From assembly GCA_902512065.1 (NCBI GenBank), contig CABXHU010000003.1, positions 62,001 to 126,000 on the forward strand: 64,000 bases of DNA, given 5' to 3'. Below, one piece after another: positions 1 through 64,000 of this stretch. This stretch comes from an uncultured Bacteroidota bacterium (GTDB lineage: Bacteria; Bacteroidota; Bacteroidia; Flavobacteriales; Flavobacteriaceae). The notes under the pieces are model-generated. The model did not search any database and was not told where the DNA came from. It worked only from the letters and a program-made list of their open reading frames with translations. The position numbers and the translations under genes were made by a program. Each line of letters begins with the position of its first letter. Within the stretch, counting starts at the first letter, position 1.

Positions 1-201
1 AATGAGTTTAAATTTCAAAAGAATCAGATAGTAATTTTTGGCAATGAATCTATGGGAATAAGTGATGAAATTAAAAGTATGGTAAAAGACAGGGTAACAA
101 TTCCTCGTTATAATTCTAATCTTGATGTGGAGAGTATAAATGTGGCAAATTCAGTTGCAATAGTTTTGGCTGAACTAAAAAACAGATCTACTGGAAAGTA
201 A
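1..201 (+). CDS. SpoU/TrmH-family RNA methyltransferase, C-terminal end (partial)
   Basis: Only the last 66 codons are in the window; the reading frame enters at base 1 and stops at TAA 199-201. The piece has the C-terminal signature of SpoU (TrmH) 2'-O-ribose methyltransferases: a GNESMGIS motif, an IPRY segment and an ESINVANSVAI segment, which build the knotted SAM-binding fold. These enzymes methylate tRNA or rRNA riboses; the exact substrate cannot be told from this fragment. The gene runs toward porT, and the two 3' ends overlap by 14 bases. Confidence 0.85.
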   Translation, partial: NEFKFQKNQIVIFGNESMGISDEIKSMVKDRVTIPRYNSNLDVESINVANSVAIVLAELKNRSTGK

Positions 202-901
202 AGTTTACAACAATTCCACTTGTTTTCATAAAATCTATATTACTAGTCCATGGACTCATTGGATCTTCATCTGGCACTAATTCATCACTTATAGCAAAAA
301 TTCCTCTAATAGAAGGACTGAACTTAAACCATTCTAGATATAAATCAATTCCAAACCCCAATTCATAAAAGAATGCATTCTTTTTCATTCTAAATTGTCC
401 AAGGGTATTATCATCTAGGCTATTCTCTTTACTTGATAAGTTTATTGCAGTTGAAACTCCTGCTGTTATGTATGGCTTAAAATTATTAACCCTTTTAGTT
501 GATATTTTAAGAAGTATTGGAAAATGTATATAGGTTGATTTAAGATCTCTTTGGTGCTGAAGTTGATTAAATTCTGATTCATTAAAATATAATGGATCGT
601 AAATAAGACTTCTTTTAGACATTACAAGTCCAGGCTCAAATCTGACATCTAAATAATCATTGATTCTTACATTACCAATTAAACCCACATTAAAACCAAA
701 ACTCTTCTGGGTTTGAATATCTTCTAAATCCACCTTATAATCAAAATTAAAGTCATAGTTGTTTACTCCAAGATAGTATCCCCAACTTATTTGGGGTTTA
801 TCAAAATTCTCATTATTAATAACTTTCTTCTTAGTAAACAGCTGGGAATACCCCATATTTACTGAAAGAATAAAAATTAATGTTAATAAGAGCTTTTTCA
901 T
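188..901 (-). CDS. porT: PorT/SprT-like outer-membrane beta-barrel protein of type IX secretion
   Basis: This 237-residue protein has a signal peptide (MKKLLLTLIFILSVNMGYSQ) and then alternating strands typical of a small outer-membrane barrel. The early segment SWGYYLGVNNYDFNFDY is characteristic of PorT/SprT, a protein required for type IX secretion and gliding in Bacteroidetes. The barrel ends in VVNFTFQ, an aromatic C-terminus usual for outer-membrane proteins. It lies one base after ubiE on the same strand and is probably cotranscribed with it. The gene order TrmH-family methyltransferase, porT, ubiE is, from memory, common in Flavobacteriia. Its 3' end overlaps the convergent methyltransferase gene. 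Confidence 0.85.
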   Translation of the reverse strand: MKKLLLTLIFILSVNMGYSQLFTKKKVINNENFDKPQISWGYYLGVNNYDFNFDYKVDLEDIQTQKSFGFNVGLIGNVRINDYLDVRFEPGLVMSKRSLIYDPLYFNESEFNQLQHQRDLKSTYIHFPILLKISTKRVNNFKPYITAGVSTAINLSSKENSLDDNTLGQFRMKKNAFFYELGFGIDLYLEWFKFSPSIRGIFAISDELVPDEDPMSPWTSNIDFMKTSGIVVNFTFQ

Positions 902-902
902 A

Positions 903-1649
903 TTATTTTTTATTTGCTACATAAATTGTGGTAGCTCCAAAAGTTTGAGGTCTGTTTTCAATATTTATAAACCCTATTTTATCTAAAATATTGTTAAAAT
1001 CTATCCCACTAGGGAATTTTGTTAGGGATTTAGATAGGTATTTATAAGCATACTTGTCTTTTGAAAACAGTCGACCAACAAAAGGAACAATATATTTTAT
1101 ATACATGTAGTGACCTTGCTTGAAAGGAAAATTCTCTGGATTAGAGGTTTCTAATACAACAAAGGTACCATTAGGTTTTAACGTTCTATTAATCTCATTT
1201 AATGCTTTGTTTAAATTATCAAAATTTCTTACTCCGAAAGAACAGGTAATGGCATCAAAATAATTATCCTTAAAATCAAGGTTTTCAGCATCACCTATTT
1301 GAATTTTAATTCTATCATTTAATCCTCTCTTATTAACCTTATTTTGACCAATTTTAAGCATATCCTCACTTATATCTATTCCAATAATTTCTTCGGCTTT
1401 GGTTTCTAATAAATCAATGGCTAAATCACCAGTTCCAGTGGCAATATCTAAAATTTTAATAGGTTTTTTTCTTTTTAAGATTTTTGCTACTTTTTTTCTC
1501 CACACGCCGTGCAATCCAAAGAATAATATTTTATTCACTATATCATATGCATCAGATATAGAATTAAAAAGCTTTATTACCTGGGACTTTTTTGATAAGG
1601 GGCTATTTTCATATGGATTAACATTTTCAAAAGTCTCTTGATTCTTCAT
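903..1649 (-). CDS. ubiE: Demethylmenaquinone methyltransferase
   Basis: UbiE/MenG transfers a methyl group from S-adenosylmethionine to demethylmenaquinone, the last step of menaquinone synthesis. The 248 residues match the family length. Motif I of the class I methyltransferase fold is visible as ILDIATGTGDLA around residue 66, followed by the acidic IGIDIS strand and the family segments ITCSFGVRNF and VVLETSNP. Menaquinone is the expected quinone here, and it would accept electrons from the NQR complex encoded at 17992-23983. The gene starts at an ATG 21 bases after a minus-strand TAnnTTTG box and heads a two-gene unit with porT. Confidence 0.95.
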   Translation of the reverse strand: MKNQETFENVNPYENSPLSKKSQVIKLFNSISDAYDIVNKILFFGLHGVWRKKVAKILKRKKPIKILDIATGTGDLAIDLLETKAEEIIGIDISEDMLKIGQNKVNKRGLNDRIKIQIGDAENLDFKDNYFDAITCSFGVRNFDNLNKALNEINRTLKPNGTFVVLETSNPENFPFKQGHYMYIKYIVPFVGRLFSKDKYAYKYLSKSLTKFPSGIDFNNILDKIGFINIENRPQTFGATTIYVANKK

Positions 1650-1670
1650 TATAGTAGTTTAATTATTGTG

Positions 1671-1678
1671 CAAAAATA
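1671..1678 (-). promoter_or_regulatory. Bacteroidetes -7 box for ubiE-porT
   Basis: Read on the minus strand this is TATTTTTG, a full match to the Bacteroidetes -7 consensus TAnnTTTG, with 21 bases between it and the ubiE ATG. No convincing -33 TTG lies at standard spacing. Confidence 0.55.
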
Positions 1679-1711
1679 ATCACAATAAAGTAACAATTGT
1701 CCAAAATGAAG

Positions 1712-1719
1712 TATATTTG
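1712..1719 (+). promoter_or_regulatory. Bacteroidetes -7 box for trkA-trkH
   Basis: TATATTTG matches TAnnTTTG, with 21 bases between it and the ATG at 1741. Its position argues against the upstream in-frame ATG at 1666 as the start of trkA, because transcription would begin after that codon. Confidence 0.55.
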
Positions 1720-1740
1720 TTCTCTAGAATTATTACTACA

Positions 1741-3078
1741 ATGAATATAATAATTGCGGGATCTGGCGAAGTTGGATCTCATTTAGCAAAGTTATTATCA
1801 TACGAATCTCAAGAAATTACATTAATTGATTCTAATAAGGAGAATTTATCCTTTCCTAACTCACATTTAGATATTAAGGTAATTCATGGAGATTGCTCAT
1901 CAATCTCAACTTTAAGAGATGCAGACGTCTCTTCTGCAGATTTATTTATTGCTGTAACAGAGATGCAATCAGTTAATTTAACCTCTTGTTTTTTAGCAAA
2001 ACAATTAGGTGCTAATAAAACTATTGCAAGAATATCTAATACAGAACTAATTGAAAAAAATGGTGTTGATATCAGTATACTTGGAATTGAGGAATTGATT
2101 TCACCAGAAACATTAGCTTCAGATGAAATTAAGCTAGTCATTAGCCAAGCTGTATTTAATGACGCATTTGAATTTGAAGATGGAGCATTGATGACTTTAG
2201 GATTAAAAGTGCAAGAATCTGCTGCTTTAATTGGTAAATCTGTAGTTGAAGCTGCAAGAATCTTACCTGAAATGCACTTTTTCCCGATAGCAATTAAAAG
2301 AGGAAATAATACCATTATACCAAGAGGGGATACAATTTTTGAAGTGGGAGATAGAATAGTATTTATGACTACCCCTGGAGGAGATGAAGAATTACTTAAA
2401 TTATCTGGACAAGATAATCATGAAATAAAAAATATAATGATTCTTGGTGGAGGTAAAATTGGAAAGAGGGTAGCAAAAGAACTTAGTGAGAGTAATTTGA
2501 ATGTAAAATTAGTTGAATCAAATAAGAATAAAGCTCAAGAATTAGCTGATGAACTTAGTGATTGTTTAGTCATTCTAGGAGATGGAACTAATGTAGAGTT
2601 ATTAGAAGACGAAGGTATCGATCAAATGGATGCTTTTATATCTGTAACAGGTGATTCTGAGACCAATATAATGTCATGTTTGATGGCTAAATCAAAAGGA
2701 ATTGGAAAAACCATCGCTTTAGTTGAAAACATTGATTACTATAAGCTTTCCCAAATAAGTGGAATAGACACCCTGATAAATAAGAAATTATTAGCAGCTA
2801 ATACTATAGAAAAATATGTAAGAAGAGGTGAGGTAGTAGCTGTTTCACAACTTAGCAACATGAATGCAGAATTATTAGAATTTGTTGTAAGAAAAGATTC
2901 TAATATATGTGATAAAGAGATTAAAGACTTATTATTCCCTAGATCTGCAATTATTAGTGGAGTTATAAGAGATGGAGAAGGGCTTATAGTCTTAGGAGAT
3001 TTTAAACTACTTGAAAATGACAGAGTAGTTGTATGTTGTCTTATGGATTCTATTAAAGAAGTAGAAAAGTTTTTCTAA
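1741..3078 (+). CDS. trkA: Trk potassium uptake regulatory subunit TrkA
   Basis: TrkA is the cytosolic NAD(H)-binding gating ring of the Trk potassium transporter. The 445 residues hold two tandem RCK units. Each starts with a Rossmann dinucleotide motif (IIIAGSGEVGSHLAK at residue 2 and IMILGGGKIGKRVAK near residue 232) and ends in a TrkA_C domain. I chose the ATG at 1741 because the Rossmann strand begins there; an in-frame ATG at 1666 would add 25 residues with no family counterpart and lies upstream of the likely promoter. The stop overlaps the trkH start by one base (TAATG), so the two subunits are translationally coupled. Confidence 0.95.
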   Translation: MNIIIAGSGEVGSHLAKLLSYESQEITLIDSNKENLSFPNSHLDIKVIHGDCSSISTLRDADVSSADLFIAVTEMQSVNLTSCFLAKQLGANKTIARISNTELIEKNGVDISILGIEELISPETLASDEIKLVISQAVFNDAFEFEDGALMTLGLKVQESAALIGKSVVEAARILPEMHFFPIAIKRGNNTIIPRGDTIFEVGDRIVFMTTPGGDEELLKLSGQDNHEIKNIMILGGGKIGKRVAKELSESNLNVKLVESNKNKAQELADELSDCLVILGDGTNVELLEDEGIDQMDAFISVTGDSETNIMSCLMAKSKGIGKTIALVENIDYYKLSQISGIDTLINKKLLAANTIEKYVRRGEVVAVSQLSNMNAELLEFVVRKDSNICDKEIKDLLFPRSAIISGVIRDGEGLIVLGDFKLLENDRVVVCCLMDSIKEVEKFF

Positions 3079-4562
3079 TGAAAATTAATCATAAAATCAT
3101 ATTATATTTTATAGGCTTTTTACTGCTATTTAACGGTGGTTTTATGTTTATTTCATCTATGGTAAGCTATTACTATAAAGATGGCATTACTATGGATTTA
3201 ATCTATTCTGGATTAATTGTTACTCTTATTGGGGGATTGCTTTTATTTCTCAACAAGAATCATGATAAGCAATTAAATAAAAGAGAGGGATATCTAGTTG
3301 TAGTATTAGGCTGGTTGGCTATGATTTTTACAGGTACGCTACCATACATTCTTACCGGCACAATAGATGGGTTTTCTAATATAGTATTTGAAACAACTTC
3401 AGGATTCACCACTACAGGTGCAACGATTATAAATGATATTGAAATTTTACCAGAGGGAATTCTATTCTGGAGGAGTATTACACATTGGTTAGGAGGTATG
3501 GGAATAATAGTTTTTGCTATTGCCATTTTACCTCTACTTGGAATTGGAGGAATGCAGCTGTTTAGCGCTGAATCTCCAGGAATGGAAATGGATAAATTAC
3601 ATCCTAGAATCACAGATACAGCTAAGAGGTTATGGTTGCTTTATTTATCATTTACTCTTGTAGAAACTGTTCTATTAACTTTTGCTGGAATGTCTTTATT
3701 TGATGCTATTAATCATTCAATGAGTAACATTGCTTCTGGAGGTTTTTCTACTAAAAATGCAAGTATTGGTTTTTGGAATGATCAGCCTTTGATCCAATAC
3801 ATTGTAATATTCTTCATGTTTATAGCTGGAACTAATTTTGTGCTTAGTTACTTTGGTTTTAAGGGTAAGTTTAAAAAGATAATTGAGAATGATGAATTTA
3901 GAATCTACAGTCTTTTCATTGCATTATGTACTGTTATAGTAGGATCAGTAATATATTTTAACACTGATTTTTTATCTGATTTTTCTGATGGATTTACTAG
4001 AATTGAAGGAGTTTTTAGACATGCACTTTTTCAAGTAGTTTCTATTATAACGACTACAGGATTCACTACAGCTGATTATACAGCATGGACTCCTATGCTA
4101 CTTTTAATATTCTTTGGTTTAATGTTTGTTGGAGGATCTGCTGGAAGTACAGCAGGTGGATTTAAAGTCATGAGACATTTACTGATTATTAAAAATGGTT
4201 TATTACAATTTAAAAGAATACTTCATCCAAATGCAATATTGCCAATCAGATATAATAAGAAATCTGTTTCTAGCGAAATTATGTATAACATACTAGGATT
4301 TTTCATTGTCTATATGCTATCATTTATGGCTGGGACATTAGTATTATCAATCCTAGGCCTTGATTTCTCATCATCTCTTGGTGTTTCTGCATCTAGTTTA
4401 GGTAATGTGGGACCTTCTATAGGTGACTTTGGACCTTCTTCTACTTTTTATGATTTACCAGTCTTAGCTAAATGGTGGTCATCTTTCTTAATGTTGTTGG
4501 GTAGGTTAGAACTCTATACAGTTCTAATTATTATTACACCTTATTTTTGGAGAAATAGATAG
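3078..4562 (+). CDS. trkH: Trk potassium uptake transmembrane subunit TrkH
   Basis: TrkH is the ion-conducting membrane subunit that pairs with TrkA. The 494-residue hydrophobic protein carries the four degenerate selectivity-filter loops of the Trk/Ktr family: TSGFTTTGATI, NIASGGFSTKNA, TTTGFTTADYT and GNVGPSIGDFGP. The conserved GGMGI segment (LGGMGIIVFAIAIL) and the GGSAGSTAGGFK region are also present. The start overlaps the trkA stop by one base. The gene ends directly against the 3' end of the convergent aminotransferase gene, with no intergenic base. Confidence 0.95.
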   Translation: MKINHKIILYFIGFLLLFNGGFMFISSMVSYYYKDGITMDLIYSGLIVTLIGGLLLFLNKNHDKQLNKREGYLVVVLGWLAMIFTGTLPYILTGTIDGFSNIVFETTSGFTTTGATIINDIEILPEGILFWRSITHWLGGMGIIVFAIAILPLLGIGGMQLFSAESPGMEMDKLHPRITDTAKRLWLLYLSFTLVETVLLTFAGMSLFDAINHSMSNIASGGFSTKNASIGFWNDQPLIQYIVIFFMFIAGTNFVLSYFGFKGKFKKIIENDEFRIYSLFIALCTVIVGSVIYFNTDFLSDFSDGFTRIEGVFRHALFQVVSIITTTGFTTADYTAWTPMLLLIFFGLMFVGGSAGSTAGGFKVMRHLLIIKNGLLQFKRILHPNAILPIRYNKKSVSSEIMYNILGFFIVYMLSFMAGTLVLSILGLDFSSSLGVSASSLGNVGPSIGDFGPSSTFYDLPVLAKWWSSFLMLLGRLELYTVLIIITPYFWRNR

Positions 4563-5750
4563 TTAATTTAGAATATTCTTTATTCTTGAAACAGCCTCAG
4601 TTAGTTGATCTATACTTGCTGCATATGATATTCTAATGCAATTAGGATTACCAAAAGCATCTCCAGTTACTGTTGCAACCAATGCCTTTTCAAGAAGGAA
4701 CATAGACATTTCTGAAGCATTATTAATAGTTACTCCATTAATTGTCTTGCCAAAGTAATGAGACACATCAGGGAACACATAAAATGCTCCTTCCGGCTTA
4801 TTGCATTTAAAACCCTCTATATCATTTAGTAATTCAAGAATTAAATCTCTTCTTTCTTTAAATTCATCTACCATATATTGAATTTTTGAAGGATTTTCTT
4901 GTAATGCTGTGATTACTGCTCGTTGCGCAATACAATTTGCACCGCTGGTAACTTGTCCTTGCATTTTATTACATGCTCTAGCAATCCATTCAGGCCCACC
5001 AATATATCCAATTCTCCAACCAGTCATTGCAAAGGCTTTTGAAACACCATTTACAGTGATTGTTCTATCATACATGTCACCAAATGTAGCAATACTAGAA
5101 TGGCCGCCAGAAAAATTAATATGCTCATATATTTCATCTGAAACCACATAAATTTCAGGGTGTTCCATAAGCACCTCAGAAATTTCTTTAAGCTCATTGT
5201 GACTATAAACTGAACCACTTGGATTACATGGTGAACTAAACCACAGCATTTTAGTTTTTCCGGTTATAGCTTTTTTTAAATCTTCACTAGTCATTTTAAA
5301 ATCTGAAGAGATATTTGTTTTAACCTCAACAGTTATGCCGCCATTTAACTTAATAATATCACTATAGCTAACCCAATAAGGACATGGAAGAATTACTTCA
5401 TCTCCAGGATTAATTAGTGAGGCAGCAATATTTGATAGAGATTGTTTAGCACCAGTTGAAACAACTATTTGTGATAAATCATATGTTAGTTTATTATCTC
5501 TTTCAAATTTTTTAATGATGGCTTTTTTTAATTCTACATACCCATCAACTGGTGTGTAAGAATTATAATCATCTTGAATCGCTTTTATTGCAGCATCTTT
5601 TATAAAGTCTGGAGTATTGAAATCAGGCTCTCCTAAACTAAGTCCTATAACATCTTTGCCCTGAGATTTTAATTCTCTTGCCTTAGCAGCCATTGCTAGG
5701 GTTTGTGATACAGCTAAACTATTAATTCTATCAGATAGAAGCCCCTTCAT
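4563..5750 (-). CDS. Class I pyridoxal-phosphate aminotransferase (aspartate aminotransferase type)
   Basis: This 395-residue enzyme is a fold-type I aminotransferase that swaps amino groups between aspartate or similar amino acids and 2-oxoglutarate. The SLGEPDFNTPDFI substrate-binding segment, FSSPCNPSGSVYS, VSDEIYEHI and the cofactor-binding lysine in VSKAFAMTGWR are all present. The ATG at 5750 is used; the only start further upstream is a TTG at 5759 overlapping the desaturase gene. It lies one base after the desaturase stop, so the two are probably one transcript. A role in tyrosine transamination, feeding the pathway at 60791-64000, is possible but not shown. Confidence 0.9.
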   Translation of the reverse strand: MKGLLSDRINSLAVSQTLAMAAKARELKSQGKDVIGLSLGEPDFNTPDFIKDAAIKAIQDDYNSYTPVDGYVELKKAIIKKFERDNKLTYDLSQIVVSTGAKQSLSNIAASLINPGDEVILPCPYWVSYSDIIKLNGGITVEVKTNISSDFKMTSEDLKKAITGKTKMLWFSSPCNPSGSVYSHNELKEISEVLMEHPEIYVVSDEIYEHINFSGGHSSIATFGDMYDRTITVNGVSKAFAMTGWRIGYIGGPEWIARACNKMQGQVTSGANCIAQRAVITALQENPSKIQYMVDEFKERRDLILELLNDIEGFKCNKPEGAFYVFPDVSHYFGKTINGVTINNASEMSMFLLEKALVATVTGDAFGNPNCIRISYAASIDQLTEAVSRIKNILN

Positions 5751-5751
5751 A

Positions 5752-6846
5752 TTAAACAATTGGTTTTATTCCCATTAAACGGATGTGATTAAAATGAGCA
5801 ACAATGGCGTCTTTTGTATTTTTAAACTCATTATATGGAAGATTAAATTCTTTTGCTGTTTTCCTTACAATCTTAGCTATTTTATCATAGTGAACATGAG
5901 AAATATTAGGGAATATATGATGTTCTATCTGGTGGTTTAAGCCTCCAGTGAACCAATTGACTATTTTATTATCACATGCAAAATTAACTGTTGTTTTTAA
6001 TTGATGTATAGCCCAGCTGTTTTTAATATTTCCTTTAGAATCTGGAAGGGGCATATCAGCCTCATCCATTATATGGGCTAATTGGAATACTATAGTTAGA
6101 ATTAGACCTGCAGTATAATGCATTACAACAAAAGAAATCAGAACTTTCCACCAAACTATTTTAAAAATGAATATTGGAATAATAATCCAAAATGTAAAAT
6201 ATAAAATTTTAGATATTAATAATTTAGTCCAATTTACAAAAGGGTTTGGAAATTTTCCTTGTGACAATTTTCTTTTCATATATCTTTTCATCTGAAGAAA
6301 ATCTGCAGTTATTGCCCAGTTTATTGTTAGCAGACCATATAATAAAACCGAATAATAGTGCTGAAATCTATGATACCATTTCCATTCAGAGTGTTTAGAG
6401 AATCTTATTATTCTTCCAGCTTCCATATCTTCATCATGACCATGAATATTTGTGTAGGTATGATGTAAGATGTTATGCTGTACTTGCCAATTATATCTAT
6501 TACCTGCTAATAAATATATACTACTACCCATTAATCTATTAATCCATTTTTTACTAGACAATGAGTCATGAATAGCGTCATGCATAACATTCATTCCAAC
6601 TCCTGCTAAACCTATCCCCATAATAATTGAAAACAGAATTTGTGTCCATCCAGGAATCGTAAAAATAGATATTAAAACATAAGGGGTAATAAGCAGACTA
6701 AACATTACGAATGTTTTTACCCATATTTTCCAGTTACCTGTTTTTCTAATATTTTTTTGTTTAAAATAATAGTTTACTCTTTTGTTTAATATTCTAAAAA
6801 AGTCTGAAGAATTTTTTCTATTAAAACGTATATTTTTGGAATTCAT
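5752..6846 (-). CDS. Membrane fatty acid desaturase
   Basis: The 364-residue protein is an integral-membrane acyl desaturase with a di-iron site held by three histidine clusters: HDAIHDS, HNILHHTYT and HQIEHHIFP. The QxxHH form of the third box is typical of front-end and linoleoyl-type desaturases rather than stearoyl-CoA enzymes. Hydrophobic pairs lie around residues 45-90 and 200-250. It would introduce double bonds into membrane lipid acyl chains, consistent with cold or marine life. There is no fused cytochrome b5 domain. Substrate and position specificity cannot be read from the sequence. Confidence 0.9.
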   Translation of the reverse strand: MNSKNIRFNRKNSSDFFRILNKRVNYYFKQKNIRKTGNWKIWVKTFVMFSLLITPYVLISIFTIPGWTQILFSIIMGIGLAGVGMNVMHDAIHDSLSSKKWINRLMGSSIYLLAGNRYNWQVQHNILHHTYTNIHGHDEDMEAGRIIRFSKHSEWKWYHRFQHYYSVLLYGLLTINWAITADFLQMKRYMKRKLSQGKFPNPFVNWTKLLISKILYFTFWIIIPIFIFKIVWWKVLISFVVMHYTAGLILTIVFQLAHIMDEADMPLPDSKGNIKNSWAIHQLKTTVNFACDNKIVNWFTGGLNHQIEHHIFPNISHVHYDKIAKIVRKTAKEFNLPYNEFKNTKDAIVAHFNHIRLMGIKPIV

Positions 6847-6879
6847 TTTTTAGGAATTGAGTTTAATTAATGTACAAGG

Positions 6880-6887
6880 CAAATGTA
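6880..6887 (-). promoter_or_regulatory. Bacteroidetes -7 box for the desaturase gene
   Basis: On the minus strand this is TACATTTG, matching TAnnTTTG, with 33 bases between it and the desaturase ATG. It lies back to back with the rsmG promoter region. Confidence 0.45.
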
Positions 6888-6903
6888 ATTTCTTTCTCAT
6901 TCA

Positions 6904-6938
6904 TTTTGAAACAATTGTGGACAAAAACCTTATTTTTG
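6904..6938 (+). promoter_or_regulatory. rsmG promoter (-33 TTTTG and -7 TATTTTTG)
   Basis: TTTTG at 6904-6908 and TATTTTTG at 6931-6938 are separated by 22 bases, within the spacing reported for Bacteroidetes promoters. The -7 box ends 15 bases before the ATG at 6954, which supports that start over the in-frame ATG at 6870. Confidence 0.55.
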
Positions 6939-6953
6939 TTGAAAGATTATTTT

Positions 6954-7577
6954 ATGAAAATAATTCAGAAATATTTTAATGATTTATCTAAGGATCAATT
7001 AATTCAATTTGAAAAACTAGATTCATTATATAAATTCTGGAATAATAAAATAAATGTAATCTCTAGAAAAGACATTGAGAGTTTATACTTAAAACATGTT
7101 TTACATTCATTAGCTATAGCAAAATTTATTCAATTTAATGACGGAACTACAATTATAGATGTTGGAACTGGAGGTGGTTTCCCAGGAATACCACTGGCAA
7201 TTTTATTTCCTGAATGTAAATTTCATTTAGTTGACAGTATTCAAAAAAAAGTTAGGGTAGTGGATGCAGTTTCAAATGAATTAGGCTTAAAAAACGTTAC
7301 TACTGAGTTTAATAGGGTAGAAGATATGGATGATAAATTTGATTTTATCCTAATAAGAGCAGTGGCTCAGATGTCAAAAATTCTTAAGTGGACTCTAAAT
7401 AATATCAATTCAAATTCTAATAATTCAGTTTTAAATGGAATAATTGCTTTAAAGGGTGGAGATCTTAATAAGGAACTCTTTAAAATTGAAAATAAAAAAA
7501 TAGTGGCCATCAATGATTATTTTGATGACCACTATTTTGTAGATAAAAAGTTAGTTTATATTCCTGTTAATTCTTAA
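6954..7577 (+). CDS. rsmG: 16S rRNA (guanine-N7) methyltransferase RsmG
   Basis: RsmG (GidB) methylates N7 of G527 in 16S rRNA. The 207 residues match family length when translation starts at 6954 (MKIIQKYFNDLSK). Visible motifs are NVISRKDIESLYLKHVLHSL, the SAM-binding loop DVGTGGGFPGIPLAI and the RAVAQMSKILKW segment. An upstream ATG at 6870 would add 28 unconserved residues and overlaps promoter elements. The last 80 bases of the gene contain an intrinsic terminator that serves the convergent gene on the other strand, and the two genes overlap by 11 bases. Confidence 0.92.
   Translation: MKIIQKYFNDLSKDQLIQFEKLDSLYKFWNNKINVISRKDIESLYLKHVLHSLAIAKFIQFNDGTTIIDVGTGGGFPGIPLAILFPECKFHLVDSIQKKVRVVDAVSNELGLKNVTTEFNRVEDMDDKFDFILIRAVAQMSKILKWTLNNINSNSNNSVLNGIIALKGGDLNKELFKIENKKIVAINDYFDDHYFVDKKLVYIPVNS
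7486..7536 (-). terminator. Intrinsic terminator embedded in the rsmG coding sequence
   Basis: The arms 7499-7513 and 7522-7536 form a 15-bp stem with an 8-base loop. In the minus-strand transcript every pair is canonical except one G-U wobble. The stem is followed on that strand by a U-rich tail (7498-7486, from a run of A on the plus strand). In the plus orientation there is a C-A mismatch and no U tail. It therefore serves the T9SS Omp28-like gene that ends at 7567, about 30 bases upstream. Confidence 0.8.
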
Positions 7578-9501
7578 TTAACTTAAACTCGGAATAACTT
7601 CCTTTATTTGATTTAATAGACATAAAATATATACCGTTATCAAAGCTAGTAAGATCAATTAAATTATTTCCAAAATTTAATTTTCCGTCTACTATTTTTT
7701 GTCCAATTACATTAAACACTTGATATTCTAAATTGTTTTCTTGAGATGTAATGTTAAAAATTCCATTTGAAGGATTTGGGAATAAAGATATTTTTATATC
7801 ATCTACATCATTAATTCCAAGATTTTCAACAATATTAACTGTGTAGTCTTGAACTTCACCATATGAGAAATCATCGCACGGATTTGTTAGAACATCACCG
7901 CCAGTAACATCTATAGCTTTTGCCCTTAATGTATGCTGACCCACATTTGCATCGTTTGGTATGGTAAGCACAAAACTTTCTAATGCTCCATAGGAAGCAA
8001 ATGTATCATCTATTAACAATTCATTTGAATCAAATTCGCCATTATCATCAAAATCAATCCATACAGCAAAACCTTCGCCATTCGCAATATATGCTTGGCT
8101 TCCTATACCCCAAAGATGCATAGCTTGTACAGTATAAACATTCTCTCCGGATGATCTGCTTAAATCAGTAGAGAGGTTTCTTCTATCTGAATATCCAAGG
8201 GGATTTGTAGCAGGCTCAGTGTTACATCCAGTACCACCATCATCTACATTTATAGTATTCAAAATAAATTGTTTAATTCCATCTAAATTGCATGATCCTG
8301 CTGCAGGCTGGCAGTAATTTAACACATATATTACTTCTGAAATTGAATTATTTGAATTGTCTTGGTCAGTTGAAAGATTAGTATATGCTGTTATTACATA
8401 TGAGTCTTGAATATTAGATAAATCTACTGTTGTATTAAATGAATAATCAGTAGAATTTCCAGGTTCAATAGAGCCAGAATAATTTTCTGTAATCGCCGTA
8501 TTGGAATCAATCTGATATGAAACATCAAATCCTGAAACAGTATTATCTCCAAAGTTAGTTATTGTAACATTTACTGTTTCATTTGATGAAAATGATTGAG
8601 ATGTTGGAGAATTTATTGAAGTAATACCGATGTCATAGTCTAGTAGGTCTAATGTTGGGGTAGTAGAGGTGCCATTGATGATTTCTTCATATGTTTCAGT
8701 AATAAATGCTACAATTTCAAGATCCTCAAAAACTGTATCGACTCCATTATAGTCAGACGGGATACTATATGTATATGTTCTGTCAATGAAACTGTCTGAA
8801 CTAGTGGTATTAACTTCTTCACCCCATTGCCCTGTTAAAAAATCAACTAACCTATGTTCATGATTATATGTGCTGCTCCCTGCAGCAAAAGATGAACCAG
8901 TTTGAGGGCCAATAGTGTTGTTCTGTAAAATAGCTACATTTAGGTAGTTTGTACTTGCTGGACTATCAGCTGTATAATATGCTTCTACATGAACAGTTAG
9001 TGTATTTGATTCATAATCAATTGTAGCCTCAGCACCAACATTAACATATGCACTTTGAGTTAATAATTCATCTACTGATTGTGTAAATGGGTTAGAATAA
9101 GATACACCGTTTCCATTATTCCAGGCTAATCCTATTCCTGTATCACCATTTGAACTTGCATTAGAAAAATATTGTCTATTCACAGTTCCGGAAGGATATG
9201 AGCTTATTGAAGCTTGACTTGCCAATGCAGTCCCCCATTGAGTTCTATAATCTGGTTGGCCAGTACCAGGAGTCGAATAGCTTCCTGTATGAATTTTTAT
9301 AACAAAAACATCATCTGGATTATTGTCTATTAAATATTGGACAATCGAATGGCCCATTGGACAATATTGACAATTCATTCCAGTGTATTCCTCAATTATT
9401 GCATTTTTATTTTCTGGATTTGTAGAAACAATTGTTTGAGCTAAAACATAGTTAAAACTAAATAATAGAAGAGTAGTAATTAAAATACATTGTTTTTTCA
9501 T
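7567..9501 (-). CDS. Secreted Omp28-type thioredoxin-fold protein with T9SS type A sorting domain
   Basis: The 644-residue product begins with a signal peptide ending near residue 21 (VLAQ). An Omp28-like thioredoxin-fold domain (about 30-275) has a CxxC at C44/C47 in GMNCQYCPMG. A CARDB-like immunoglobulin fold follows (about 285-390), then a GEVEDY-type domain with the motif YGEVQDYTV (about 395-560), and a type A sorting domain (about 570-644) with FPNPSNGIFNI and DNGIYFMSI. The last marks export through the type IX system and attachment to the cell surface or release. Extracellular disulfide chemistry is likely from the CxxC, but its substrate is unknown. Its terminator lies inside the convergent rsmG. 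Confidence 0.88.
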   Translation of the reverse strand: MKKQCILITTLLLFSFNYVLAQTIVSTNPENKNAIIEEYTGMNCQYCPMGHSIVQYLIDNNPDDVFVIKIHTGSYSTPGTGQPDYRTQWGTALASQASISSYPSGTVNRQYFSNASSNGDTGIGLAWNNGNGVSYSNPFTQSVDELLTQSAYVNVGAEATIDYESNTLTVHVEAYYTADSPASTNYLNVAILQNNTIGPQTGSSFAAGSSTYNHEHRLVDFLTGQWGEEVNTTSSDSFIDRTYTYSIPSDYNGVDTVFEDLEIVAFITETYEEIINGTSTTPTLDLLDYDIGITSINSPTSQSFSSNETVNVTITNFGDNTVSGFDVSYQIDSNTAITENYSGSIEPGNSTDYSFNTTVDLSNIQDSYVITAYTNLSTDQDNSNNSISEVIYVLNYCQPAAGSCNLDGIKQFILNTINVDDGGTGCNTEPATNPLGYSDRRNLSTDLSRSSGENVYTVQAMHLWGIGSQAYIANGEGFAVWIDFDDNGEFDSNELLIDDTFASYGALESFVLTIPNDANVGQHTLRAKAIDVTGGDVLTNPCDDFSYGEVQDYTVNIVENLGINDVDDIKISLFPNPSNGIFNITSQENNLEYQVFNVIGQKIVDGKLNFGNNLIDLTSFDNGIYFMSIKSNKGSYSEFKLIKN

Positions 9502-9517
9502 TTTTGTGATTTTTTTT

Positions 9518-9525
9518 CAAATATA
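9518..9525 (-). promoter_or_regulatory. Bacteroidetes -7 box for the T9SS Omp28-like gene
   Basis: On the minus strand this is TATATTTG, a full TAnnTTTG match, with 16 bases between it and the ATG at 9501. Confidence 0.5.
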
Positions 9526-9567
9526 AGGAGATTTGTTTATTTTTATATTAATTAAAACATTGATATA

Positions 9568-10335
9568 ATGAACTATAAGAATTTGCACTCTCTTTTATTT
9601 GCTTTATTATTTATAAACACATACAATCTTTCTTCACAGGTTGTGTATGCATTATCAGTTGAATCTCCTGAAGGAGTTGAGTATACTGATAATCAAACAA
9701 TAGAATTTTCAGAACTTACATATCCTGAAGCTTCACTTGGATTTTTAATACGAAATTTAACCTCTGAGGTAATTGGCGTTAGAATTGAAGTTGAATCAAT
9801 GGAAGGAACTGATGGAAGTATGATGGAATTGTGTTTTGGGCTTTGCTATTCTGGTATAACTGCAGGAACTTCTTATCCCGACAATAATGCTCAACCCAAT
9901 GTAGATATTAATCCAGGAGAAACACAGTCAACTGCTGGAGATCATTTTTTTAATTCTGACCCTGGTGATGGTACCACCCCAATTGAGTATACGTTTAAAT
10001 TTTATATTGCGGATGAAGATGGAAATCCTGTTGTATCACAAGCTGAACTAATTACTGAATTCAGACTAAACTATGTGTATAGTCCAACGATGAATGTTAA
10101 TTATCTTAATCAGATTGAGGGAACGATATCTCATTCTAATGGCAGATTAAAAATTCATTCTGAAAAACAGTATCAACTTAATATATATGATGTAAGAGGA
10201 TCTTTAATTTTAGAAAAGAAAATTGAAATAGGAGATAATTACATTAATTCATCAATGATATCAAATCATTTGTATTTACTGAATTTTAGAGAAGAAAATG
10301 GCAATTTAATATCTAAGAAAATAATCTTGAATTAA
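9568..10335 (+). CDS. Small secreted protein with T9SS type A sorting domain
   Basis: This 255-residue protein has a signal peptide (about residues 1-23), a beta-rich middle and a C-terminal type A sorting region (about 185-255: KIHSEKQYQLNIYDVRGSLI and the final KKIILN). The middle carries a close cysteine pair, C89 and C93, in ELCFGLCYSG, which could be a disulfide. I do not recognise the N-terminal domain. Its position among two Omp28-like proteins, TlpA and a DUF6029 barrel suggests it is a partner in the same envelope redox group; this is inference from context. Its stop codon overlaps that of the convergent DUF6029 gene. Confidence 0.8.
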   Translation: MNYKNLHSLLFALLFINTYNLSSQVVYALSVESPEGVEYTDNQTIEFSELTYPEASLGFLIRNLTSEVIGVRIEVESMEGTDGSMMELCFGLCYSGITAGTSYPDNNAQPNVDINPGETQSTAGDHFFNSDPGDGTTPIEYTFKFYIADEDGNPVVSQAELITEFRLNYVYSPTMNVNYLNQIEGTISHSNGRLKIHSEKQYQLNIYDVRGSLILEKKIEIGDNYINSSMISNHLYLLNFREENGNLISKKIILN

Positions 10336-11975
10336 AAAGAATGAGTAAGGTTTAGGTTAAAACCATTACTCTCAGGCACAAATCTACAGACTCCACCAAT
10401 ACATATAAGCCCACCTCTTTGTCTTCCATAGTTTAAGCTTATTCTAGTGCTGTTTTTTGAATAACTACCACCTAGATTATAGTAATGTACTTTATCAGCT
10501 CCTCCATAATTCCATCCATCTGAAACAAAAAGATTTACAGTTGATGAAATACCATATTCATATACAAGACCTAGCCAGTTTTTTCTATCATTCTTAGTCC
10601 AAAGATGTTGGATTACCCCTCTAGAAGATTTTCCATTTGCATGAAGATAATTCGCTTCAATAACTCCAACTTTTGCTTTTATATCTCCTTGAACTCCAAG
10701 AGGTCCACCTAAGGTAATCCCTTTATCTACAATCACATCTAAAAAGGTTATGGCGGTTCTTAATTTAGAATTCCACCTATTTTTTATCTCCAAGTTTAAA
10801 TCTCTATAATATCTTGGTCCATTTCCAATAAATTTTACATTATATGAGTTGTCTTCATTAAATGTAGATTCTATACCACTCCAGTATGAAAAATTAAAAG
10901 CAATTTTTGTTTTATATTTTCCAAGGAAATTATCTTTTTCAAAGGTGTAGTAAAAATCGTTTTGAAAACCTACTTCACCTGATCTTTTCTCAATAGAATT
11001 CATTACCAGTCTAGGTTGTGAATTGTATACATAAATATTAGTTAATAGATAGTCTTGTTGCTTGCTAAGAGTAGGAGTGAAGCTTAATGTTTTTTGATTG
11101 TAGATATTGCCTTCTGCTAGCCTATCACTATAGAAGTTAAAATTTTCTAGCCTTCTAAATGTCGTATTTAATCCAATTCCCTTTTTAGAATATCCAAAAT
11201 CAACCTGTAAGGCAGTTCCATCATATAGTCTATTAGATACTAGGGTATTTTCGTTAGCAATCACATCAGGATCTTTAATTGCACCCTCTATGCTAAGAGA
11301 AAAATTACCTGAATACATATTCAATCTACCTCCATAGGCTGATACATTTGATGGAATAGAATCATTAGATCCATTTTCTTGATATCTATTTACAATACTA
11401 GTGCCAATTGATAAATCAGTATCTTTTAGATTAAGCATTTGATTTAAACTTATTTCAGTGTTTAATCCTTGCATAGTTGATTCAGTGTAATTAAATCCAT
11501 CTCTTTGTTGACCAACTAATGCAGTTAATTCAATATCATCTGATGGATAATATTTTAATCTAACTCCTTTAATGGCATTATTTATGCCTAGTTGACGATC
11601 CTCCCATGATCTAAAAATCAATCCGTTACCAAACTGCTCATAAAAAGATCCTACTGTTACATCGCTTTTTTCGTTTTGCACCTTAATAAAGTAATTGGTT
11701 ATTTTATTTTGATTATCAAGCTCTGGATAAAATCCTAGAAGTGAACTAGGCAAGTAACCTTCATATTGAATGCCTGCTAAAATATTGTTTGTTTGATAGT
11801 TGATTTGAAAATAATTATTTGATCTAAAGTTATCTTCTGGAGATAAAAATCCTATAGATTCATCATCTTGTAATAATTGTGAATTACTTTCAAAACTACC
11901 ATATATATAGGGCTGGTCTTGAGAATAAATGATTGTAAAGAAAAATAGAAATATTATAAAAAATATATTTTTCAT
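10332..11975 (-). CDS. DUF6029-type outer-membrane beta-barrel protein
   Basis: The 547 residues start with a signal peptide (MKNIFFIIFLFFFTIIYSQ) and continue as a long series of amphipathic strands ending in FNLNLTHSF, the terminal phenylalanine usual for outer-membrane barrels. I assign it to DUF6029 from overall composition and from its recurring position beside TlpA and Omp28-like genes in Bacteroidetes. Typical segments are YGSFESNSQ near the N-terminus, FYEQFGNGLIFRSWEDRQLG and GGPLGVQGDIK. A pair CIGGVC sits near the C-terminus. The start overlaps the tlpA stop by four bases (ATGA), so the two are translationally coupled. Molecular function is unknown. Confidence 0.7.
   Translation of the reverse strand: MKNIFFIIFLFFFTIIYSQDQPYIYGSFESNSQLLQDDESIGFLSPEDNFRSNNYFQINYQTNNILAGIQYEGYLPSSLLGFYPELDNQNKITNYFIKVQNEKSDVTVGSFYEQFGNGLIFRSWEDRQLGINNAIKGVRLKYYPSDDIELTALVGQQRDGFNYTESTMQGLNTEISLNQMLNLKDTDLSIGTSIVNRYQENGSNDSIPSNVSAYGGRLNMYSGNFSLSIEGAIKDPDVIANENTLVSNRLYDGTALQVDFGYSKKGIGLNTTFRRLENFNFYSDRLAEGNIYNQKTLSFTPTLSKQQDYLLTNIYVYNSQPRLVMNSIEKRSGEVGFQNDFYYTFEKDNFLGKYKTKIAFNFSYWSGIESTFNEDNSYNVKFIGNGPRYYRDLNLEIKNRWNSKLRTAITFLDVIVDKGITLGGPLGVQGDIKAKVGVIEANYLHANGKSSRGVIQHLWTKNDRKNWLGLVYEYGISSTVNLFVSDGWNYGGADKVHYYNLGGSYSKNSTRISLNYGRQRGGLICIGGVCRFVPESNGFNLNLTHSF
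10335..10371 (-). terminator. Possible terminator overlapping the DUF6029 stop codon
   Basis: Bases 10343-10353 and 10360-10371 form a stem (GAGTAA with TTACTC and GGTTT with AAACC, one bulged base) with a 6-base loop. On the minus strand it is followed by CATTCTTTTTAA, whose T run runs into the stop codon. The shape fits an intrinsic terminator, but the tail is short and the position is odd. Confidence 0.3.
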
Positions 11976-12457
11976 TCTTTAGAAAGTTTTTTGAGTTTTT
12001 CAAAAAGTTCATATTCATCCCCATTTCTATAACCAGTATGTTGGTATAGGATTTTATTGTTTTTAACAATTATTGTTTCAGGAATTGCAGATGCTCCTAA
12101 TGCCCTTTTTAAATTTTGATTTGTATCAAGGAGTATATTATGTTCCCATCCTTTTCCATTTACTAATGCTTTTGCTCTTTTTACTGATCTACTATCATCT
12201 ACAGATATAGCATAAACTTCAAAATCAACTTCAGTTCTCCACTCGTCATATAGCTCATTTATTGCATCTAACTCTTTAATACATGGCACACACCATGTTG
12301 CCCAAAGAGATATTACCGCAATCTTATCATTTGAGCTTAATTCAGTTACACTTACCTTGTCACCTTCAAATGTTTTAAGGCTGATATTAGGAAGTGTTTT
12401 TTGTGAAAATCCAGTAATTGATATTAGAAAAACAGATAAGAAAATAAGATTCCTCAT
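11972..12457 (-). CDS. TlpA-like periplasmic thioredoxin
   Basis: The 161-residue protein has a signal peptide (MRNLIFLSVFLISITGFSQ) and one AhpC/TSA-Redoxin domain. The active site is WATWCVPC (C56, C59), followed by YAISVDD and the cis-proline loop AIPETI. TlpA-like proteins act in the periplasm as thiol-disulfide reductants, for example for cytochrome maturation or outer-membrane substrates. It is first in an operon with the DUF6029 barrel and overlaps it by four bases. Nearby cysteine-bearing exported proteins (7567-9501, 9568-10335, 12553-13587) are plausible partners, though this is inference. Confidence 0.92.
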   Translation of the reverse strand: MRNLIFLSVFLISITGFSQKTLPNISLKTFEGDKVSVTELSSNDKIAVISLWATWCVPCIKELDAINELYDEWRTEVDFEVYAISVDDSRSVKRAKALVNGKGWEHNILLDTNQNLKRALGASAIPETIIVKNNKILYQHTGYRNGDEYELFEKLKKLSKE

Positions 12458-12522
12458 AAGATATAATTTACTGTAAAGATAGTTTTGTTTTTAATTATAA
12501 TTATAAATATTTCAAAAATATG

Positions 12523-12530
12523 TAAATTTG
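12523..12530 (+). promoter_or_regulatory. Bacteroidetes -7 box for the Omp28-like lipoprotein gene
   Basis: TAAATTTG matches TAnnTTTG, with 22 bases between it and the ATG at 12553. Confidence 0.5.
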
Positions 12531-12552
12531 GCCTCAACTATAAGCAATTCCC

Positions 12553-13587
12553 ATGAACTCATTTATAAGGTATTCTACAATTTTACTTATGCTTATAATC
12601 ACATTAAGCTGTAGTAAAACTGAATCTTTTTTTTATGAGGTTGTCGAGCCTGAAATTGTAACTGGCTTATCAATTCATTCATCATATCTAAGAAATCAAC
12701 AGGTTACTTTTGAAGTTTTTGATTCAGAGGGTAACAATATTACAATGGACTCTAATTTTATTGTTGATGGCACATCAATTGTAGGAAATCAAATCAGTTA
12801 TCCTGAAATAGGAACTCATGAGGTATTTGCTGAGTATAGTATTGAGTCAACACTCTATAATAGTGACACAAAAACATTTAATATTGTTGTTCCAAAAACA
12901 CGCGTTGTTTTAGAAGATTATACAGGAACCTGGTGTGGATATTGTCCAAATGTTAGCCATGCTATTGATGAAGTGCGTATGATTACAGACGATATTTCAG
13001 TTGTAGCTATTCATTATGGAGACGAAATGACAATTTCAACAGGAATTGATCTTATAAATGAATTTAATATTAGCGGTTATCCAACAGCAAGAATAAATAG
13101 AACAACGGATTGGCCATATCCATATAACTCAAGCCAGATTGAATCACTAATTGAAGCTGATAATTCAATTGCTATTTCGATTGATAGTAATACTAATTGG
13201 CCTTTGTTACAAGTTCAGCTTAGAGTTGTTTCTGAGCAAGATCTTAGTGACCATAAAATAATTGCCTATTTAGTAGAGGATAATTTAATCTATGACCAGA
13301 CCAATTATTATAATTTCGATCAGAATAGTTACTTCTATGGAATGGGAAATCCAATAGTAGATTTTATTCATAACGATGTGCTAAGACACTCATTTACAGA
13401 TGCTATAGGAAATCCTATGGAGAATCCCACTATGGCATTGACAGATAATTTTTATAATTATTCTTTTGAAATCGATTCTGAATTTTCTCCAGAAAATTTA
13501 GGAATAGTTGTGATGGTAGTGAATCAAAATAACACTGCAATTAATTCACAATTTTCAACAATAAATTCTTTCCAGGATTTTAACTAA
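12553..13587 (+). CDS. Omp28-related outer-membrane lipoprotein with CxxC thioredoxin-like site
   Basis: The 344 residues begin with a lipoprotein signal (LMLIITLSC, lipid-attached cysteine C20). A beta domain follows at about 30-112, then an Omp28-type thioredoxin-fold domain starting at VVLEDYTGTWCGYCPN with C128/C131. Unlike the 644-residue relative at 7567-9501 it has no type IX sorting domain, so it should be anchored to the outer membrane by lipid. Omp28 proteins are described in Porphyromonas as surface proteins; enzymatic activity is not established for this group. The gene ends one base before the convergent pruA stop. Confidence 0.85.
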   Translation: MNSFIRYSTILLMLIITLSCSKTESFFYEVVEPEIVTGLSIHSSYLRNQQVTFEVFDSEGNNITMDSNFIVDGTSIVGNQISYPEIGTHEVFAEYSIESTLYNSDTKTFNIVVPKTRVVLEDYTGTWCGYCPNVSHAIDEVRMITDDISVVAIHYGDEMTISTGIDLINEFNISGYPTARINRTTDWPYPYNSSQIESLIEADNSIAISIDSNTNWPLLQVQLRVVSEQDLSDHKIIAYLVEDNLIYDQTNYYNFDQNSYFYGMGNPIVDFIHNDVLRHSFTDAIGNPMENPTMALTDNFYNYSFEIDSEFSPENLGIVVMVVNQNNTAINSQFSTINSFQDFN

Positions 13588-15219
13588 CTAGTCTTTAGCA
13601 AGAAAAGGATACCTGTAGTCTTTTGGGGTAACAAATGTTTCTTTTATTAATCTAGGAGAGACCCATCTTAATAGATTTAACATACTTCCAGCTTTATCAT
13701 TAGTTCCTGAGCTTCTCGCTCCACCAAATGGTTGTCTTCCAACTACAGCACCTGTTGGTTTGTCATTTACATAAAAGTTTCCAGCAGAATTTCTTAATGC
13801 TTTTGTTACTTTTTCAATTACATTCCTATCTTTTGCTAAAACAGCACCAGTTAATGCATATTTAGTACTGGTGTCAATTAAATTTAATGTTTTATCAAAG
13901 TCTTTATCATCATATACATATACTGTCATTACTGGACCAAAAATTTCTTCTCTCATTGAAACATAATTAGGATCTTCAACTAACAAGAGGGTTGGTTCAA
14001 CGAAATATCCTTTTGATTTATCGTAAGATCCACCAGCTACAACCTTAACTTTTGAATCAGCCTTAGCATCATCAATGTATCTCGCAATTTTGTCAAATGA
14101 ACTTTCATGAATTACAGCCGTAACAAAATTACTTAGATCTTCAGGTGATCCCATAGAAATAGATTTGAGATCTTCAATTACATTTTCTTTTACCTCATTC
14201 CAAATTGATTTTGAAATGTATCCTCTGGAGGCAGCACTACATTTTTGACCTTGAAACTCATATGCTCCTCTTGTAATTGCTGTAGATACTTCTTTAGGAT
14301 CTGCAGATTTATGTGCAAGAATAAAATCTTTTCCACCAGTTTCTCCAACAATTTTTGGATAGGTTTTATAATTTGAAATATTGCTACCAATTTTTTTCCA
14401 GAAACTATTAAATACTGTAGTTGATCCTGTAAAATGTAGTCCTGCAAAAGCACTGCTTTCCAATACCTTATTTGAAATCATTTCTGGATCCCCATAAACA
14501 GCATTTATAACTCCATCGGGAAGTCCTGCTTCTTTAAATACATCAATTATAATTTTTGCAGAGTATACTTGACTATCACTAGGTTTCCAAACCACTACAT
14601 TTCCTAACATTGCCATTGAAGCCGCTAGGTTTCCAGCAATAGCAGTAAAATTAAATGGGGTAACAGCATAAACAAAACCTTCTAGAGGCCTGTATTCTAC
14701 ACGATTCCAAGCGTCAGAATCACTATCGGGTTGATTTTTATATATATCAGTAACATATTGAACATTAAATCTTAAGAAATCTATAAATTCACACGCGGCA
14801 TCAATTTCAGCTTGATGAACAGTTTTAGATTGCGCAATCATAGTTGCAGCATTGATTTTTGATCTGTATGGGCCAGCAATAAGCTCAGCTGCTTTAAGAA
14901 ATATTGCAGCTCTATTTTCCCAAGACATATTTTCCCAACTTTCTTTAGCTTCTAATGCAGTTGAAATGGCTTGATCTACGTGAGATTCATTAGCTAAATA
15001 ATATTTACCTACTATATTTTTATGATCATGAGGAGGTGAAATAGAGTTAGTTTCATCTGATTTAACATCTTTCCCATTGATGTACATAGGAATTTCAATG
15101 GTTTTCTTAATCATCTTTTTATATGTATCCAATACTTCTTTCCTCTCACTTGAACCTGGAGAATATGACTTAACAGGTTCATTTATAGGTGTTGGAACTT
15201 TGAAAAATCCTGTACTCAT
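13588..15219 (-). CDS. pruA: L-glutamate gamma-semialdehyde (1-pyrroline-5-carboxylate) dehydrogenase
   Basis: This 543-residue aldehyde dehydrogenase oxidises glutamate semialdehyde to glutamate with NAD+, the second step of proline degradation. Length and motifs fit the stand-alone P5C dehydrogenase: the N-terminal NEPVKSYSPGS segment, TPFNFTAIAGNL, VVWKPSD for nucleotide binding, GETGGKDF with the general-base glutamate, and the catalytic cysteine in FQGQKCSAASR. There is no proline dehydrogenase domain and no separate putA-type gene in the window. It is the last gene of a minus-strand run that includes apaG and the T9SS plug gene. Confidence 0.95.
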   Translation of the reverse strand: MSTGFFKVPTPINEPVKSYSPGSSERKEVLDTYKKMIKKTIEIPMYINGKDVKSDETNSISPPHDHKNIVGKYYLANESHVDQAISTALEAKESWENMSWENRAAIFLKAAELIAGPYRSKINAATMIAQSKTVHQAEIDAACEFIDFLRFNVQYVTDIYKNQPDSDSDAWNRVEYRPLEGFVYAVTPFNFTAIAGNLAASMAMLGNVVVWKPSDSQVYSAKIIIDVFKEAGLPDGVINAVYGDPEMISNKVLESSAFAGLHFTGSTTVFNSFWKKIGSNISNYKTYPKIVGETGGKDFILAHKSADPKEVSTAITRGAYEFQGQKCSAASRGYISKSIWNEVKENVIEDLKSISMGSPEDLSNFVTAVIHESSFDKIARYIDDAKADSKVKVVAGGSYDKSKGYFVEPTLLLVEDPNYVSMREEIFGPVMTVYVYDDKDFDKTLNLIDTSTKYALTGAVLAKDRNVIEKVTKALRNSAGNFYVNDKPTGAVVGRQPFGGARSSGTNDKAGSMLNLLRWVSPRLIKETFVTPKDYRYPFLAKD

Positions 15220-15282
15220 AATTAAAATATTTAGCTGTTAATTTTTTGTGAATTTACAATTTATTTTTCGAGAAATAAATTA

Positions 15283-15669
15283 TTAGTTCATTGCAAAGGG
15301 TGCACTTAATTTAAAAGTAGGAATGGCTACATCAAATTTTTTGGTTGTAGAAAAATCAACCATTTTGTAATAACCATACATTGCTCCAAATGGAGAAAGG
15401 AGTAAACATCCAGAACTATAGCTGTGAGATTCCCCTGGTTTTATTACAGGTTTTTGTCCAATTACCCCTTGACCATCTAACTCTTGTTCTTGATTAAGTG
15501 AATCTAAAATAACCCAATGACGTGAGTTTAATTGAACTAAATCCTTACTGCAATTTTCAATAGTCACTTTATATTTAAAGGCATAATGAGTTTTATTGTT
15601 TTTATAAAATGTTCCTTCAAAATCTGTTTTGACTGAAATTTTTATTCCTCTTGTGACTTGTTGAACCAT
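15283..15669 (-). CDS. apaG: ApaG domain protein
   Basis: The 128 residues form a single ApaG (DUF525) domain, a fibronectin-III-like beta sandwich. Family segments are YAFKYKVTIEN, SRHWVILDS, GQGVIGQKPVIKPGESHSYSSG and GAMYGYYKM. ApaG has been linked to cobalt and magnesium homeostasis in Enterobacteria and related domains occur in F-box proteins, but its biochemical role is unresolved. Gene order beside pruA is conserved in many flavobacteria as far as I recall. Confidence 0.93.
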   Translation of the reverse strand: MVQQVTRGIKISVKTDFEGTFYKNNKTHYAFKYKVTIENCSKDLVQLNSRHWVILDSLNQEQELDGQGVIGQKPVIKPGESHSYSSGCLLLSPFGAMYGYYKMVDFSTTKKFDVAIPTFKLSAPFAMN

Positions 15670-15753
15670 AGTTTTAAATACTATTTTAAATGTATAAAAA
15701 ATAATAATATTTAGCTATTAATTTTTTAGAAGAAAATCAACTAAATTTTTAAT

Positions 15754-15924
15754 TTATTGATTTTTATTTTTTATAAGTATAAATAACCATATAATATATA
15801 ATACTGATGCTGGAATTATAATAATTGATAAGTCAATATATTCTGCAGTTTGAAGAATTAAGCCAGTTAAGACTAATATTGATGTAATAATAAATAATGA
15901 GCGATTATATAAAAGTTTTTTCAT
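15754..15924 (-). CDS. Small two-helix membrane protein (56 aa)
   Basis: A 56-codon frame starting MKKLLYNRSL fills most of the gap between apaG and the DUF4440-like gene. It encodes two hydrophobic segments (about residues 10-25 and 32-52) and ends in a short basic tail (IKNKNQ). It follows the upstream gene by 24 bases on the same strand. I do not recognise a family. Its size and topology match the 56-residue protein at 16410-16580 in the same run, although the two sequences are not obviously alike. Support comes from its intact frame, membrane-like composition and operon position. Confidence 0.6.
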   Translation of the reverse strand: MKKLLYNRSLFIITSILVLTGLILQTAEYIDLSIIIIPASVLYIIWLFILIKNKNQ

Positions 15925-15948
15925 ACTTACAAGTTACGATAATTTATA

Positions 15949-16413
15949 TTATTTCGCAGCAGATGTATGGTCGCTAATAATAAGCCATTTGTTATTTATT
16001 TTTTTCCAAAATAAAGTAAAATGTCCATAACTATCTTCTGTAGATCTTGTTAAATAATATTCGCCTATTAAAAAGGCAACATCAGAAGAAACTGATCGTA
16101 TTTTGTTTACAGTGAATTTTAGCTGACCCATTGTTTGAGTATCAGGATAGTTTTTTAGATATCTATTTCTAGTTTCATTCCAGCCATAAACAGGACCAGA
16201 TTTTCCTGAAAAAACTAATTCATCAGATTTTATGTAACCTTCCATAAATGAATTGATATCCCCACTATTCCAAGCATTTTCTTGAAATTCCATTACTTTC
16301 ATTATAGCTAAAGAATCTTTTGCAGAAATAGATTTTATAGACATAGTATCATCATAAGATACTTGCCCAAAAGAAACAAGAGGAATAAATAGTAATAGTA
16401 TTAGCTTTTTCAT
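15949..16413 (-). CDS. Exported DUF4440/SnoaL-like (NTF2-fold) protein
   Basis: The 154-residue protein has a signal peptide (MKKLILLLFIPLVSFGQ) followed by one NTF2-like domain of the DUF4440 or SnoaL type. Typical features are FQENAWNSGDINSFMEGY at the start of the cone-shaped fold, YGWNETRNRYLKNYP, and the final strand GHFTLFWKKINNKWLI. Such domains bind small ligands or act as accessory subunits, and no catalytic residue can be named. The start overlaps the stop of the upstream 56-residue membrane protein by four bases (ATGA), indicating coupled translation. Confidence 0.8.
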   Translation of the reverse strand: MKKLILLLFIPLVSFGQVSYDDTMSIKSISAKDSLAIMKVMEFQENAWNSGDINSFMEGYIKSDELVFSGKSGPVYGWNETRNRYLKNYPDTQTMGQLKFTVNKIRSVSSDVAFLIGEYYLTRSTEDSYGHFTLFWKKINNKWLIISDHTSAAK

Positions 16414-16580
16414 TTCATTTTTTTAAATGAATAAAATGCTCCTGATAAAGCAGACAATATTAAAAATATAGTGATAGACTTGTGTCTATTAATTGGAAGA
16501 TCAGAAAATAATCCATATATGGATATTATTATATAAACAATACAAAGAATAAACAGTAATAGGTAAAGTGTTTTTGTCAT
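16410..16580 (-). CDS. Small two-helix membrane protein (56 aa)
   Basis: The ATG at 16580 gives 56 residues beginning MTKTLYLLLF. Two hydrophobic segments (about 3-25 and 37-52) flank a polar loop (LPINRHKS), and the protein ends in KKMK. An in-frame TTG at 16595 would add five residues but is a weaker start. It overlaps the following DUF4440-like gene by four bases and starts 18 bases after the plug-protein stop. Family and function are unknown. It may be a membrane partner of its neighbours. Confidence 0.65.
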   Translation of the reverse strand: MTKTLYLLLFILCIVYIIISIYGLFSDLPINRHKSITIFLILSALSGAFYSFKKMK

Positions 16581-16598
16581 ACCTACAATATACAATAA

Positions 16599-17867
16599 TT
16601 AATTAGTAATATTTATAGAACTGGCTTGGCCCATCCCAATAACCCTATCATACCTATATCCGTAACCTCTGTAATACACTAAAACCTTATAGTCATTTTC
16701 AGTTTCATCATAATTACCACTTACCCCGCCTTGATTAATTTCATCATAATCATTTACTACTACATACTTATAATTATAAAACCCTTGCTTTAGTTTTAAT
16801 TCCAATTTATGTGAATCTGAAGATTGACTATAAATCATTTTATATTCAGGCAGCATACTATAATTATTAAAACCTCCTACAACATATATTGACTCACCAG
16901 GCTGAGGAGTGCCGTTTTTTAATGAAAAATGAATGTTTACATAATCAGCTTCAATATCAGTGTCATCTGCATTTAACACTGTTGTTAAAAACCCTCCATT
17001 AATATCTGGATTATAGGTGTAGGATCTATTAATTCTAGGGTAATCTGAATAGAGATAATTATGATAAATTTCATAAAGATTAAATGATCTTACATTAACA
17101 TTTGCAGCTCTTATTTCTTTATTTTCAAAAAACAGATATTCATTGCCACCCCAGAAACTTGACTCCTGATCATACTTGAAAATAAGTTTAGAGCCAATAG
17201 TATATTGAGGCTTTAAATCACTTATTGAAGTATGTAAATTATTGTTTTGAATGATTAATGTTTTTATCGTGTTCTTTGGATTGTTTAATTGTATAGATAT
17301 TGGATTCACTTCAAATTCTATGGATTGCTTTGTGTTAATGTATGCTAGGTTTCTAAGCCTTTTGATTTGTGTTGGAACAGTTGAAAGACCTTCATAAACA
17401 ATAAATTTTCTGCTAAATACTAAATCCTGATACTCATCATAAATTCTTAAAATATAATTTCCAGATTTTGTAATTCTCATATCTTGATTTGGAATTTGAA
17501 GCTTATAGTGAGAGTATATTTGATAGGTATTAAATGAGGTCTTATAGTTTTGAATCTTAACATTATCAAATCCTCTTAGATATTCTGACTTAATTAATTG
17601 AGATCTAGACCAGTCAAAATTAAGTTGATCAATTGTATAGTAGTAATCTGCTTCTTCATTATTTAATACATCAAAATCAAGTGTAAATGTTTCGCCTAGT
17701 TTTATAATTGGAAGACTTATAGAATAATTTTCATTTGAAGTTTTGAAACCAACAGTTTTAATATAATCTGGCGGATTTAACTCTCTTTCAGCTTGACCAA
17801 ATATTGAATTGACAATTAGAAAATTAAGACAAATTCCAAGAATTGCAAACTTTGATAAATTAATCAT
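16599..17867 (-). CDS. Type IX secretion system plug protein (DUF5103)
   Basis: The 422 residues start with a signal peptide (about 1-24) and match the DUF5103 layout: an N-terminal beta domain opening with PPDYIKTVGF, the segment LNFDWSRSQLIKSEYLRGF, the central QSSFWGGNEYLFFENKEIRA-like region (written SSFWGGNEYLFF here), and a C-terminal carbohydrate-binding-like sandwich with YVVGGFNNY and YKYVVVND. In flavobacteria this family is described as the Plug that caps the periplasmic face of the SprA translocon. With porT at 188 it is the second T9SS component here. It is divergent from nqrA, an arrangement I recall as common in the group. Confidence 0.85.
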   Translation of the reverse strand: MINLSKFAILGICLNFLIVNSIFGQAERELNPPDYIKTVGFKTSNENYSISLPIIKLGETFTLDFDVLNNEEADYYYTIDQLNFDWSRSQLIKSEYLRGFDNVKIQNYKTSFNTYQIYSHYKLQIPNQDMRITKSGNYILRIYDEYQDLVFSRKFIVYEGLSTVPTQIKRLRNLAYINTKQSIEFEVNPISIQLNNPKNTIKTLIIQNNNLHTSISDLKPQYTIGSKLIFKYDQESSFWGGNEYLFFENKEIRAANVNVRSFNLYEIYHNYLYSDYPRINRSYTYNPDINGGFLTTVLNADDTDIEADYVNIHFSLKNGTPQPGESIYVVGGFNNYSMLPEYKMIYSQSSDSHKLELKLKQGFYNYKYVVVNDYDEINQGGVSGNYDETENDYKVLVYYRGYGYRYDRVIGMGQASSINITN

Positions 17868-17921
17868 ATAAAAGCGTTATATATTACTAGCTAATTTTCA
17901 CTAAAAATAATCAAAAAAATA

Positions 17922-17952
17922 TTGTAAAATCTTTAATATTGATTTACTTTTG
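17922..17952 (+). promoter_or_regulatory. Promoter of the nqr operon
   Basis: TTG at 17922-17924 and TACTTTTG at 17945-17952 are separated by 20 bases, a good Bacteroidetes -33/-7 pair. It leaves a 39-base leader region before nqrA at 17992. Confidence 0.6.
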
Positions 17953-17991
17953 CATCGAATAAAAAAACTGCATTAATTTTATTCTCCTACT

Positions 17992-19335
17992 ATGTCAAAA
18001 GACATTATTGTTATAAAGGGTTTAGACATCAATTTAGTTGGTGATGCCGAAAAGACTCTAGACATTTCAAAAGACAGCAAGTTTTATTCAGTTTATCCAG
18101 AAGATTTTCATGGAGTATACCCAAAATTAATAGTAAAGGCTGATGATAAAGTCAATGCTGGGGATGTACTATTTTATGATAAAAATGATGAAGAGGTAAA
18201 ATTTGTTTCGCCTGTTTCAGGTAAGATTTCTGAAATAAAAAGAGGTGAGAGAAGGAAGGTTATTTCTATTAACATTCTTGCAGATAAAAACATTGAGTAT
18301 AAAAACTTAGGTAAGTTAGATAGTAAAGCAAGTAAAGAAAAGATCGTTGAGTATTTTTTAAACGCTGGTCTATGGCCTTTTATAAAGCAAAGACCATATG
18401 ATGTGATAGCTAATCACAAGGTATCACCAAAAGCAATTTTTGTTTCGGGATTTTCATCAGCACCACTTTCTGCAGATTTAGATTTTATTTCTAAAGATTA
18501 TCAAGATAAGATTCAAATAGCAATAGATGTTTTATCAAAACTAACTGATGGAGAAATTCATATGTCAATTAGAAAAAACTCTGATTCCATTCTTTCTGAC
18601 TTAAAAAATATAATCATCCATAATGTTTCAGGACCTCATCCTGCAGGAAATGTAGGAACATTAATTAATAAGGTTTCACCTATTAATAAAGGAGAGGCGG
18701 CATGGACAATAGCTTTACAAGACCTTATTTTAATTGGATCTGTAATTGAGTCTGGTAAATTTTCTTCAGAAAGAATAGTGGCATTAGTAGGATCATCTAT
18801 TGATAATCCTAGATACATTAAAACAACTATTGGGTCTGAGATGTCAACAATTTTGGGTAAAGGAATTAAGGATAATAGTAGAATAATTTCTGGAAATGTG
18901 CTTACTGGAAAACAATCATCTATTAATGGCCATCTTGACTATTATAGCAATACTATTACAGCTATTCCTGAGGGAAATGATTATGATCTATTTGGATGGA
19001 CTAGACCAATATTTGATAAAATTTCAACTTCTAGAGCATTAACCTTTTCATGGCTTTTGCCAAACAAAAAATTTGATTTAAATACAAATACAAATGGGGA
19101 GCACCGTGCATTTGTTGTGACAGGCTCTTATGAAAAAGTTTTTCCATTGGATATATTTCCGATGCGAATATTAAAAGCATGTATGTATAATGATCTTGAA
19201 GAAATGGAGGCTTTAGGAATGTATGAGGTGGCACCAGAAGATTTTGCATTAACAGAATTTATTTGTGTTTCCAAGCAACCACATCAAGAAATTATTAGAA
19301 AAGGATTAGATGAAATGAAAAAAGAATTAGGATAA
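17992..19335 (+). CDS. nqrA: Na+-translocating NADH:quinone reductase subunit A
   Basis: NqrA is a peripheral cytoplasmic subunit of the sodium-pumping NADH:quinone oxidoreductase. The 447 residues show family features: the N-terminal IKGLDINLVGDA, the GVYPKLIVKADDKVNAGD biotinyl-like segment, GLWPFIKQRPYD, NVSGPHPAGNVGTLI, and the C-terminal GMYEVAPEDFALTEF. The TAATG junction with nqrB (one-base overlap) indicates tight coupling. The complex pumps Na+ while reducing menaquinone and is the first gene product of the operon running to at least 23983. Confidence 0.97.
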   Translation: MSKDIIVIKGLDINLVGDAEKTLDISKDSKFYSVYPEDFHGVYPKLIVKADDKVNAGDVLFYDKNDEEVKFVSPVSGKISEIKRGERRKVISINILADKNIEYKNLGKLDSKASKEKIVEYFLNAGLWPFIKQRPYDVIANHKVSPKAIFVSGFSSAPLSADLDFISKDYQDKIQIAIDVLSKLTDGEIHMSIRKNSDSILSDLKNIIIHNVSGPHPAGNVGTLINKVSPINKGEAAWTIALQDLILIGSVIESGKFSSERIVALVGSSIDNPRYIKTTIGSEMSTILGKGIKDNSRIISGNVLTGKQSSINGHLDYYSNTITAIPEGNDYDLFGWTRPIFDKISTSRALTFSWLLPNKKFDLNTNTNGEHRAFVVTGSYEKVFPLDIFPMRILKACMYNDLEEMEALGMYEVAPEDFALTEFICVSKQPHQEIIRKGLDEMKKELG

Positions 19336-20546
19336 TGGATATAAAATCAAGTTTACATCAGATAAAAGAAAAATTTAAAGGCAATAAGTTTGCTCCTGCA
19401 TTCAACGCCTTTCATACATTTCTTTATACTCCAAATGATGTAACTAAAGGCGGAACGCATATAAAAGCTGCCGATGATTTAAAAAGGACAATGAATATGG
19501 TTATCCTTTCACTTGTTCCTTGCCTTTTGTTTGGGATTTTCAATGCTGGCTATCAGCACTATGCAGCTATAGATGCAGCTAATGGAGTGATCAGAGAAGT
19601 TTCATTATTCGGAAATTTTATAAACTGGGAGAATTTTATATTGGGAGCAACCAAAGTGATTCCACTTGTGGTAGTCTCCTATGTTGTAGGTCTTACAGTT
19701 GAATTTATTTTTGCTGTGATTAAAGGGCATGAAGTTGAAGAAGGATATTTAGTTACAGGAATGCTAGTCCCATTAATAGTTCCAGTTGATTTGCCATTAT
19801 GGATGCTGTCGGTTGCAGTAATATTTGGTGTTGTCATTGGAAAAGAAGTATTTGGAGGGACAGGAATGAATATTTTAAATCCAGCACTGACCATTAGAGC
19901 CTTCCTGTTCTTTGCTTATCCAACTTGGATGAGTGGAGATAAAGTATGGGTTCATGGGGCTGTTGAAAGAACTGGCACACCTGAAGCAATTTCAGGAGAA
20001 ACGATATTAGGGTCTTATGCTCAAAACCAAGAAATTATGTATTCCCTTTATGATATGTTTATTGGTTTCATTCCAGGATCAGTTGGTGAGACTTCTAAAA
20101 TACTGATAATCTTTGGAGCACTGTTTTTAATTTTTACAAAGATTGGTTCATGGAGAATTATGTTAAGTACAATCCTTGGTGCTTTATTTATGGGCTTAAT
20201 TTTTAATCAGGTAGTTGATTTTGGTTGGATTACTGAAACTAGCAAATTCTATGGCTTAATGAATGTGCCTTTCTGGGAGCATTTACTAATAGGAAGTATT
20301 TTGTTTGGAGCTGTTTTTATGGCCACCGATCCAGTGACAGCTGCTCAAACATTAAAAGGAAAATGGATCTATGGATTTTTAATTGGGTTTATTTCAATTA
20401 TGATTAGAGTATTTAATCCAGCATATCCTGAAGGAGTATTTTTAGCAATATTATTAATGAATGTTTTTGCTCCAACTATTGATCATTATGTAATTGAAGC
20501 AAATATTAAGAATAGGCTTAATAGATTAAAAATAAAAAGTAGTTAA
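19335..20546 (+). CDS. nqrB: Na+-translocating NADH:quinone reductase subunit B
   Basis: NqrB is a multi-spanning membrane subunit carrying riboflavin and a covalently bound FMN. The 403 residues include the N-terminal FHTFLYTPNDVTKGGTHIKA, GKEVFGGTGMNILNPAL, and the flavinylation site in AISGETILGS, where the threonine should receive FMN from ApbE. FMATDPVTAAQT and the C-terminal PEGVFLAILLMNVFAPTID are also family-typical. Covalent FMN loading depends on the apbE gene at 24408, whose frame is broken in this sequence. NqrB overlaps nqrA by one base. Confidence 0.97.
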   Translation: MDIKSSLHQIKEKFKGNKFAPAFNAFHTFLYTPNDVTKGGTHIKAADDLKRTMNMVILSLVPCLLFGIFNAGYQHYAAIDAANGVIREVSLFGNFINWENFILGATKVIPLVVVSYVVGLTVEFIFAVIKGHEVEEGYLVTGMLVPLIVPVDLPLWMLSVAVIFGVVIGKEVFGGTGMNILNPALTIRAFLFFAYPTWMSGDKVWVHGAVERTGTPEAISGETILGSYAQNQEIMYSLYDMFIGFIPGSVGETSKILIIFGALFLIFTKIGSWRIMLSTILGALFMGLIFNQVVDFGWITETSKFYGLMNVPFWEHLLIGSILFGAVFMATDPVTAAQTLKGKWIYGFLIGFISIMIRVFNPAYPEGVFLAILLMNVFAPTIDHYVIEANIKNRLNRLKIKSS

Positions 20547-20548
20547 CA

Positions 20549-21301
20549 ATGGCAATTAATACAGATAAAAATTCATATACAATACTCTTTGCTATAGGTA
20601 TGGTAATTATTGTAGGGACACTGCTTGCTGCTATTGATTCTTCTTTAAAACAAAGAATAGAGACAAATAAAATTCTTGAAAAACAACAAAATATTTTATA
20701 TGCTATAGGTATGAACAATAATGAAGGCAATAGTGTGAGTTTTGTTTCAACAGATCAGGCGCCTTCTTTATTTGATAAGTATATAGTAAGTCAAATATAT
20801 ATTCAAGATGATAAAATAGTTGAGGATGATGAGGCGTATTTAATTGAAGTAAAAAAGGAAAAAACTCTTGCTAAAGACCCAACATACGATAGAAGACTTC
20901 CTTTATTTATTGCTGAAAAAGATAGTGTTAGATATTATGTTGCACCAATAAGAGGTAAAGGTTTATGGGATGCTATTTGGGCATATATTGCTATGGACGA
21001 AAACATGACAATTTTAGGAGCTTATTTTGATCACAAGGGTGAAACTCCTGGATTAGGAGCAAACATTAATCAAAGATTTTTTATGGATGATTTTATTGGT
21101 GAAAAGCTTCTAGATTCTAATGGTAATTTTGGAGGCATAAAAGTTTCTAAAAGTAATTTAGATCCTAGAAATGAAGATAAAGATGACCACGAAGTAGATG
21201 CAATTGCTGGCTCTACTATTACAGGAGATGGTGTCTCAGCAATGATTAAAAGTGATTTGAGATTATACATGTCATATTTTAAAAAATTAAAACAAGAATA
21301 A
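20549..21301 (+). CDS. nqrC: Na+-translocating NADH:quinone reductase subunit C
   Basis: NqrC has one N-terminal membrane helix (about residues 9-30) and a periplasmic FMN-binding domain, 250 residues in total. The flavinylation motif appears as AIAGSTITGDGVSAMI, with the second threonine the likely FMN attachment point. The conserved GLWDAIWAYIAMD and HKGETPGLGA segments precede it. It starts two bases after the nqrB stop. Like NqrB it needs ApbE for its cofactor. Confidence 0.97.
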   Translation: MAINTDKNSYTILFAIGMVIIVGTLLAAIDSSLKQRIETNKILEKQQNILYAIGMNNNEGNSVSFVSTDQAPSLFDKYIVSQIYIQDDKIVEDDEAYLIEVKKEKTLAKDPTYDRRLPLFIAEKDSVRYYVAPIRGKGLWDAIWAYIAMDENMTILGAYFDHKGETPGLGANINQRFFMDDFIGEKLLDSNGNFGGIKVSKSNLDPRNEDKDDHEVDAIAGSTITGDGVSAMIKSDLRLYMSYFKKLKQE

Positions 21302-21946
21302 ATGGGACTGTTATCAAAAAAAGATGCTAAGCTAATATTAGATCCATTATCAGATAATAATCCGATAACTATACAGGTTCTAGGGATTTGTTCTGCTTTA
21401 GCTATTACTGCTGAGCTAGAAGCATCTGTGGTAATGTCTGTAGCAGTGTTATTTGTTATGGGGGTAGGAAATGTGGTAATATCCTTAATAAGAAACATTA
21501 TTCCATCTAGAATTAAAATTATTGTACAATTAATTGTTATTGCAACCCTGGTAATTATTGTAGACTTAGTCTTAAAGGCATATGCTTATGAATTAAGTAA
21601 AACACTTTCTGTCTTTGTTGGACTTATAATAACAAACTGTATTATTATGGGTAGGTTTGAAGCTTTTGCTCTTGGAAATGGCTTATGGAGATCATTTCTA
21701 GATGGTATCGGTAATGCATTTGGTTATGCAATTATATTAATAATCGTAGGATTTTTTAGAGAACTATTGGGTGCAGGAACACTATGGGGCTATCCAGTAT
21801 TTGGAGATGCTATAGATAAGACAGGGTTATATGCTTGGGGATATGAGAATAACGGCTTTATGTTACTCTCACCAATGGCGCTAATTGTAGTTGGAATTAT
21901 TATATGGATACAAAGATCAAAAAGCACTCATTTAATTGAAGATTAA
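21302..21946 (+). CDS. nqrD: Na+-translocating NADH:quinone reductase subunit D
   Basis: NqrD is a six-helix membrane subunit, homologous to NqrE and arranged as its inverted partner in the complex. The 214 residues include [18 protein letters not shown], the cysteine of which is an iron ligand in the membrane cluster, plus [13 protein letters not shown] with the second cysteine, and [13 protein letters not shown]. It begins directly after the nqrC stop codon with no spacing. The N-terminal cytoplasmic tail is short. Confidence 0.97.
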
Positions 21947-21948
21947 AT

Positions 21949-22674
21949 ATGGAACATATAGAATTATTATTTAAATCTATTTTTATCGACAATATGGTAT
22001 TTGCCACATTCTTAGGGATGTGTTCATATCTAGCTGTATCAAAAAAAGTTTCTACTGCTAATGGTCTAGGGGCAGCTGTTATTTTTGTGTTAACTATTAC
22101 AGTTCCTTTGAACTGGCTTTTAGACACATATGTTCTACAAGATGGAGCAATGAAATGGTTAGATCCTAGTCTTGAAGAATATGATCTTAGCTTTTTATCC
22201 TTTATACTATTTATTGCTACAATAGCAACAATGGTTCAATTAGTAGAGATTATTGTTGAAAAATTTTCACCAGCCTTATATAATTCACTTGGAATATTTT
22301 TGCCTTTGATTGCTGTTAATTGTGCAATTCTTGGAGGTTCGTTATTTATGCAATCTAGGGAAATTCCATCTTTAGAATTAGCATTTACTTATGGAATTGG
22401 TTCTGGAATAGGTTGGTGGCTAGCAATTTTATCAATTGCAGCTATTAGAGAAAAAATAAGATACTCAAATGTACCATCACCTTTAAGAGGTCTAGGAATT
22501 ACATTTATTATCACTGGATTGATGGCAATTGGTTTTATGAGCTTTGGTGGAATGTTAACTGGGGGAGATGAAGCTCCAGAAGCTGCTGCAAAAGAAATAA
22601 TTTTAGAATCTGAAATTGATGATATAGAAGAAGGTGATCAAACGGTTTTAGATATAAATAAAGAAATTGAATAA
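21949..22674 (+). CDS. nqrE: Na+-translocating NADH:quinone reductase subunit E
   Basis: NqrE is the second six-helix membrane subunit. Key segments are [22 protein letters not shown] (cysteine ligand in GMCSYL), [17 protein letters not shown] with the other cysteine, and [17 protein letters not shown]. The protein has 241 residues against about 200 in proteobacterial NqrE. The excess is a C-terminal acidic tail from about residue 207 ([18 protein letters not shown] onward), rich in Asp and Glu and probably cytoplasmic. The stop is one base before the nqrF ATG. Confidence 0.96.
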
Positions 22675-22675
22675 G

Positions 22676-23983
22676 ATGTTATTAGAAGTTTCTATTTCAA
22701 AATCAATTATACTAGTAATAGGTATACTACTAGTAGTAACTTTATTATTAGTATTAATGCTATTATTTGTAAAGGAAAAATTATCTCCTTCGGGTCCTGT
22801 AAAAATTAAGATTAATGGAAAGAAAGAAATTGAGGTTGCATCAGGAGATTCATTGCTTACTACTCTTAGTTCTAAAAAAATATTTTTACCATCTGCTTGT
22901 GGAGGAGGTGGTACATGTATTCAATGTGAATGTCATGTCAACTCTGGAGGAGGAGAGGCATTACCTACAGAAACACCACATTTTACTAGGGGAGAACTCC
23001 AGTCTGGAGCAAGACTTGCATGTCAAGTAAAAGTAAAACAAGACATGGATATTAGTATACCAGAAGAAGTTTTTGGTATAAAGAAATGGGAGGCAACTGT
23101 TGTTAGAAATTATAATGTTGCATCATTTATTAAAGAATTTGTTGTTAAGATTCCTGAAGACATGGGATATAAGGCAGGGGGGTATATACAAATTGAAATT
23201 CCTGACAGTGAAATAAAATTTGCTGATATGGATATTACTGCACATCCAGAAGAGCACGATTCTCCAGATAAATTTAAAGCAGAATGGGATAAATTTAATT
23301 TATGGCCATTAGTAATGAAAAATTTTGAAATAGTAGAAAGAGCATATTCAATGGCATCATATCCAGCTGAAGGACGTGAGATTATGTTAAATGTAAGGAT
23401 AGCTACTCCACCATGGGATAGAGACAAAAATTCATGGATGGATGTTAATCCAGGCATAGCATCATCATATATCTTTTCAAAGAAACCTGGAGATAAAGTC
23501 ACGATCTCTGGACCGTATGGTGAATTCTTTATTAATGAATCAGATTCAGAAATGCTTTATGTTGGGGGTGGAGCAGGAATGGCTCCAATGAGATCTCATT
23601 TATATCATTTATTTAATACTTTAAAAACAGGAAGAAAAGTTACCTATTGGTATGGAGGAAGATCTAGAAGAGAATTATTCTACTTAGACCATTTCTATAA
23701 ATTAGAGAAAACTTTTTCAAACTTTAAATTTTATCTAGCACTTTCTGAACCACTCGAAGAAGATAATTGGAAGGTTAAGAAGGATCTTAACTCTGAGGGA
23801 GATGGTTTTGTAGGTTTTATCCATAATTGTGTTATTGAACACTATTTAAATCATCATGAATCACCTGAAGATATAGAGCTGTATTTTTGTGGACCACCAC
23901 TAATGAATCAAGCCGTTCAAAAAATGGGTGAAGATTTTGGTATTCCAGATGAGAATATCAGGTTTGATGATTTTGGAGGTTAG
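22676..23983 (+). CDS. nqrF: Na+-translocating NADH:quinone reductase subunit F
   Basis: NqrF takes electrons from NADH and passes them through FAD and a 2Fe-2S cluster. The ATG at 22676 gives 435 residues; a TTG at 22667 is in frame but less likely. One membrane helix (about 9-31) is followed by a ferredoxin domain with ACGGGGTCIQCECHV and ACQVKV supplying the four cluster cysteines. An FAD domain has RAYSMASYP, and an NADH domain has VGGGAGMAPMRSHL, YWYGGRSRREL and the final RFDDFGG. All are intact. Confidence 0.97.
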   Translation: MLLEVSISKSIILVIGILLVVTLLLVLMLLFVKEKLSPSGPVKIKINGKKEIEVASGDSLLTTLSSKKIFLPSACGGGGTCIQCECHVNSGGGEALPTETPHFTRGELQSGARLACQVKVKQDMDISIPEEVFGIKKWEATVVRNYNVASFIKEFVVKIPEDMGYKAGGYIQIEIPDSEIKFADMDITAHPEEHDSPDKFKAEWDKFNLWPLVMKNFEIVERAYSMASYPAEGREIMLNVRIATPPWDRDKNSWMDVNPGIASSYIFSKKPGDKVTISGPYGEFFINESDSEMLYVGGGAGMAPMRSHLYHLFNTLKTGRKVTYWYGGRSRRELFYLDHFYKLEKTFSNFKFYLALSEPLEEDNWKVKKDLNSEGDGFVGFIHNCVIEHYLNHHESPEDIELYFCGPPLMNQAVQKMGEDFGIPDENIRFDDFGG

Positions 23984-24007
23984 TCTAAGCATAAAAGTTT
24001 ATGACTA
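23981..24007 (+). promoter_or_regulatory. Possible hairpin over the denV start codon
   Basis: CATAAA (23990-23995) pairs with TTTATG (23998-24003), and TAGT (23981-23984) can pair with ACTA (24004-24007) across a 5-base bulge. The structure spans the nqrF stop and the ATG at 24001, so a terminating ribosome could open it. It is AT-rich and may be chance. Confidence 0.2.
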
Positions 24008-24411
24008 GAATTAATATTATATCTCCTTCAGAACTAACAGATCAACATTTAATTGCTGAATATAGAGAGATTTTTATGGTTGCAGGTTCTCTTAAACGTA
24101 CTTTAATTAGTAAAAATGGCTATCTTCAATCAAAGGTTCCTAAAGAATATACCTTAAATAGCGGACATGTTTATTTTTTTTATAATAAAGGAAAATATTT
24201 AAATAAAAGATACAGCTTGATTATTAAGGAAATGAAATTAAGAGGCTTTAATCCAGATAAGGGAAGAAAATTTCCTAAAGATATATTTATAAATAATAAT
24301 TTATATAATGATTGGTCTCCTAACCAAAACGATATAAAAATTATTAGACAACGTATATCAGAAAAAATAGCATTAAAACCCAACTGGTATAGGAAAACTA
24401 TAAGTAAATGA
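24001..24411 (+). CDS. denV: T4 endonuclease V-like pyrimidine dimer DNA glycosylase
   Basis: The 136-residue product resembles phage T4 endonuclease V (138 residues) along its whole length. T4 DenV cleaves the glycosyl bond of cyclobutane pyrimidine dimers and then the backbone. The start MTRINIISPSELTDQHLIAE carries Thr2, whose amino group is the nucleophile, and the catalytic Glu falls at residue 23 (AEYRE), with Arg3 and Arg22 also kept. T4 Arg26 is Met here. Later matches are NSGHVYFFYNKGKYL, KLRGFNPD, RISEKIALKPNWY. It sits between nqrF (17-base gap) and apbE (4-base ATGA overlap), so it is probably read in the NQR transcript. It would repair UV damage. Confidence 0.93.
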   Translation: MTRINIISPSELTDQHLIAEYREIFMVAGSLKRTLISKNGYLQSKVPKEYTLNSGHVYFFYNKGKYLNKRYSLIIKEMKLRGFNPDKGRKFPKDIFINNNLYNDWSPNQNDIKIIRQRISEKIALKPNWYRKTISK

Positions 24412-25395
24412 ATAGAATCTTTATTTTTCTTTTATGCATATTTTCTTGTAATCAAAACAATAAAATAACTCTTCAGGGATTAGAATTTGGAACTTCATAC
24501 TCTGTTCAGTATTTCTCAGAAAATCAAACAAATTTTTCTAATGAAATAGATAGCATATTTGGTTTAATAAATAGTTCTATGTCAACATATATTGATAATT
24601 CAATTATATCTAAGATTAATAGTAATGAATCTATTGAGGTTGATAATCATTTTATTAATGTATTTAATACTTCAAAAAAAATATTCAATAAAACAAATGG
24701 AAAATTCGATCCATCTGTAGGGGTATTGGTAAATTTTTGGGGTTTTGGTCCAAATTATATTAAAAAACCAATTGATTCACTAGAGTTTATTAACTTAAAA
24801 AAAACTTGTTGGATTTGATATGTTTGAAATTGATAATTCTAATCATATTATAAGACCAAAAAATTCATTTTTAGATTTTAATGCTATTGCAAAAGGATAT
24901 TCAGTAGATCTAATATCGGTTTTTCTGGAAAATAATGATATTAACAATTATCTTGTAGAAATTGGTGGTGAGATCAGGGTTAAAGGAATTAATTTATCAA
25001 AAAATGATCCTTGGATAGTAGGAATTGATGCTCCAAAATATGATATCACTCGGGAGATATTCAATACTACTGAATTAAAAAATTCAGCAATGGCTACTTC
25101 AGGTGTATATAGAAAATATAAAGTTGATTCCAAAGGAAATAGATATGCTCATATACTAGATCCTATTTCTGGATACCCAACAAAAACAAACATATTGAGT
25201 GTTTCAGTTATTTCAGATAATTGTATTGAATCAGATGCATATGCTACAGCATTGCATGCAATGAGTTTAGCAGAAATTGATATTTTTCTTACAATAAATA
25301 CCAATTTAGATGCTTATATAATTTATGAAAATGAAAAAAATGAAATTGTAGATAAGTCTTATAATAATTTCACTACTTCTTACAAACCGGAATAA
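24408..25395 (+). pseudogene. apbE: FAD:protein FMN transferase ApbE, frame interrupted at a run of eight A
   Basis: ApbE attaches FMN to NqrB and NqrC. The gene is in two frames: 24408-24818 (136 codons, lipoprotein signal LLCIFSC) and 24820-25395 (191 codons). The first frame runs INLKKTCWI then stops. Removing one A from the run at 24797-24804 restores KKLVGFDMFEIDN and gives one protein of 328 residues, normal for the family. All motifs are intact across both halves: NAIAKGYSVD, VEIGGEIRVKG, ATSGVYRKY, HILDPISGYP and SDAYATALHAM. Intact motifs favour a recent indel, a sequencing error, or rescue by slippage over decay. The 3' end overlaps the convergent methyltransferase gene by 23 bases. 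Confidence 0.85.
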
Positions 25396-26137
25396 TTTCA
25401 GTTGAACTTAAGCAATACTTTTTAATCTCATCTTTAGTAAGATTATCTGAATATTTTACCTGTTCTACACTAAAACCAACTGATCTAAGCCTATCATAAT
25501 AGTCCGTTCCATAAATTCTGACGTGATCGTATTGTCCAAATACTTTATTTCTTTCTTTTGGATTTTTTATTGAACTATCTTCAAATGTTTTATCTCTATT
25601 TATATCTATAGGGATTTGAAAAATACCGATTCCACCTTTTTTTAGAACCCTATATAATTCACTCATTGCTTTAATGTCGTCATCAATATGCTCAAGTACA
25701 TGATTACATAGAATAAAATCATACATATTATCTTCAAGAGGAAGATTACATATATCAGCTTTTATTTTGGCTAAAGGTGAGTTTAAATCAATTGTATCAT
25801 ATGAGATATTACTAGATTTTTTAAATATTCTATGAAAAGCAGGCTCAGGAGCAAAGTGTAATAATTTAATTTTTCTAGTAAATATTTCTGTTTCATTTTT
25901 CAAATAGAGCCATAACATTCTATGTCTTTCTAATGAATATGTTGAAGGAGATAATGCGTTTTTTCTAACCTTATTATATCCGTAGGGAATAAACTTTCTA
26001 AAACTTTTACCATCAATTGGATCAGTATATTGGTTCCCTTTTAAATATAACCTAATGAGTGGTTTCACAAGAATGCTAATTCTAGTTAATAGAGTTCTAG
26101 GGATATAGTTTAATATAAGTCTAATTATTGATTTCAT
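25373..26137 (-). CDS. Class I SAM-dependent methyltransferase (Methyltransf_11 type)
   Basis: This 254-residue protein has an N-terminal extension (about 1-90) of unclear fold and then a methyltransferase core: LLHFAPEPAF in the motif I position, DTIDLNSPLAKIKADICNLP, DFILCNHVLEHI, and ELYRVLKKGGIGIFQIP. Motif I lacks the usual GxGxG, as in methyltransferases of glycan or lipid biosynthesis clusters. The substrate is unknown. It starts three bases after map and may be cotranscribed with it. Confidence 0.82.
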   Translation of the reverse strand: MKSIIRLILNYIPRTLLTRISILVKPLIRLYLKGNQYTDPIDGKSFRKFIPYGYNKVRKNALSPSTYSLERHRMLWLYLKNETEIFTRKIKLLHFAPEPAFHRIFKKSSNISYDTIDLNSPLAKIKADICNLPLEDNMYDFILCNHVLEHIDDDIKAMSELYRVLKKGGIGIFQIPIDINRDKTFEDSSIKNPKERNKVFGQYDHVRIYGTDYYDRLRSVGFSVEQVKYSDNLTKDEIKKYCLSSTEIIPVCKK

Positions 26138-26140
26138 CGT

Positions 26141-26950
26141 TTAAAAAAAATTATGAAATTCTTTTTCTTCATCAGATTCAATCCCTAGCGCTTCATAAAT
26201 AAATTTAAAAGTAGATAGTATTTCCGGTTTGCCATCTATAATTGCAATATTGTGTTCATAATGTGCACTAGGTTTATTATCCTGGGTAGTAATTGTCCAT
26301 CCATCTTTATGATGAAATATTTTATGAGTGCCCTGATTAATCATTGGTTCAATTGCTACAACCATTCCATCTTTAAATTTTTTTCCAATACCTTTTCTCC
26401 CATAGTTTGGCATTTCAGGTTTTTCATGCATCTCCCTACCAACACCATGACCAACTAACTCCCTTACTACACCATATCCATTTTTTTCGCAATGATCTTG
26501 AATTGCAAAACCAACATCACCAACTCTATTGCCTTTTTTAAATTCTCTTATTCCTATATATAGTGATTCTTTTGTTATTTCAAGTAACCTCCTAGTTTCT
26601 TTATCTACTTCTCCTATAATAAACGTATAAGCATGATCGCCATAGAAACCATTTTTTAAAACACCACAATCTATTGAGACAATATCTCCATTTCTTAATG
26701 GTTTGTCATTTGGAATTCCATGTACTACTTGCGAGTTTGGACTTACACATAATGTATTAGGAAACCCATAAAGACCTAAAAAACCAGGAACAGCATTACT
26801 AGATCTAATAAATTCTTCAGCAATATTATCTAATTCTAATGTAGTTATTCCTTCTCTTATTTCTTTAGCAATTAATCCAAGAGTCTTTGATACAAGAAGA
26901 GCACTTTCCCTTATTTTTTTTATTTCTTCTATTTCTTTAATTATTCCCAT
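26141..26950 (-). CDS. map: Type I methionine aminopeptidase
   Basis: Map removes the initiator methionine from nascent proteins. The 269 residues carry the full set of metal ligands: Asp in SIDCG, Asp in YGDHAYTF, His in GHGVGREMH, Glu in VAIEPMI and Glu in YEHNIAI. The substrate-binding His lies in VVHGIPN. The protein continues about 20 residues past the usual end, with an acidic tail (SDEEKEF), as in other Bacteroidetes. It follows gpmI by 5 bases. Confidence 0.97.
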   Translation of the reverse strand: MGIIKEIEEIKKIRESALLVSKTLGLIAKEIREGITTLELDNIAEEFIRSSNAVPGFLGLYGFPNTLCVSPNSQVVHGIPNDKPLRNGDIVSIDCGVLKNGFYGDHAYTFIIGEVDKETRRLLEITKESLYIGIREFKKGNRVGDVGFAIQDHCEKNGYGVVRELVGHGVGREMHEKPEMPNYGRKGIGKKFKDGMVVAIEPMINQGTHKIFHHKDGWTITTQDNKPSAHYEHNIAIIDGKPEILSTFKFIYEALGIESDEEKEFHNFF

Positions 26951-26955
26951 AAAAA

Positions 26956-28473
26956 TTAATTCAAAAGAGATTTTTCTGTCATTTCTTTAGGAATTTCAAT
27001 CCCTATTAACTCCAAAATCGTTGGAGCAATATTTGCAAGAATTCCGTTATTTATATGATTTAAATCTTTGTCTATTAAAATTATTGGAACTAAATTCTTG
27101 GTATGTGCAGTATTTGGAGTGCCATCAGAGTTTGTCATTATTTCACAATTTCCGTGATCTGCTATTAATATAACAGTATAGTTGTTACTTATAGAATTAT
27201 TTACAATTTCTTTCACACATTTATCAATAGCCTCACATGCTTTTATTGCTGCGCTCATAACTCCTGTATGTCCAACCATATCACCATTAGCAAGATTTAA
27301 GCAGATGAAATCATGTGATTGATTTCTGATTTCTTTAACTAATGTTTCTGTAACTAAAAACGCACTCATTTCAGGTTTTAAATCATATGTAGCAACTTTA
27401 GGAGAGTCTTTAAGTATTCTTTTTTCACCAATAAATGGTTTTTCTCTACCCCCTGAAAAGAAAAATGTAACATGAGGGTATTTTTCAGTTTCAGATATTC
27501 TAAGTTGTTTCTTATTATTATTTTCTAATACTTCTCCTAATGTGTTTTTAATATTTTCATTTTCATATATAACTTTAATATTTGAAAAGGAAGTATCATA
27601 ATTAGTCATTGTTACAAAATATAGATTCAAGTCAATGGTTTTAAATTCAGAAAAAGATTTTTGACTCAATGCTTGGGTAATTTGTCTTCCTCGATCTGTT
27701 CTAAAATTAAAAAAGACAACTACATCTTCTTTTTTTATCATTCCAACAGGCTCTAAGGATTCATTAACTTTAATTATAGGTTTTAAAAATTCATCCGTGT
27801 AATTATTAGAATAATTTAAATGTATTTCTTTAGTAATATTTTTTGTTTTAACTCCTTGACCATTAATTATAGCATCATATGCTAATTTTGTTCTTTCCCA
27901 TCGATTATCTCTATCCATTGCATAGTATCTTCCAGTTACAGAAGCTAAATGTGTTTTTTTATCATTGATAAAATTTTCAAGTTTTTTAATATCATTATAA
28001 CTAGATTTTGGATCTACATCTCTTCCATCTGTAAATGCATGTACATATGATTTTAAATTATGTTTTGATGCTAATTTTATTAACTCATATAAATGATTTG
28101 TATGTGAATGTACACCTCCATCACTAACTAGACCTATAAAATGAACTGTCTTATTATTTTCTTTAGCATATTTAAATGAATCAAGTATGATTGTATTTTT
28201 TTCAAACTCCTTATTTTTAATTGATTTGTTGATTTTATCGAGTTCTTGAGGAACAATTCTACCTGCACCAAGATTTAAATGACCAACTTCACTGTTTCCC
28301 ATTTGACCATCTGGCAGGCCAACACTAATCCCATCGGTTTTTAAATTACCATTTGGGTATTTTTTATATAAGTTGTCAATAAATGGTGTATTTGCCCTAT
28401 CAATAGCAGAAATATTGGGGTCATTTGATTTACCCCATCCATCTAAAATCATTAGAATAACCTTTTTATCCAT
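26956..28473 (-). CDS. gpmI: 2,3-bisphosphoglycerate-independent phosphoglycerate mutase
   Basis: GpmI interconverts 3- and 2-phosphoglycerate in glycolysis with two Mn ions. The 505 residues match the family. The first metal site is MILDGWG, the phospho-serine nucleophile is in GQMGNSEVGHLNLGAGR, and HAFTDGRDVDP, NFRTDRGRQIT, NGDMVGHTG and ADHGNCE complete the active site. It is the first gene of a minus-strand unit that continues with map and a methyltransferase. Confidence 0.97.
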   Translation of the reverse strand: MDKKVILMILDGWGKSNDPNISAIDRANTPFIDNLYKKYPNGNLKTDGISVGLPDGQMGNSEVGHLNLGAGRIVPQELDKINKSIKNKEFEKNTIILDSFKYAKENNKTVHFIGLVSDGGVHSHTNHLYELIKLASKHNLKSYVHAFTDGRDVDPKSSYNDIKKLENFINDKKTHLASVTGRYYAMDRDNRWERTKLAYDAIINGQGVKTKNITKEIHLNYSNNYTDEFLKPIIKVNESLEPVGMIKKEDVVVFFNFRTDRGRQITQALSQKSFSEFKTIDLNLYFVTMTNYDTSFSNIKVIYENENIKNTLGEVLENNNKKQLRISETEKYPHVTFFFSGGREKPFIGEKRILKDSPKVATYDLKPEMSAFLVTETLVKEIRNQSHDFICLNLANGDMVGHTGVMSAAIKACEAIDKCVKEIVNNSISNNYTVILIADHGNCEIMTNSDGTPNTAHTKNLVPIILIDKDLNHINNGILANIAPTILELIGIEIPKEMTEKSLLN

Positions 28474-28491
28474 AGAACTCTAAAATAAGTT

Positions 28492-28499
28492 CAAAGATA
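28492..28499 (-). promoter_or_regulatory. Bacteroidetes -7 box for gpmI
   Basis: On the minus strand this is TATCTTTG, matching TAnnTTTG, with 18 bases between it and the gpmI ATG. Confidence 0.5.
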
Positions 28500-28512
28500 A
28501 AATAAATCCCAC

Positions 28513-29223
28513 CTAATTGAGAAGTTTATTTAAATTAAACTTAGGTTCTATTTCAAATGAATCCTGATCTTTTTTAAAAATTCTTGCTGTCTTTGATCCT
28601 CTTAAAATTATATTATTTTCATCTACTTCAAGATAACTTCCCTCTCTAAGACCTATTACTATTTGATTGTTAAACTGATGAAATTCTTTTATTCTTGTTT
28701 CTCTACTTTCTCCCATATGTGTACTATCTTTAATAGGATCTAAATAATGAGGATTAATATTAAATGGCACTAGGTTTAGGCTATTAAAGGTAGAAGGATG
28801 TATAATAGGCATATCATTAGTTGTCCCAATAGTTATTCCACAGACATTAGAACCTGCACTAGTCCCTAAGAATGGTGTGCCAGAATTTACTTTTTTAGTG
28901 ATTTCTTCAGATATGTTATATTTCAGAATTTTATCTAGAAGTAAAAATGAATTTCCACCACCAATAAAAATACCATCACATAAATTAATAGCTTCAGTTG
29001 GATTATCATAATTATCAATTTCTACAATACTTAAATTTATTTTATTGAATGTGTCTGACACAAGGCGTGTATAGGCTTTATGGGAAATACCATTAGGTCT
29101 TGCATAAGGAATAAATAATATATTCTTAGAATTATGGAAAAGGCTTTCAATTACTGAAAATAAATACTCTAAGTAATTACTTCCAAAAATGGTAGAAGTA
29201 CTTGCCAAAATCATTTTTTTCAT
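28513..29223 (-). CDS. pepE: Dipeptidase E-like peptidase (family S51)
   Basis: PepE hydrolyses dipeptides with N-terminal aspartate. The ATG at 29223 gives 236 residues (MKKMILASTST); an in-frame TTG at 29235 is less likely. The nucleophile serine is in GTSAGSNV, preceded by DGIFIGGGNSFLL, and followed by the family segments NINPHYLD, GESRETRIKEFH and IGLREGSYLEV. It is a cytosolic enzyme with no signal peptide. The gene is divergent from tatA with 53 bases between starts. Confidence 0.92.
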   Translation of the reverse strand: MKKMILASTSTIFGSNYLEYLFSVIESLFHNSKNILFIPYARPNGISHKAYTRLVSDTFNKINLSIVEIDNYDNPTEAINLCDGIFIGGGNSFLLLDKILKYNISEEITKKVNSGTPFLGTSAGSNVCGITIGTTNDMPIIHPSTFNSLNLVPFNINPHYLDPIKDSTHMGESRETRIKEFHQFNNQIVIGLREGSYLEVDENNIILRGSKTARIFKKDQDSFEIEPKFNLNKLLN

Positions 29224-29264
29224 AAAAAAATCCAACTAAGTTTAGTACAAATAAACTTACTCAT

Positions 29265-29272
29265 TATATTTG
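29265..29272 (+). promoter_or_regulatory. Bacteroidetes -7 box abutting tatA
   Basis: TATATTTG ends only four bases before the tatA ATG at 29277. Transcription would start at or near the A of the ATG, giving a leaderless message. Confidence 0.45.
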
Positions 29273-29276
29273 TATA

Positions 29277-29555
29277 ATGCTATTAAACAATTTTATTTTA
29301 TTTATTAGTGGAGCAGAGATAGGTATTATAATATTTATTGCTGTCCTTGTTATGGGTACAGATAAAATACCAGATTTTGCAAGATCTTTAGGTAAGGGAA
29401 TTAATGAAATTAAACATGCTACTAATGAAATAAAGAGTGAAATCAAAAAATCTTCTTCAGAAATAGATGGGAAAACCTCTGATATCAAAAATGAAATTGA
29501 TAAAGTAAAAGATGATATAGAAAATATTTCATCTTCAATAAAGAGAGATCTATAG
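29277..29555 (+). CDS. tatA: Twin-arginine translocase subunit TatA/TatB type
   Basis: TatA forms the protein-conducting part of the Tat pathway for folded proteins. The 92 residues begin with one membrane helix (about 11-27, ISGAEIGIIIFIAVLVMG), followed by the hinge DKIPDFARSLGKG of an amphipathic helix and a long charged coiled tail (NEIKHATNEIKSEIKK onward). The Phe-Ala-Arg hinge and GKG match the family. A -7 promoter box lies four bases upstream of the start codon. No tatC is in the window. The gene ends three bases before the convergent O-methyltransferase stop. Confidence 0.9.
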   Translation: MLLNNFILFISGAEIGIIIFIAVLVMGTDKIPDFARSLGKGINEIKHATNEIKSEIKKSSSEIDGKTSDIKNEIDKVKDDIENISSSIKRDL

Positions 29556-29557
29556 TT

Positions 29558-30199
29558 TTATTTTTTTCTACTTATACTTATTCCATCTCTAATGGGAAGC
29601 ATAATGGTTTCCATATCCGATCTTTGATTTAGTATTTTATTGAAATTATCTATTTCTTTTGTGCTTAAATCATCATCCTCTATAGGCAATGTTACTTTTT
29701 CACTCCATAGTACATTATCAGTAATTATAACTCCATTGGTGTTTAGTTTGTTTACTAATATTTCTAAATATTTTACATAATTTTCCTTATCTGCATCTAA
29801 AAAAATTAAATCAAATTCTATGTTTATACTTTCAATTAATTCCAATGCATTTCCGAGATGCTGAAAAATTCTATTTCCATAGGTGGATCTATTGAAATAT
29901 TTTCTTTGAAAATCAAATAATTCTTCATTTATATCTATTGTATGTATTTCTCCATCATTTTTCATTCCTTCAGCTAGACACAGTGTGGAATAACCTGTAT
30001 ATGTTCCAATTTCAAGAATATACTTTGGTTGTATCAATTTTGAAACCATACTTAATATTCTTCCTTGATAACTACTGCTGAGCATTCTTGGATATAGGAT
30101 TTTTAATTTAGTTTCTCTTGAAAGCTCTTTAAGTAGATCAGATTCCTTATTAGAGTGAGTTCTTATATAATCATTTAATTTTTCACTTATAAAATTCAT
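29558..30199 (-). CDS. O-methyltransferase (catechol/caffeoyl-CoA type)
   Basis: The 213-residue protein is a Methyltransf_3 family class I methyltransferase. Motif I is LEIGTYTGYSTLCLAEGM, followed by IHTIDINEE, the metal-binding aspartate in DLIFLDADKENYV, and GVIITDNVLWSEKV. Enzymes of this type methylate catechol-like hydroxyls or tRNA hydroxyuridine (TrmR); which applies here is open. It lies 9 bases after msrA on the same strand. Confidence 0.9.
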   Translation of the reverse strand: MNFISEKLNDYIRTHSNKESDLLKELSRETKLKILYPRMLSSSYQGRILSMVSKLIQPKYILEIGTYTGYSTLCLAEGMKNDGEIHTIDINEELFDFQRKYFNRSTYGNRIFQHLGNALELIESINIEFDLIFLDADKENYVKYLEILVNKLNTNGVIITDNVLWSEKVTLPIEDDDLSTKEIDNFNKILNQRSDMETIMLPIRDGISISRKK

Positions 30200-30208
30200 T
30201 TAGATATA

Positions 30209-30865
30209 TTATTTATTTTTTATTAAGTGATTAAATTGATTGCTAAACTTTTCAAATCTTGGATTGGATACTTTTATTATATAGATATTGTTCTTATTAT
30301 TCTTTTTAAAATCTTGATGATAATCTTCTCCAATCCAAAACTTTTGAAAGGGATATAGTTCAGCAGCTACCTTCAAGGAGAATTCTTTTTTTAGATATAA
30401 AATTTTATTTTTTGCAATCATCATCTCTTGTTTATTTTGGAAAAATATAATTGATCTATATTGAGATCCACTATCTGGACCTTGACCATTAATTTGTTCA
30501 ATATTTTGAGACCCAAAATAAACATCAACTAAATCACTAAAATTAATAATCTTGGGATTGTAAATTACTTCTATTGTCTCAGCATGTCCAGTTGTCTCAG
30601 TATTTACAAGTTTATACGTTGGATTCTCTGTAAAACCTCCAGAATATCCGCTATTTACTTCTATTACACCTTTTAGGCTTTCATATATTGCTTCAACACA
30701 CCAAAAACATCCACTTGCAAAATATGCTTTGTGAATTTCATCAGCATTCACTTCAACAGGTTCAAGATTTTTAATATGATTGAGTTGTTCAATATAGTTT
30801 TGTGCACTACTATAATTATAATAGAGAAAAAGAATTAAACATAATTTAATTGGAAGTGATTTCAT
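30209..30865 (-). CDS. msrA: Exported peptide methionine-S-sulfoxide reductase
   Basis: MsrA reduces the S form of methionine sulfoxide in oxidised proteins. The 218 residues start with a signal peptide (about 1-22), so this copy acts in the envelope. The catalytic site is SGCFWCVEAIYESLKG with Cys53, followed by VNSGYSGG, TGHAETIEVIYNP, GPDSGSQYRSIIF and HQDFKKN. The C-terminal tail past residue 195 lacks a resolving cysteine; C56 in the same motif is the only other cysteine close by. It could draw electrons from TlpA-like thioredoxins. Confidence 0.95.
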   Translation of the reverse strand: MKSLPIKLCLILFLYYNYSSAQNYIEQLNHIKNLEPVEVNADEIHKAYFASGCFWCVEAIYESLKGVIEVNSGYSGGFTENPTYKLVNTETTGHAETIEVIYNPKIINFSDLVDVYFGSQNIEQINGQGPDSGSQYRSIIFFQNKQEMMIAKNKILYLKKEFSLKVAAELYPFQKFWIGEDYHQDFKKNNKNNIYIIKVSNPRFEKFSNQFNHLIKNK

Positions 30866-30870
30866 TCTAT

Positions 30871-30904
30871 AAAAAAAGCTCCTAAATATAGAAGCTTTTT
30901 TTTT
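30871..30904 (-). terminator. Probable weak terminator between the DUF164-family gene and msrA
   Basis: AAAAAAAGCT (30871-30880) pairs with AGCTTTTTTT (30893-30902) around a 12-base loop, with T tracts on both strands. It lies 25 bases after the stop of the minus-strand gene at 30929 and just before the msrA start. The stem has only two G-C pairs. Confidence 0.45.
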
Positions 30905-30928
30905 ATTTTAATAGTTTAGAAGATGTTT

Positions 30929-31708
30929 TTACATTTTAGAAAATAACTTCTCCATTTTATTTTTTTGTTCAGTTGCAAGAACTTCATCAACTAAAATTCT
31001 TCCACTGTGTTCATCAGTTATAATTTTTTTTCTTGAAGCAATTTCCATTTGAATCTGTGGAGGGATAGTAAAGAATGATCCGCCAGCTGCACCTCTTTCA
31101 ATTGGTACTATTGCAAGTCCATTTTTCACACTTGCTCTAATTCTAGTATATGCAAAAACTAATCTATCTTCAATACGTTTCTTATAATCATCCGATTTTT
31201 TTAGTAAGACTGTTTCTTCTTTTTCAGTTTCCTTTAGTATTTTATCTAATTCACTTTTTTTATGCTTCAGATGTTTGTTTTTTTCTGAAGTAATTGATTT
31301 TATTTCATCAATAGATTCATTTTTTTGTTCAATTTGAACCTTATATTCGTTAATATTTTTTTCAGCTAATTGAATTTCAAGCTGCTGAAATTCAGTTTCT
31401 TTTGTAAGTGAATCAAATTCTCTGTTGTTTCTTACATTTTTCTGTTGCTCAGTATATTTTTTTATTAATGTTTTTGCCTCAGCAATTAGATTCTTTTTAA
31501 TTGATATTTGGGCATTAATTTCTTCAAGACCTTGTTCAAATTTTTCAATTCTCATTTTTAAGCCTTCAATTTCATCTTCTAAATCCCTAACTTCCAATGG
31601 AAGCTCACCTCTAATATCTCTAATCTTGTCTATTCTAGAATCAATTAATTGTACATTATAAAGAGATCTTAACTTGTCTTCTACTGTTATTTCTTTCTTT
31701 TTAGCCAT
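30929..31708 (-). CDS. Coiled-coil protein of the C4-type zinc ribbon (DUF164) family, cysteines lost
   Basis: The 259 residues consist of a long coiled coil (about 10-185) followed by a C-terminal domain that matches the zf-RING_7 zinc ribbon in all but its metal ligands. Where family members have CGGC and CEHC, this one reads AGGS (208-211) and DEHS (232-235); the protein contains no cysteine at all. The scaffold around the sites is kept: PIERGAAGGSFFTIPPQ and ITDEHSGRILVD. The fold may therefore stand without zinc. It lies directly after the Nif3 gene, the usual partner in many bacteria. Function unknown. Confidence 0.85.
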   Translation of the reverse strand: MAKKKEITVEDKLRSLYNVQLIDSRIDKIRDIRGELPLEVRDLEDEIEGLKMRIEKFEQGLEEINAQISIKKNLIAEAKTLIKKYTEQQKNVRNNREFDSLTKETEFQQLEIQLAEKNINEYKVQIEQKNESIDEIKSITSEKNKHLKHKKSELDKILKETEKEETVLLKKSDDYKKRIEDRLVFAYTRIRASVKNGLAIVPIERGAAGGSFFTIPPQIQMEIASRKKIITDEHSGRILVDEVLATEQKNKMEKLFSKM

Positions 31709-32803
31709 TTAATTATACATTATTGGATTAGTATTTGTTTTTGATAAAACGATCGCAAAATTAGGGATTTTTTTCTTAAGTATATCATACATTAATTTTT
31801 TTGTGTATTGTTCACTTTCGTAATGTCCAATATCAACTAAAAGAATCTTATTTTCTGCTCTAAAATAATCGTGATACTTCAGATCTGATGTTACAAATGC
31901 ATCTGCACCGCTACTAATTGCATTTTCAATAGCAAAACTTCCTGATCCACCTAATACAGCTATAGTATTTATTTTATTGCCTAATTTTCTTGAGTGTTTA
32001 ATTGATTTGGATTTCATTTTAGTTTTTAAAAAACTTAGAAACTTATTTTCAGTCATTGGTTTGTTTAACTCACCTATCATACCCATTCCTATATTTTGAT
32101 TAAAATTATCTAGGGTGATAATTTCATATGCAATTTCTTCATAAGGATGGTTCTGTTTTAATGCACTAATTATTTTTTTCTCAAGATGTTTTAGAAATGT
32201 TATATTAACACATACTTCTTCTGTTTCAGTATAATGAAGTTTATTTCCAATTTTTGGATTTGAATTTTTATTTCCTTTAAATGAGCCTATTCCATTATAA
32301 GAAAAGCTACAATTATCATATTTGCCTAATGAACCCCCTCCAATTTTAAATATTTCTGATTTTAATTTAGCTACATTTTTAGATGGAATGTATGTTGTTA
32401 GCTTTTTTATAGTTTCTTTTTTTGGTATTAAAATTCTATAATTTTTAATCTCCAATTTTTGACATATTGTATTATTAACCCCATTTATTGAATTATCGAG
32501 TGAAGTATGCAGGGCTACTATTGATATATTGTTTTTAATTGCTTTGTGTATTACTCTTTCAACATATGTTTTTGTGGTTATGCTTTTTATTTCATTGAAA
32601 ATAATTGGGTGAAAGCTTACAATAAGATTGCACTTTGATTTTATTGCCTCTTCAACTACTGATTCAGTAGAGTCAAGAGTAACTAATATACCTTTTACTT
32701 TTTGATTATACTCTCCTATTATTAGGCCTACATTATCAAATTCTTCAGCATAGCATAAAGGGGCAAATTCATCTAAATAGTCTATTACATCTTTGACAAT
32801 CAT
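31709..32803 (-). CDS. Nif3-like dinuclear metal-centre protein
   Basis: Nif3/YqfO proteins form hexameric toroids with a dinuclear metal centre; annotations as GTP cyclohydrolase I type 2 are common but the biological role is unsettled. The 364 residues contain YAEEFDNVGLIIGE, the metal-binding IVSFHPIIFNEI and ALHTSLDNSINGVN, the family insert (about 125-240), and the second half with AVLGGSGSFAIENAI, ADAFVTSDLKYHD and LLVDIGHYESE. The stop abuts the following DUF164-family start, indicating an operon. Confidence 0.93.
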   Translation of the reverse strand: MIVKDVIDYLDEFAPLCYAEEFDNVGLIIGEYNQKVKGILVTLDSTESVVEEAIKSKCNLIVSFHPIIFNEIKSITTKTYVERVIHKAIKNNISIVALHTSLDNSINGVNNTICQKLEIKNYRILIPKKETIKKLTTYIPSKNVAKLKSEIFKIGGGSLGKYDNCSFSYNGIGSFKGNKNSNPKIGNKLHYTETEEVCVNITFLKHLEKKIISALKQNHPYEEIAYEIITLDNFNQNIGMGMIGELNKPMTENKFLSFLKTKMKSKSIKHSRKLGNKINTIAVLGGSGSFAIENAISSGADAFVTSDLKYHDYFRAENKILLVDIGHYESEQYTKKLMYDILKKKIPNFAIVLSKTNTNPIMYN

Positions 32804-32819
32804 ATATTTTTATTTTTTT

Positions 32820-32827
32820 CAAAGATA
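32820..32827 (-). promoter_or_regulatory. Bacteroidetes -7 box for the Nif3 gene
   Basis: On the minus strand this is TATCTTTG, with 16 bases between it and the ATG at 32803. Confidence 0.5.
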
Positions 32828-32846
32828 AATAATTACTTTAGTTGCT

Positions 32847-33845
32847 ATGAAATTGATAAAAAAAATTTTGTTTTGGAAATTAAGTATCCAATTTTCGTTG
32901 GTTACATCAATAAGGAATTTTATATATAACATTGGAGTAATAAAATCGCGCCAATTTAATCTTCCAATAATTTCTGTTGGGAATCTAGCTCTAGGGGGTT
33001 CAGGAAAGACTCCAACAATTGAATATTTAATAAGGTTGTTATCTAAAAATTACAAAATTGCTGTATTAAGTAGGGGGTATGGTCGAAAATCAAACGGGTT
33101 CATTATAGCTGATTCTAACTCAGATACTAATTTAATAGGAGATGAGCCAATGCAGTATTATAGAAAATTTAAAAACATTACTATATCAGTAGATTCTAAT
33201 AGAGTAAGAGGAATTAATAAGTTAATTAAATTAAATTCAAAACCTGAAATCATTTTATTAGATGATGCTTACCAGCATAGGAGAGTAAAACCTGGAATGT
33301 CAATATTATTAACAAAGTTTAATGATTTATATTCAGATGACAATATTTTCCCTTTAGGCAATTTGAGAGAATCAAAAAGTAATGCAAACAGGGCTAACAT
33401 TATAATTGTAACAAAATGTGATAAGAACATAAGTAAAGATCAAAAAAGGCATATAATTCAAAAACTTAATATTGGTGATAATCAAAAAATTTATTTTAGT
33501 TCTATCAAGTATTCTAAAATGTTATATGATAAAGAAAGCTCAAAACTATTAAGTGAATTTAAAAATATAAAATTTACTCTTGTTACAGGAATTGCAAATA
33601 GCTCTCATATGGTTAATTATTTAAAAGATAATGACTTTAATTTCAACCATTTGTCATTTAAGGATCACCATAATTATTCAGATTCAGATATAAGTAATAT
33701 AAATAATAATGAGATAGTTATTACCACTGAAAAGGACTATGTTAAGCTATATTCAAGAGTTACAACTAAATTATTCTATTTACCTATAGAATTTCTTATT
33801 CATAATGAAGAAGAATTTAATAATCAGATATTAAATTCTATTTAA
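32847..33845 (+). CDS. lpxK: Tetraacyldisaccharide 4'-kinase
   Basis: LpxK phosphorylates the 4' position of the lipid A disaccharide at the inner membrane, so the organism makes lipopolysaccharide or a related lipid A. The 332 residues have an N-terminal membrane-associated helix, the P-loop ISVGNLALGGSGKTPT, the segment AVLSRGYGRKSNGF, GDEPMQYYRKF, and LLDDAYQHRRVKPG with the catalytic aspartates. FPLGNLRESKS and the late HHNYSDSDI are also family-typical. It faces the convergent lipA gene across 13 bases. Confidence 0.95.
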   Translation: MKLIKKILFWKLSIQFSLVTSIRNFIYNIGVIKSRQFNLPIISVGNLALGGSGKTPTIEYLIRLLSKNYKIAVLSRGYGRKSNGFIIADSNSDTNLIGDEPMQYYRKFKNITISVDSNRVRGINKLIKLNSKPEIILLDDAYQHRRVKPGMSILLTKFNDLYSDDNIFPLGNLRESKSNANRANIIIVTKCDKNISKDQKRHIIQKLNIGDNQKIYFSSIKYSKMLYDKESSKLLSEFKNIKFTLVTGIANSSHMVNYLKDNDFNFNHLSFKDHHNYSDSDISNINNNEIVITTEKDYVKLYSRVTTKLFYLPIEFLIHNEEEFNNQILNSI

Positions 33846-33858
33846 GAATAAATTCTTA

Positions 33859-34797
33859 TTAATTAATATGCTTTTGTGCTCTGTATGATGATCTGACTAA
33901 AGCACTACTTTCAACATGTCTAAAACCCATTTTCAATCCAATTTCTTTGTATGATTCAAACTCTTCAGGAGTAATAAATCGTTGAACCTGAAGATGTTTT
34001 TTGCTTGGTTGAAGGTATTGTCCAATAGTTATTACATCAACCTTTGCTTCATTTAACTCATTCATTGTCTCAATTACTTCTTCTTTGAATTCTCCAAGGC
34101 CAAGCATTATGCCAGATTTTGTTCTTCTTTGACCAGCATCTTTTAAATATTTTAAAACTTCTAAACTTCGATCATATTTAGCTTGAATTCTAACTTGTTT
34201 TGTCAATCTTCTTACAGTTTCTATGTTATGTGAAATTACTTCAGGCTCTATATTAACAAGCCTGTCAATATGCTCATGTATTCCCTGAAAGTCAGGAATT
34301 AATGCTTCAATTGTGATTCCAGGGTTATATTCCCTAACTTTTTTAATTGTTTCAACCCATAATTTACTACCCATATCATCTTTTAGATCATCTCTATCAA
34401 CACTAGTTAATACAGCGTGCTTAATTTTCATAATCTGGATTGATTTAGCAACTTTTTCAGGCTCTTCCCAATCTACTGGATCAGGTCTACCCGTTTTAAC
34501 TCCACAAAATTTACATGAACGAGTACAAATATTCCCCAATATCATAAATGTAGCGGTTCCTTCTACCCAACATTCACCCATATTTGGGCAACTTCCTGAC
34601 GTACATATTGTATGTAAATTATACTTGTCTACTAAATTTCTTAATTGGGTATATTTATCTCCTATGGGTAGTTTTACTCTAAGCCATTTAGGCTTAGGCT
34701 GATGCTTAACTTTTTTCTTTGAAAGATCTACTTTATGCCAAGTGGAATTTTCTTTAATTTCAGTCGAATTGCCTGGTATTTTATTTTGCTCTATCAT
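33859..34797 (-). CDS. lipA: Lipoyl synthase
   Basis: LipA inserts two sulfurs into octanoyl groups on lipoate-dependent enzymes using radical SAM chemistry. The ATG at 34797 gives 312 residues; a TTG at 34803 is in frame. The auxiliary cluster motif is CTSGSCPNMGECW and the radical SAM cluster motif is CTRSCKFC. The C-terminal RSSY segment (ALVRSSYRAQKH), whose serine binds the auxiliary cluster, is present. Other family segments include ILGNICTRSCKF and IMLGLGEFKEEV. Confidence 0.97.
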   Translation of the reverse strand: MIEQNKIPGNSTEIKENSTWHKVDLSKKKVKHQPKPKWLRVKLPIGDKYTQLRNLVDKYNLHTICTSGSCPNMGECWVEGTATFMILGNICTRSCKFCGVKTGRPDPVDWEEPEKVAKSIQIMKIKHAVLTSVDRDDLKDDMGSKLWVETIKKVREYNPGITIEALIPDFQGIHEHIDRLVNIEPEVISHNIETVRRLTKQVRIQAKYDRSLEVLKYLKDAGQRRTKSGIMLGLGEFKEEVIETMNELNEAKVDVITIGQYLQPSKKHLQVQRFITPEEFESYKEIGLKMGFRHVESSALVRSSYRAQKHIN

Positions 34798-34830
34798 CAA
34801 CAATGTAAAGATATAAACTATAAATTGAAA

Positions 34831-36057
34831 TTAGATCCCTTTTAGTAAAAACCATATACTAAAGCCTATAAGAAATACGATTCCGAGAATACTTATGATA
34901 TGTAATAATATTGAAGGCCTGTATTGTTTTGGAGTATTTTTACTACTTATCAAAACATAATTTATAATAGCATAAAAGGGAGCTGTTAAAAATGAAAGAA
35001 TTGTAGCAATTTTAATTAATAGCCCCATTTTAGAAGAAAAGACAAAAAATATAAAAATGGTACCAATAGATAATATAGCAAGCCATATTAAGTATCCATG
35101 TTTAAAATTATTATTTAGTAATAGTTTTGTTGTTTTATCCATAGATCTTGGAGACGCATCAAGAGTAGTAATTGTAGTACTTAACATAGCTGTAAATGCA
35201 GCTATTCCAATAATATAATATGACCAATCACCTAGGCTTGATGTATACATTTCAATTAGTTGATTAGAGAATGAGCTTGCAGAGGTGCTAAATGAATCTT
35301 CCCCTCCAAACATAACTAAATAACCTAAAGACATAAAAGCAATACCTAAAATTATAGTTCCTATATAACCTAAATTAAAATCAAATAGTGAAGATTTATA
35401 ATTAAAATCTTTATTAGACTTCTGTTTTTCTAATGACCATAATGAATGCCAAACAGAAATATCCATTGGGGCTGGCATCCAACCCATAAATGCAATAAGA
35501 AAAGCTATTTCAGTTGAAATTTCTGGTAAAATTTGAGAGAAAACAATTTGTTCAGTATTATTATTAAATGCAATTAGAGTTGCTATAATTGTACTGATTG
35601 CTAAAAGAATAATTACATATTTAATTAGTTTATCAAGAACTTTATATTTCCCAAAGAATAATATTACTGAACAGATTGCAATAATAATTATTGTCCATAT
35701 TTCAGTAGTAAAAAGGCCATTGGTTAGTGATGAAGCTAACCCTGCTGTAACTATTGTCACAGCAGTTTGAATGGTAAACATAGTGGCTAGAGTTATTATT
35801 GCATAAGTAATTAGAATACCTCTTCCTAATTTGTTATATCCATCCAGAAGACTTTCTCCAGTTGCAGTTGCATACCTAGGTCCATATTGAAAAAAAGGAT
35901 ATTTAAATAGATTTACAAGGATTAGTGCCCAAAGCAATCCCATTCCAAATTCTGCACCCGCTCTAGTTGATTGAACAAGATGTGAAACTCCAATAGCAGC
36001 TCCAGCAAATAATAAACCTGGTCCTAATTTTTTTAGAAGATTATTAATTTTTTCCAT
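34831..36057 (-). CDS. Nramp-like divalent metal transporter homologue with altered metal motifs
   Basis: The ATG at 36057 gives 408 residues with about eleven hydrophobic segments and the Nramp/LeuT-type layout. The first helix reads GPGLLFAGAAIGVSHLVQS, where classical Nramp has the metal-binding DPGN; the sixth helix reads FMGWMPAPMDISVW where classical members have MPH. So the canonical coordinating Asp, Asn and His are absent and the substrate is uncertain. An upstream ATG at 36108 would add 17 residues lying over the preceding small gene. The start at 36057 overlaps that gene by 14 bases. The family position is from overall resemblance. Confidence 0.8.
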   Translation of the reverse strand: MEKINNLLKKLGPGLLFAGAAIGVSHLVQSTRAGAEFGMGLLWALILVNLFKYPFFQYGPRYATATGESLLDGYNKLGRGILITYAIITLATMFTIQTAVTIVTAGLASSLTNGLFTTEIWTIIIIAICSVILFFGKYKVLDKLIKYVIILLAISTIIATLIAFNNNTEQIVFSQILPEISTEIAFLIAFMGWMPAPMDISVWHSLWSLEKQKSNKDFNYKSSLFDFNLGYIGTIILGIAFMSLGYLVMFGGEDSFSTSASSFSNQLIEMYTSSLGDWSYYIIGIAAFTAMLSTTITTLDASPRSMDKTTKLLLNNNFKHGYLIWLAILSIGTIFIFFVFSSKMGLLIKIATILSFLTAPFYAIINYVLISSKNTPKQYRPSILLHIISILGIVFLIGFSIWFLLKGI

Positions 36058-36241
36058 TACAATCTTCGAATTGATCTGGAGTTTTTCCACAGAACCCACA
36101 TGGTTCATTAGACTTGTTTAATAATGGATTTTGACTAGCACAAGTTCCAGCAAATTCTCCATCTTTTTTTGCCCATAGTTTAATTGAAATTCCTAGAACA
36201 CAAAATCCTAAAACAATTATAGTAATAAGGGCTAATTTCAT
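36044..36241 (-). CDS. Small single-helix membrane or exported protein with four conserved-looking cysteines
   Basis: The 65 residues start with one hydrophobic helix (about 2-22) and continue with a short polar domain holding C34, C48, C51 and C61 (GTCASQNP, EPCGFCGKTPDQFEDC). The spacing could hold a metal ion or two disulfides. I recall similar small proteins annotated only as membrane or secreted proteins in flavobacteria. It overlaps the start of the Nramp-like gene by 14 bases, so the two are likely cotranslated. A metal-linked role would fit this neighbour but is inference. Confidence 0.75.
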   Translation of the reverse strand: MKLALITIIVLGFCVLGISIKLWAKKDGEFAGTCASQNPLLNKSNEPCGFCGKTPDQFEDCNGKN

Positions 36242-36245
36242 ATAG

Positions 36246-36253
36246 CAAAGATA
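36246..36253 (-). promoter_or_regulatory. Bacteroidetes -7 box abutting the small cysteine-rich gene
   Basis: On the minus strand this is TATCTTTG and ends four bases before the ATG at 36241, the same geometry as at tatA. A leaderless transcript is implied. Confidence 0.4.
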
Positions 36254-36259
36254 GATTTT

Positions 36260-37267
36260 TTATATAATATTTACTTCAGCTTCCAAGTCTATGTTAAAAA
36301 TTAATTTAACAGCTTTTTGAATGCTAATGGACAGGTTTAATATATCACTTCCTCTAGCAGATTTGTAGTTAACTAAAACTAATGCTTGATCTTTGTGCAC
36401 TCCATAATCGCCATAGGTTTTAGCTTTAAAACCTGCTTTTTCTATTAACCATGCTGCAGGTATTTTGTAGTTATTCTTATCAACAGTATAGAATGGGATA
36501 CTTTTAAAATTAGATTTTAGCTCTTCAATTTTATTTTTAGAAACAATAGGGTTTTTAAAGAAACTACCACTATTTCCTATTTTTTTAGGGTCTGGCAATT
36601 TTTCTTTTCTAATATTAATAACTGCATTTGAGATATCATATATAGTTGGTTGTTTTATGTTTAAGTTACTAAGCTCTTCCTGAATTCCTTTATAACTCAT
36701 ATTTAAATTATGTTCCTTGTTGGTTAATTTTAGTTTAATACTAATTATTATATAACCATTATTTTTTTTAAAAAATGATGTTCTATATCCAAATTCACAA
36801 GCTTTTTTATCAAATGTTTTTATTTCTCTAGTTTCTTTATTAATTGCATCACATGAAATAAATACATCTTTTAATTCAACCCCATACGCTCCAATATTTT
36901 GAATTGGTGCTGCACCAACACTTCCTGGAATTAGAGATAAATTCTCAATGCCTCCTAGACCTTTTTTTAAGCACCATAATACAAGTGAATGCCAATTCTC
37001 ACCAGCATATGCTATTACTTCAGTAACATTATTTGATTTGACCTCCTGATGTATTCCATTAATATTTATATGAATTACTAATCCCTTGATGTCCTTAGTA
37101 ATTAACAGATTACTTCCCTCACCAAGAATATATTTTTCTTTGTATTCTTTTAAATTTAATGCCTTAGTTAGATCTTCTAGACTTTCCACAGAAACATAAT
37201 TATCTGCTATAGCATTAATATTAAAACTATTAAATTTTTTAAGGGAAAAGTTTGTTAGAATTTTCAT
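36260..37267 (-). CDS. murB: UDP-N-acetylenolpyruvoylglucosamine reductase
   Basis: MurB reduces UDP-GlcNAc enolpyruvate to UDP-MurNAc with NADPH and FAD, early in peptidoglycan synthesis. The 335 residues fit the type I (E. coli-like) enzyme. Visible are the N-terminal NTFxIxA-like segment (FNSFNINAIAD), ILGEGSNLLI, GIENLSLIPGSVGAAPIQNIGAYG, YRTSFFKK, and GNSGSFFKNPIV with the catalytic serine. AWLIEKAGFK follows. The start shares one base with the preceding aminotransferase stop. Confidence 0.96.
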   Translation of the reverse strand: MKILTNFSLKKFNSFNINAIADNYVSVESLEDLTKALNLKEYKEKYILGEGSNLLITKDIKGLVIHININGIHQEVKSNNVTEVIAYAGENWHSLVLWCLKKGLGGIENLSLIPGSVGAAPIQNIGAYGVELKDVFISCDAINKETREIKTFDKKACEFGYRTSFFKKNNGYIIISIKLKLTNKEHNLNMSYKGIQEELSNLNIKQPTIYDISNAVINIRKEKLPDPKKIGNSGSFFKNPIVSKNKIEELKSNFKSIPFYTVDKNNYKIPAAWLIEKAGFKAKTYGDYGVHKDQALVLVNYKSARGSDILNLSISIQKAVKLIFNIDLEAEVNII

Positions 37268-38457
37268 TAATTCCTGTATTGAATTAATGCTTCCTTTATA
37301 ATATTTGTAGCAGAAATTAAGTCTTTCTCATTAAGCACGTAGGCAATTCTTATTTGATTTTTACCAGTATCTATTGAAGAGTAAAAGCCTTCAGCTGGTG
37401 CAACCATAACAGTTTCATTATTAAGTGAGAAATTTTTAAGAAGCCAACTTGCAAAATTATTAGCATCATCTACTGGAAGTTCAACAATACAATAAAAAGC
37501 TCCTTTAGGAACAGACACTTTGATTCCTGGGATTTCTCTCAGTTTTTTAATTAGAACATCTCTTCTTTTTTTATACTCTTCAATTACATCGTCAAAATAT
37601 TTTTCGGGAGTTTCTAGTGCTGCTAAACTCGCAATTTGGGCAAAAGTAGGAGGAGATAGTCTTGCTTGAGCAAATTTTAAGACTGTTTTAATTAGTTCTT
37701 TATTTTTTGATACAACACACCCTATTCTAGCACCACACATACTATATCTTTTTGAAACAGAATCAATCATTATTGCATTTTGATCGATTGATTCTTCTTC
37801 CATTATTGAATAGTGTTTATAGCCGTCATATGTGAATTCTCTATAAACTTCATCTGCAATAAGAAATAAATCATATTCTCTAACAATTTCAACTAATTTT
37901 TTAATTTCTTCTTTAGAATACAAATATCCTGTTGGATTATTTGGATTACAAATAAGTATTGCTTTAGTTTTTGGTGTTATTAATTTTTTGAACTCACTAA
38001 TTTTTGGTAATGAAAAATTATCTTCAATTGATGAAGTGATTGGTAAAATTTTAATCCCATTTGCAACTGAAAACCCATTATAATTAGCGTAGAATGGTTC
38101 CGGGATAATTATTTCATCTCCAGGATCCATAATACTGCCCAATGTGAAGAATAATGCTTCACTTGCACCACTAGTAACAATTATATCATTTTGTTTTACT
38201 GATATATTTTTTTTTGAATAATACTGCGCTAATTTACTTCTGTAATTGTCTGAGCCTTCAGATCTGCTATAAGCTAGTATTTTAATATCTGAATTTTTGA
38301 CTGCATCAATAGCTTGGGTAGGTGTTTCTATATCAGGTTGGCCAATATTTAACTTAAATACTTTAATGCCTCTTTTTTTAGCATCTTCTGCATATGGCAC
38401 CAATTTTCTAATTGGAGATTCAGGCATTGATTTTCCTTTTATAGAAATATTTGGCAT
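37267..38457 (-). CDS. Class I/II pyridoxal-phosphate aminotransferase
   Basis: The 396-residue enzyme is a fold-type I aminotransferase. Typical segments are KLNIGQPDIETP, TSGASEALFFTLG, CNPNNPTGYLYS, LIADEVYREFTY and the cofactor lysine in DSVSKRYSMCGARIG. It is distinct from the enzyme at 4563-5750 and closer to broad-specificity aspartate or aromatic aminotransferases. The substrate is not certain. It overlaps murB by one base. Confidence 0.88.
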   Translation of the reverse strand: MPNISIKGKSMPESPIRKLVPYAEDAKKRGIKVFKLNIGQPDIETPTQAIDAVKNSDIKILAYSRSEGSDNYRSKLAQYYSKKNISVKQNDIIVTSGASEALFFTLGSIMDPGDEIIIPEPFYANYNGFSVANGIKILPITSSIEDNFSLPKISEFKKLITPKTKAILICNPNNPTGYLYSKEEIKKLVEIVREYDLFLIADEVYREFTYDGYKHYSIMEEESIDQNAIMIDSVSKRYSMCGARIGCVVSKNKELIKTVLKFAQARLSPPTFAQIASLAALETPEKYFDDVIEEYKKRRDVLIKKLREIPGIKVSVPKGAFYCIVELPVDDANNFASWLLKNFSLNNETVMVAPAEGFYSSIDTGKNQIRIAYVLNEKDLISATNIIKEALIQYRN

Positions 38458-38496
38458 TTAAATAATTTTATACTAGTTATTAATTTGAAAAAAGTA

Positions 38497-38928
38497 TTAA
38501 TATCCTTCTTCAAGCAGACTTTTAGATTTTTTTTCTAAGCCATTCTCGCTAGCTTTGTTGGTCACTTTTCCTGAAATTTTTAATATTACTGTAGGTGTTT
38601 CGGCATTAGAGCTAACCATTATAGATTTTCTTATAAATCCAACTCGATTTGTATCATATTTTACCTGTATTTTTTCAGTTTCACCAGGAAGAATAGGTTT
38701 ATTAGGCTTCTTTGGAATTGTGCAACCACATGTGGATTTTACGTTTGTAATTATTAATGGTGAGTCACCATCATTAGTAAATATGAAATCTCTAACTCCG
38801 TTTGAGCCTTTTTCAATTATTCCATAATCTATTTCTGTTGTTACAAAATTAATTATAGCAGTTTTATCTTGAGAAAATAAATTAAAATTAAGAGCTATAA
38901 CACAAACAATAAATAATATTTTTTTCAT
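38497..38928 (-). CDS. Exported DUF1573 protein
   Basis: The 143 residues have a signal peptide (about 1-19) and one DUF1573 immunoglobulin-like domain. Characteristic segments are DYGIIEKGSNGVRDFIFTN, PLIITNVKSTCGCTIP with the family CGC, and PGETEKIQVKYDTN. The role of this domain is not established; it is very common in Bacteroidetes envelope proteins. It lies upstream of the aminotransferase and murB on the same strand and is divergent from valS. Confidence 0.9.
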   Translation of the reverse strand: MKKILFIVCVIALNFNLFSQDKTAIINFVTTEIDYGIIEKGSNGVRDFIFTNDGDSPLIITNVKSTCGCTIPKKPNKPILPGETEKIQVKYDTNRVGFIRKSIMVSSNAETPTVILKISGKVTNKASENGLEKKSKSLLEEGY

Positions 38929-38992
38929 TATGTTTAGTTAAAAAATTAGGCAGATAAATATAATTATAATTACTCAGATAAAGAAATATGAG

Positions 38993-39000
38993 TATTTTTG
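38993..39000 (+). promoter_or_regulatory. Bacteroidetes -7 box for valS
   Basis: TATTTTTG matches TAnnTTTG, with 22 bases between it and the valS ATG. I see no -33 TTG at the usual distance. Confidence 0.45.
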
Positions 39001-39022
39001 TATTCAATCTTAAACAGATCTA

Positions 39023-41656
39023 ATGAGTATCAGTTCGAACTATAATTTTAATGATATTGAAGATAGGTGGTATTCATATTGGATTAAGAATAAATATTTT
39101 CATTCCAAACCTGATGATCGAGAACCATATACTATAGTAATTCCCCCGCCTAATATTACTGGAATCCTACATATGGGACATATGCTAAATAATACAATTC
39201 AAGATATTTTAATAAGAAGAGCTAGGCTATTAAATAAAAATGCTTGTTGGATCCCTGGGACGGATCATGCATCTATTGCCACTGAAGCAAAAGTAGTGGA
39301 GAGTTTAAATGAGAGAGGTATAGAAAAAAACAAAATATCTCGTGAAGAGTTTATAAAACATGCATGGGATTGGAAGGAGAAGTATGGTGGAATTATTTTA
39401 GAGCAATTGAAAAAAATTGGATGTTCATGTGATTGGGATAGGACAAAGTTTACCCTTGATGAAAATATGAATAAATCAGTAATTGCTGTTTTCATGAATC
39501 TTTATAACAAGGGGCTTATTTACCGTGGATATAGAATGGTAAACTGGGATCCTAAAGCAAAAACTACTCTTTCAGATGAAGAAGTAAATTATATAGAAAA
39601 GAAGGATTTTCTTTATTATGTTAAGTATAAAATTGAGGGTGAAAAGGATTATTTAACTATTGCGACAACAAGACCTGAAACAATTTTAGGAGACTCAGCT
39701 ATATGTGTAAACCCTAACGATAAGAGATATAAAAATTTAAAAGGAAAAAATGTAATAGTGCCTATAGCAGAAAGAAAAGTTCCAATTATTTTTGACAATT
39801 ATGTTGATATTGAATATGGAACAGGGTGTTTGAAAGTAACTCCAGCACATGATATTAATGACAAATCTATTGGAGACAGGCATGACCTGCAATTTATAGA
39901 TATATTTAATGAGGATGCTACATTAAATGATTATGGACTTCATCATAAAGGTAAAGATCGATTTAAAGCAAGAGAAGATATTATAATTGAGCTTGATAAT
40001 TTAGGTATTTTAGATAAGAAAGAAGAAATTATTCACAATGTTGGAATAAGTGAAAGAACAAATGAAATTATAGAACCAAAATTTAGCCATCAATGGTTTT
40101 TAAAAATGGATGATTTAGTCAAACCTGCAATAAATTCCGTTTTAATCAATAATGAAATTAATCTATATCCAAATAAATTTGACAAAACTTTTAGAAATTG
40201 GATGGAAAACATAAGAGACTGGAATATATCAAGACAGCTTTATTGGGGTCATCAAATTCCTGCCTATTTTTATGGCAATGAAAAAAACGATTTTGTAGTT
40301 GCTAAAGACATTAATGCAGCTCTTGATTTAGCTAAAGAAAAATCAGGAAATAAAAATTTAACAAAAGACAATTTAAGACAAGAAGAAGATGTCTTAGACA
40401 CTTGGTTTTCTTCATGGTTATGGCCTATTAGTGTTTTCGATGGAATAAATAATCCAGAAAATGAAGATTTTAAATATTATTATCCAACTTCAGATTTAGT
40501 TACAGGGCCAGACATACTTTTCTTTTGGGTTTCTCGTATGATTATGGCAGGATATGAATTTAAAAAAGAGAAACCATTTAAGAATGTTTATTTTACTGGT
40601 ATAGTCCGAGATAAGCAAAGAAGAAAAATGAGCAAATCATTAGGTAATTCGCCTGATGCATTGAAGCTAATTTCTGAATATGGGGCAGATTCAGTAAGAG
40701 TAGGCTTAATGTTAAGTTCCTCTGCAGGAAATGATTTGTTGTTTGATGAATCTTTATGCAGCCAGGGTAGATCTTTTGCAAATAAAATTTGGAATTCATA
40801 TAGGCTAATTGATGGTTGGGATATAAAAGATATAAATCAACCTGAATATTGTTCTGTTGCATTAAACTGGTATGAGAATAAATTCCAATTAATATTATCT
40901 CAAATTAATGACCACTTTGATAAGTTTAGAATTAGTGACGCCTTAATGTGTGTATATAAGTTAATATGGGATGATTTTTGTTCTGTTTTACTAGAAATTC
41001 TTAAACCTAAATTTTCAAAACCAATTGACAAAAAAACACATGAATCTCTGATTATGATTTTTGAAAATAATTTAAAACTCTTGCACCCATTTATGCCATT
41101 TATTTCAGAAGAATTATGGCAATCAATTAGCGAAAGAAAAGTGGATCAGGCTTTAGTTATTTCGAAATGGCCAATAGCTGAAGAATATGACGCTTTAATT
41201 ATTGAAGATTTTAAATTTATTTCTGATGTTATAACATCTGTTAGATCATTAAGAAAAAAACACAATATTTCTTTTAAAGAATCTATAGAGCTAAGTGTAT
41301 TAAATAAAGAAAATATAACTGATAGATATGATTCAATCATTGTAAAATTATGCAATATTAGTTCTTTATTGTATGTAGATGGTGAAGTGAATGATGCAAT
41401 ATCATTTAGGGTGAAAACTAATACATATTATGTTCCATTATCTAGCGAGGTCAATATTGAGGATGAAATATTAAAGTTAGAAAACGAGTTAAGTTACAAT
41501 ATTGGTTTTCTAAATTCAGTTGACAAGAAATTATCAAATAAGAAGTTTGTAAAAAATGCTCCTGAAAAAGTAATTGAGATTGAAAGGAAGAAAAAATCTG
41601 ATGCAATAGCCAAGATTGATTTACTTAAAGAAAGTGTTAAAAAATTAAAGAGCTAA
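39023..41656 (+). CDS. valS: Valyl-tRNA synthetase
   Basis: ValS charges tRNA-Val. The 877 residues match the family. The class I signatures are PPPNITGILHMGHM (HIGH as HMGH) and KMSKSLGNSPD. The editing domain includes ATTRPETILGD, and the tRNA-binding half has NISRQLYWGHQIP, DVLDTWFSSWLWP and WVSRMIMAG. The C-terminus ends in the valine-specific coiled-coil arm (about 805-877). The stop overlaps the convergent psd stop by four bases. Confidence 0.98.
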   Translation: MSISSNYNFNDIEDRWYSYWIKNKYFHSKPDDREPYTIVIPPPNITGILHMGHMLNNTIQDILIRRARLLNKNACWIPGTDHASIATEAKVVESLNERGIEKNKISREEFIKHAWDWKEKYGGIILEQLKKIGCSCDWDRTKFTLDENMNKSVIAVFMNLYNKGLIYRGYRMVNWDPKAKTTLSDEEVNYIEKKDFLYYVKYKIEGEKDYLTIATTRPETILGDSAICVNPNDKRYKNLKGKNVIVPIAERKVPIIFDNYVDIEYGTGCLKVTPAHDINDKSIGDRHDLQFIDIFNEDATLNDYGLHHKGKDRFKAREDIIIELDNLGILDKKEEIIHNVGISERTNEIIEPKFSHQWFLKMDDLVKPAINSVLINNEINLYPNKFDKTFRNWMENIRDWNISRQLYWGHQIPAYFYGNEKNDFVVAKDINAALDLAKEKSGNKNLTKDNLRQEEDVLDTWFSSWLWPISVFDGINNPENEDFKYYYPTSDLVTGPDILFFWVSRMIMAGYEFKKEKPFKNVYFTGIVRDKQRRKMSKSLGNSPDALKLISEYGADSVRVGLMLSSSAGNDLLFDESLCSQGRSFANKIWNSYRLIDGWDIKDINQPEYCSVALNWYENKFQLILSQINDHFDKFRISDALMCVYKLIWDDFCSVLLEILKPKFSKPIDKKTHESLIMIFENNLKLLHPFMPFISEELWQSISERKVDQALVISKWPIAEEYDALIIEDFKFISDVITSVRSLRKKHNISFKESIELSVLNKENITDRYDSIIVKLCNISSLLYVDGEVNDAISFRVKTNTYYVPLSSEVNIEDEILKLENELSYNIGFLNSVDKKLSNKKFVKNAPEKVIEIERKKKSDAIAKIDLLKESVKKLKS

Positions 41657-42297
41657 TTTTCAGTAATTACCGTTATGCCTCCTTTAACTTTTTGATTTAT
41701 TTTAACATTTACTTTTGTTTCTAAAGGAAGAAAAAGATCAATTCTAGATCCAAATTTAATAAAACCGGCATCTTCTCCTTGAATTACATTTTTAGATTCT
41801 TTTGCATAGTTTACAATTCTTCTAGCAACTGCTCCAGCTATTTGACGATAGAGTATTTTTCCAAAAATTTGATTTTCAATTACAATAGTTGTTCTTTCAT
41901 TTTTTGTACTTGATTTAGGATGCCATGCTACTAAATATCTTCCAGGATGATATTTAGAAAAAACAACTTTTCCACTTATTGGGTAACGAGTTACATGAAC
42001 GTTTAACGGAGACATAAATATGCTGACTTGAAGTCTTTCGTCTTTAAAAAATTCAGGCTCATATACTTTCTCAATTATTACAATTTTTCCATCAACAGGG
42101 GATAAAATATAATTTTTATTAGAATTAATCTCAAATTTAGGATTTCTAAAAAATTGAAGAATTAATACAAAAACAATCAATAAAAATATTTTTATAGCTA
42201 AATCATATTTGATTGCATAATGATCAAGACCTAGAATAATTAAAACTATAATTATAAAAGAAATAATAATTATAGTATAGCCCTCTTTATGAAACAT
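41653..42297 (-). CDS. psd: Phosphatidylserine decarboxylase (short archaeal-type)
   Basis: Psd converts phosphatidylserine to phosphatidylethanolamine. The 214-residue protein is the short form: two N-terminal hydrophobic segments (about 7-50), then SPVDGKIVII, FMSPLNVHVTRYPISG, and the self-cleavage site in FGSRIDLFLP, where the serine becomes the pyruvoyl group. The start overlaps the cdsA end by 11 bases, so two consecutive steps of phospholipid synthesis are in one unit. Confidence 0.94.
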   Translation of the reverse strand: MFHKEGYTIIIISFIIIVLIILGLDHYAIKYDLAIKIFLLIVFVLILQFFRNPKFEINSNKNYILSPVDGKIVIIEKVYEPEFFKDERLQVSIFMSPLNVHVTRYPISGKVVFSKYHPGRYLVAWHPKSSTKNERTTIVIENQIFGKILYRQIAGAVARRIVNYAKESKNVIQGEDAGFIKFGSRIDLFLPLETKVNVKINQKVKGGITVITEN

Positions 42298-43120
42298 CAG
42301 AAATAATTATTAGAAATAAGTAAATAAAGGGGCTTGCAAACATTATGCTATCAAGCCTATCTAACAGACCTCCATGGCCAGGCATAATTATACCACTATC
42401 TTTTACTAGAGATTTTCGTTTATACTTAGATTCAACCAGATCTCCTATTGTCCCAAAAACACTGATTATAATAGAAATAATAAGCCAATTAGTAAAGCTT
42501 AATTCATATAGATATTTAGAAATAGGAATACTGCAAATAGTACAAAATAATAATCCGCCAAGAAAACCTTCTACAGTTTTATTAGGAGATACATTTATAA
42601 ATAATTTTTGCTTTCCAATACTAGTTCCTACAAGATAAGCAAAGGTGTCATTTACCCAAACAAGAATGAAACAGCCTAGGATTAGATTAGGATTAAACTC
42701 ATTATTATAGTTTCCAATTAGAAAAATAAAAATGAATGAACTGGATATATAAAATATTGAGTTTATATATTTTTTTGTTAGAAACTCAGGTAAATCTTTA
42801 ACTACAAACAGGTCTCTCATTGCAAATAGAAGAACAAAAATTGAAAAGGCCAGTAATATTTGTATAGCTTCATTAAAAAATGAGTTAATTATATCTAAAG
42901 AATTAAAATAATAACTATAGTATGAAAAGAAACCAAATAAAAATGTAAATGCTATATATGGAGTAACCCCCTTTTGTTTAATTAATCTGTTAAATTCAGC
43001 ATGAGAAATTAATCCAAATACAAATATTAAAATAGTAAAGGATAAGAATGACTTTAGTGAAAGCAAAAATAACAATGCATATATAAAGCCAGTAATTGAT
43101 CTTTTATGAATTTCTTTCAA
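42287..43120 (-). CDS. cdsA: Phosphatidate cytidylyltransferase
   Basis: CdsA makes CDP-diacylglycerol at the inner membrane. The 277 residues form about eight hydrophobic segments and end in the family signature GTIGDLVESKYKR..KDSGIIMPGHGGLLDRLDS, where the acidic residues bind metal and substrate. The codon at 43120 is TTG, and no ATG lies in frame between the preceding in-frame stop and the conserved N-terminus (KEIHKRSITGF). TTG is therefore the probable start, two bases past the LUD gene stop. Confidence 0.94.
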   Translation of the reverse strand: MKEIHKRSITGFIYALLFLLSLKSFLSFTILIFVFGLISHAEFNRLIKQKGVTPYIAFTFLFGFFSYYSYYFNSLDIINSFFNEAIQILLAFSIFVLLFAMRDLFVVKDLPEFLTKKYINSIFYISSSFIFIFLIGNYNNEFNPNLILGCFILVWVNDTFAYLVGTSIGKQKLFINVSPNKTVEGFLGGLLFCTICSIPISKYLYELSFTNWLIISIIISVFGTIGDLVESKYKRKSLVKDSGIIMPGHGGLLDRLDSIMFASPFIYLFLIIISDVS

Positions 43121-43121
43121 T

Positions 43122-43733
43122 TTATATTGTGCCTTTTTCTAATAATATCAAATATAAGTTTTTTGCATTTGTCCCATAACTTAAAAAATCTTTTTCTTTT
43201 GAAATATGAAAATTTTTGATTGTAGTAATATTTGATGGGATTTTTTTGCTTTTAGATTTAATTTCAGTTAATCCTTCACCTATGTTATTTTTAAACTTAG
43301 TTGTGTCAGATATTACAATTAAATTTTCAGGAAAATCGGATAGATTATTTTCTTCAATCTGATTAGAAGAGATTAGTATAGAACCATCATCTGCAATCAA
43401 ATTTTCACAATCAGTTATGAAGCATTTTGATTTATTCTGATTAATTTTTAATGAGTTGGGAAGCTTATAATTTGATTTAATTTTATTCTTAGTAATTAAA
43501 ATATCATCATTAGTCCAACTGTTTTCTTTTAAGATTAAACCTAAATTTTCATTAAGCTCATTGTAGCTTTCACTATAAAGAAATTTCCCCCCATTCTCAA
43601 TGAATTTTATAATAAATCTTTCTTCAATTGCTACTTTAGTTTTTGGCATAAACTTGCTTTGTTCATCCCGAAGCTCATCTTTAGATTTATTTTTGTTTGT
43701 ATTTCCCTTAAAGAGGTTATTGAAAAGACTCAA
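43122..43733 (-). CDS. LUD-domain protein (LutC/YkgG-like)
   Basis: The 203 residues form a single LUD (lactate utilisation) domain as in LutC/YkgG, with FITDCENLIADDGSILISSNQ and ENLIVISDTTKF as family segments and SYGTNAKNLYLILLEKG at the end. LutC works with LutAB in lactate oxidation, but those partners are not here; in flavobacteria this gene sits beside ftsH and its job is unknown. The start is a TTG at 43733, giving MSLFNNLFKG, a conserved-looking N-terminus; the next ATG (43649) would remove 28 residues. Confidence 0.82.
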   Translation of the reverse strand: MSLFNNLFKGNTNKNKSKDELRDEQSKFMPKTKVAIEERFIIKFIENGGKFLYSESYNELNENLGLILKENSWTNDDILITKNKIKSNYKLPNSLKINQNKSKCFITDCENLIADDGSILISSNQIEENNLSDFPENLIVISDTTKFKNNIGEGLTEIKSKSKKIPSNITTIKNFHISKEKDFLSYGTNAKNLYLILLEKGTI

Positions 43734-43806
43734 TTTATTAAGCTATATAAAGTTTCTTAAAATTATGAAACTCTAAGGTTAATTAAAATGAAAAATAATT
43801 ATTTTT

Positions 43807-45729
43807 TTAAATTTTTTTAATTCCTCTTTGCTTAAATGGGCGTTTTCCGAAAATTTCTTCTAAGTTATCTTTGAAAATAACTTCTTTTTTAAGCAATAAT
43901 TCGGCTAACTGAACTAATTTCTTTTTATTTTTTTTAAGAATTGATAGCGCTCTTTTATACTGATTTTCAATAATTAGAGATATTTCTTTATCAATTGTTT
44001 CTGCTGTTTGTTCACTATAAGGTTTTGTAAAACCATATTCATTTCCATTTGACGAGTCATAGTATGTTAGATTCCCTACTTTGTCATTCAATCCATAAAC
44101 AGTGACCATTGCCCTAGCTTGTTTTGTGACTTTTTCTAGATCACTTAATGCTCCAGTTGAAATTTTGTTAAAAATTACTTTTTCTGCAGCCCTACCTCCA
44201 AGTGCAGCACACATTTCATCAAGCATTTGTTCAGGTCTAACGATCAGTCTTTCTTCAGGAAGATACCATGCAGAACCTAATGATTTTCCTCTAGGAACAA
44301 TAGTAACTTTAACTAGAGGAGAAGCATGTTCCAGCATCCAGCTTACAGTTGCATGTCCTGCTTCATGGTAAGCTACAGCTTGCTTTTCATCTTCAGTAAT
44401 AATTTTATTCTTTTTCTCAAGACCTCCAACTATTCTGTCAACTGCATCTAAAAAATCTTGTTTGCCAACAGATTTTTTATTTTTTCTGGCGGCTATTAGT
44501 GCCGCTTCATTACAAACGTTTGCAATATCAGCCCCAGAAAAACCAGGAGTTTGTTTAGACAAGAAGTCTACATCTACACTAGAGCCTTTCTTTAAAGGTC
44601 TTAAATGAACCTCAAATATTTTTTTTCTTTCTCTTATATCCGGCAAATCAACATAGATTTGTCTATCAAACCTTCCAGCTCGCATAAGCGCTTTGTCTAG
44701 TACATCTGCACGATTGGTAGCAGCTACAACTATTACATTAGTATTGGTGCCAAAACCATCCATTTCAGTCAGTAATTGGTTTAGTGTATTTTCTCTCTCG
44801 TCATTTGATCCAGTAAAATTACTTTTTCCTCTAGCTCTACCAATAGCATCAATTTCATCAATAAATACAATTGATGGGGACTTTTCTTTTGCTTGTTTAA
44901 ATAGATCTCTAACTCTAGAAGCACCGACTCCTACAAACATTTCAACAAAATCAGATCCAGAAAGAGAATAAAAGGGAACTTTAGCTTCTCCTGCAACAGC
45001 TTTAGCAAGTAAAGTCTTCCCAGTTCCTGGAGCACCTATTAATAATGCACCTTTTGGAATTTTACCACCTAAGGCAGTATATTTTTTTGGATTTTTTAAG
45101 AAGTCAACAATTTCTTGTACTTCTTCTTTGGCTCCCTCTAAACCCGCAACATCTTTAAATGTAATTCTCATATCAGACTTTGCATCAAATAGCTTAGCTT
45201 TAGATTTTCCAATACTAAAAATTTGACCTCCTGCACCACCTGCGCTAGAAGACATTCTACGCATAATAAATATCCAGATTGCTATAATTAAAATAAATGG
45301 AAGTAACGAGATAAGTATATCGCCCAACATATTTTGTTCAGTAACATAATTGGTTTCTACATTTAAATTATTCTCTTTTGATGTTATAGCTAGATTATTC
45401 TCAAAATTCTGTAAGTCTCCAAATTCAAATTTATAATTAGGAGAAAGGCTTGTGCCAGTTATAAATGATTTCTTAATAGTATTTCTGTGAATATCTTTTA
45501 ATTCAGCATCTTTTGTAAGGAAGACTCTGACCTCCCTTTTATTTATTATTTCAATTTTTTCAACATCACCATCCTTCACGTATTCAAAAAATTTAGATGG
45601 TGTAGTAGATGAAGTATCAGATCCAGATGTTCCAGAAAAAAAATTCATTAATAAAAACATAAAAATTATTCCACCATATATCCAGTATTGGTTAAATGAA
45701 CTTTTGTTTTTTGTTTTTTTATTTTTCAT
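43807..45729 (-). CDS. ftsH: ATP-dependent membrane zinc metalloprotease FtsH
   Basis: FtsH degrades misfolded membrane proteins and regulatory proteins. The 640 residues have two N-terminal membrane helices (about 13-28 and 136-158), the Walker A GAPGTGKT, Walker [12 protein letters not shown], the second region of homology [22 protein letters not shown], and the zinc site YHEAGHATV. It follows rsfS by five bases. The periplasmic segment is about 105 residues, as usual. Confidence 0.98.
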
Positions 45730-45734
45730 TAATA

Positions 45735-46097
45735 TTATTTTAAATCTAACATCTTAGCATCTCCCCAAAGTCCTTCAATGTCATAATGCTCTCTTTTGTG
45801 TTTTTGAAATACATGTACAACTACATCTATGTAATCCATCAAAACCCATTCAGCACTTTCCATACCTTCAATTCCCCAGGCCTTATCTTTTAAGCTCTTG
45901 CTAACTTTCTTACTTATAGAGTTAACTATTGCACTGACTTGAGTGTTTGAGGTTCCCTCGCAAATTACAAAATAATCGCAAACTCTAGCTTCAATCTTTC
46001 TTAGATCAAGAATATTTATTTCTTCACCTTTGACTTCTTCAATTCCATCAACTATAGTTGAAATTAAATTATTAGAGCTTCTCTTTGTTTTCGCCAT
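45735..46097 (-). CDS. rsfS: Ribosomal silencing factor RsfS
   Basis: RsfS (DUF143) binds ribosomal protein L14 and blocks subunit joining under starvation. The ATG at 46097 gives 120 residues; a TTG at 46100 is also in frame. Family segments are DYFVICEGTSNTQVSAI, WGIEGMESAEWVLMDY and VVHVFQKHKREHYDIEGLWGDA. It leads the operon with ftsH. The gene is divergent from birA. Confidence 0.95.
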   Translation of the reverse strand: MAKTKRSSNNLISTIVDGIEEVKGEEINILDLRKIEARVCDYFVICEGTSNTQVSAIVNSISKKVSKSLKDKAWGIEGMESAEWVLMDYIDVVVHVFQKHKREHYDIEGLWGDAKMLDLK

Positions 46098-46119
46098 CAA
46101 TTCCTTTTACCTTGTTGTG

Positions 46120-46127
46120 CAAATCTA
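46120..46127 (-). promoter_or_regulatory. Bacteroidetes -7 box for rsfS-ftsH
   Basis: On the minus strand this is TAGATTTG, matching TAnnTTTG, with 22 bases between it and the ATG at 46097. Confidence 0.5.
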
Positions 46128-46147
46128 TTATTTTTTTCTTTATGTAC

Positions 46148-46879
46148 ATGAATATCATCAAACTTGATGCCATAGATTCAACAAATAGTTATTTAAAAAA
46201 AATAATATTAAATAAGGATGTTAGTGATTCTACAATAGTAACGGCTAAATTTCAGACAAAAGGCAAGGGCCAGCTAGGAGTAAATTGGGAGTCTGAAGAT
46301 TCTAAAAACCTGATATTCAGTATGTATAAGAAGGATTTAGGGATTAAATTAAAAGATCAATTTATAATAAGTATTATTGTTTCATTAGCTCTTATTAAAA
46401 CACTTAAAAAAAATAATTTGCCAAAATTGCGCATAAAATGGCCAAACGACATAATGTCAGACAATAAAAAAATATGTGGCATTTTAATTGAAAATATACT
46501 TAAACAAAACTATATTAAACATAGTGTGATAGGAATAGGATTAAATGTAAACCAAACAATATTTGATAATTTACCCAATGCATCATCAATTAAAAACTTA
46601 ACTGGAACTACTCATAACAAAGATGAAATTCTTAAAGAATTAGTAAGCAATATTAATAGGGGTTTTGAAGAAATAGAAAAATTTAAAAGTGAAATGATTT
46701 TTAAAAAATATGAAGAGTTACTTTATAGAATAAATAAGCCTTCTACTTTTAAAAATTCAAAAGGAGAAAATTTTACTGGATTTATAAAAGGAGTCACCAA
46801 ATTAGGAAGGCTTAATGTTATTCTTGAAGACAATAAGCTAGAATCATATGATTTAAAAGAAATCTCAATTCTTAATTAA
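46148..46879 (+). CDS. birA: Biotin--[acetyl-CoA-carboxylase] ligase
   Basis: BirA activates biotin and attaches it to the biotin carrier protein of acetyl-CoA carboxylase. The ATG at 46148 gives 243 residues (MNIIKLDAIDSTNSYLKK); starts further upstream (46085) lie across the divergent promoter. Key segments are DSTNSYL, AKFQTKGKGQLGVNWES (biotin loop, with GRGR replaced by GKGQ), RIKWPNDIM, KICGILIEN and GIGLNVN. There is no DNA-binding domain, so it does not act as a repressor. It converges on pyrE with 5 bases between stops. Confidence 0.93.
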   Translation: MNIIKLDAIDSTNSYLKKIILNKDVSDSTIVTAKFQTKGKGQLGVNWESEDSKNLIFSMYKKDLGIKLKDQFIISIIVSLALIKTLKKNNLPKLRIKWPNDIMSDNKKICGILIENILKQNYIKHSVIGIGLNVNQTIFDNLPNASSIKNLTGTTHNKDEILKELVSNINRGFEEIEKFKSEMIFKKYEELLYRINKPSTFKNSKGENFTGFIKGVTKLGRLNVILEDNKLESYDLKEISILN

Positions 46880-46884
46880 TAAAA

Positions 46885-47529
46885 TTAACTCCAGGTAGAA
46901 GGATCTTGATTCCATTTTTCAAGAATTTTACACTCTGACTCAGAAATGTATTTAGTCTTTTGAGCAGTTTTTAGCAGAGTAGAATAATTGCAAAGAGTTT
47001 TTAATTTTAAATTCTCCTTACTAATATTATCTTCGGATATTTTGAATTCATAAGTAAATATAGCAACCATTCCAATTACATTAAGCCCATGAGATTTTAA
47101 AGCTCTTATTGCGCCAATACTACTTTTACCTGTGCTGATTAAATCTTCAATAACCATTACTTTTTTTCCCTTCTCAATTTCACCTTCTATCTGATTTTTT
47201 CTACCATGTTTTTTAGCTTCTGGCCTTACATATATAAACGGTAAATCTAGGTAGTCTGCAACTAACATTCCAATACCAATAGCTCCTGTAGCAACTCCAG
47301 CTATAGCATCTGGTTTTTCAAAATTTTCAGCTATAGCTTGTGCTAAGAACTTTTTTATAATATTTCTGATTTTTGGGGTAGATAAAATAATTCTATTATC
47401 ACAATAGATTGGTGATTTCCATCCAGAAGCCCATACAAACGGCTTATTAGGGCTAAGTTTTATTGCATTAATTTCAAGAAGAATTTTAGCTGTTTCTTCT
47501 TGATAGGTATTAAATTCTATTTCACTCAT
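46885..47529 (-). CDS. pyrE: Orotate phosphoribosyltransferase
   Basis: PyrE makes orotidine monophosphate from orotate and PRPP in pyrimidine synthesis. The 214 residues carry FVWASGWKSPIYCDNR, IAGVATGAIGIGMLVAD, FIYVRPEAKKHGRKNQIEG and the PRPP-binding motif VMVIEDLISTGKSSIG. The gene is divergent from the NUDIX gene, and the -7 boxes of the two promoters are nearly adjacent. Confidence 0.96.
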   Translation of the reverse strand: MSEIEFNTYQEETAKILLEINAIKLSPNKPFVWASGWKSPIYCDNRIILSTPKIRNIIKKFLAQAIAENFEKPDAIAGVATGAIGIGMLVADYLDLPFIYVRPEAKKHGRKNQIEGEIEKGKKVMVIEDLISTGKSSIGAIRALKSHGLNVIGMVAIFTYEFKISEDNISKENLKLKTLCNYSTLLKTAQKTKYISESECKILEKWNQDPSTWS

Positions 47530-47539
47530 TTTTCTAAAA

Positions 47540-47547
47540 CAAAATTA
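47540..47547 (-). promoter_or_regulatory. Bacteroidetes -7 box for pyrE
   Basis: On the minus strand this is TAATTTTG, matching TAnnTTTG, with 10 bases between it and the pyrE ATG. Confidence 0.5.
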
Positions 47548-47548
47548 A

Positions 47549-47556
47549 TATTTTTG
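47549..47556 (+). promoter_or_regulatory. Bacteroidetes -7 box for the NUDIX gene
   Basis: TATTTTTG lies one base away from the divergent pyrE -7 box and 16 bases before the NUDIX ATG. Confidence 0.5.
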
Positions 47557-47572
47557 TTTAGTTTTTTTACTA

Positions 47573-48154
47573 ATGCCTCAGATTTTTTATCAAGATAGAC
47601 CAATTATAATAACAGATACTATTTCTGAAGACAATAATGTGTCTAATATTAAGTTTAAAAATTTTAAACTTAAATCTGCTTTAAAAAATCTTTCAGATAA
47701 AAAAAAATCATCCATAAGATTAATAGCAAATAACAAGAATAAGGCATTAAAAAAATTTAAAAAACTTTTACCAAATATAATTGCTGGTGGAGGTAAGGTA
47801 ATAAACTCAAAAGAAGAAATACTATTTATTTTTAGAAACAATAAATGGGATTTGCCTAAGGGAAAGTCTGAGAATAATGAGAATATTGCAGATACTGCCA
47901 TTAGGGAAGTAAAGGAAGAAACAGGAATTAAAGATCTTACTATCACAAAACCATTGCAAATAACTTATCATATTTTTAAGAAGAATGGTTCTTATAGATT
48001 AAAAATCACATATTGGTTTGAAATGAAGTCATTAGTAGATAATAAATTAATTCCACAGTTAGAAGAAGGAATAACAAGAGCTGAATGGATAAATCCATCT
48101 GAGATTAAAAAAATAAAAAAGAATTGTTACGCTAATATTAGACTTTTGATCTAA
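47573..48154 (+). CDS. NUDIX hydrolase
   Basis: The 193 residues have a basic N-terminal extension (about 1-75) and a NUDIX domain with the box GKSENNENIADTAIREVKEETGI, where the REVKEETG part binds the metal. These enzymes cleave nucleoside diphosphates linked to other groups. The substrate cannot be predicted; in flavobacteria this gene lies between pyrE and coaD. The stop is 17 bases inside the 3' end of coaD, which is convergent. Confidence 0.9.
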   Translation: MPQIFYQDRPIIITDTISEDNNVSNIKFKNFKLKSALKNLSDKKKSSIRLIANNKNKALKKFKKLLPNIIAGGGKVINSKEEILFIFRNNKWDLPKGKSENNENIADTAIREVKEETGIKDLTITKPLQITYHIFKKNGSYRLKITYWFEMKSLVDNKLIPQLEEGITRAEWINPSEIKKIKKNCYANIRLLI

Positions 48155-48596
48155 CAGATTTTGGTACAAGCTTATTATAGTCACCCTTATTGGCAATAAT
48201 TTCCCTTACAATTGAAGAAGATATGTAGGCTGTTTCAGCAGAAGTTAGAAAGAAAACGGTTTCTATACCAGTTAACTTTTTGTTGGTTTGCGCAATAGTC
48301 TTTTCAAATTCAAAATCGGCTGGATTTCTTAACCCTCTAACAATAAAATCAGCATTTATTTCTTTACAAAAATCTACAGTTAAACCCTGATATGTTAGTA
48401 TTTTAACTTTAGCATGATTTGAAAATTCTTCATTTATGAATTGTGTTCTTTGTTCTAGTGAAAACATGCTTTCTTTTGTAGAATTTATTCCTATAGCTAG
48501 AATTACTTCATCAAAAAGATCTATACTTTTATGTATTATATCACAATGACCTAAAGTTAATGGATCAAAAGACCCAGGAAATACAGCTTTTTTCAT
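48138..48596 (-). CDS. coaD: Phosphopantetheine adenylyltransferase
   Basis: CoaD makes dephospho-CoA from phosphopantetheine and ATP. The 152 residues match the family. The nucleotidyltransferase motif is PGSFDPLTLGHCDII, with FIVRGLRNPADFEFE and the closing ISSSIVREI. It follows ddl on the same strand by 17 bases. Confidence 0.97.
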   Translation of the reverse strand: MKKAVFPGSFDPLTLGHCDIIHKSIDLFDEVILAIGINSTKESMFSLEQRTQFINEEFSNHAKVKILTYQGLTVDFCKEINADFIVRGLRNPADFEFEKTIAQTNKKLTGIETVFFLTSAETAYISSSIVREIIANKGDYNKLVPKSVRSKV

Positions 48597-48613
48597 GGCC
48601 TAAAATTACGAAT

Positions 48614-49582
48614 TTAATTTATAGCTTCATTAATTGCATTTGCAAATAGGTCTTTAAGCTCTATCCCAGAAGCATTTGCTTGTTTTGGAAGAATACTTTC
48701 ACTAGTTAAACCAGGCACACTATTTACTTCTAAGAGGAATATGTCATTATTCTGAATAACAAACTCACTTCTAGAAAACCCTTCCATATCTAAGATGTGA
48801 TAGATTTTTTTTGCTATAGATTTAATCTTTAAGGTCATTTCATGTGATAGCCTAGCTGGAGTAATTTCATCTGCTTCTCCTTTGTATTTTGCGTTATAAT
48901 CAAAAAAATCATTATCCGTTACAATTTCTGTTATCGGGAGTGCTAAAATTTCATTATCATATGTAATTACACCTACAGAAATCTCTGTGCCATCAAGAAA
49001 TGATTCAATTAATACCTGACTGTCCTCTTTAAACGCTATTTCCAGCGCTTTATCAATCCCTTCTTTTTTAGAAACTTTTGATATTCCATAGCTGCTACCA
49101 GATTTACTTGCTTTAACAAAACAAGGAAGACCAACTTGATCAATAATTTTATTAGTATCAACTTTGTCACCTTTAGAAATAACAAATGAATTAGCAGATT
49201 TGATACCATGAGGTTTTAAAAATTCTAAACACTTTATTTTATCAAAAGTTAATCTAGACTGAAATTCTCCGCAACCAGTAATTGGAATATTTAATTTAGA
49301 AAAATACTGCTGTAATTCCCCATCTTCTCCAGGTGAACCATGCACCGCATTAAATGCACAATCAAATCTAACTTCTGGTTTTTCTAGTATTTTAAATTCG
49401 TCTCTATCAACTAAAAATTCAGTATTCTCCTCATCTACATAAATCCAATTATCCTTTAAAATGTGAATTTTATAGCAATTAAAAATATTTTTTAAATTAT
49501 TGAAGACAACTTCTCCGCTTTCTAATGAAATCTTATACTCTTTAGAGTAGCCGCCCATTAATATTGCTATATTTTTTTTCAT
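48614..49582 (-). CDS. ddl: D-alanine--D-alanine ligase
   Basis: Ddl joins two D-alanines for peptidoglycan. The ATG at 49582 gives 322 residues starting MKKNIAILMGGYSKEY; the TTG at 49612 would lie in the promoter. The ATP-grasp motifs are HGSPGEDGELQQYF, FVKASKSGSSYGISKV, ITPARLSHEM and the metal-binding LLEVNSVPGLT. It is 17 bases ahead of coaD. Confidence 0.96.
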   Translation of the reverse strand: MKKNIAILMGGYSKEYKISLESGEVVFNNLKNIFNCYKIHILKDNWIYVDEENTEFLVDRDEFKILEKPEVRFDCAFNAVHGSPGEDGELQQYFSKLNIPITGCGEFQSRLTFDKIKCLEFLKPHGIKSANSFVISKGDKVDTNKIIDQVGLPCFVKASKSGSSYGISKVSKKEGIDKALEIAFKEDSQVLIESFLDGTEISVGVITYDNEILALPITEIVTDNDFFDYNAKYKGEADEITPARLSHEMTLKIKSIAKKIYHILDMEGFSRSEFVIQNNDIFLLEVNSVPGLTSESILPKQANASGIELKDLFANAINEAIN

Positions 49583-49609
49583 TATAATCTGAAAAATATA
49601 AATCTTTAT

Positions 49610-49617
49610 CAAAGTTA
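49610..49617 (-). promoter_or_regulatory. Bacteroidetes -7 box for ddl
   Basis: On the minus strand this is TAACTTTG, matching TAnnTTTG, with 27 bases between it and the ATG at 49582. It rules out the in-frame TTG at 49612 as start. Confidence 0.5.
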
Positions 49618-49648
49618 GTATTTAAATCATATTTATTTAATAAATGTT

Positions 49649-49656
49649 TAGTTTTG
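49649..49656 (+). promoter_or_regulatory. Bacteroidetes -7 box for the PASTA-rluD unit
   Basis: TAGTTTTG matches TAnnTTTG, with 19 bases between it and the ATG at 49676. Confidence 0.5.
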
Positions 49657-49675
49657 TAAAAATTATTTTAATCAA

Positions 49676-50227
49676 ATGAATTTTTTAAGATTCCTATTTA
49701 GCAAGCAGTTTTTTAAAAACATGTTTTATATGATACTAATTGTTGTATTTATAACACTTTTTGGAATAATATCCTTAAGATTTTTGACTGATCATGGGGA
49801 CTTTGTTAAAGTTCCAGATTTAAAAGGAAAAACCTTAGATAGTGTAGCAATAGAGTTAGATAAGATTGATCTTAAATATATTGTTCTAGATTCAGGCAAT
49901 TATAATCCCAATTATAAGATTTTTTCAGTTTTAGATCAACAGCCTAAATTTGATTCTCAGGTAAAACAGGGTAGAAAGATATATTTAACTATAAATTCAT
50001 CTGATTTTAAAATGCTAGAAATTCCTAATGTGATAAGAACGACTATTCGTCAGGCAAGAAAATCTTTAGAATCTCTTGGATTTATTATAGGTGAAATAGA
50101 ATATGTAGATGATATAGGAAAAGACGAGGTCATATCTTTTAGCTTTGAGGGAAAAGACTTAAGCCCTGGAGATACTCTAAAAAAGACATCAGTTATAGAC
50201 TTTAAACTAGGTAATGGAAAACTCTGA
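49676..50227 (+). CDS. Membrane-anchored PASTA-domain protein
   Basis: The 183 residues have a short cytoplasmic start, one membrane helix (about 14-36), and two PASTA domains outside the membrane (about 40-110 and 112-183), marked by KVPDLKGKTLDSVAIELDK and IPNVIRTTIRQARKSLESLGF. PASTA domains bind peptidoglycan stems in serine/threonine kinases and penicillin-binding proteins, but no kinase domain is fused here. The gene overlaps rluD by 14 bases. Confidence 0.9.
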   Translation: MNFLRFLFSKQFFKNMFYMILIVVFITLFGIISLRFLTDHGDFVKVPDLKGKTLDSVAIELDKIDLKYIVLDSGNYNPNYKIFSVLDQQPKFDSQVKQGRKIYLTINSSDFKMLEIPNVIRTTIRQARKSLESLGFIIGEIEYVDDIGKDEVISFSFEGKDLSPGDTLKKTSVIDFKLGNGKL

Positions 50228-51224
50228 TTCATTATTTGAGCATTATTCTTTTACTGTAGATAAAGGGCAGGCTCCTCTTAGAATTGACAAATATCTTATA
50301 AATTTTGTTGAAAATGCTACTAGAACAAAAATTCAAGCTGCTGCAAAATCTGGAAGTATACAAGTAAATGGAGATGTTGTTAAATCAAACTATAAGGTAA
50401 AGCCTATGGATGAGATTAAAGTTTTATTTGAATTTCCTCCTAATGAAAATAAGCTGCTTCCTGAAAATATAGAGTTAAATATTGTATACGAAGATAAGGA
50501 ACTGGTGGTTGTAAATAAACCTGCCGGTATGGTAGTTCATCCTGGTCATGGAAATTATTCTGGAACACTGATAAATGCACTAATTTATCATTTCAAACAT
50601 CTTCCTAATAATTCATCTAACAGACCTGGCCTTGTGCATAGGATTGATAAAGAAACTAGCGGTCTTTTAGTTATTGCCAAGACAGAAAAAGCAATGATAG
50701 ACTTATCAGAACAGTTTGCAAAGAAAACTAGCTCTAGAGAATACATAGCACTAGTATGGGGAAATGTCAAAGAGGATTCTGGTACTATAAATGAGCATAT
50801 AGGAAGAAATCCTAAAAACAGGCTGCAAAATATTGTTTTTACAGGTGATGATATTGAAAAAGGAAAGCCTGCAATTACTCATTATAAAGTATTAAATAGA
50901 TATGGGTATGTGACTTTAGTTAGTTGTACTTTAGAGACTGGAAGAACCCATCAGATTAGGGTGCATATGAAGCATATTGGTCATACAATTTTTAATGATA
51001 CCAGGTATGGAGGAGATGTGATTTTAAAGGGAACTACTTTTACTAAGTATAAGCAATTTGTTGAGAATTGTTTTAAAATATTGCCTAGACAAGCTTTACA
51101 TGCTAAAACGCTCGGCTTTAAGCACCCTAAAACTAAAGAATATGTCTCTTTTGATAGCGAGGCTCCTGATGATATTAAAGAATGTCTTGAAAAATGGGAC
51201 TCTTATGCAAAACATCAATTATAG
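50214..51224 (+). CDS. rluD: RluD-type 23S rRNA pseudouridine synthase
   Basis: The 336 residues have an N-terminal S4 RNA-binding domain (about 20-80, RIDKYLINFVENATRTKIQ) and a RluA-family catalytic domain. The catalytic aspartate is D145 in HRIDKETSGLLV, followed by TGRTHQIRVHMKHIGH. RluD makes pseudouridines in helix 69 of 23S rRNA; this assignment over other RluA members rests on length and the S4 domain. The start at 50214 overlaps the PASTA gene. Confidence 0.93.
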   Translation: MENSDSLFEHYSFTVDKGQAPLRIDKYLINFVENATRTKIQAAAKSGSIQVNGDVVKSNYKVKPMDEIKVLFEFPPNENKLLPENIELNIVYEDKELVVVNKPAGMVVHPGHGNYSGTLINALIYHFKHLPNNSSNRPGLVHRIDKETSGLLVIAKTEKAMIDLSEQFAKKTSSREYIALVWGNVKEDSGTINEHIGRNPKNRLQNIVFTGDDIEKGKPAITHYKVLNRYGYVTLVSCTLETGRTHQIRVHMKHIGHTIFNDTRYGGDVILKGTTFTKYKQFVENCFKILPRQALHAKTLGFKHPKTKEYVSFDSEAPDDIKECLEKWDSYAKHQL

Positions 51225-51292
51225 ATAATTTTTTTATTTACATCTTGATATTTATAATGATCCTTTGTAATTTTAGTAAAAATTAATTTTAT

Positions 51293-52051
51293 ATGAAACT
51301 GGTTATTTCACCTGCTAAATCTTTAGATTTTACTAGAAATCTACCTACTGAATCAAATTCAAAGGCTTGTTTTCTAAAAGAAGCACAGAGTCTTAATAAT
51401 ATTTTAAGAGATAAATCTCCTAAGGAGCTTTCTGCGCTAATGAGTATTTCATCTTCTTTAGGAGATTTAAATTATCAGAGGAATAACAGCTGGAAATTAC
51501 CTTTTAATTCTTCAAACTCTAGGCAAGCTATTTATGCTTTCAACGGAGATGTTTATAAAGGGATAGATGCCTATAGTGTTTCAGAAGATAAAATTGAGCT
51601 TATGCAAGATACCGTTAGAATAATTTCCGGCTTATATGGTTTGTTAAAACCACTGGATTTAATTCAGCCCTATAGGTTAGAGATGGGCACTAAAATGCCA
51701 GTAGGATCAAATAAAAACCTGTATGAGTTCTGGAGAAGGAAACTAACTGATTCTATTAATCAAGAGCTAAAGAATGGGGAGGTTTTTCTAAATCTTGCTA
51801 GTAATGAGTATGTAAAAGCAATAGATACAAAGGTTTTAAAATCTCCTATGATAACAGCCAATTTTAAGCAGTTAAAGGATGGCAATTATAAGACAATAGC
51901 CATATTTTCTAAGAAGGCTAGAGGTCTTATGACCAGATATATCATTGACAATAACATAAATTCTATAGAAGGAATTAAAGGATTTAACTCTGATGGCTAT
52001 CTTTTTACCGAGCCTCTCTCTACAGATAAAGAATTAGTTTTTACTAGATAA
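51293..52051 (+). CDS. yaaA: Peroxide stress protein YaaA
   Basis: YaaA (DUF328) lowers free iron and protects DNA during peroxide stress in E. coli. The 252 residues include the start MKLVISPAKSLDF, AIYAFNGDVYKGIDAYS, ISGLYGLLKPLDLIQPYRLEMG, and the late KKARGLMTRYII and GFNSDGY. It is followed by a 110-base gap with the promoter of the T9SS gene. I see no shared operon. Confidence 0.95.
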   Translation: MKLVISPAKSLDFTRNLPTESNSKACFLKEAQSLNNILRDKSPKELSALMSISSSLGDLNYQRNNSWKLPFNSSNSRQAIYAFNGDVYKGIDAYSVSEDKIELMQDTVRIISGLYGLLKPLDLIQPYRLEMGTKMPVGSNKNLYEFWRRKLTDSINQELKNGEVFLNLASNEYVKAIDTKVLKSPMITANFKQLKDGNYKTIAIFSKKARGLMTRYIIDNNINSIEGIKGFNSDGYLFTEPLSTDKELVFTR

Positions 52052-52121
52052 AACCCAGGGTATTAACAATGCCAGACATTGTAATTTTTAGCGTAAAATA
52101 TTAATTTATTAACAAATTTAG

Positions 52122-52129
52122 TATATTTG
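52122..52129 (+). promoter_or_regulatory. Bacteroidetes -7 box for the T9SS cargo gene
   Basis: TATATTTG lies 32 bases upstream of the ATG at 52162 in the gap after yaaA. Confidence 0.5.
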
Positions 52130-52161
52130 CTAATTCAAGTGGAAATTAAAATTTTAAGCTT

Positions 52162-54063
52162 ATGAAAAAAATATTACTATTAATAGCGGTTATGCTTTTT
52201 ATTACATCTAGTGTAATTGCTCAAAAACCTGCTAGTGAAATTAATCAGACTAGAGCTACTGTAACTTCTGTTGGAAGTGGAGATTGGGACGATGGGGCAG
52301 TATGGTCTACATCTTCTGAACCAACCAGTGGTGATGATGTAGTTATTGCAAGCGGGCATACTGTAACTCAAAATGATGCAGGTGGAGTTTCTGCTAATAC
52401 AGTAACCGTTACAGGAACTTTGCTTTTAGACGGTGCATTAACTGTTGCAACAAACTCATCAGTAGCAGGAACAATGACTTGTTATGCTGCTTACACGCAA
52501 ACAGCAGGAACTTTTTCTAATACGGGAACAGTTAATGTTTTCAAAGGAATTGACATGATATTTTCAGATACAGGCACTGCTATCACAAATACAGGATCTA
52601 TTACTCTAAACTCTGATGCTGATGAATTTGCATCTTTAGTCTTTGGAGGTACTTCTTACACTGATAGTGCTAATGACGATGATTTTACTTATAATAGATA
52701 TGTTACTACTAACGCAGTTGGTTGGGACTTAATGGGATCACCCGTAACTGGTGAAACATTTACTAATGTAATTAATGATGGTAACATTGCATCTAATGGT
52801 ACTGGCTCATCAACGGAATATGGCATTGGTCAGTATGATAATACCGATGGTACATGGGACACTTACACTTCTGCAGAGGCTAGTTCTGCAGGAACTATTT
52901 CTCAGGGGGATGGATATGAAATGGCAACAACAAATGGTGCTACAATAAGTTTTACAGGACAATTAACCACAGGCACAGTTACGGTGGCAATTGAAAATAA
53001 CGACTCAGATAATGGTGGATCTGGATCAAGGTTTACCCTTGTTTCAAATCCATATGCTTCATATATATGTCTTAACAGTAATGCAGATACAGCAGCAAGT
53101 ACTGCTACCACTGATTTCCTAACTCATAATACATCTACAAATGATGTAATAGGAGCTGCTTCTAATGAGGCGGTATATCTTTGGGGAGGAACAGATGCAG
53201 GTTATACTACTATGACAAATGCAACAGGGGCAACTTATGCTGCACCAGGTCAAGGATTTTTTATAGCTGCTGAGTCTACCTCTTCAGCTAATTTACAGTT
53301 TACTGTTACAATGAGAACAATTCTTGGAAGTGATGATGCAATTTCTGGTGATGCAATGGACCCAGATGATAGAGCTGAACTTTTTATTGGTCTTTCTCAA
53401 GGTGATATTAGTAGAGATACTGAAATATACTTTTTAGATAATACTACAGACGGATTGAATCCTAGTTATGATGGAGCAGCATTTGCACTGAATGGCAATA
53501 CTGTTTCTATTTATTCCAGATTAATTTCTGAAGACCAAGGAGTTGATTATTCTGTACAAGCTCTAGCTTATAGTGAAATGTGGGATAAAGTGATTCCAAT
53601 TGGAATTAATGCAACAGCTGGAGAAGAAATGACTATAAGTGTAACACATAAAACTACTCCTGCTGATCTAAAAATATATTTAGAGGACACGCAAGAAGGA
53701 ACTTATACTTTAATAAACAATGAAGACTTTGTAATGACTCCAGCTAGTGATCTAGAGGGTATCGGAAGATTCTTTATTCATATGACCGCTAACGCTCTAA
53801 GTGATGGCGAGGTTAATACAAATTTATTAAATGCGTATAAGAAGGTTGACACTAACTATATTACTATAGAAGGTCTTGCAACTCAATCAACAAGTACAGA
53901 GGTTAGTTTATTCAATATCTTAGGAGCTAAGGTAATGGATGCTACTTTAGATAATACATCAAATACTCAGATGATCTCAACTAACGGATTATCTACTGGT
54001 ATTTATGTAATCAAACTAGAGTCAGGAGAAAATCAACTAACTAAAAAACTAATTATTAAATAA
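52162..54063 (+). CDS. Large secreted protein with T9SS type A sorting domain
   Basis: The 633-residue protein has a signal peptide ending at about residue 21 (VIAQ). An early region GDWDDGAVWSTSSEPTSGDDVVI resembles the repeat found at the start of many Bacteroidetes surface proteins, followed by a Thr- and Ser-rich beta helix-like part (about 50-180), and a middle that includes FTLVSNPYASYI and GFFIAAES. The C-terminal type A sorting domain (about 560-633) has EVSLFNILGAKVMDA and STGIYVIKLESGE. The role is probably surface structure or adhesion. Eleven bases later a 48-residue exported peptide gene follows. Confidence 0.85.
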   Translation: MKKILLLIAVMLFITSSVIAQKPASEINQTRATVTSVGSGDWDDGAVWSTSSEPTSGDDVVIASGHTVTQNDAGGVSANTVTVTGTLLLDGALTVATNSSVAGTMTCYAAYTQTAGTFSNTGTVNVFKGIDMIFSDTGTAITNTGSITLNSDADEFASLVFGGTSYTDSANDDDFTYNRYVTTNAVGWDLMGSPVTGETFTNVINDGNIASNGTGSSTEYGIGQYDNTDGTWDTYTSAEASSAGTISQGDGYEMATTNGATISFTGQLTTGTVTVAIENNDSDNGGSGSRFTLVSNPYASYICLNSNADTAASTATTDFLTHNTSTNDVIGAASNEAVYLWGGTDAGYTTMTNATGATYAAPGQGFFIAAESTSSANLQFTVTMRTILGSDDAISGDAMDPDDRAELFIGLSQGDISRDTEIYFLDNTTDGLNPSYDGAAFALNGNTVSIYSRLISEDQGVDYSVQALAYSEMWDKVIPIGINATAGEEMTISVTHKTTPADLKIYLEDTQEGTYTLINNEDFVMTPASDLEGIGRFFIHMTANALSDGEVNTNLLNAYKKVDTNYITIEGLATQSTSTEVSLFNILGAKVMDATLDNTSNTQMISTNGLSTGIYVIKLESGENQLTKKLIIK

Positions 54064-54074
54064 TTAAGCGAGCT

Positions 54075-54221
54075 ATGAAAAAAACCGGTATAACAAGAAA
54101 ACAGGCAATAAAAAAAATGGGAAAATATGCAGCATTAACTGCTATAGGAACATTTGCTATACTTAATCCTAAAAAAGCACAGGCTCAATCAACTCCTCCA
54201 GGACCTCCTGGATGGAATTAA
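54075..54221 (+). CDS. Small exported peptide (48 aa) with a proline-glycine C-terminus
   Basis: A 48-codon gene starts 11 bases after the T9SS gene stop. The N-terminus is basic (MKKTGITRKQAIKKMGK), followed by a hydrophobic stretch (YAALTAIGTFAIL, about 18-30) and an A-Q-A-Q cleavage-like site at about 34-38, leaving a mature peptide of about a dozen residues with PPGPPGW. The basic head followed by a weak hydrophobic core could be a Tat- or Sec-type signal, though no RR pair is present. I do not recognise a family with certainty, but similar short genes next to T9SS cargo have been seen. A strong terminator follows at 54252. Confidence 0.7.
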   Translation: MKKTGITRKQAIKKMGKYAALTAIGTFAILNPKKAQAQSTPPGPPGWN

Positions 54222-54251
54222 TCCTAAAGCTTAATATTAGTAAATAAGTAT

Positions 54252-54293
54252 AAAAATAGCTTTATCTCAATCAGAGGTAAAGCTATTTTTTTT
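54252..54293 (+). terminator. Strong intrinsic terminator after the T9SS cargo and peptide genes
   Basis: 54252-54268 pairs with 54274-54290 to form a 17-bp stem (one G-U) with a 5-base loop, followed by a T tract to 54293. It closes the unit 52162-54221. Confidence 0.85.
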
Positions 54294-54316
54294 ATCTTAC
54301 ACCTTAATGTTTAACT

Positions 54317-54637
54317 ATGGCTGACTTAGATCAAAATACATGGAAATCACAATTAGATTCAGATAGCAATTATACTCTAATTGATGTAAGAACAGCTGAA
54401 GAATTTGAAGAATTAAGAATACCAGGCTCAATTAATATAGATTTCCATAATCCTCAAAATTTTATCCAAGAATTAGAAAAATTAGATAAAAGTAAATCCT
54501 ATTATATATACTGCAGAACCGGATCTAGAAGTGCAAATACATGCTTGTTAATGGAAGATATGGGATTTTCTAAAAGTTATAATCTCATGGGTGGAATTAC
54601 TGAATGGGAAGGAGAAGTTGAAGGAGAAAATAAATAA
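54317..54637 (+). CDS. Cytoplasmic rhodanese-domain protein
   Basis: The 106 residues form one rhodanese domain: LIDVRTAEEFEELRIPGSIN, and the active-site loop YCRTGSRSANTC with its catalytic cysteine, then NLMGGITEWEG. Without a signal peptide it is cytosolic and could carry sulfur from thiosulfate or persulfides. A second rhodanese with a lipoprotein signal starts three bases later. Confidence 0.92.
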   Translation: MADLDQNTWKSQLDSDSNYTLIDVRTAEEFEELRIPGSINIDFHNPQNFIQELEKLDKSKSYYIYCRTGSRSANTCLLMEDMGFSKSYNLMGGITEWEGEVEGENK

Positions 54638-54640
54638 TTT

Positions 54641-55048
54641 ATGAATAGTACACTTAAATATATCCTTATAGTTGTTTTTTCTATTATTTTTTCATGCTCT
54701 TTAATTAATAATGAATCTATTAATCAGATGAATTCAGATGAATTAATAGAATTTATAGAGCTAAATGATGCTGTTTTAGTAGATGTTAGAACAGAGGATG
54801 AATACAATAGTGGCTATATAGAGAATTCATTAAACATAGATTATTTTTCTAATGATTTTTCTGTTAATGCAGATAAATTAGATAAAAACACTCCTATTAT
54901 TCTTTATTGTAGATCTGGCAAGAGAAGCTCAATGTCAGCAAATAAAATCTCAAAACTAGGTTTTAAGGAAATATATAATCTCCAGGGTGGAATATTAGAG
55001 TGGATTGAAGAAGGTAATGCGATTGTCTTTAACGATACGATCAATTAA
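54641..55048 (+). CDS. Rhodanese-domain lipoprotein
   Basis: The 135 residues have a lipoprotein signal (VFSIIFSC) and one rhodanese domain: VLVDVRTEDEYNSGYIENSLN and the loop YCRSGKRSSMSA with its catalytic cysteine, then NLQGGILEWI. It is the envelope-side counterpart of the gene at 54317 and may act on extracytoplasmic sulfur compounds. The stop overlaps that of the convergent kinase gene by four bases. Confidence 0.92.
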   Translation: MNSTLKYILIVVFSIIFSCSLINNESINQMNSDELIEFIELNDAVLVDVRTEDEYNSGYIENSLNIDYFSNDFSVNADKLDKNTPIILYCRSGKRSSMSANKISKLGFKEIYNLQGGILEWIEEGNAIVFNDTIN

Positions 55049-56085
55049 CTTTCTATAATTCCCTTCATATAATCTTTATGTTCTAAAGCTAATCTTGAAA
55101 AAGCATATAGATTCTTACATCTTATAAGGTTTTGTTTTGGATAACTTACTTTATAATAGATGTTTCCATTAAGATAGTCTGTAAGCGCTCTTAAGCCGTG
55201 AATAAATGGCATTAATGCTGTGGAAAGGGGTAATAGTTCAAGTTCTTTTTTAGATAAGAAATCACCATTGCTTTTAAGACCATCGATAAATGCTTTAAAA
55301 AGTGACTTATTAAAAATTATTTTTGACAGATCTTTTTCTTCTTCAGAAGCTGGATTTACTATGGTTCTAACAGCATCTCCAAAATCATAATGAAAATATC
55401 CTTTCATTATGGTATCCATATCAATCATGCATAGTCCTTTGTTTGAACTACTAAATAAAATGTTATTTAACTTAGCATCGTTATGACATATTCTCTCAGG
55501 TAATTCAGAATTGTAAAAAATATTCAATCTCTCAAACATTTCTTTTGAATAGTTTATTTCTTCACTACATTCTTTTATTAAATTAGTGTTAGAATTTTCT
55601 AATGCCACTTCAAATTCATTGATTCTATATGGGAGTTTATGAAAATTATCTAGAGTGTCAATATATAATTTTACATCTTCATCTTTTAGGAGCAGATGAA
55701 ATAAACTAAGGATTTTTCCAGCTTCAAATGCATCATTAATATTTTCCGCATTATCCTTTGTGTAACTTCCACTAACATATTCCATTAATCTCCAATAATC
55801 TTTTTTTGAATTATAAAATACACTTTCAGTAGATGTTTTTATGAATTTTATTTTATGGTAATTAATATCATCTAACTTATTAATAGATAAATTAATATTG
55901 TTTTTAATCGCCTCAATTTTCTTAAACACATTGGTGTTTATTTTTTGCAATACATATTTTCTTTCACCATCTTTAATTACATAAAATGAGTCATTAATAT
56001 AACCAGTATCAATTCTTTTATAGCTTAGATTAGATGCATTTACATCAAAATTTGATAGAATGTTATTTAGCTCAGCAGTATTCAA
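55045..56085 (-). CDS. N-acetylhexosamine 1-kinase-like (aminoglycoside phosphotransferase family)
   Basis: The 346-residue enzyme has the protein-kinase-like fold of aminoglycoside and choline phosphotransferases. Most like N-acetylhexosamine 1-kinase (NahK): the early IDTGYINDSFYVIKDGER and VLQKINTNVFKKIE, the catalytic loop CHNDAKLNNILF (Asp203) and the metal-binding IDMDTIMKG (Asp222, Asp224). NahK makes HexNAc-1-phosphate, which the adjoining nucleotidyltransferase could convert to UDP-HexNAc. The start is TTG in a TTGA overlap with that gene; no ATG precedes conserved sequence. Substrate inferred, not proved. Confidence 0.8.
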   Translation of the reverse strand: MNTAELNNILSNFDVNASNLSYKRIDTGYINDSFYVIKDGERKYVLQKINTNVFKKIEAIKNNINLSINKLDDINYHKIKFIKTSTESVFYNSKKDYWRLMEYVSGSYTKDNAENINDAFEAGKILSLFHLLLKDEDVKLYIDTLDNFHKLPYRINEFEVALENSNTNLIKECSEEINYSKEMFERLNIFYNSELPERICHNDAKLNNILFSSSNKGLCMIDMDTIMKGYFHYDFGDAVRTIVNPASEEEKDLSKIIFNKSLFKAFIDGLKSNGDFLSKKELELLPLSTALMPFIHGLRALTDYLNGNIYYKVSYPKQNLIRCKNLYAFSRLALEHKDYMKGIIES

Positions 56086-56975
56086 TTAGATTGATTCCAT
56101 AATGGAGTTGGATAATCTCCATTGTCCGTATATTCTTTTAGATTTTCTACCGCGGCTATCTTATCCTCGGCATAAGTAACCCCAAACCATTTACTTTCAG
56201 AGTCAATAACTTTAATTTCAATTACATTATCCTGCAATAGTGTTTGAGCTGCAAATGGAAGATATATTTCATCTTTTTCTATGTTATCTAATTTAGGGTA
56301 CATTTCAATTATATATTCCTCTAGGTAATCAAACATTGTCTCATTACAGACCCAATAATTCATTGAAACAAAATCCTCTTCTTTTAAAATATTTCCGCTA
56401 TCATGATCAATTATTTTATCTCCTTGTCTTTGAATTTCTAAATGCTCTATGATTGAAGTTAATTTACCATCCTTTTCTTTACATACTCCTCTAGAAACTG
56501 TTCCATATTTCGACAAGGTATTTTTTAATTGGTATGTGATAAGACCATAGGTTGACTTACTTGTATTTGAGTTAATAAAATTAGCTGCATTTTTAAAAGC
56601 GTTTTTGTCATAAAAATCATCTGCATTAATTATGGCAAAATCCGTGTTTATTACATCCTTTGCACACCAGACGGCGTGAGCTGTACCCCATGGTTTTATC
56701 CTACTAGGATGAGCAGTAATATTCTTTGGAAGATTACTTACTTCCTGAATAATCACATCAACCTTTACCTCACTTGGGATTCTAGGTCTTAAATATTCAT
56801 ATAGAAAATCTTTATTTTCCTTTTTTGTGATTAAAACAATATGATTAAAACCATTTTCAATGGCATCATAGATGCTAAATTCTAATAGAAATTCTTTATT
56901 TGGGCCTAGATCATCAAATTGCTTTAATTTTCCGTATCTACTTCCACTACCTGCCGCCATTACTAGTAAAACCAT
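56082..56975 (-). CDS. Sugar-phosphate nucleotidyltransferase
   Basis: The 297-residue protein has the NTP-transferase fold: LVMAAGSGSRYGKLKQF at the nucleotide-binding start, a PWGTAHAVWCAKD segment, and the metal-binding INADDFYDK. It would join a sugar-1-phosphate (or another phosphorylated group such as phosphocholine) to a nucleotide. The partner kinase downstream suggests a HexNAc-1-phosphate. It starts five bases after the P-loop protein at 56981 and overlaps the kinase by four bases (TTGA), so all three are one operon. Confidence 0.85.
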   Translation of the reverse strand: MVLLVMAAGSGSRYGKLKQFDDLGPNKEFLLEFSIYDAIENGFNHIVLITKKENKDFLYEYLRPRIPSEVKVDVIIQEVSNLPKNITAHPSRIKPWGTAHAVWCAKDVINTDFAIINADDFYDKNAFKNAANFINSNTSKSTYGLITYQLKNTLSKYGTVSRGVCKEKDGKLTSIIEHLEIQRQGDKIIDHDSGNILKEEDFVSMNYWVCNETMFDYLEEYIIEMYPKLDNIEKDEIYLPFAAQTLLQDNVIEIKVIDSESKWFGVTYAEDKIAAVENLKEYTDNGDYPTPLWNQSN

Positions 56976-56980
56976 TATAA

Positions 56981-58084
56981 TTAGTTTAGTTTGTTAATTA
57001 AATTTATAGCTTTTTCATTATTACAATAATGTAAACTATAAAATTCTGTATTAATTACCCAATCAATGAACTTTTTTGCATGTTTTTCGTCTGATGCAAT
57101 CCAAGCATCAGGCAAAAATTGTTTTATTGCCTCTTCTTTATCAATCTTGTTAAGCGTATTAGGTCCTTTTATATCATATTGGACATGAATTACCTTATTA
57201 CAATTAAAGGGGCCTAAATCTTTAAATTTTGGAGGTAAATATTTAACCCAACCTTTAATATTATTAATATAATATGGTTTTAATTTTTCAAAATCATTAT
57301 AAATTGATGAAGCCTTCTTAAAGAAGTTCTCTTTTATTGAAATAGCTGATGGAAATGTGTATATAGATGAGTCATCTGATAGTATTGGAGTAAAATCATC
57401 GGATATAAAATTAAATCCATTGGCCATTAGAATTGTTGTTAGAGAACTTTTTCCATTTCCAGAATCACCTGTTAGTATAATAGCTTCATTATTTTTTTCA
57501 AGTGCTGAAGCATGTAATACTCCCATCCAATCATCTTCAATCTTTGCATAAAAAAACGAGGTTAGTTCCATTGAAAATTTTCCTTGAAACTCATGCATAT
57601 TTTCATGTGTCCATCCACCAATGCACCTATCTTTATTAAAGAGGTAGATCACTTTATTTTCAGAAAAAACTGTTAATTCACCAGATATTTCATGATCTTC
57701 ATTTGATTGAAGATGTAAAAACTTAGGATTAATTAAATCTTTTGTCATCTGAGAATCAAAACACACTTTAATTGTTTTATTGTTAAAAGTATATTTAACA
57801 TGAATTTCAATGGTTTTTGAGATTCTTTCTGTTTTAAGAATTTTATTCTTGAAAGTATCAGTGCATTCACTAATAAATTCATTCATTTGGTTATTAATTT
57901 CTATATAATTTTTTTCAGATAAGTCAGGAGAATCTTTAATTTTTCTTATGAATTTATCATTATCACTTAGTTTCAGCGATAGCAATTCAGAAAATTTCTT
58001 ATCAACTACCACATATTTATTGGAAGATTTAAACCAGTACAAATCTGTAGTGCTAGAAATTTCCTCTTTCAGGTAAGAAATCAT
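56981..58084 (-). CDS. HPr kinase-like P-loop protein
   Basis: The 367-residue protein has a Walker A loop GDSGNGKSS (206-214) preceded by LHASAL (190-195), and an ISDDF (227-231) where HPr kinase has its VADD. This matches the catalytic core of HprK-related kinases, with the other conserved segment FPSAISIKENFF. The N-terminal half (1-180) has no HprK domain I, though its first 40 residues may be PqqD-like. No HPr or PTS gene is nearby, so the target is probably not HPr. It is first in the operon with the nucleotidyltransferase and NahK-like gene. Confidence 0.75.
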   Translation of the reverse strand: MISYLKEEISSTTDLYWFKSSNKYVVVDKKFSELLSLKLSDNDKFIRKIKDSPDLSEKNYIEINNQMNEFISECTDTFKNKILKTERISKTIEIHVKYTFNNKTIKVCFDSQMTKDLINPKFLHLQSNEDHEISGELTVFSENKVIYLFNKDRCIGGWTHENMHEFQGKFSMELTSFFYAKIEDDWMGVLHASALEKNNEAIILTGDSGNGKSSLTTILMANGFNFISDDFTPILSDDSSIYTFPSAISIKENFFKKASSIYNDFEKLKPYYINNIKGWVKYLPPKFKDLGPFNCNKVIHVQYDIKGPNTLNKIDKEEAIKQFLPDAWIASDEKHAKKFIDWVINTEFYSLHYCNNEKAINLINKLN

Positions 58085-58102
58085 ACTTATAAATTAATAG
58101 TT

Positions 58103-58110
58103 CAAAGATA
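58103..58110 (-). promoter_or_regulatory. Bacteroidetes -7 box for the HprK-like operon
   Basis: On the minus strand this is TATCTTTG, matching TAnnTTTG, with 18 bases between it and the ATG at 58084. Confidence 0.5.
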
Positions 58111-58133
58111 ATACTAGATAGTACATATACGAC

Positions 58134-58162
58134 AAAAAAAAACCCTCAAATGAGGGTTTTTT
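58134..58162 (-). terminator. Intrinsic terminator after the 64-residue gene (possibly bidirectional)
   Basis: CCCTC (58143-58147) pairs with GAGGG (58152-58156) around a 4-base loop. Nine A upstream and six T downstream provide U tracts on either strand. It lies between the 64-residue gene at 58181 and the promoter of the HprK-like operon. Confidence 0.85.
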
Positions 58163-58180
58163 AAATATTTTAAAAACTTT

Positions 58181-58375
58181 TTATTTTCCTTTTAAAAACG
58201 GAAGACCAGTTTTTTGGTTTTCTACAACTGATTTACCTGATGGTAAGTCACAAGCATTAGGTCTTGAGTCTTTTGCGAAATAATAAATTGTTTGATTTCT
58301 TCCACCTTTTAACACTACGTCTTTAGAGTGTAAGTGGTAAGTTTTTCCTTTACTGTTTGTGTGAGTATAACCCAT
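58181..58375 (-). CDS. Small conserved-looking protein (64 aa) of unknown function
   Basis: The 64 residues form a basic soluble protein starting MGYTHTNSKGKTYHLHSK and including GGRNQTIYYFAK, ACDLPSGKSVVENQKTG and the ending LPFLKGK. I recall similar short proteins, with an IYYF(A/S)K block and an LP...VVEN..TG block, in many marine bacteria. There is no signal peptide or membrane segment. Its own terminator lies downstream, so it is probably a single-gene transcript. The region upstream to 58488 shows no clear promoter match. Confidence 0.85.
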   Translation of the reverse strand: MGYTHTNSKGKTYHLHSKDVVLKGGRNQTIYYFAKDSRPNACDLPSGKSVVENQKTGLPFLKGK

Positions 58376-58488
58376 GTCTTTTTAGTTTTTAAATTATTAA
58401 TAGCTTAAAGATAGTTTTTTTCTCTGATAAAACAAAAGGTTTACCCATATAATAACATTTTTGTTTTTTTTATCTTTTTATCTGTTGG

Positions 58489-59532
58489 CTATAATTTGAT
58501 TTTTTTAGAATTTAAATTATAGAAATTCTGAGTCCTTATTACAGCATTTTCGCTTATATCTTTCCAAAAAAAGTTAATATCCCCTACATGATAATTTTTT
58601 ATAAGCGAGAGTTGAATTCTTTTAGGAATTTTTCTTGGAACATTAGACCATATAATCCCATCTTCTACACTGATTTTAATTGACTGTGGATAGATGTTGC
58701 TATCATAAAATAATAGGCCCATATGCTGATTAAAGTCTGTTTTAGTTGAATTATCCCATGTTATAGGGTTTACTACAACAGAATTATTTCTCCAACTAAA
58801 GTATGCAGGATCAAGATTTTTTCTGGGTTTTTTATTTCTTCTAAAAGTATTCCAGGTGACATAACCTTTGTTTTCTGTAGGGTTATACATTGGTTTTATA
58901 TCTTTAAAATAATCTTTTTTAATACTTGTGCCAATTAGGTATGCTGCAATTAGTCTGTCTTTCAATTCTTTGCCATCAAAAAAATCTCTTAGCAGCATTT
59001 TGCAATGTACTGCTCCTTGGCTATGACCAGCAATTATAATAGGTCTGCCATTATTTAAATTGTTAATATAGTATGTAAAAGCCTTTTTAATGTCATTATA
59101 GGCAATTTCACCTGCAATTAAACCGCCATTGCTAGTATATGGTTCAAAGAACACCCTATAATGCGCCTGTCTATATAATGGACTATAAATTCTTCCAGCT
59201 TTTGCCCAAGCTGATGCCTGGAATTGAATAGCAGTGTTTTTAATTTTGTTGTTCTGTTCTTTATTATAAATATCAGCATTCCAAGAAATATTTTTTTTAT
59301 CAGTAATTAATGTTGGATATATATAGAATACATCAGCTTTAAGATCATCAATATTTTCAGGATAAAAGTTATTTAATATCGTGTCATGAATTTTTGGATG
59401 AGCAATCCAAGAATTTAAGTTGGAATAATTAGGTTCTTTTGGTATTTCAGACTCGACAAATGGCTTTGTCATATAAGTTGTCTTACATGAGAAAATAATA
59501 AATATAAAAAAGAAAAAATATATTTTTTTCAT
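58489..59532 (-). CDS. DUF3089 lipoprotein, alpha/beta hydrolase fold
   Basis: The 347 residues have a lipoprotein signal (FFIFIIFSC) and a DUF3089 domain with the alpha/beta hydrolase nucleophile elbow AGHSQGAVHCKML (Ser of GHSQG). Family-typical segments are ADVFYIYPTLI, ASAWAKAGRIYSPLYRQA and AYLIGTSIKKDYF. It is probably an outer-membrane-anchored esterase or lipase-like protein; the substrate is unknown. The gene is divergent from the barrel protein at 59588. Confidence 0.88.
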   Translation of the reverse strand: MKKIYFFFFIFIIFSCKTTYMTKPFVESEIPKEPNYSNLNSWIAHPKIHDTILNNFYPENIDDLKADVFYIYPTLITDKKNISWNADIYNKEQNNKIKNTAIQFQASAWAKAGRIYSPLYRQAHYRVFFEPYTSNGGLIAGEIAYNDIKKAFTYYINNLNNGRPIIIAGHSQGAVHCKMLLRDFFDGKELKDRLIAAYLIGTSIKKDYFKDIKPMYNPTENKGYVTWNTFRRNKKPRKNLDPAYFSWRNNSVVVNPITWDNSTKTDFNQHMGLLFYDSNIYPQSIKISVEDGIIWSNVPRKIPKRIQLSLIKNYHVGDINFFWKDISENAVIRTQNFYNLNSKKIKL

Positions 59533-59559
59533 TATGCTATTTGGTCTGGTTATTGATAT

Positions 59560-59567
59560 TATATTTG
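59560..59567 (+). promoter_or_regulatory. Bacteroidetes -7 box for the barrel gene
   Basis: TATATTTG lies 20 bases before the ATG at 59588; a TTG at 59541-59543 is 16 bases upstream of it. The box is inside the extension that an in-frame ATG at 59534 would give, supporting the later start. Confidence 0.5.
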
Positions 59568-59587
59568 TAAAAATAAAAAATAAACTT

Positions 59588-60244
59588 ATGAAACGAATTA
59601 TTATTCCTCTGCTTTTTACAATTGTTTCTTACTCACAAACTGATGTTCAAAATGTTCGAGTTATAAAAGATGATTCTCAAGTAACTGAGTTAGTTAATAC
59701 ATTAGGAAAAAATGAAATTAAGTTGGATGTAATAGATCTATTATTTCAACCGGCCTTAAGTCTTTCCTATGAGAGAATATCGGATTCTTATTCATCCTTT
59801 GGAGGAGATGTTTTTATAAATTTTAATAATAATAATTCTAGTGCTTCTTGGTCTGATCGTTTTACAATCTCACCATTTTATAGATTTTATTTTTTAAATA
59901 AGAAAGATTTTGGTGGTGCTGGTTTTTTTGTTGAGCTTTTTTCTAAATTTTCCTTTGCTGATCACACGGTTGAATATGTCTCTGGTCTATATGATGAGTC
60001 TGTTTCACCATATTATGAGTTTGTTGATGAAAGTTATTTTGATATAGGATTAGGAGTAGGACTTGGAAGAAAATGGATTAATAAAAAAGGAATAACCTTT
60101 GAAATAATGCTTGGTATTGGAAGATATTTACTTGGAGAAACAGGAGGGGTAGATGATGTGCCACTTGGAGTGGATGAAGTATTTTATAATAATAGACCAG
60201 AGGTTACTTTTAAGGGAGGATTATCTATAGGTAAGAGATTCTAA
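59588..60244 (+). CDS. Small outer-membrane beta-barrel protein
   Basis: The ATG at 59588 gives 218 residues starting with a signal peptide (MKRIIIPLLFTIVSYSQ). The rest alternates as membrane strands, with FQPALSLSYERIS, RFTISPFYRFYF, FDIGLGVGLGRKW and a C-terminal strand ending in SIGKRF with a terminal Phe. It resembles DUF3575-type porins, but I do not assign a family firmly. The next gene on the strand is doxX-like. Confidence 0.75.
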   Translation: MKRIIIPLLFTIVSYSQTDVQNVRVIKDDSQVTELVNTLGKNEIKLDVIDLLFQPALSLSYERISDSYSSFGGDVFINFNNNNSSASWSDRFTISPFYRFYFLNKKDFGGAGFFVELFSKFSFADHTVEYVSGLYDESVSPYYEFVDESYFDIGLGVGLGRKWINKKGITFEIMLGIGRYLLGETGGVDDVPLGVDEVFYNNRPEVTFKGGLSIGKRF

Positions 60245-60255
60245 ATGTTTTTTTT

Positions 60256-60263
60256 TATTTTTG
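60256..60263 (+). promoter_or_regulatory. Bacteroidetes -7 box for the doxX-like gene
   Basis: TATTTTTG matches TAnnTTTG, with 26 bases between it and the ATG at 60290. Confidence 0.45.
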
Positions 60264-60289
60264 ATTCATAATTAACTAACTAAAATAAA

Positions 60290-60667
60290 ATGAACAAAAA
60301 TATATCCTTATTACTTGCAAGAATTTTTTTCGCAGGATTGCTAATTTACAATCATGGATTAAACAAATTTTTAGAATTATGGCCTTTTAATGATGTTGCC
60401 ATAAGTGATCGAGACCTATTTGGCTTAGGAGCATTAGCCTCTGTAATTTTATTTGTTCTGGGTGAATTCCTTGCTCCAATTTTTGTGCTAATTGGATATA
60501 AGACAAGAATATTTTCACTATTTCCTATAATAACCATGTTTTTTGCAATAGTGCTAGTTCATTCTGACATGTCTTTTGGAACTTGGGAAAAGGCATTACT
60601 CTTTTTAGTAGGATTCTTAATGATATTCTTGATGGGACCTGGAAAATATTCCATTGATAGAAATTAG
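60290..60667 (+). CDS. DoxX family membrane protein
   Basis: The 125 residues have four hydrophobic segments in the DoxX/SURF4-like pattern: LLLARIFFAGLLIYNHGLNKF at the first helix with the conserved NHG, GEFLAPIFVLIGYKTR, FFAIVLVHSDMSF and LFLVGFLMIFLMGPGKYSID. Such proteins are often linked to redox or stress responses but lack a defined general function. It lies 45 bases after the barrel gene. A 123-base gap to hmgA follows, with no clear promoter match. Confidence 0.88.
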   Translation: MNKNISLLLARIFFAGLLIYNHGLNKFLELWPFNDVAISDRDLFGLGALASVILFVLGEFLAPIFVLIGYKTRIFSLFPIITMFFAIVLVHSDMSFGTWEKALLFLVGFLMIFLMGPGKYSIDRN

Positions 60668-60790
60668 ATTGGGTGTGATTTATTGTTGAAAAAATTAATT
60701 ATTTCTTATTATCTTGTGGATAATTCAGTATATAACTTAAAAACTAGTTTTTATTTGGTTGATTATATATAAATAAAATTTTAATAGCCT

Positions 60791-61957
60791 ATGCCTAGAT
60801 ATCATAAATTAGGAGAAATTCCTTCAAAAAGACACACCATATATAAGAAAAAAAATGGTGACTTTTACTATGAGGAACTTTTTGGAACGATTGGTTTTGA
60901 TGGAATGTCAACTTTAATGTATCATACTCAAACTCCTACACAGGTAAAAGAGATAATTAGGTCCTACGATGTTGCTCCAGAAGTTGCAGTTTCAAAAAAT
61001 ATGAAATCTTTAATGCTTGATGGTTTTCAAATTAAATCTCATGATGATTACTTAGAAAGCAGAAAGTGTATTTTGTTTAATAATGACTGTCAGATTGTTC
61101 TTGCTTCACCAAATAAATCCTTAACATCGTATTTTTATAAAAATACAGATTCTGATGAAGTCATTTTTGTTCATAAAGGATCAGGGAAACTAAGATCTTT
61201 TTTAGGAAATATTGATTTTGGTTATGGAGATTATTTGGTAATTCCTAGAGGAGTTATATATCAAATTGACTTTGATTCTAGCGATAACAGATTATTTATA
61301 GTAGAATCTAAAAGCCCTATCTATACTCCAAAGAGATATAGAAACTGGTTTGGTCAGTTGTTGGAGCATTCACCATTTTGCGAACGAGATATACATCCTC
61401 CTTCTGAATTAGAAACATTTGATGAATCAGGAGATTATTTAATTAAAGTAAAAAAAGAAGATACAATTCATGAATATATTTATGCAGCACATCCGTTTAG
61501 TGCAGTAGGATGGGATGGTTATAATTATCCTTATAAATTTTCAATTCATGATTTTGAACCTATTACAGGAAGGGTACATCAACCTCCACCAGTTCATCAA
61601 ACATTTGAGACCAATAGTTTTGTAATCTGTTCATTTGTTCCAAGATTATATGATTATCACCCAGAGGCTATTCCTGCCCCTTATAATCACAGTAATATTG
61701 ACTCTGATGAAGTATTATATTATGTTGATGGGGATTTTATGAGCAGGAATAATGTTGATAAGGGATTTATAAGCTTACACCCCGCTGGTATACCACATGG
61801 ACCGCATCCAGGAACTATGGAAAAAAGTATTGGGAAGAAAGAAACCCTTGAATTAGCTGTTATGGTTGATACTTTCAAGCCGCTTAAAGTAACAAAAGAT
61901 GCTATAAAACTCTCTGATGGAAAATATTTTAAATCATGGTTAAATAAAAAGAAGTAA
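60791..61957 (+). CDS. hmgA: Homogentisate 1,2-dioxygenase
   Basis: HmgA opens the homogentisate ring to maleylacetoacetate with O2 and Fe(II). The 388 residues fit the shorter Bacteroidetes form. Family segments include GTIGFDGMSTLMYH, GDYLVIPRGVIYQI, RNWFGQLLEHSPFCERD, GWDGYNYPYKFSIHDFEP, GRVHQPPPVHQTFE and SLHPAGIPHGPHPG, the histidines of the last two being iron ligands or close to them. It abuts hppD without spacing, and the phenylalanine hydroxylase gene follows, giving three steps of Phe/Tyr catabolism. Confidence 0.95.
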   Translation: MPRYHKLGEIPSKRHTIYKKKNGDFYYEELFGTIGFDGMSTLMYHTQTPTQVKEIIRSYDVAPEVAVSKNMKSLMLDGFQIKSHDDYLESRKCILFNNDCQIVLASPNKSLTSYFYKNTDSDEVIFVHKGSGKLRSFLGNIDFGYGDYLVIPRGVIYQIDFDSSDNRLFIVESKSPIYTPKRYRNWFGQLLEHSPFCERDIHPPSELETFDESGDYLIKVKKEDTIHEYIYAAHPFSAVGWDGYNYPYKFSIHDFEPITGRVHQPPPVHQTFETNSFVICSFVPRLYDYHPEAIPAPYNHSNIDSDEVLYYVDGDFMSRNNVDKGFISLHPAGIPHGPHPGTMEKSIGKKETLELAVMVDTFKPLKVTKDAIKLSDGKYFKSWLNKKK

Positions 61958-63097
61958 ATGTCACAGATTAAAGAAATAGAAAAACCAAACAAAATTTTTG
62001 AAAATGCCCAAGACTTCCTTCCACTGCTTGGAGTTGACTATATAGAATTGTATGTTGGTAATGCCAAACAAAGTGCACATTATTATAAGACAGCTTTTGG
62101 ATTTCAATCAGAAGCCTATTTAGGGTTAGAAACTGGAATAAAAGATAAGGTCTCTTATGTATTAAAACAAGATAAAATTAGATTGGTATTGACATCACCA
62201 TATAATAAGGGTGGAGAAATTAATGAACATCTAGATGATCATGGAGATGGTGTAAAAGTAATTGCGTTTTGGGTTGATGATGCAACCAAATCTTTTGAAG
62301 AGACAGTTAAAAGAGGGGCAAAGCCTTATATGGAGCCACTTAAGGAGGAAGATGAAAATGGATATGTTATTCGTTCAGGAATTCATACATACGGGGAAAC
62401 AGTTCATTTATTTATTGAAAGGAAAAACTATAAAGGAGTATTTATGCCTGGATATAAGAAATGGGAATCAAGCTATAATCCAACAAGTATTGGTTTAGGA
62501 TATATAGATCATGTTGTTGGAAATGTGGGATGGAATGAAATGAATGTGTGGAGTAAATTTTACGAAGAAGTTTTAGGATTTTCTCAAATAATTTCTTTTG
62601 ATGATAGTGATATATCTACAGAATATACCGCCCTTATGAGTAAAGTTATGAGTAATGGTAATGGAAGGGTTAAATTCCCAATTAATGAACCAGCTAAAGG
62701 AAAAAACAAATCACAGATTGAGGAGTTTTTAGATTACTATAATTCTCCAGGAGCACAACACATAGCCGTTTCAACAAATGATATTATCCATACGGTAAGT
62801 GAAATGAAAAGTAGGGGTGTAGAATTTTTGTATGTTCCTGACGAATATTATGATACTTTAATTGATAGAGTTGGAAAAATTGATGAAGATATTGACATAT
62901 TAAAAGAACATGGTATTTTAATCGATAGAGATGATGAAGGATATTTACTACAATTATTTACAAAACCTGTACAGGATAGACCAACAATGTTTTTTGAAAT
63001 TATTCAAAGAAAAGGAGCGGTTTCGTTTGGAAAGGGAAACTTTAAAGCCCTTTTTATAGCAATTGAAACTGAACAAAAGAACAGAGGTAATTTATGA
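61958..63097 (+). CDS. hppD: 4-hydroxyphenylpyruvate dioxygenase
   Basis: HppD turns 4-hydroxyphenylpyruvate into homogentisate. The 379 residues form two vicinal-oxygen-chelate halves. Iron ligands are the histidines in GYIDHVVGNVG and GAQHIAVST and the glutamate in MFFEIIQRKG. N-terminal segments include YIELYVGNAKQSAHYYKTAFGF. The end reads GAVSFGKGNFKALFIAIE, typical of the family. It starts directly after the hmgA stop. Confidence 0.97.
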   Translation: MSQIKEIEKPNKIFENAQDFLPLLGVDYIELYVGNAKQSAHYYKTAFGFQSEAYLGLETGIKDKVSYVLKQDKIRLVLTSPYNKGGEINEHLDDHGDGVKVIAFWVDDATKSFEETVKRGAKPYMEPLKEEDENGYVIRSGIHTYGETVHLFIERKNYKGVFMPGYKKWESSYNPTSIGLGYIDHVVGNVGWNEMNVWSKFYEEVLGFSQIISFDDSDISTEYTALMSKVMSNGNGRVKFPINEPAKGKNKSQIEEFLDYYNSPGAQHIAVSTNDIIHTVSEMKSRGVEFLYVPDEYYDTLIDRVGKIDEDIDILKEHGILIDRDDEGYLLQLFTKPVQDRPTMFFEIIQRKGAVSFGKGNFKALFIAIETEQKNRGNL

Positions 63098-63129
63098 TAT
63101 TTTAGTTATATTGATGCCTTTAATTATTT

Positions 63130-64000
63130 ATGATCAAGAAAAAGTATCAGATAGAATTAAATACTGTAACAAAAAAGTTACCAAAACATCTACACAAATT
63201 TATAGTTAAACAACCTTACGACGAATATACTCCCCAAAATCAAGCAGTGTGGAGATATGTAATGAGGTTAAGTATTGATTATCTTAAAAATGTTTCCCAT
63301 GATTCTTATCTAGATGGAATAAAGAAAACAGGTATATCAATTGATAATATTCCTAAAATGGAAGGAATGAACAGGATACTAAAAGATATTGGATGGGCTG
63401 CAGTTTCTGTTGATGGATTTATTCCTCCAAATGCATTTATGGAATTTCAAGCGCATAATGTTCTGGTTATTGCTTCAGATATAAGAACAATTAAGCATAT
63501 CACCTATACTCCAGCTCCAGATATTATTCATGAAGCTGCTGGTCATGCTCCTATAATTGCTGATCCAGAATATTCAGAATATTTAAGAAGATTTGGCCAT
63601 ATTGGAAGTAAAGCTATTTCATCTCCAAAAGACAATGAAATGTATGAAGCAATTCGATTATTGTCAATTTTAAAAGAAAACCCAAACTCTTCTAAACAAG
63701 AAATAAAAAAAGCAACAGCTAATGTAAATAAGTTACAAAATAACATGGGGGAGCTTTCTGAAATGGCAAAAATTAGAAATCTACACTGGTGGACTGTTGA
63801 GTATGGATTAATAGGTGAGATAGATAATCCAAAAATTTATGGAGCAGGATTATTATCATCCATTGGAGAGAGTAAACAATGTTTAAAAAAATCTGTTAAA
63901 AAATTACCTTATACAATTAAGGCTTCCGAAATAAGTTTTGATATAACAAAACCGCAACCTCATTTATTTGTAACTCCAACATTCTCTTTTTTAAGTTATG
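63130..64000 (+). CDS. Aromatic amino acid (phenylalanine) hydroxylase, N-terminal part (partial)
   Basis: The frame opens at ATG 63130 and runs out of the window after 290 codons. It is a biopterin-dependent aromatic amino acid hydroxylase, probably making tyrosine from phenylalanine. The iron ligands appear in IIHEAAGHAP (H134, H139). Before it lie the family segments TYTPAPD and NAFMEFQAHNVLVIASDIR. The early portion (1-40) has no ACT regulatory domain. The gene is 32 bases after hppD on the same strand. The longer Bacteroidetes form (about 580 residues) has a C-terminal extension that lies outside the window. Confidence 0.88.
   Translation, partial: MIKKKYQIELNTVTKKLPKHLHKFIVKQPYDEYTPQNQAVWRYVMRLSIDYLKNVSHDSYLDGIKKTGISIDNIPKMEGMNRILKDIGWAAVSVDGFIPPNAFMEFQAHNVLVIASDIRTIKHITYTPAPDIIHEAAGHAPIIADPEYSEYLRRFGHIGSKAISSPKDNEMYEAIRLLSILKENPNSSKQEIKKATANVNKLQNNMGELSEMAKIRNLHWWTVEYGLIGEIDNPKIYGAGLLSSIGESKQCLKKSVKKLPYTIKASEISFDITKPQPHLFVTPTFSFLSY

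Follow-up and report, generated by a model that had tools for sequence, protein, structure and literature searches.

A small conserved gene beside a T9SS cargo gene in Flavobacteriaceae as a candidate precursor of a kinase-modified exported peptide

The locus

The window, meaning the whole stretch of 64,000 nucleotides analysed here (positions 62001-126000 of contig 3), belongs to a draft genome of 1.27 Mb that is 77% complete. The small gene under study lies on its forward strand between a gene for a T9SS type A cargo protein and a terminator-like structure, as originally predicted from the letters of the DNA: the frame reads intact from ATG to TAA, both sorting-domain families match the upstream gene well (Table 1), whose stop codon lies 11 nt from the start of the peptide gene, and a hairpin with its T-run follows. 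Both this spacing and the position of the hairpin fit a single transcript carrying cargo and peptide, which is plausible. Further downstream, a convergent operon on the reverse strand encodes an HprK-like kinase, a sugar-nucleotidyltransferase only 5 nt from it and a small-molecule kinase of the APH family. A second small intact frame of 64 aa (MGYTHTNSKGKTYHLHSKDVVLKGGRNQTIYYFAKD...) is found at 58181-58375 of the minus strand; neither Pfam nor NCBIfam gave a match above cut-off for it.

Table 1. Features of the locus, in positions of the window
Feature	Position	Strand	Remarks
Cargo gene, T9SS type A	52162..54063	+	633 aa, directly upstream of the peptide gene; PF18962 E 3.9e-12, TIGR04183 E 1.3e-9
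Cargo C-terminal module, about 430 aa, all-beta by prediction	52774..54060	+	GNPYPSY, APGQGFF and GRFF motifs plus sorting domain; common to peptide-adjacent cargo genes
Putative precursor peptide gene	54075..54221	+	48 aa, ATG...TAA, reads MKKTGITRKQAIKKMGKYAALTAIGTFAILNPKKAQAQSTPPGPPGWN; based on relatives, selection and profile matches
Leader / export-signal part, residues 1-37	54075..54185	+	ITRKxA(I/L)KK...KYAALTAIGTF.ILNPKKAQA; most conserved part of the system
Tail / putative core, residues 38-48	54186..54218	+	QSTPPGPPGWN; differs among relatives, rich in Pro and Gly
Codon of Ser39, +2 from AQA^	54189..54191	+	invariant; candidate phosphorylation site
Terminator-like hairpin, then T-run	54252..54290	+	17-nt arms; 3' of the peptide gene
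APH-family small-molecule kinase	55045..56085	-	third gene of the kinase operon; not kept in all relatives
Sugar-nucleotidyltransferase, PF00483	56082..56975	-	adjacent to the kinase gene in all window-clade loci examined
HprK-like Ser-kinase, candidate partner	56981..58084	-	367 aa; catalytic H191, P-loop K212, D229 D230
Kinase N-terminal domain, residues 1-78	57851..58084	-	predicted beta3-alpha3, PqqD/RRE-like; weak sequence match

Searches of Pfam and NCBIfam assigned the 48-residue peptide to no family, a match to DMAC1 (E 0.13) being noise, and found no C-terminal sorting domain (Por_Secre_tail) in it, so that the peptide itself lacks this mark of T9SS cargo. A search of viral contigs with the peptide returned no relative and hence no sign of a phage gene.

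Conservation and selection

A tblastn search of GTDB genomes with the peptide returned 94 relatives, the nearest labelled as uncultured marine Bacteroidetes and Flavobacteriaceae. The 80 that were kept bear labels of Flavobacteriaceae genera (Winogradskyella, Psychroserpens, Gelidibacter, Tenacibaculum, Polaribacter, Xanthomarina, Lutibacter and others) or of uncultured Bacteroidetes, together with one Rhodobacteraceae-labelled sequence whose frame is broken. Altogether about 99 distinct homologues were collected, all from Flavobacteriaceae save one broken fragment in a MAG, and a profile search placed the peptide in 20 of 199 Flavobacteriaceae genomes. Across 54 unique DNA blocks the median dN/dS is 0.07 (median dN 0.06, dS 1.13), and differences at codon positions 1, 2 and 3 number 8262, 4171 and 27459, the third exceeding the other two by 3 to 6 times, a pattern that indicates a protein-coding gene under purifying selection. 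The peptide gene is almost certainly real and translated, and the conservation on which the original prediction had been staked is extensive. The copy on L073, a contig labelled as a Rhodobacteraceae MAG, consists of a broken cargo end and peptide and probably reflects binning contamination.

Leader, cleavage site and tail

Seven positions (R8, A11, T22, A23, L30, P32 and S39) are invariant in an alignment of 40 peptides. Mean pairwise identity across genera is 78% in the leader (residues 6-37) and 47% in the tail, compared with 33-34% for the two enzymes, kinase and nucleotidyltransferase, and for the cargo module, in a set of relatives that had been found via this peptide; this ascertainment bias is limited, because 19 of the 20 kinase-bearing genomes hold a recognisable peptide. 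A leader at 78% where enzymes and cargo stand at 33% is the pattern expected of a recognition leader. The idea of an exported peptide linked to T9SS cargo, put forward in the original prediction, is upheld by a conserved gene with an export-type N-terminus, but that N-terminus is far too conserved for an ordinary signal peptide. The same contrast bears on the reading in which the leader is a mere signal peptide, the tail an unmodified surface or signalling peptide acting with the cargo, and the kinase and nucleotidyltransferase polysaccharide genes that happen to share the locus: the signal-like hydrophobic stretch and the AQA^ site are what it would predict, whereas the conservation of the leader goes far beyond the need of a generic signal peptide.

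Among 96 parsed peptides, AQA occupies positions -3 to -1 in 84, position +1 is taken by different residues (Q, S, N, T, A, V, L and others) and Ser stands at +2 in every one, as it does in 40 of 40 aligned sequences. This combination supports cleavage at AQA^xS, after residue 37, as the best-supported site, which would leave an 11-residue tail. The short Pro/Gly-rich mature peptide first proposed is retained, with its cleavage site moved by the 96-peptide comparison from AQAQ to AQA. Tails in relatives usually end in W or F, often followed by D or N. The invariance of Ser39 marks it as a conserved functional residue of the tail region, although it could instead be conserved for processing. 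Several loci (L069, L004, L009, L011, L075, L076, L079 and L087) carry long unrelated C-terminal extensions past the conserved Ser, examples being GKPGKPGKP repeats and a shared LEKIIDQQNEDMYEGIGDMYD-type tail.

The N-terminus shares some features with Tat signal peptides, in that its (S/T)R(K)xA(I/L)KK resembles (S/T)RRxFLK and basic residues stand ahead of the cleavage site, but the peptide has Ala in place of Phe and never a twin arginine. A canonical Tat substrate was rejected as an explanation, since none of 90 peptides has RR in its first 25 residues and RK stands where RR would be expected. TatC is near universal, which makes its presence uninformative on this route, and the leader is compatible with export via Sec or via an atypical use of Tat.

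Association with a class of T9SS cargo

The C-terminal module of the upstream cargo is all-beta by prediction (model pLDDT 80), and Foldseek matches its model to T9SS CTD folds such as 8glk_D and 8qb1. Its profile matches 80 of the 89 genes found upstream of peptides, 55 of which were used to build the profile and so match by construction; truncated and other upstream genes outside these training members also score. About 90% of peptide copies lie just downstream of a module cargo. In genomes such as AG-313-F11 and AG-390-J14, DNA identity between paralogues is about 0.8-1.0 over a stretch that starts some 300 nt upstream and runs into the final codons of the peptide, and it drops to background right after the stop; copies with this pattern are on L013, L014, L030, L019 and L022. 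The cargo end and the peptide thus appear to have been duplicated or homogenised as one unit, which suggests a cassette subject to gene conversion or duplication. Seven contigs start inside a peptide or within 150 nt of one, as assembly breaks are expected at repeats.

The module also occurs alone. One genome (G200) has nine strong cargo modules and one peptide, in the genome of the window (G000) a further module cargo, on another contig (C36), lacks a peptide, and weak module matches occur in 144 genomes; this rules out the peptide as an obligate partner of each module cargo and shows that it is not the simple partner of one. The pairing of peptide and cargo first proposed survives as a linkage to cargo genes of a specific module class, and a physical partnership between the two proteins is possible but doubtful. 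These observations also bear on a reading in which the peptide is an uncleaved small membrane protein, a chaperone or tether for module T9SS cargo whose conserved transmembrane part does the work. The conserved hydrophobic segment, the position of about nine copies in ten behind a module cargo gene and the joint homogenisation of cargo 3' end and peptide are all in its favour. Against it stand genomes with up to nine modules and a single peptide, the module cargo of G000 that has none, the consensus AQA^ site, which points to cleavage, and the co-occurrence with kinase and NTP_transf_5 described below, which it does not explain; this reading is quite improbable.

A kinase and a nucleotidyltransferase that accompany the peptide

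In 27 loci the gene next downstream of the peptide, within about 200 nt, encodes an HprK-like protein of about 375 aa, and in most of them NTP_transf_5 (PF14907) then follows where sequence allows, giving the order cargo-peptide-kinase-NTP_transf_5 in about 27 loci. The clade of the window is arranged as cargo, peptide, (lipoprotein), rhodanese, rhodanese and then a convergent PF00483 gene coupled to the HprK-like kinase; the APH-family kinase was seen only in the window and in L016 among the loci examined. The NTP_transf_5 gene of this genome is found 21 kb ahead of the window on the same contig (C3:40387-41439), within what we read from its ORFs as a polysaccharide locus of dTDP-rhamnose type. 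With an unlinked NTP_transf_5 and a convergent kinase in this clade, the operon is not universal. In G167 a 391-bp unit is repeated five times in tandem (97% matches) beside a tRNA-Met (L137:70-2059), a few kb from another peptide copy; every unit contains a 119-aa GIY-YIG ORF (PF01541).

Co-occurrence was examined in 199 Flavobacteriaceae genomes from 198 genera. The kinase, like the peptide, is present in 20 of them, and 19 have both (Fisher p 2.5e-24); NTP_transf_5 is present in 18, all within the kinase set and G000 among them (18/20, Fisher p 1.1e-23), and together with the peptide in 17 (Fisher p 1.2e-20). These values ignore phylogeny, an effect mitigated by sampling about one genome per genus. 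Two drafts, both incomplete, depart from the pattern: G053 with a kinase fragment and G001 with a peptide only. Among 395 genomes of the phylum, full-length kinases and intact peptides were found only in Flavobacteriaceae. G325 and G537, two genomes of one genus, each combine six peptides with a single kinase, which, with the nine modules per peptide of G200 and the lone module of G000, indicates that the peptide belongs first to the kinase system and second to the cargo class. It is highly likely that peptide and kinase form one functional system. Taking peptide and cargo as the unit, as was done at the outset, had missed these key partners, the HprK-like kinase and NTP_transf_5. In G000, G192 and G167, kinase or NTP_transf_5 genes form part of polysaccharide loci, as would be expected if the peptide were unmodified and the enzymes served polysaccharide synthesis; however, 19 of the 20 peptide carriers also have the kinase and 19 of the 20 kinase carriers the peptide, including genomes in which the two genes are unlinked, which leaves the unmodified exported peptide an unlikely explanation.

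The peptide of G001 / SI047_bin123 (L128:3097-3243, L020) stands alone between folD and a glyoxalase-type gene with no adjoining cargo, and no kinase, NTP_transf_5 or strong module was detected in G001 (84% complete). It shows unusual changes at conserved sites (G16R and K34Q) and is possibly an orphan losing constraint.

Kinase structure

An AlphaFold2 model of the kinase, built from an alignment with 28 relatives, has a mean pLDDT of 92. The fold search, which covered residues 82-367, returned a PEPCK/HprK fold (Z about 14 for PEPCK, 12.0 for HprK/P 1ko7_A). All 28 kinases compared keep His191, P-loop Lys212, Asp229 and Asp230, with a P-loop of GDSGNGKS type, and the same His-Lys-Asp-Asp set is reported as catalytic and essential in lasso-peptide kinases (review PMC9266682). 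The best named family for the C-terminal half is TIGR04352 (HprK-related kinase A), but at 63.7 bits the kinase falls far under the curated cut-off of 200, and it differs from TIGR04352 systems in its N-terminal domain and context.

Three strands followed by three helices are the topology of PqqD-type RiPP recognition elements (RREs). The N-terminal domain of the kinase is modelled with this arrangement (E4-10 E13-18 E23-28 H29-40 H42-50 H57-75). PF05402 (PqqD) is the sole Pfam family to match more than one of 23 such domains, weakly and in 4 of them (best E 5.8e-4, in a relative, at 20.6 bits against a cut-off of 23.4), and a profile of the N-terminus gave just weak, unrelated matches among PDB sequences. 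From its predicted topology the domain is likely an RRE, the sequence match being weak. A discrete PqqD gene elsewhere was found in none of 21 genomes searched.

A peptide that instead regulates or localises the HprK-like kinase, whose true substrate would be another protein or a lipid-linked glycan, would be consistent with a single-copy kinase, a conserved leader before a variable tail and the links to polysaccharide loci. However, it does not account for an invariant Ser amid an otherwise variable tail region, and the known HprK-like RiPP kinases, in the accounts given in PMC9266682 and PMC13381572, act on a peptide Ser, which makes such a role very unlikely.

Proposed pathway

We favour, with moderate confidence, a precursor of a ribosomally made, kinase-modified peptide that is phosphorylated at Ser39, perhaps glycosylated, exported and cleaved. 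The precursor, encoded next to its module T9SS cargo, would be made from the same locus and possibly from a shared transcript, and in the cytoplasm the kinase would bind the conserved leader of the precursor through its RRE-like N-terminal domain. The kinase and nucleotidyltransferase probably modify the invariant Ser: phosphorylation of Ser39 by the kinase is reasonably likely, and NTP_transf_5 may then attach a sugar or a nucleotidyl moiety to that phosphate, in the manner of PsmN in pseudomycoidin, with the sugar-nucleotide enzymes encoded beside the kinase as possible helpers in the clade of the window. The leader would then act as an export signal and signal peptidase would cut at AQA^QS, releasing a modified Pro/Gly-rich peptide of about 11 residues; the loci examined showed neither a leader peptidase nor an exporter dedicated to it. 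One kinase per genome would normally serve one to six precursors. More speculatively, the product might work at the cell surface or within the envelope, alongside module-class T9SS cargo or surface polysaccharide. The wider proposal is of a new Bacteroidota RiPP class, whose leader would both be recognised by an RRE-kinase fusion and direct export. Its invariant Ser would first receive a phosphate and then a sugar, and its synthesis and display would go together with those of one particular class of T9SS cargo. This proposal is tentative and has in our estimate slightly less than an even chance of being right.

Comparison with known systems

The closest parallels are the LPP RiPPs of Bacillota, in which LppK phosphorylates S3 of the core AQSNWK and the S3A change abolishes this; their clusters are also found in polysaccharide loci, and they are stated to be restricted to Bacillota (PMC13381572). 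The system described here has in common with them a conserved precursor N-terminus with a variable tail, an HprK-like kinase, an NTP transferase (here PF14907), a signal-peptidase-like cleavage site with the acceptor or candidate Ser just inside the core (AQS at the start of the LPP core, AQA^xS here), links to polysaccharide loci and a patchy distribution. It differs in its host family, in its coupling to T9SS cargo and in a hydrophobic signal-like leader that lacks YxxPxVLxHQxIxFETxxS in the alignment of 40; the [Y/W]xxP motif of LPP and paeninodin leaders is likewise absent from it. A discrete RRE, an SpI-like peptidase and an MsbA-like pump were not seen in the gene maps examined, the RRE-like domain seeming to be fused to the kinase. 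With these elements and the leader motif not seen, the system is better said to work like LPP than to be LPP.

The lasso peptides paeninodin and pseudomycoidin provide a second parallel, with an HprK-like kinase that bears His-Lys-Asp-Asp and acts on Ser, and a nucleotidyltransferase, PsmN, that adds hexoses onto the phosphorylated Ser of pseudomycoidin, according to the review PMC9266682. Here, in contrast, the candidate Ser lies close to the beginning of the tail instead of at the C-terminus. The maps examined contain neither a macrolactam cyclase (C) nor a B2 leader protease, and the tail encoded in the window has no Asp/Glu for ring closure (lasso core position 7-9).

Phospho-RiPPs with an HprK-like kinase and a nucleotidyltransferase have been reported as a speciality of Bacillota (LPP, paeninodin) whose biological role is unknown, and the literature searched contained neither a described Bacteroidota phospho-RiPP nor a T9SS-linked RiPP. 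If the proposal is correct, this chemistry would extend to another phylum: Flavobacteriaceae would have a compact form of it, with a distinct type of leader, a single kinase in each genome and a constant association with T9SS cargo. It would also provide a natural case of a signal-like sequence serving as a RiPP leader and a handle on the role of such peptides at the cell surface. The idea is directly testable with one kinase and one peptide, and it illustrates how a 48-aa gene that neither Pfam nor NCBIfam contains can point to an entire conserved system.
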